Below are positions 1 through 13,402 of a DNA stretch of 13,402 bases, piece after piece. Within the stretch, counting starts at the first letter, position 1; each line of letters begins with the position of its first letter. The position numbers and the translations under genes were made by a program. The stretch covers positions 1 through 13,402 of the forward strand of contig NVQY01000054.1 in the NCBI GenBank assembly GCA_002400675.1. Direction: 5' to 3'. The DNA comes from Paracoccaceae bacterium. GTDB taxonomy: Bacteria; Pseudomonadota; Alphaproteobacteria; Rhodobacterales; Rhodobacteraceae. Under the pieces are notes generated by a model. That model worked only from the letters and a program-made list of their open reading frames with translations, did not search any database and was not told where the DNA came from.

Positions 1-60
1 AGGCGGCACACGTCGCTAGGCGGCAAAAGCCCCTTGGCATTCGAACGAAAGGCCGCATAA
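1..60 (+). CDS. IS3-family transposase OrfB, C-terminal end (partial)
   Basis: Reading frame 1 is open from the window edge to a TAA at 58-60 and encodes 19 residues containing HTSLGGKSPLAFE. This H-(S/T)-x-LGG-x-SP-x-x-FE pattern is typical of the extreme C-terminus of the DDE integrase domain of IS3-family OrfB transposases. The catalytic DDE residues would lie upstream, outside the window, so it cannot be told whether the gene is intact. The neighbouring sequence to about 97-125 would be the right end of the element. The call rests on a short motif recognised from family knowledge; a chance match is possible but the pattern is specific. Confidence 0.6.
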   Translation, partial: RRHTSLGGKSPLAFERKAA

Positions 61-125
61 TGAGTTGAGAGACCGGAACGAAACCGTGACAGGTCCAAAG
101 GGGAAGAACGAGGGGGGGCAGCACA
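1..125 (+). mobile_element. Right end of an IS3-family insertion sequence (partial)
   Basis: This covers the transposase tail plus the non-coding end of the element. IS3-family ends finish in CA, the complement of the TG that opens the left inverted repeat. Two candidate termini are visible: one at 97 after GTGACAGGTCCA, and one at 125 after the G-run in GGGGGGGCAGCACA. The second gives TGTGCTGCCCCC on the other strand, which resembles several IS3-group ends. The true end cannot be fixed without the left repeat and the 3-4 bp target duplication. The outer limit is given here. Confidence 0.45.
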
Positions 126-150
126 ACTGAAGCGAGCTTTGCGCTTGCTG

Positions 151-174
151 TTGCGGACCTCATTGCGGACCTCT
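151..174 (+). repeat. 12-bp imperfect tandem duplication
   Basis: TTGCGGACCTCA (151-162) is followed directly by TTGCGGACCTCT (163-174), so 11 of 12 bases are repeated, and a short T-run follows. No function can be assigned. It lies 25-55 bp beyond the candidate IS ends. Confidence 0.6.
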
Positions 175-452
175 TTTTGATCCTCGCTGGAAAATTTAAC
201 CCATAAAACCAATGAGTTCTGTGTTACTTCAGTCCCTACCGCCGGAGCCATTTTCCACTAAGATTTCAATCCATTGAACCAAACAAGCCTCTGGGGCTTG
301 CTGGGGTTTTCGGTATGTCCTCTGCCTACGGGTGACATATCTCGGGTTTTCGCGGCCTGCTCAACGCGCCAAAGTTACGCATTGGATCACGCGCCACCGG
401 CGCGGAGTCTTGCAAACCGGGTCCCGGAATTTGTCAGGCACGGGCCGACAAC

Positions 453-482
453 TTGTTATGACAGCCATGCCTGTGATAGAGT
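453..482 (+). promoter_or_regulatory. Possible promoter of the amidohydrolase gene
   Basis: TTGTTA (453-458) and TAGAGT (477-482) are separated by 18 bp and end 38 bp before the ATG. The match to the sigma70 consensus is modest and was chosen by eye. Confidence 0.25.
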
Positions 483-507
483 GAAGAACGATATCAAGTA
501 AGTTTTT

Positions 508-512
508 AGGAG
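508..512 (+). promoter_or_regulatory. Shine-Dalgarno sequence that decides the amidohydrolase start
   Basis: AGGAG lies 8 bases before the ATG at 521 but only 2 bases before the in-frame GTG at 515. The ATG is therefore the better start. Confidence 0.75.
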
Positions 513-520
513 TTGTGAGT

Positions 521-2362
521 ATGCGTCGTTTTGCCGGGGCCATCGTTGCCCTTCCGTTTCTTGCCGCCGCCGTGTTTGCCCAAGAGGCCGATACGATCTT
601 TAGCGGGGCCGAAATCGTCACCATGAACCCCGATCAGCCACAGGCCCAGGCCGTGGCGGTCAAGGATGGCATCATCCTTGCTGTTGGCAACACAGATCAG
701 GTGGTCGCGGCGCACAAGGGCGCAGATACGCAGATCGTGGATGTGGCAGGCAAAACCCTTTTGCCGGGCTTTATCGACCCGCACAGCCATTTCATCAACG
801 CGCTTGGCATGTCGGTACAAGCCAATGTATCCGCACCGCCCGTCGGCCCGGCCAGCAACCCGACGGAAATAGTTGCCGAACTGAAACGATACTTCGACGG
901 CAAACCACGCGGCGCGGATCAGCTGTTCATGGGCTATGGCTATGACGAGAACCTGATGCCCGAGGGACAGCGGCTGACCCGTTACGACCTGGACAAGGAA
1001 TTTCCCGATACACCAGTGCTGATCATGCATGTGTCGCTGCACGGGGTGGTTCTGAACTCGGCGGCGATGGCGAAATACGGCATCGACGCGAACACCGAAA
1101 CACCCCCCGGCGGTGTGATCCTGCGGGTCGAAGGGTCCAATGAACCCGAAGGGCTGTTGATGGAAACCGCCTTTTTGCCGATCTTTGAACAGCTGCCGTC
1201 ACCGGGACCGGACGAGGTGAAACAGCAAATCCTTGACGGGCAGATGATCTATGCCCGCGCCGGTGTCACCACCGGATACGAAGGGGCGACCCATCTTTCC
1301 CAGCTGAATACCCTAAAGGATGCCGCCGATCAGGGTCTGTTGTTCATGGATGTCATCGCCCTGCCCTTTATCACCGATCTGGAAAAAACTCTGGCCGAAT
1401 ATCCGGTCGAAGAGTGGATGAAATACGACAACAACCTGAAGATCGGCGGCTGCAAGATCACCGAGGACGGATCGCCCCAAGGCAAGACCGCCTTTTTCAC
1501 CACGCCCTATCTGACCGGCGGCCCCTCGGGCGAGACCAACTGGAAGGGAGAGCCGACCTTTGCCCCGGAAATGTTCAACAAGATGGTCAAGACCTGCTAT
1601 GATTTGGGGGTCCAGCTTTATGTTCATACCAATGGCGATGCGGCTGGTGATCTGACGATCACCGCGCATGAACTGGCCGCCGCCGATGATCTGGACGCAG
1701 ACCGGCGCACGGTTGTGGTTCACAGCCAGTTCGTACGCACCGATCAGCTGGAGAAGTATGTCGAATACAACCTGATCCCATCGTTCTACACCGAACACAC
1801 GTTCTTTTTCTCTGCCGCCCACGAGGCCAATCGCGGACCAGAACAGACCGCCCGGCTCAGCCCGATGCGCGAAGCGATCGACATGGGGCTGAAGCCAACC
1901 AACCACACCGATTTCAACGTCGTGCCCATCGACCAGATGTTCGTGCTGTGGACCGCAGTGACCCGCAAGAACCGCAATGGCAGGGTGATCGGCCCGGACC
2001 AGCGGATCACCCCCTACGAGGCGCTTGAGGCCATTACCGTCAACGCCGCCTATCAGGCCTTCGAAGAGGACAGCAAGGGCAGTATCGAGATTGGCAAACG
2101 GGCCGATCTGGTGGTGCTGGACGCCAACCCGCTGACGGTCGAGCCGGACGCACTTAAGGATATTACAGTGTTGCGCACCATCAAGGACGGCAAGACGATC
2201 TATGCCGCGACCCAGACGGCCAACCCGGCAGCAACCTTTTGCGTGGAAAGCGGCGGCACTTACGAAACCCGTGATTCCGACGCCGGGGCAATCGGCATCT
2301 GCATCCTGGCCGATGGCACCGAAGTTGACGCCTGGGCGTATTTCCGCGCTCAGAAATCCTGA
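521..2362 (+). CDS. Exported amidohydrolase (YtcJ-like, Amidohydro_3) with C-terminal DUF333-like domain
   Basis: This 613-residue protein is a metal-dependent hydrolase of the amidohydrolase superfamily. Residues 1-20 form a signal peptide (MRR, a hydrophobic core, then AVFA before QE), so the enzyme should act in the periplasm. Metal-site landmarks of the family are in order: PHSH with His88 and His90; Lys312 in KITEDGS, the candidate bridging lysine; His369 in VHTNGD; His401 in HSQF; and Asp464 in NHTDF. The usual closing segment, GSIEIGKRADLVVLD, is near 520-534. After about residue 567 a further 45 residues (NPAATFCVESGG, then GICILADGTEVDAW) match the pattern of DUF333, normally a small stand-alone periplasmic domain. 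The start is ATG 521 with AGGAG at 508-512. YtcJ-type enzymes have diverse amide or imine substrates, so none is assigned. It lies on the opposite strand from the cyanophycin genes, separated from them by the tRNA and cold-shock genes, and a link is not evident. Confidence 0.88.
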   Translation: MRRFAGAIVALPFLAAAVFAQEADTIFSGAEIVTMNPDQPQAQAVAVKDGIILAVGNTDQVVAAHKGADTQIVDVAGKTLLPGFIDPHSHFINALGMSVQANVSAPPVGPASNPTEIVAELKRYFDGKPRGADQLFMGYGYDENLMPEGQRLTRYDLDKEFPDTPVLIMHVSLHGVVLNSAAMAKYGIDANTETPPGGVILRVEGSNEPEGLLMETAFLPIFEQLPSPGPDEVKQQILDGQMIYARAGVTTGYEGATHLSQLNTLKDAADQGLLFMDVIALPFITDLEKTLAEYPVEEWMKYDNNLKIGGCKITEDGSPQGKTAFFTTPYLTGGPSGETNWKGEPTFAPEMFNKMVKTCYDLGVQLYVHTNGDAAGDLTITAHELAAADDLDADRRTVVVHSQFVRTDQLEKYVEYNLIPSFYTEHTFFFSAAHEANRGPEQTARLSPMREAIDMGLKPTNHTDFNVVPIDQMFVLWTAVTRKNRNGRVIGPDQRITPYEALEAITVNAAYQAFEEDSKGSIEIGKRADLVVLDANPLTVEPDALKDITVLRTIKDGKTIYAATQTANPAATFCVESGGTYETRDSDAGAIGICILADGTEVDAWAYFRAQKS

Positions 2363-2372
2363 AATGACGACT

Positions 2373-2404
2373 TGCGGCGCTGCGCGTTTCAGCGTGGTGC
2401 CGCA
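2373..2404. other. Hairpin between the amidohydrolase and tRNA genes
   Basis: TGCGGC (2373-2378) pairs with GCCGCA (2399-2404), and inside it CGCTG can pair with CAGCG. No T-run follows on the plus strand, so this is at best a weak terminator or an mRNA-stabilising 3' structure for the amidohydrolase transcript. Confidence 0.35.
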
Positions 2405-2435
2405 GGTCCCGCAAAATCAGTGGCTTGAAAAAGGT

Positions 2436-2509
2436 TGGAGCGGGCGGCGGGAATCGAACCCGCGTCATTAGCTTGGAAGGCTAAGGTCTTACCACTACAC
2501 AACGCCCGC
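2436..2509 (-). tRNA. tRNA-Gly (anticodon UCC)
   Basis: On the minus strand the acceptor stem GCGGGCG/CGCCCGC (2503-2509 with 2440-2446) closes a full cloverleaf. The anticodon loop CTTCCAA sits between TTAGC and GCTAA and gives anticodon UCC, which reads GGA and GGG. The T arm is CGGGTTCGATTCCCG. The discriminator base is U, as expected for bacterial tRNA-Gly, and the 3' CCA is encoded. A TTTTT run lies just beyond the 3' end and can end the transcript. The gene stands alone with its own likely promoter at 2523-2551. Confidence 0.96.
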
Positions 2510-2522
2510 GCAACAGATTCAC

Positions 2523-2551
2523 CTGTTATTTCATCACCCCTGAGAGGTCAA
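2523..2551 (-). promoter_or_regulatory. Likely promoter of tRNA-Gly
   Basis: On the minus strand TTGACC (2546-2551) and TAACAG (2523-2528) are spaced by 17 bp. The -10 element ends about 13 bp before the mature tRNA 5' end. The -35 match is good and the -10 match is moderate. Confidence 0.5.
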
Positions 2552-2618
2552 GAGTGTGCCGCCAAGCACTTTGGCCGGGACCGGGATTTTTTGCCCGGCG
2601 CACACGGGCCACCCCCCC

Positions 2619-2654
2619 AAAACGCAAAACGCGGCCCTTTTGACAAGGGCCGCG
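2619..2654 (-). terminator. Rho-independent terminator of the cold-shock gene
   Basis: A perfect 10-bp stem, CGCGGCCCTT (2630-2639) with AAGGGCCGCG (2645-2654), closes a 5-nt loop. Read on the minus strand it is followed by TTTTGCGTTTT. It lies 29 bp past the stop of the cold-shock gene. Confidence 0.85.
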
Positions 2655-2683
2655 CTTTAAAAATATCGGTCGCTGATAAAGGC

Positions 2684-2890
2684 TTACGCCAGTGCGAGGT
2701 TCACAGCCGACTCGCGGCCGTCACGGCCGGGCTCGATGTCGAAAGTGACTTTCTGGTTGTCGGCCAGGCCGGTCAGGCCGGAACGCTCAACGGCAGAGAT
2801 GTGCACGAACACGTCCTTGCTGCCGCCATCGGGTGCGATAAAGCCGAAGCCTTTAGTAGAGTTGAACCATTTTACGGTGCCAGTAGCCAT
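2684..2890 (-). CDS. Cold-shock-domain protein (CspA family)
   Basis: This 68-residue protein is a single cold-shock domain, a five-stranded OB fold that binds single-stranded RNA and DNA in the cytoplasm and melts RNA secondary structure. It starts [10 protein letters not shown], has the RNP1-type motif KGFGFI at about residues 13-18 and the RNP2-type motif VFVHIS at about 27-32. The length and motif spacing are standard for the family. A good Shine-Dalgarno sequence, AGGAGA (2898-2903), stands 7 bases before the ATG, and a strong terminator follows. The gene is a monocistron behind the cyanophycin genes, with 218 bp in between. Whether it is induced by cold or by another condition cannot be told, since many CspA homologues are constitutive. 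It could be called cspA, but paralogues make a precise symbol unsafe. Confidence 0.96.
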
Positions 2891-2994
2891 CGTAATTTCT
2901 CCTGTTTAGTGCTGCCCACGGAATGCGGCAGGTCGGCAAGTTCAGCATGATCGAAGACTGAGCCGGTAACAGGAGCAGTAGGTCGAAAAGATAA

Positions 2995-3022
2995 ACGTTA
3001 GCAGCGCTCATATGGGTGACAA
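2995..3022 (-). promoter_or_regulatory. Possible promoter of the cold-shock gene with a long 5' leader
   Basis: On the minus strand TTGTCA (3017-3022) and TAACGT (2995-3000) are 16 bp apart. Use of this pair would give a leader of roughly 100 nt, as many csp genes have. Other weak pairs exist nearby, for example TTGCAA with ATATGA, so the exact position is uncertain. Confidence 0.35.
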
Positions 3023-3108
3023 AAGCGATTCTTGCAAGGGGTATTAAAATAAGATCGCAAAATAAATGTGACTTTTTCGGGGTGAGGGTCGTTTTTCTTG
3101 GGCATGTC

Positions 3109-4860
3109 TCAGGTTATCGGGTCCGATTGCTGCGCCAGCAGATCAAACACCGCGTCCCGTTCGGCCAGCACCAGCAACAGGGCCACGTCGCCCGGTTGCA
3201 GCAGCGCCAGTATCCGGCGCACCCCCGCCAGAGGCGAGTCAGCCGACAGAATCTGATCTGGGCGCATGCCGTTTGCCCGACAAGTTTCGCGGATAAGATC
3301 AGGGACGTCGCCCAACTCCCGCCCGCGCAGGTAATCCAGCAGTTCGCAGGCGACCAGAACGTCCGGCCCAAGGCTTAGCGCGGTTTGCGTCACGTCGCGG
3401 ATGTCGTCGTCTGACCGGTCGCCCGCGTGGCTTAGCAGGATCATCCGGCGCTTGGCCGGGATCGCCGACAAGGCGTCGGCCACGGCGGCGACGGAATGCG
3501 GGTTATGGGCGAAATCGACAAACACCCGCGCGCCGTTGACCGCAAATTCGTTGAACCGACCCGGGTTGTCGGTGGGGTCATTGTGGAACCCGGAAAGGCC
3601 CTTGCGAATGGCCGCATCGTTCAATCCCAGCGCCCGCGCACCGCAGGTGGCGGCAAGGGCGTTGGACACGTTGTATTGCGCGGCCCCGCCAAGGGTGATG
3701 GGGATATCGGCGATGGCGATCACGGCTGTGGTATCGCTGCCATCAAAGTACAGGATCTTGCCCTTGCCAGCCCATGCGCAGGGCTGATGCGCCGCGCGGG
3801 CCGTGGCAATCTGTGCATTGCCCGGATCAAGCGAGAACCAGCAGATGCGCGCCTCGGTCTGCGCCGCCTCGGCCACCACATAAGGGTCGTCAGCGTTCAG
3901 GATCAGCGCGCCACCGGGGGCCAGCGCGCGGTGCACGGCAAACTTGGCGCGGGCCAGTTCCGGCACCGTGTTGACCCCGTATTGACCAAGGTGATCGGCG
4001 GCCACGTTGGTAACGATGGCCGCACGCGCCGCGCGGGTGGGCAGGCCACGGCGCAGGATGCCGCCACGTGCCACTTCGAGGCAGGCCACCTCAAGCCGTT
4101 GGTCGCGCAGCAGCAGGCGCGCGCCCCCCGGACCGGAATAATCGCCACGATCCAGCACATCGTCGCCAACCCGGACAAAATCGGTCGAAGTCAGCCCCGA
4201 CACCTTGCCCGCCGCCTTGCCAATCGCCGCCAGCAGGCGGGTTGTGGTCGTCTTGCCATTGGTGCCGGTGATCAGGGCGACGGGGACGTTGTGCAGGCGG
4301 TCCCAGTCCACATTGCCGGGCGTGGGGAGCGCGCCCACGGCCCACGTCTGAGACCCGACCCCATGGCCAACCGACAGCTCGTCATCGTCGCACAGCACCT
4401 CTGTGCCCCGCCGCGCGCCTTCGGTCAGCAGGGCGATCAACGGTGGATTGGCCTCGCGCGCCATGACGGCTGTCAGATCGGCGATCATCGCCGCGAAATC
4501 GCCGGATTGGCACCCCAGAAGGTCGCTCGCACAGAAATACCACGCGGTTTCGGCAACAAAAACAGCCGAGTACAGCTGATCCATCGGCGCGGACAGGGCA
4601 AGGTTGATGCCGCCTTCAAAACCCCGCGCATTCAGGTGTTGATCGCCCCAGCCGACCGCATCCAGCACCAGACGCGCATGTTTATGCCACGCTGCGGTGA
4701 TCTTGTCCGCCTCCATATCCGAGGCAACCTGAACCACCGCGCCGGGATGGTCCCACAACAGGCCGGGACCGGTCAGGCGGCGGCAATCCTCGACCTTAAG
4801 GCCCGGCGATGTCGGATAGTCGATGCTCAGGGCGTCTTCGATGTCCTCAATCGGATCCAT
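3109..4860 (-). CDS. CphA-like Mur ligase without an ATP-grasp domain
   Basis: This 583-residue protein has a full Mur-ligase module like the C-terminal half of cyanophycin synthetase. It shows the P-loop GTNGKTTT (199-206), EVARGG (262-267), ADHLGQYG (288-295), DFAHNP (449-454) and GDRSDDD (480-486), so it looks catalytically competent for an ATP-dependent amino-acid ligation. In CphA the Mur module adds the basic residue (Arg) to the beta-carboxyl of Asp. The ATP-grasp domain, which extends the Asp backbone, is absent. Residues 1-190 are not recognised, except that VGHGVGSQTW (164-173) resembles the FGHGKYQQRIQ segment just before the ATP-grasp domain of the neighbouring CphA. It may therefore descend from a CphA that lost that domain. 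It begins 3 bp after the CphA stop with only a weak Shine-Dalgarno sequence, which suggests translational coupling. It may be an accessory or alternative side-chain ligase, or a CphA partner. The exact role is not known to me. Confidence 0.85.
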   Translation of the reverse strand: MDPIEDIEDALSIDYPTSPGLKVEDCRRLTGPGLLWDHPGAVVQVASDMEADKITAAWHKHARLVLDAVGWGDQHLNARGFEGGINLALSAPMDQLYSAVFVAETAWYFCASDLLGCQSGDFAAMIADLTAVMAREANPPLIALLTEGARRGTEVLCDDDELSVGHGVGSQTWAVGALPTPGNVDWDRLHNVPVALITGTNGKTTTTRLLAAIGKAAGKVSGLTSTDFVRVGDDVLDRGDYSGPGGARLLLRDQRLEVACLEVARGGILRRGLPTRAARAAIVTNVAADHLGQYGVNTVPELARAKFAVHRALAPGGALILNADDPYVVAEAAQTEARICWFSLDPGNAQIATARAAHQPCAWAGKGKILYFDGSDTTAVIAIADIPITLGGAAQYNVSNALAATCGARALGLNDAAIRKGLSGFHNDPTDNPGRFNEFAVNGARVFVDFAHNPHSVAAVADALSAIPAKRRMILLSHAGDRSDDDIRDVTQTALSLGPDVLVACELLDYLRGRELGDVPDLIRETCRANGMRPDQILSADSPLAGVRRILALLQPGDVALLLVLAERDAVFDLLAQQSDPIT

Positions 4861-4863
4861 CGC

Positions 4864-7665
4864 CTAGTCACCGTCTTCGTCGGTATTACGCGCCAACCGC
4901 ACACCGCGTTCGTCACGAATAAGCGTCTCGCCTTCGGTCTCAAAATCCCCGACCAGCGGTGATTTGCTTTGCGTTTCTGTCGGTTTGACTGGATTTTCAC
5001 GCTCTTCGTCCGACCGAAAATGCACGACCTGTTTCCAGCACCGCGCCGAGTTGTCGCCGAATATCACCAGCAGATCGCCGTCCTGCGCCATTTCCAACGC
5101 GCTATCAATCGCCGTCACCTCGTCGGCAATCATGGTGATGGCGTCCTCGGAAACGCCGTGATGGATCAAACCGGCGCGCAACATATCGGGGATTTCATTG
5201 TCGCCGCGCCCGCGCCGGTTGTCGTCGGCCTTGCAGATGTAATGGTCGAAATGCCCGGCCAGAATGCGGGTCGCCTCGAACACGTCCTCGTCGCGGCGAT
5301 CCCCCGGCACGGCCACCACCAACAGACGCCGGCCGGTCACATCCATCCGGTCGGCCAGATCGGCAATCGCGCCAAAGGCCGCCGGGTTATGGGCGTAATC
5401 CAGCAGCACCTTGAAGGCGTGTTCGTCGTAAACATTTGTGCGCCCCGGGGCCTGAAAGAAACTGGTGTCAAAGGTGCGCAACCCATGGCGGATATTGTCC
5501 AGATCGACCCCGAAACAGAACGACATGGCGGTGGCAAACATGGCGTTCTGCACGTTATACAGCGCCTTGCCCTCAAGCGTCGCAGGCACCAGATGCGACC
5601 ACAGCACCGGCATGTGCATGCCGTTGTGATAGATGGTGATCATGTCGCCGTTCATGCCTTTTTCCAGCACCACGGCGTGGCCACCGGCCTTGATATGTTC
5701 CTTAACCAGCGCATGATCGGCGTTCATGGTGATATAGCAGATCGACTGCGCCTGACAGAAATCCGCCATCCGCAAACAGTGGATGTCGTCGGCGTTCAGC
5801 ACCACGGTATCGGTGGCCGATTCCACCACCACCCGCTTGACCACGGCCAGTTCTTCGACCGTGTTGATGCCGCGCAGGCCCAGATGATCGGCGGTGACAT
5901 TGAGACAAGCGGCAACGTTTGAGCTGGAATAGCCAAGACCCGAGCGTACCAGCCCACCGCGCGCGGTTTCCATCACCGCGAAATCCACCGAAGGGTCACG
6001 CAGGACGATGTGGGCTGATTTTGGACCGGTCATGTCGCCTTTGACCGACAGCTTGCCATCCACATAGACCCCGTCGGTCGAGGTCATGCCAACCGTCTGG
6101 CCCGATGTTTTCATGATATGCGCCAGCATCCGCGAGGTCGTGGTTTTGCCATTGGTGCCGGTGATTGCGGCGATGGGAATGCGCTTTTCAGTGCCGACCG
6201 GGAACAGCATGTCCATCACCGCCCCGGCCACGTCGCGCGGAATGCCCTCGGACGGGGCGACGTGCATGCGAAAGCCCGGCGCGGCGTTGACTTCGACGAT
6301 GGCGCCGCCGATTTCCTTGTAGGATCTTGTGATGTCGTCGATCAGGAAATCCACCCCGCCCACGTCCAGCCCAACGGCCATGATCGCGCGTTCGGCCATG
6401 TCGCGGTTGTCGGGATGCACCACATCCGTCATGTCAATCGCCGTGCCCCCGGTCGACAGGTTGGCGGTTGAGCGCAGGTACAGGATTTGCCCCTCCGGCA
6501 GCACGGTTTCTTCGGTGACGCCGGCCTCTTCCATCAACCGATGCGCCTGATTGTCCAGTTCAAGATTGGTCAGCACCTTTTCATGGCCGATACCCCGGCG
6601 CGGGTCGCTGTTCACTTCGTCGATCAGTTCGGCGATGGATTGCTTGCCATCGCCGCGCACATGGCCGGGCACCCGTTTGGCCACCGCGACCAGCTTGTTA
6701 TCCACCACCAACATACGGTGATCAAAGCCGGTGACAAAGCTTTCCACCAGAATGGCGCGGCTTTTGGAATGGGCGCGGGCCTCTGCAAAGGCCACTTCGA
6801 CCTCGTCGTCGGTGTTGAGATTGATCGACACGCCGCGCCCGTGGTTGGCGTCCAGTGGTTTCAGGACAACCGGGTGACCGATACGGCGCGCGGCGCGCAT
6901 GGCTTCGCGCGGGGAATAGACCATGGATTGCAGTGGCACCGGCAGGCCAAGGTCGCTCATCAGGTTGTGGGTGTCTTCCTTGTCGCAGGAAATTTCCACG
7001 GCTATGTGACTGGTTTTACTGGTTATTGTCGCCTGAATGCGCTGTTGGTACTTGCCATGGCCGAACTGCACCAGGGAATATTCGTTGAGGCGAATCCACG
7101 GAATGTCGCGTTCTTCGGCCGCTGCCACAAGGGAACCGGTCGAGGGGCCAAATTCGCGGCGTTGGGCCGACAGGACAAAGGACTTCAGCTCCTCCTCCCA
7201 ATCAAACTCATCGTCGAATTCGTAACCGGTCTGCGCCTTGAGGTCCTCGGGCAGCAGATGCATCAACAACCGCAGCGCCAGCTTGCCGGCGGCCAGCCCC
7301 ACGTCGCGCTGACCATAGGCGTAGACCATGTTGTAATGGCCCTTGTCGCCGGTGCTGCGGGTCCGCCCGAATGTCACATCGGTCCCGGCGCGGCCTTGGA
7401 TCTCCAGCGCGCAATGTTCCATGATGTGGCCCATCCAGGTGCCGTCGCCTTCGCGCAGACGGCGGATAAAGCCGCCCGGTTCACGGTAGGAACAGCCGTG
7501 TTCGCGCAGACCCGGCAAGGCGTCGATCAGGGTGTCGATAAAGGCGTCGCCAATGCGCGCTGACGGCCAATCCTCTAACGCCCCCAGATCGACCACATGG
7601 CGGATGACAGGAAAGCTGGCCCAGACATTTGGGCCGACAAAGACATTGGTCGCGACGATTTTCAT
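4864..7665 (-). CDS. cphA: Cyanophycin synthetase
   Basis: This 933-residue cytoplasmic enzyme polymerises L-Asp and L-Arg into cyanophycin using ATP. Three parts are visible. The N-domain (about 1-160) contains HIMEH (80-84), an HxxEH motif matching the zinc-binding, primer-making site described in some CphA1 enzymes. The ATP-grasp domain (about 200-490) makes the Asp backbone: FGHGKYQQRIQ at 201-211, Lys269 in KPLDANHGRGV, and EVNAAPGFR (458-466). The Mur-ligase domain (about 495-885) attaches Arg: P-loop GTNGKTTT (503-510), ETARGG (566-571), ADHLG (592-596), DYAHNP (756-761) and GDRRDED (789-795). It is slightly longer than the usual roughly 870-900 residues because of an acidic tail of about 48 residues after 885. 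The start is ATG 7665 with AAAGGG 8 bases upstream (7674-7679). It is flanked by CphB upstream and a Mur paralogue 3 bp downstream. A lysine-accepting or otherwise altered specificity cannot be excluded. Confidence 0.95.
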   Translation of the reverse strand: MKIVATNVFVGPNVWASFPVIRHVVDLGALEDWPSARIGDAFIDTLIDALPGLREHGCSYREPGGFIRRLREGDGTWMGHIMEHCALEIQGRAGTDVTFGRTRSTGDKGHYNMVYAYGQRDVGLAAGKLALRLLMHLLPEDLKAQTGYEFDDEFDWEEELKSFVLSAQRREFGPSTGSLVAAAEERDIPWIRLNEYSLVQFGHGKYQQRIQATITSKTSHIAVEISCDKEDTHNLMSDLGLPVPLQSMVYSPREAMRAARRIGHPVVLKPLDANHGRGVSINLNTDDEVEVAFAEARAHSKSRAILVESFVTGFDHRMLVVDNKLVAVAKRVPGHVRGDGKQSIAELIDEVNSDPRRGIGHEKVLTNLELDNQAHRLMEEAGVTEETVLPEGQILYLRSTANLSTGGTAIDMTDVVHPDNRDMAERAIMAVGLDVGGVDFLIDDITRSYKEIGGAIVEVNAAPGFRMHVAPSEGIPRDVAGAVMDMLFPVGTEKRIPIAAITGTNGKTTTSRMLAHIMKTSGQTVGMTSTDGVYVDGKLSVKGDMTGPKSAHIVLRDPSVDFAVMETARGGLVRSGLGYSSSNVAACLNVTADHLGLRGINTVEELAVVKRVVVESATDTVVLNADDIHCLRMADFCQAQSICYITMNADHALVKEHIKAGGHAVVLEKGMNGDMITIYHNGMHMPVLWSHLVPATLEGKALYNVQNAMFATAMSFCFGVDLDNIRHGLRTFDTSFFQAPGRTNVYDEHAFKVLLDYAHNPAAFGAIADLADRMDVTGRRLLVVAVPGDRRDEDVFEATRILAGHFDHYICKADDNRRGRGDNEIPDMLRAGLIHHGVSEDAITMIADEVTAIDSALEMAQDGDLLVIFGDNSARCWKQVVHFRSDEERENPVKPTETQSKSPLVGDFETEGETLIRDERGVRLARNTDEDGD

Positions 7666-7729
7666 ATAGCAGGCCCTTTAACTGACATTTTCAGCTATTG
7701 TGACGCGCACGTTCGGAATGACAACCGTT

Positions 7730-8584
7730 TCAGGCAGGTAAAGAGCAAAAACCTGCATGTTCGTCGGGCGGAAACGCGTGACGGCTGGTCAGATCATAAC
7801 GGCAGCCCTGCCCCATCACGTCCAAACGCAACCCCAACAGGCTAAGCGCCTCGCCAGTGCCCGCGTCCCACATCGACGAATGGGTCAGGTGGCTGGCATC
7901 AACCACGGTGACCGCCCCACTGCCGACGACTTCGAACACGTTGTCGGGACCGATAAAGGCACCGGTGTCCTCGTCAATTCCGAGGCCAATCAGGAACGGA
8001 TTGAACGAGGAGGCGGTCAACAGCCGCCCCAAGCGGTTCCGCTGGGTGAAATGCTGATCAATGATCACCGCGTTGGTCAGGCCCAATCCCGGCGCAAGAT
8101 TGATGTTGCCCTCGGCGGGGGCGGAATTGCCCGGACCGCCGGCGATCATATGTTCCGACATCACCGACGCCCCCGCAGAAGTGCCCGCGACCGGCACCCC
8201 GGCGGCGTTCTGGCGGCGTATCTTCTGGGCCACAAGCGTACCGCCCAGGATGGTGGACAGGCGCAGTTGATTGCCGCCGGTCAGAAAGATGCCGGTGGCA
8301 CGGTCCAGCATGTCGGCAAAGGCCGGATTGTCGCAATCGGCGCGTTGGGTGATGGGCAGGAATTCGACCCGCCCCGCGCCCAGTTCGGTGAAGATACGGT
8401 TGTAATCGGGCCCGGTTTCCTCAAGCCGCGATGCGGTTGGGATGACGATGATATCGGCGTCGCCGTCGCCCGACAATTCCACGAATTTGCGGTGGATCGC
8501 CATGTCCTTGACCCGGTCCTCGCCGCCGCCAATGGGGATGATGAACCCGCGCGGGGTGTCTTCGGATACGGGGGCTGGGCACAT
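7730..8584 (-). CDS. cphB: Cyanophycinase (peptidase family S51)
   Basis: This 284-residue serine exopeptidase degrades cyanophycin to beta-Asp-Arg dipeptides. The S51 signatures are IPIGGGED (16-23), FLTGGNQLRL (100-109), the nucleophile elbow GTSAGAS with Ser136, DQHF with His178, and GIDEDTG with Glu205. The intervals of 42 and 27 residues equal those of the Ser-His-Glu triad known for Synechocystis CphB (132, 174, 201, recalled from memory). There is no signal peptide, so this is the intracellular CphB type and not the secreted CphE type. The Shine-Dalgarno sequence before ATG 8584 is poor, so expression may depend on coupling to the upstream dipeptidase gene 44 bp away. CphA follows after 64 bp, so synthesis and breakdown enzymes are probably transcribed together. 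Confidence 0.93.
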   Translation of the reverse strand: MCPAPVSEDTPRGFIIPIGGGEDRVKDMAIHRKFVELSGDGDADIIVIPTASRLEETGPDYNRIFTELGAGRVEFLPITQRADCDNPAFADMLDRATGIFLTGGNQLRLSTILGGTLVAQKIRRQNAAGVPVAGTSAGASVMSEHMIAGGPGNSAPAEGNINLAPGLGLTNAVIIDQHFTQRNRLGRLLTASSFNPFLIGLGIDEDTGAFIGPDNVFEVVGSGAVTVVDASHLTHSSMWDAGTGEALSLLGLRLDVMGQGCRYDLTSRHAFPPDEHAGFCSLPA

Positions 8585-8628
8585 GGGATCGGGGTCTTTC
8601 GGGTATTTCCAACTGAGTCGGGGGGCTT

Positions 8629-9798
8629 TTACGCCTCTGCTTCAAAGGTTCCCAGAACAATCGCCTTCTGGTCGCGCACATGCCAGCGTCCCAGTGCCAT
8701 CACATCGCGGATTTGCCCCGTGTCACTGATCACCAGCAGGTCGGCATCCTTGCCGATCGCCAATCGCCCCTTGTGGTGCAGTTTCAGCAAATCGGCGACA
8801 TTCGACGTCAGCATCGGCAGCGCTGCATCCATCGCCACCCCCTGCGCCAAAAGCACCTGCAAGGTTTCCGGCAGGGTCGCCGACAGGCCGACCCCAATGC
8901 GGGTCAGATTGCCCTGTCTGTCGAACGCGGGCAGACACCCGCCGCCGTCAGAACTGACCGTCAGGCGGTCGGCAGGAAGGGCGCGCGCGGTGTATTCCAG
9001 ATAAGCCTCCGCCGCCGAGACCCCCGGTTCCACGTGGCCGGCGGGAAAGGCGGTCAGGTCAATGTAACAGCCATATTCAGTCAGCGACAGTGCCTCTTGG
9101 AACAGCGGTTTGTTGCGGTTCACATGGGTTGGATTGAACACGCGGGCAGGAATTTCGCAAGTCTCCAACGCGGCGCGCAGCAGGGCCAGACGCCGCTCCC
9201 CGTCGCCCAGATGGCAATGCACGATGCCCGCCTTGCCGGTCATCATACCGCCCACATAAGCGTCAGAGGCAATGCGCAGGAATTCATCCAGCGTCGGCTG
9301 GCTGGACCGGTGATCCGACAGCGCCAACTCGCCCACGCCAATGATCGGGTCGACAAAGGCGATGTCGCTGCGTACCGACCCGGTCAGGGTGGTCAGCGGC
9401 ACATGATAGCCGCCCGTATGGCACCACGCCGACAGCCCTTCTTCGCGCAGGCCATAGCATTGGGTCACCAGCGTCTGGGTGTTGCGGGTCACGTCGTCGG
9501 TGCCCAACACGCCAACCACGGACGTCACCCCGGCAAGGGTAAACGCGCTAAGCCCTACCGGCGGCACCCGGCTGGCCGGGCCGGTTTCGCCCCCGCCCCC
9601 GGTGACATGCGCGTGCTGGTCGATGAAACCGGGCACAACGCAGGCCCCATCCGCGTCGATAACCAACACCTCAAGACAGGGATCAAGGGTGGGCACTTCT
9701 GGCCCGAGATAGGCGATTTTCCCGCCTGCGATCAGGATGTTGCACAGACCAAGCGGCGCGGGCGCATAGGTGTTCGCGTTACGAATCAGTGTCAGCAT
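8629..9798 (-). CDS. iadA: Isoaspartyl (beta-aspartyl) dipeptidase, M38 family
   Basis: This 389-residue zinc amidohydrolase hydrolyses beta-aspartyl dipeptides. Next to cphB it fits the last step of cyanophycin breakdown, beta-Asp-Arg to Asp and Arg. Landmarks equivalent to E. coli IadA are present: QHAH (His62, His64), Glu71, GGYHVP (Tyr131), SDHR (Arg164), HCHLGD (His196), PTHVNRN (His225, Arg228) and SSDG (Asp284). The residue aligned with the carboxylated metal-bridging lysine (Lys162 in E. coli) is Glu157, in GVGELALSDHR, so a glutamate probably bridges the two metals. The frame is open 19 codons further upstream, but ATG 9798 is preferred because AAGAGG (9804-9809) precedes it at 5 bases and the protein then starts MLTLIRN, like its homologues. 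There is no signal peptide. Confidence 0.92.
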   Translation of the reverse strand: MLTLIRNANTYAPAPLGLCNILIAGGKIAYLGPEVPTLDPCLEVLVIDADGACVVPGFIDQHAHVTGGGGETGPASRVPPVGLSAFTLAGVTSVVGVLGTDDVTRNTQTLVTQCYGLREEGLSAWCHTGGYHVPLTTLTGSVRSDIAFVDPIIGVGELALSDHRSSQPTLDEFLRIASDAYVGGMMTGKAGIVHCHLGDGERRLALLRAALETCEIPARVFNPTHVNRNKPLFQEALSLTEYGCYIDLTAFPAGHVEPGVSAAEAYLEYTARALPADRLTVSSDGGGCLPAFDRQGNLTRIGVGLSATLPETLQVLLAQGVAMDAALPMLTSNVADLLKLHHKGRLAIGKDADLLVISDTGQIRDVMALGRWHVRDQKAIVLGTFEAEA

Positions 9799-9856
9799 TA
9801 CGGCCTCTTGCGATCGTGGTGTTCCATGTGTTCCAGGCGCGCGCGGGCCTGCCACG

Positions 9857-10669
9857 TCAGTTCAGGTCGATCTTGAGGCCAATGTACGGCCCGTGCTGCA
9901 CCGTGTCATAGGCGAACAATCCACCGGGTTGGGTGGTGCTGTAATCGACGCTGAAATAGCGGTAGCCAAAGGAAAGCGAAGTCCTCTCCCACGGGCGATA
10001 ATCGAACCCAACGGCGGCCGCGACCTGCAAATCATTGCCACCAACCCCGAACCCGCCCAGTTCCAGCGAGGCAACCGTGGTCCAGCGGTCATTCAGCCGC
10101 CACATGCCGCGCGCGCCGATCACCGGTTCGATCCAGGATTCGTCGCCGCCGGCGGAAATGCCGACCGCTGGGAATGGCGGCTGGATAGTCACAACCTGAC
10201 GGATCGAGTTGTACCGCGCGCCCGCTTGCAGATCTATCGAATAGGGCTGACCGTTGCCGGCATTGGTGCCATAGGCCACGCGATAAGCGCCCATGACAGA
10301 GAACCATTTCTGCCGATTGTTGACGCCGTAAAGCGTGCCCAGAACCGGGCCGGTGCCATTGGCGGAAATGCTGGTATAGCTGGCATCGACAATCACGCCC
10401 AGATTGCCATTCCACGCCTCGACCCGTCCGGCGGCGGCGAAGTCAAGCAAGTTCAGAACGTCGCTAAGGCTTAGGTCGAACGGCGCGGCATTCCCGTTTA
10501 CGGTCGAGGTGCCCGTGGTGCTGGTCGGCAGGAACCCGGTCAGGGTAAGGTTATAGCGCCAGCCATCTTCGGATTGACCCGGCAATGGCAACGGATCGGC
10601 GCTGGCTTGGGTCATGGGCAGGGTGGCAAGGCCAAGGCCAAGCGCAGCGGACAGTATTCTGGCGATCAT
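9857..10669 (-). CDS. Outer-membrane beta-barrel protein, function unknown
   Basis: This 270-residue protein begins with a signal peptide (MIARILSAALGLGLATL, then TQASA before DPLP; cleavage about residue 24). The rest alternates polar and hydrophobic residues in strand-length pieces, for example GWRYNLTLTGFLP near 36-48, GVIVDASYTSI near 91-101 and SLSFGYRYFSVDY near 231-243. It ends in GPYIGLKIDLN. This is the pattern of a small outer-membrane barrel of 8-12 strands, similar to OmpW/opacity-like families. No substrate is evident. ATG 10669 is chosen because GAGGA (10675-10679) precedes it at 5 bases and it gives a clean signal peptide; upstream in-frame ATGs lack such a site. It is the first gene of the minus-strand run leading into iadA-cphB-cphA, 58 bp before iadA. 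That hints at shared regulation, but a direct role in cyanophycin metabolism is inference only. Confidence 0.8.
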   Translation of the reverse strand: MIARILSAALGLGLATLPMTQASADPLPLPGQSEDGWRYNLTLTGFLPTSTTGTSTVNGNAAPFDLSLSDVLNLLDFAAAGRVEAWNGNLGVIVDASYTSISANGTGPVLGTLYGVNNRQKWFSVMGAYRVAYGTNAGNGQPYSIDLQAGARYNSIRQVVTIQPPFPAVGISAGGDESWIEPVIGARGMWRLNDRWTTVASLELGGFGVGGNDLQVAAAVGFDYRPWERTSLSFGYRYFSVDYSTTQPGGLFAYDTVQHGPYIGLKIDLN

Positions 10670-10701
10670 CAGAGTCCTCATGGGTTGGCAAACGGGAATC
10701 A

Positions 10702-10718
10702 GTCCGGTTTGGTCGGAC
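10702..10718. promoter_or_regulatory. Inverted repeat over the presumed transcription start (operator-like)
   Basis: GTCCG (10702-10706) and CGGAC (10714-10718) form a 5-bp inverted repeat with a 7-bp centre, just downstream of the -10 element at 10722-10727. A repressor bound here would block the start of the cyanophycin run. No regulator family is assigned, and a 5-bp half-site can occur by chance. Confidence 0.3.
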
Positions 10719-10721
10719 AAG

Positions 10722-10749
10722 ACTATACGCCCGTTGGCCCGGCACGCAA
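10722..10749 (-). promoter_or_regulatory. Likely promoter of the barrel protein-iadA-cphB-cphA run
   Basis: On the minus strand TTGCGT (10744-10749) and TATAGT (10722-10727) are 16 bp apart. The -10 element matches the consensus at five of six positions. It lies 52 bp before the ATG of the first gene, and no comparable promoter is seen in the short gaps within the run. Confidence 0.5.
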
Positions 10750-10786
10750 AGAGGGCATCCCAGCCCCCGTACCCCGCCAGTACATA

Positions 10787-10803
10787 TTGCCGGGCGCGGG
10801 CAA
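10787..10803. promoter_or_regulatory. Second 17-bp inverted repeat in the divergent promoter region
   Basis: TTGCC (10787-10791) and GGCAA (10799-10803) are separated by 7 bp, the same geometry as the repeat at 10702-10718 but with different half-sites. It lies 60 bp before the ureohydrolase ATG and upstream of the minus-strand -35 element, a position where an activator or a shared divergent regulator could bind. The evidence is symmetry only. Confidence 0.25.
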
Positions 10804-10862
10804 AAGGGTAAGGATGTGACCAACTGCAATACGCATCCACAAGATCAACAAGGGACCCAGGC

Positions 10863-11822
10863 ATGACCAGCAACTCTTACGATTCCGGGCGGTTGAACCT
10901 GCCGTTTGTCGGCATCTGCACCTTTGGCAAATACCCATACGTTCAGGACTGGGACGCGATTGACGCCGATGTGGCGGTGATGGGCGCGCCGTATGATTTC
11001 GGCTGCCAGTGGCGCAGCGGCGCGCGCATGGGACCACGGGCGATCCGCGAAGCCTCCACGCTGTTCTCGTTTGGCCACGCGGGGGCCTATGACTTTGAGG
11101 ATGACGTGACTTACCTGCCGGCGGAAACCACCCGGATTGTCGATATCGGTGACGCTGACATCATCCACACTGACACCGTGCAAAGCCATGCCAACATCGA
11201 ATTTGGCGTGCGCAAGATACTCGCCGCAGGGGCGTTGCCGGTGGTGATGGGCGGCGATCATTCAATCAATATCCCTTGCATCAATGCGTTCGACGACCAG
11301 GGTCCGATCCACGTGGTGCAGATTGACGCGCATCTGGATTTTGTCGATGAACGCCACGGGGTGCGCTTTGGTCATGGCAACCCGATGCGGCGGGCGGCGG
11401 AAAAGTCCTATGTCACGGGGCTTAGCCAGATTGGCATCCGCAACGTGTCGTCAACCGCGCGCGATGGCTACGAGGACGCGCGTGCCATGGGGTCGGACAT
11501 CCAGTCGGTGCGCCATGTGCGCGCACTGGGGATCGAGGGCATGCTGGCGCGTATTCCCAAAGGCGCGCGCTATTATGTGACGATCGACATCGACGCGTTT
11601 GATCCCTCTATCGCGCCGGGCACGGGCACCCCCAGCCACGGCGGGTTTCTGTATTACGAAGTGCTGGAACTGCTGGCGGGGCTGGCCAAACGCGGGACTA
11701 TTGTGGGCGTAGATCTGGTCGAAGTCGCGCCGGATTACGACCCCACCGGGTCCACCAGCACGTTGGCGGCGCAGGTCCTGATGAACCTGATTGGCCGCAT
11801 TCTGCATGCGCGATCCGCCTGA
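10863..11822 (+). CDS. Ureohydrolase, agmatinase/arginase family
   Basis: This 319-residue dimanganese enzyme hydrolyses a guanidino compound to urea and an amine. The metal ligands of the family are visible: GGDH (His133), DAHLD (Asp155, His157, Asp159) and DIDAFDP (Asp242, Asp244). Also present are the closing SPGTGTP-like segment APGTGTP (251-257) and Glu287 in GVDLVEVAP. The GARMGPRAIREAS motif (53-65) and the overall length fit the agmatinase (SpeB) branch better than arginase. Related enzymes act on guanidinobutyrate or guanidine, so the substrate is not fixed. Start ATG 10863 has AGGGA (10851-10855) 7 bases upstream. The gene diverges from the cyanophycin run and could process arginine-derived guanidino nitrogen after polymer breakdown. 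That link is inferred from position, and no arginine decarboxylase is present in the window. Confidence 0.88.
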   Translation: MTSNSYDSGRLNLPFVGICTFGKYPYVQDWDAIDADVAVMGAPYDFGCQWRSGARMGPRAIREASTLFSFGHAGAYDFEDDVTYLPAETTRIVDIGDADIIHTDTVQSHANIEFGVRKILAAGALPVVMGGDHSINIPCINAFDDQGPIHVVQIDAHLDFVDERHGVRFGHGNPMRRAAEKSYVTGLSQIGIRNVSSTARDGYEDARAMGSDIQSVRHVRALGIEGMLARIPKGARYYVTIDIDAFDPSIAPGTGTPSHGGFLYYEVLELLAGLAKRGTIVGVDLVEVAPDYDPTGSTSTLAAQVLMNLIGRILHARSA

Positions 11823-11827
11823 CGCCA

Positions 11828-11857
11828 CGCTGCCCCGGGAGCTGATCCGGAGCAGCG
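11828..11857. terminator. Hairpin between convergent ureohydrolase and dctM genes
   Basis: CGCTGC (11828-11833) pairs with GCAGCG (11852-11857). After one C-A mismatch, CCGG (11835-11838) pairs with CCGG (11847-11850) around an 8-nt loop. It sits in the 40-bp gap between two converging stop codons and could serve both strands, but neither side has a T-run, so efficient intrinsic termination is doubtful. Confidence 0.4.
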
Positions 11858-11862
11858 GCGAT

Positions 11863-13179
11863 CTATCTTGACGAAGCCGCGTCCCGCATGGTGCTGGGCA
11901 GATAGGTGGCAAGCTCTGGAAAGGCGATCATGATGAACACCATCCCCACCATGATGGCAAACAACGGCAGCGCGGTCTTGGCGATATAGCCCATCTCGTG
12001 CTTGGTGATCGCCTGCATCACGAACAGGTTAAAGCCAATCGGAGGGGTGATCTGCGCCATTTCCACCACCACGACGATAAAGATGCCGAACCAGATCAGG
12101 TCAATGCCAGCGCCTTCGACCATCGGCTGTACGATCGCCATGGTCAGAACCACCGACGATATCCCGTCCAGAAACATGCCCAGCACGATATAGAACACCA
12201 TCAGCGCCATCAGCAGCGAAAACGTCGACAAACCCAGCCCGTTGATGAATTCGGCCAACGCGCGTGGCAATCCGGTGAACCCCATCGCCAGCGTCAGCGC
12301 CGTGGCCCCCATCAGGATCAGCGCGATCATCGACGACGTGCGGGTCGCCCCCAGCAGGCTTTGCACAAACGCCTCCCATGTCAGCGACCCCTGCATCGCC
12401 GCCAGCAACAGTGAGCCAATGACCCCAATCGCCGCCGCCTCTGTGGCTGTGGCCCAGCCGCCATACATCGACCCGATCACCACCAATATCAACAGCACGA
12501 TCGGGATCAGGAACCGCGATTCCTTGAGCTTTTCGACAAAGGTCATCCGGTCGGCGATCACCGGCACTTCGCTGGGGCGCAAAAACGACCACCCAGCCAC
12601 ATAGGCCATGAACAACAACGCCAACAGCAACCCCGGAAACACCCCGGCCATGAACAGCTTGGAAATGGATTGCTCTACCGTGACGCCGTAAACGATCAGC
12701 GTCAGCGATGGCGGGATCATCAGCCCCAGCGTGGCCGCCCCGGCCAGCGTGCCGACGATCATGTATTCAGGATAGCCGCGCTTGCGCAGCTCGGGGATCG
12801 ACATCTTGCCCACCGTGGTCAGCGTCGCCGCCGAAGACCCGGACACCGCCGCAAAAATGGTGCAACCGACGATGTTCACATGCACCAGCCCCCCCGGCAG
12901 GCGCTGCATCCACGGGGCCAACCCGCGGAACATGTCAGACGATAACCGACTTCGATACAGGATCTCTCCCATCCAGATGAACAGCGGCAGCGCGGTCAGC
13001 GTCCAGCTTGAACTTGAGGTCCAGATGCGGGTCAGCATGGCGTCACCAGCAGGGCGGGTGGTGAACATCTCCAGCCCCAGATAGGCCACGCCAAACAGCG
13101 CCAGCCCAACCCAGACGCCGGTGCCCAGCAACAGGAACAGCGCAAACATGAAGATGATGACAAGATATATCTCGTTCAT
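11863..13179 (-). CDS. dctM: TRAP transporter large membrane subunit (DctM family)
   Basis: This 438-residue inner-membrane protein forms the ion-coupled translocation unit of a tripartite (TRAP) transporter for organic acids or similar solutes. It has about eleven to twelve hydrophobic segments and standard family motifs: ALPLFIWMGEILYRS near 64-78, SGSSAATLTTVGKMSIPELRKRGYP near 113-138, GLMIPPSLTLIVYG near 152-165, and the duplicated half with ITPPIGFNLFVM near 378-389. The length is normal. ATG 13179 follows the dctQ stop by 6 bp, with GGGGAG (13189-13194) as its Shine-Dalgarno sequence inside the end of dctQ, so the two are translated together. The substrate-binding DctP subunit is not in the window, so specificity cannot be judged. 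Confidence 0.95.
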   Translation of the reverse strand: MNEIYLVIIFMFALFLLLGTGVWVGLALFGVAYLGLEMFTTRPAGDAMLTRIWTSSSSWTLTALPLFIWMGEILYRSRLSSDMFRGLAPWMQRLPGGLVHVNIVGCTIFAAVSGSSAATLTTVGKMSIPELRKRGYPEYMIVGTLAGAATLGLMIPPSLTLIVYGVTVEQSISKLFMAGVFPGLLLALLFMAYVAGWSFLRPSEVPVIADRMTFVEKLKESRFLIPIVLLILVVIGSMYGGWATATEAAAIGVIGSLLLAAMQGSLTWEAFVQSLLGATRTSSMIALILMGATALTLAMGFTGLPRALAEFINGLGLSTFSLLMALMVFYIVLGMFLDGISSVVLTMAIVQPMVEGAGIDLIWFGIFIVVVVEMAQITPPIGFNLFVMQAITKHEMGYIAKTALPLFAIMVGMVFIMIAFPELATYLPSTMRDAASSR

Positions 13180-13185
13180 GGCGCG

Positions 13186-13402
13186 TTACTCCCCGTGCGC
13201 GTCAAGCGCGTCTTCTTCGATGTTGTGGTCACCCAAGACCAGCAACGACAGCAGATGGTCGATGAACGAAATCGCCAGGATCACCAGACCGACCGACATG
13301 GCGATCTGCGGCATCCACAGCGGCGTGGCATCCTGCCCCTGACTGATGTCATTCCAGCGCGCCGATTCCAGTGTGAGCTTTATGCCGTGATAGGCAAAGA
13401 AA
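13186..13402 (-). CDS. dctQ: TRAP transporter small membrane subunit (DctQ family), C-terminal part
   Basis: The frame is open from the window edge to TAA at 13186-13188 and encodes 71 residues, roughly the last 40 percent of a DctQ protein. It shows the end of a helix (FFAYHG), then WMPQIAMSVGLVILAISFI as the last membrane span, and an acidic tail ending DAHGE. The W-x-P-x-x-x-x-x-x-x-G pattern before the final helix is typical of DctQ. DctQ pairs with DctM in the inner membrane. The N-terminus lies outside the window. Confidence 0.9.
   Translation of the reverse strand, partial: FFAYHGIKLTLESARWNDISQGQDATPLWMPQIAMSVGLVILAISFIDHLLSLLVLGDHNIEEDALDAHGE

What the first reader, a model, noticed from the sequence alone, without database searches (positions are those of the whole stretch)
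3109..4860. ATP-grasp-less CphA paralogue coupled to cyanophycin synthetase
The gene 3 bp after cphA encodes a complete Mur-ligase module with P-loop and catalytic motifs, but has a ~190-residue unrecognised N-terminal region in place of the CphA N-domain and ATP-grasp. A short segment (VGHGVGSQTW) resembles the CphA sequence just before its ATP-grasp domain, as if that domain had been deleted. A dedicated side-chain ligase next to a complete CphA suggests that the polymer may be modified (another basic residue, different Arg loading) or that the two proteins form a mixed complex. I know of no assigned function for this architecture.
Basis: partly seen in the sequence, partly recalled or inferred. 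Interest (0 to 1): 0.72.

Follow-up and report, generated by a model that had tools for sequence, protein, structure and literature searches.

The report
Cyanophycin synthetase's ATP-grasp-less partner ligase
Next to the gene for the enzyme that makes the nitrogen-storage polymer cyanophycin sits a shortened relative of that enzyme which was found only together with it, and the main enzyme of such pairs carries a tail with nearly unchanging last residues that could be the spot where the short relative acts.

The parts
3109..4860 (-). cphA' (583 aa): diverged CphA N domain joined directly to a complete M (Mur-ligase) domain; no ATP-grasp domain
4366..4800 (-). N-domain-like region, about residues 21-165 of CphA'; HxxEH metallopeptidase motif absent
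   Evidence: fold match; profile alignment; no invariant His before residue 165 in 35 relatives
4336..4503 (-). residues ~120-175: counterpart of the CphA stretch just before the ATP-grasp core; the G domain is missing after it
   Evidence: hhalign; exact borders by inference
3172..4293 (-). M domain (residues ~190-563) with P-loop GTNGKT, D289-H290, K306, D449-H452-N453, R512
4864..7665 (-). cphA1 (933 aa): N, G and M domains, HxxEH kept (H80, E83, H84)
   Evidence: (TIGR02068 1134 bits, cut-off 850)
4867..5016 (-). C-terminal extension of CphA1 (residues ~884-933), found in CphA1 that has CphA' beside it
4867..4923 (-). conserved end of the extension, LIRDERGVRLARNTDEDGD-COOH; terminal Asp and Glu at -4 in 120 of 120 homologues listed
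7730..8584 (-). cphB, cyanophycinase
   Evidence: TIGR02069 246.8 bits
8629..9855 (-). iadA, isoaspartyl dipeptidase
   Evidence: TIGR01975 413.9 bits

Best explanation
CphA' is an ancient paralogue of cyanophycin synthetase that lacks the Asp-adding ATP-grasp (G) domain and the N-domain peptidase site but has a complete side-chain-ligating Mur (M) domain. It occurs alongside a particular CphA1 subfamily. Shown here: architecture, kept catalytic residues, pairing in the genomes sampled, and a partner-specific CphA1 tail with a conserved end and a terminal Asp. Inferred: CphA' is an active ATP-dependent ligase that is brought to CphA1 by this tail. Inferred with less certainty: the terminal Asp of the tail is its acceptor. 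CphA1's own M domain puts Arg on the side chain of the newly added C-terminal Asp of the chain (PMC9262961, passages); the tail presents such a C-terminal Asp. CphA' would put the first amino acid, probably a basic one, on it, giving a protein-bound unit that CphA1 extends, so the enzyme primes itself. If the tail is only a docking peptide, CphA' would instead load side chains of the polymer in trans.
Against: No activity or complex was measured. The tethered AlphaFold2 model of the last 68 CphA1 residues plus CphA' leaves the tail at pLDDT under 50 with no sign of docking (the tether blocks a free C-terminus, and only 10 of 26 rows held a tail). Tail and partner each mark one clade, so their association is one evolutionary event kept, not many. 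A. baylyi CphA (7lgm) ends NDRGVMILPR before its tag: it shares the DRGV part without the ExxD end, and whether that species has CphA' was not tested. Paired CphA1 keeps the HxxEH site reported to make primers (12 of 12 rows), so a second priming route is not strictly needed. Position D814 of the CphA1 M domain is not kept in CphA', so the incoming amino acid may not be Arg. In the distant pairs the end of the tail is only partly the same (-2 is Gly or Asn; -4 is Asp in one).
Confidence: 0.42

Rival explanations
1. Docking only: the tail recruits CphA' into a mixed CphA1-CphA' complex, and CphA' loads side chains of the growing polymer (Arg faster, or Lys or another amino acid). The terminal Asp is needed only for recognition. 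(This overlaps with the first, weaker half of the best explanation.)
For: Same pairing and tail data; altered M-domain positions near the putative amino-acid site (D814 variable, R791 to Ser in 18 of 22, D871 to Ser or Ala in 20 of 22) would fit another amino acid. Conserved C-terminal peptides are common docking signals (recalled).
Against: Does not explain why the invariant end is a free Asp, the kind of acceptor that CphA1 M domains use. No docking seen in the tethered model.
Confidence: 0.33
2. CphA' makes beta-Asp-Arg or very short primers from free amino acids, with no need of the tail; G-less N-M proteins can act alone.
For: A G-less N-M relative with a recognisable CphA N domain sits beside cyanophycinase and an isoaspartyl peptidase on a Legionella adelaidensis plasmid; at E 1e-10 that plasmid holds no other CphA-like place.
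Against: Its N domain is of the ordinary CphA type, not of the CphA' type; its chromosome was not searched. CphA' itself was not found without CphA1. Leaves the tail unexplained.
Confidence: 0.12
3. CphA' is a catalytically idle regulator or scaffold of CphA1.
For: The N-domain peptidase motif is lost and some M-domain positions are changed.
Against: The fourteen Mur positions listed are kept in 22 of 22 sequences, which include CphA' of 31% identity.
Confidence: 0.08
4. The tail is a regulatory or structural feature of this CphA1 subfamily unrelated to CphA'.
For: A. baylyi CphA shares NDRGV near its end; tail and partner are confounded on one clade.
Against: The ExxD end is absent from A. 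baylyi CphA and from the 14 CphA1 C-termini read without CphA' beside them; tail and partner stayed together down to 31% CphA' identity.
Confidence: 0.15

Closest known systems
Cyanophycin synthetase 1 (CphA1; TIGR02068; PDB 7lg5, 7wae, 7lgm)
   Same: N-domain and M-domain folds in the same order, M-domain catalytic residues, gene neighbourhood with cphB and often iadA
   Different: No G (ATP-grasp) domain, no HxxEH peptidase motif, changed putative amino-acid pocket; 337 bits against a cut-off of 850
CphA2 of cyanobacteria (passages of PMC9262961 and PMC10206079)
   Same: A CphA paralogue lacking the N-domain peptidase motif
   Different: CphA2 joins beta-Asp-Arg dipeptides at a single active site; that this is the G site is recalled. 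CphA' has no G domain at all
Tandem cphA genes of the Cupriavidus H16 type (name recalled; seen here as L105-L109)
   Same: Two adjacent cphA-like genes
   Different: There the short protein (723-772 aa) has an N domain (PF18921) and matches CphA up to residue 735 at most, ending in the M domain; its long neighbour has no ExxD tail
G-less N-M proteins of Legionella adelaidensis (622 aa) and Deinococcus deserti (724 aa)
   Same: N domain joined to M domain, no G domain
   Different: Their N domains score as ordinary CphA N domains (profile E 3e-52 or better) and only marginally with the CphA' profile; annotated as Mur ligase family protein
MurE and other Mur ligases; FolC
   Same: Mur fold and catalytic residues
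   Different: Lower scores, different N-terminal domain
LysW/LysX amino-group carrier system (recalled)
   Same: A protein with an invariant acidic C-terminal residue whose side chain is loaded by a dedicated ATP-dependent ligase
   Different: LysX is an ATP-grasp enzyme and LysW a small carrier; used only as an analogy

Membership tests
CphA1 (TIGR02068) | whole-length score over the curated cut-off | tested here: not met
   337 against 850 bits, M domain only
CphA1 (TIGR02068) | ATP-grasp G domain | tested here: not met
   no Pfam ATP-grasp hit; N-like region leads straight into the M domain in the model
CphA1 (TIGR02068) | CphA N-domain fold | tested here: met
   PF18921 itself does not score it
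CphA1 (TIGR02068) | HxxEH primer-making peptidase site (about 80% of CphA1 per PMC9262961) | tested here: not met
   no invariant His in the N-terminal region before GHG
CphA1 (TIGR02068) | M-domain catalytic residues | tested here: met
   fourteen listed positions, 22 of 22 rows; the Thr after the P-loop Lys is Ser in 7 of 22
CphA2 | polymerises beta-Asp-Arg dipeptides at a G-domain site (G assignment recalled) | tested here: not met
   no G domain
MurE / FolC | score over curated cut-offs | tested here: not met
   best MurE model 87.3 of 373 bits; TIGR01499 folC 46.9 of 162.65
Protein-primed synthesis (LysW/LysX-like logic) | invariant acidic C-terminal residue on the partner protein | tested here: met
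   Asp in 120 of 120
Protein-primed synthesis (LysW/LysX-like logic) | amino acid attached to that residue by the ligase | not testable with these tools
   needs mass spectrometry

The most novel reading that the evidence does not exclude
CphA1 of this subfamily is a self-primed polymerase: the dedicated G-less ligase CphA' loads the side chain of CphA1's own invariant C-terminal Asp, and cyanophycin grows covalently on the enzyme's tail until it is cut free, possibly by the HxxEH site in CphA1's N domain.
Probability: 0.25. Interest if true: 0.87.

Novelty: new variant of a known kind. Interest (0 to 1): 0.63.

Why it matters
How cyanophycin synthesis starts is an old question; a published answer is primer-making by the CphA1 N domain (PMC9262961). 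A second protein that was not found without CphA1, together with a tail ending in a near-invariant free Asp, suggests another start or loading mechanism and makes it directly testable with one peptide and one enzyme. It also shows that NCBI's 'Mur ligase family protein' beside cphA is a distinct family, useful for engineering the polymer. The C-terminal motif gives genome annotators a simple test for the pair.

Tried and rejected
Known Mur or folate ligase: rejected. Recent copy of the neighbouring cphA: rejected; CphA' forms its own deep clade (with the program's long-branch warnings). Unrelated N-terminal domain: rejected by fold, although sequence profiles alone were weak: the full-length hhalign aligned only the M domain; N region against CphA N domain E 0.0074 (probability 5%), against the G domain as control E 0.026 (2%), global mode failed for both; with larger alignments E 3.6e-4, global mode again failed. 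Ribosome-binding site as the cause of the tail motif: rejected (codons vary; 53-base spacer in L011). Tethered tail-CphA' model: inconclusive, a low-confidence hairpin and no docking. Literature searches listed no paper whose title or shown abstract describes this architecture or tail; the library lacks most subscription papers, among them the 2021 CphA structure paper. LysW papers were listed but not read.

Rows dropped: L092 from the M-domain comparison and tree (no P-loop pattern); L111 from tail counts (cut by contig end); L008, L016 and L020 do not reach cphA; four CphA rows failed a pattern in the N-domain profile. CphA1 tails of G957 and G895 were not read. One search's last print step crashed after its results. 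For 8 of the 14 CphA1 read without CphA' beside them a genome-wide search for CphA' was negative; for the other 6 only the locus or plasmid was looked at.

Full report
What is there. The window is a contig of an incomplete genome (68% complete). On the minus strand it carries iadA, cphB, cphA1 and, 3 bp further, the 583-residue ORF of the finding. The neighbourhood recurs: of the 19 loci, 16 reach far enough to show what precedes cphA', and in all 16 it is cphA; cphB is seen in 15 of these and iadA in 10, several loci being cut by contig ends. By their record titles the loci come from Rhodobacterales genera, Hyphomicrobiales, Mesorhizobium and Gammaproteobacteria.

Is the ligase intact? In 22 CphA', 22 paired CphA1 and 12 unpaired CphA1 sequences, fourteen positions of P-loop, Mg/ATP and catalysis are the same in 22 of 22 CphA' (roles partly recalled). 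Other conserved positions do differ: CphA1 D814 (22 of 22 paired, 11 of 12 unpaired) is variable in CphA', R791 becomes Ser in 18 of 22, D871 becomes Ser or Ala in 20 of 22, and the residue facing CphA1 K812 in the profile alignment is an invariant Glu (E506). By analogy with the MurE amino-acid motif (recalled) this is where the incoming amino acid would bind, with R512 kept as the likely carboxylate clamp. I read this as a working ligase whose amino acid may differ.

Evolution and pairing. The M-domain tree gives CphA' one clade (100/99) and CphA1 with a partner one clade (100/99), with similar internal branching by eye (long branches noted by the program, root at the midpoint). In an even sample of 385 genomes of the class, 4 have CphA' and 6 have CphA1 over the cut-off, including those 4. 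In 256 family members 8 have CphA' and 12 have the CphA N domain over its cut-off, including those 8. In one genus 16 of 54 have CphA1 over the cut-off and the same 16 have CphA'. In 229 genomes of the class of G708, 3 have CphA', all directly beside CphA1, although CphA' of two of them is only 31% identical to the window's. The samples overlap in G000, G154 and G427. Among plasmids, 4 records have full-length CphA' and the same 4 have cphA matching to residue 933; 14 other near-full cphA matches end at residue 883-902 and their records show no full-length CphA'.

The tail. CphA1 with a partner ends in an extension of some 50-70 residues: 25 of 25 loci, 3 of 3 distant ones, 16 of 16 (15 of the genus and one of another), and 2 of 2 plasmid records read. 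The 14 CphA1 C-termini read without CphA' beside them (7, 6, 1) lack it. Among the 120 best CphA1 homologues (all of 77% identity or more, not checked for a partner) the last residue is Asp in 120, the -4 residue Glu in 120, the -2 residue Ser, Gly or Ala in 120, and DxRGVxLA occurs in 118, usually 8 residues before the end. The linker before it has nearly all columns at 17-60%, while the block LIRDERGVRLAR reaches 92-100%. In the three distant pairs the ends are DERGVRIARDEGD, DESGVRVVYHDDEEND and DESGVRVIFDEEDND: the terminal Asp stays, the rest is looser. CphA' C-termini are variable (15 different last residues in 120), so closeness of the sequences alone need not produce such an end. Codons differ between species, and the genes are 3 bases apart in the window but 53 in L011, so selection acts on the protein. 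A caveat: A. baylyi CphA, of known structure, ends NDRGVMILPR before its tag. The DRGV part is thus older or wider than the ExxD end.

How it may work. [quoted passage not shown] A free C-terminal Asp on the enzyme's own tail is therefore a plausible acceptor for an M-type ligase, and CphA' is such a ligase without a backbone-adding domain. The bold reading is that CphA' loads this Asp and CphA1 grows the polymer on it. The cautious reading is that the tail docks CphA' to CphA1 and CphA' serves the polymer. The tethered model could not decide. Neither reading was tested at the bench.

Known or new? In the plasmid records the protein is 'Mur ligase family protein'. The papers listed do not describe it or the tail in title or shown abstract; PMC10206079 surveys cph clusters, and a term search there gave no 'Mur ligase'. 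PMC3646047 reports a cyanophycin cluster in Octadecabacter arcticus and groups of cyanophycin ligases (passages); I did not see whether CphA' is among them. Other G-less N-M proteins exist in Legionella adelaidensis and Deinococcus deserti with ordinary CphA N domains, so a G-less form seems to have arisen more than once; I infer this from their N domains and built no tree with them. I file CphA' as a new variant of the CphA/Mur-ligase kind: it should work like an M domain, but it is not a CphA1 or CphA2 by definition.

Noticed in passing
L169 (NZ_LR134428.1) 4563-6431: Legionella adelaidensis plasmid gene for a 622-aa protein with a recognisable CphA N domain (HxxEH kept) joined straight to an M domain, followed by cyanophycinase and isoaspartyl peptidase; no other CphA-like place on that plasmid at E 1e-10.
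   Followed up: partly
L168 (NC_012528.1) 4173-6347: Deinococcus deserti 724-aa 'Mur ligase family protein': CphA N domain plus M domain without ATP-grasp, no other cyanophycin gene annotated in the stretch; two other plasmids of this strain carry cphA.
   Followed up: partly
L105-L109: Tandem of a short CphA (723-772 aa, ends inside the M domain) and a long CphA with a weak N domain; perhaps a complementary pair.
   Followed up: partly
L022:4113-5541: CphA' reading frame split in two in a gammaproteobacterial MAG (frame change or assembly error).
   Followed up: no
L092: A CphA-like protein (889 aa) of G001 whose M domain lacks the GTNGK[TS] pattern; the same genome holds a second, shorter CphA-like frame (788 aa).
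   Followed up: no
window 9857-10873 (-): ORF of 338 aa (TTG start, 11-base overlap with the next ORF on the other strand) with no Pfam or NCBIfam match, between iadA and an agmatinase-like gene; looks like an outer-membrane protein by eye.
   Followed up: no
window 10863-11822 (+): Agmatinase/ureohydrolase family gene (TIGR01230 176.3 bits, cut-off 174.3), which could use arginine-derived products beside the cyanophycin cluster.
   Followed up: no
window 515-2362 (+) and 2436-2509 (-): Amidohydrolase with a C-terminal DUF333 domain, and a tRNA-Gly(tcc), beyond the 3' end of the cph cluster.
   Followed up: no
L166 952-4676: Tn3 transposase and recombinase next to the cphB-cphA-cphA' cluster on a Shinella plasmid, which fits transfer of the whole set.
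   Followed up: no
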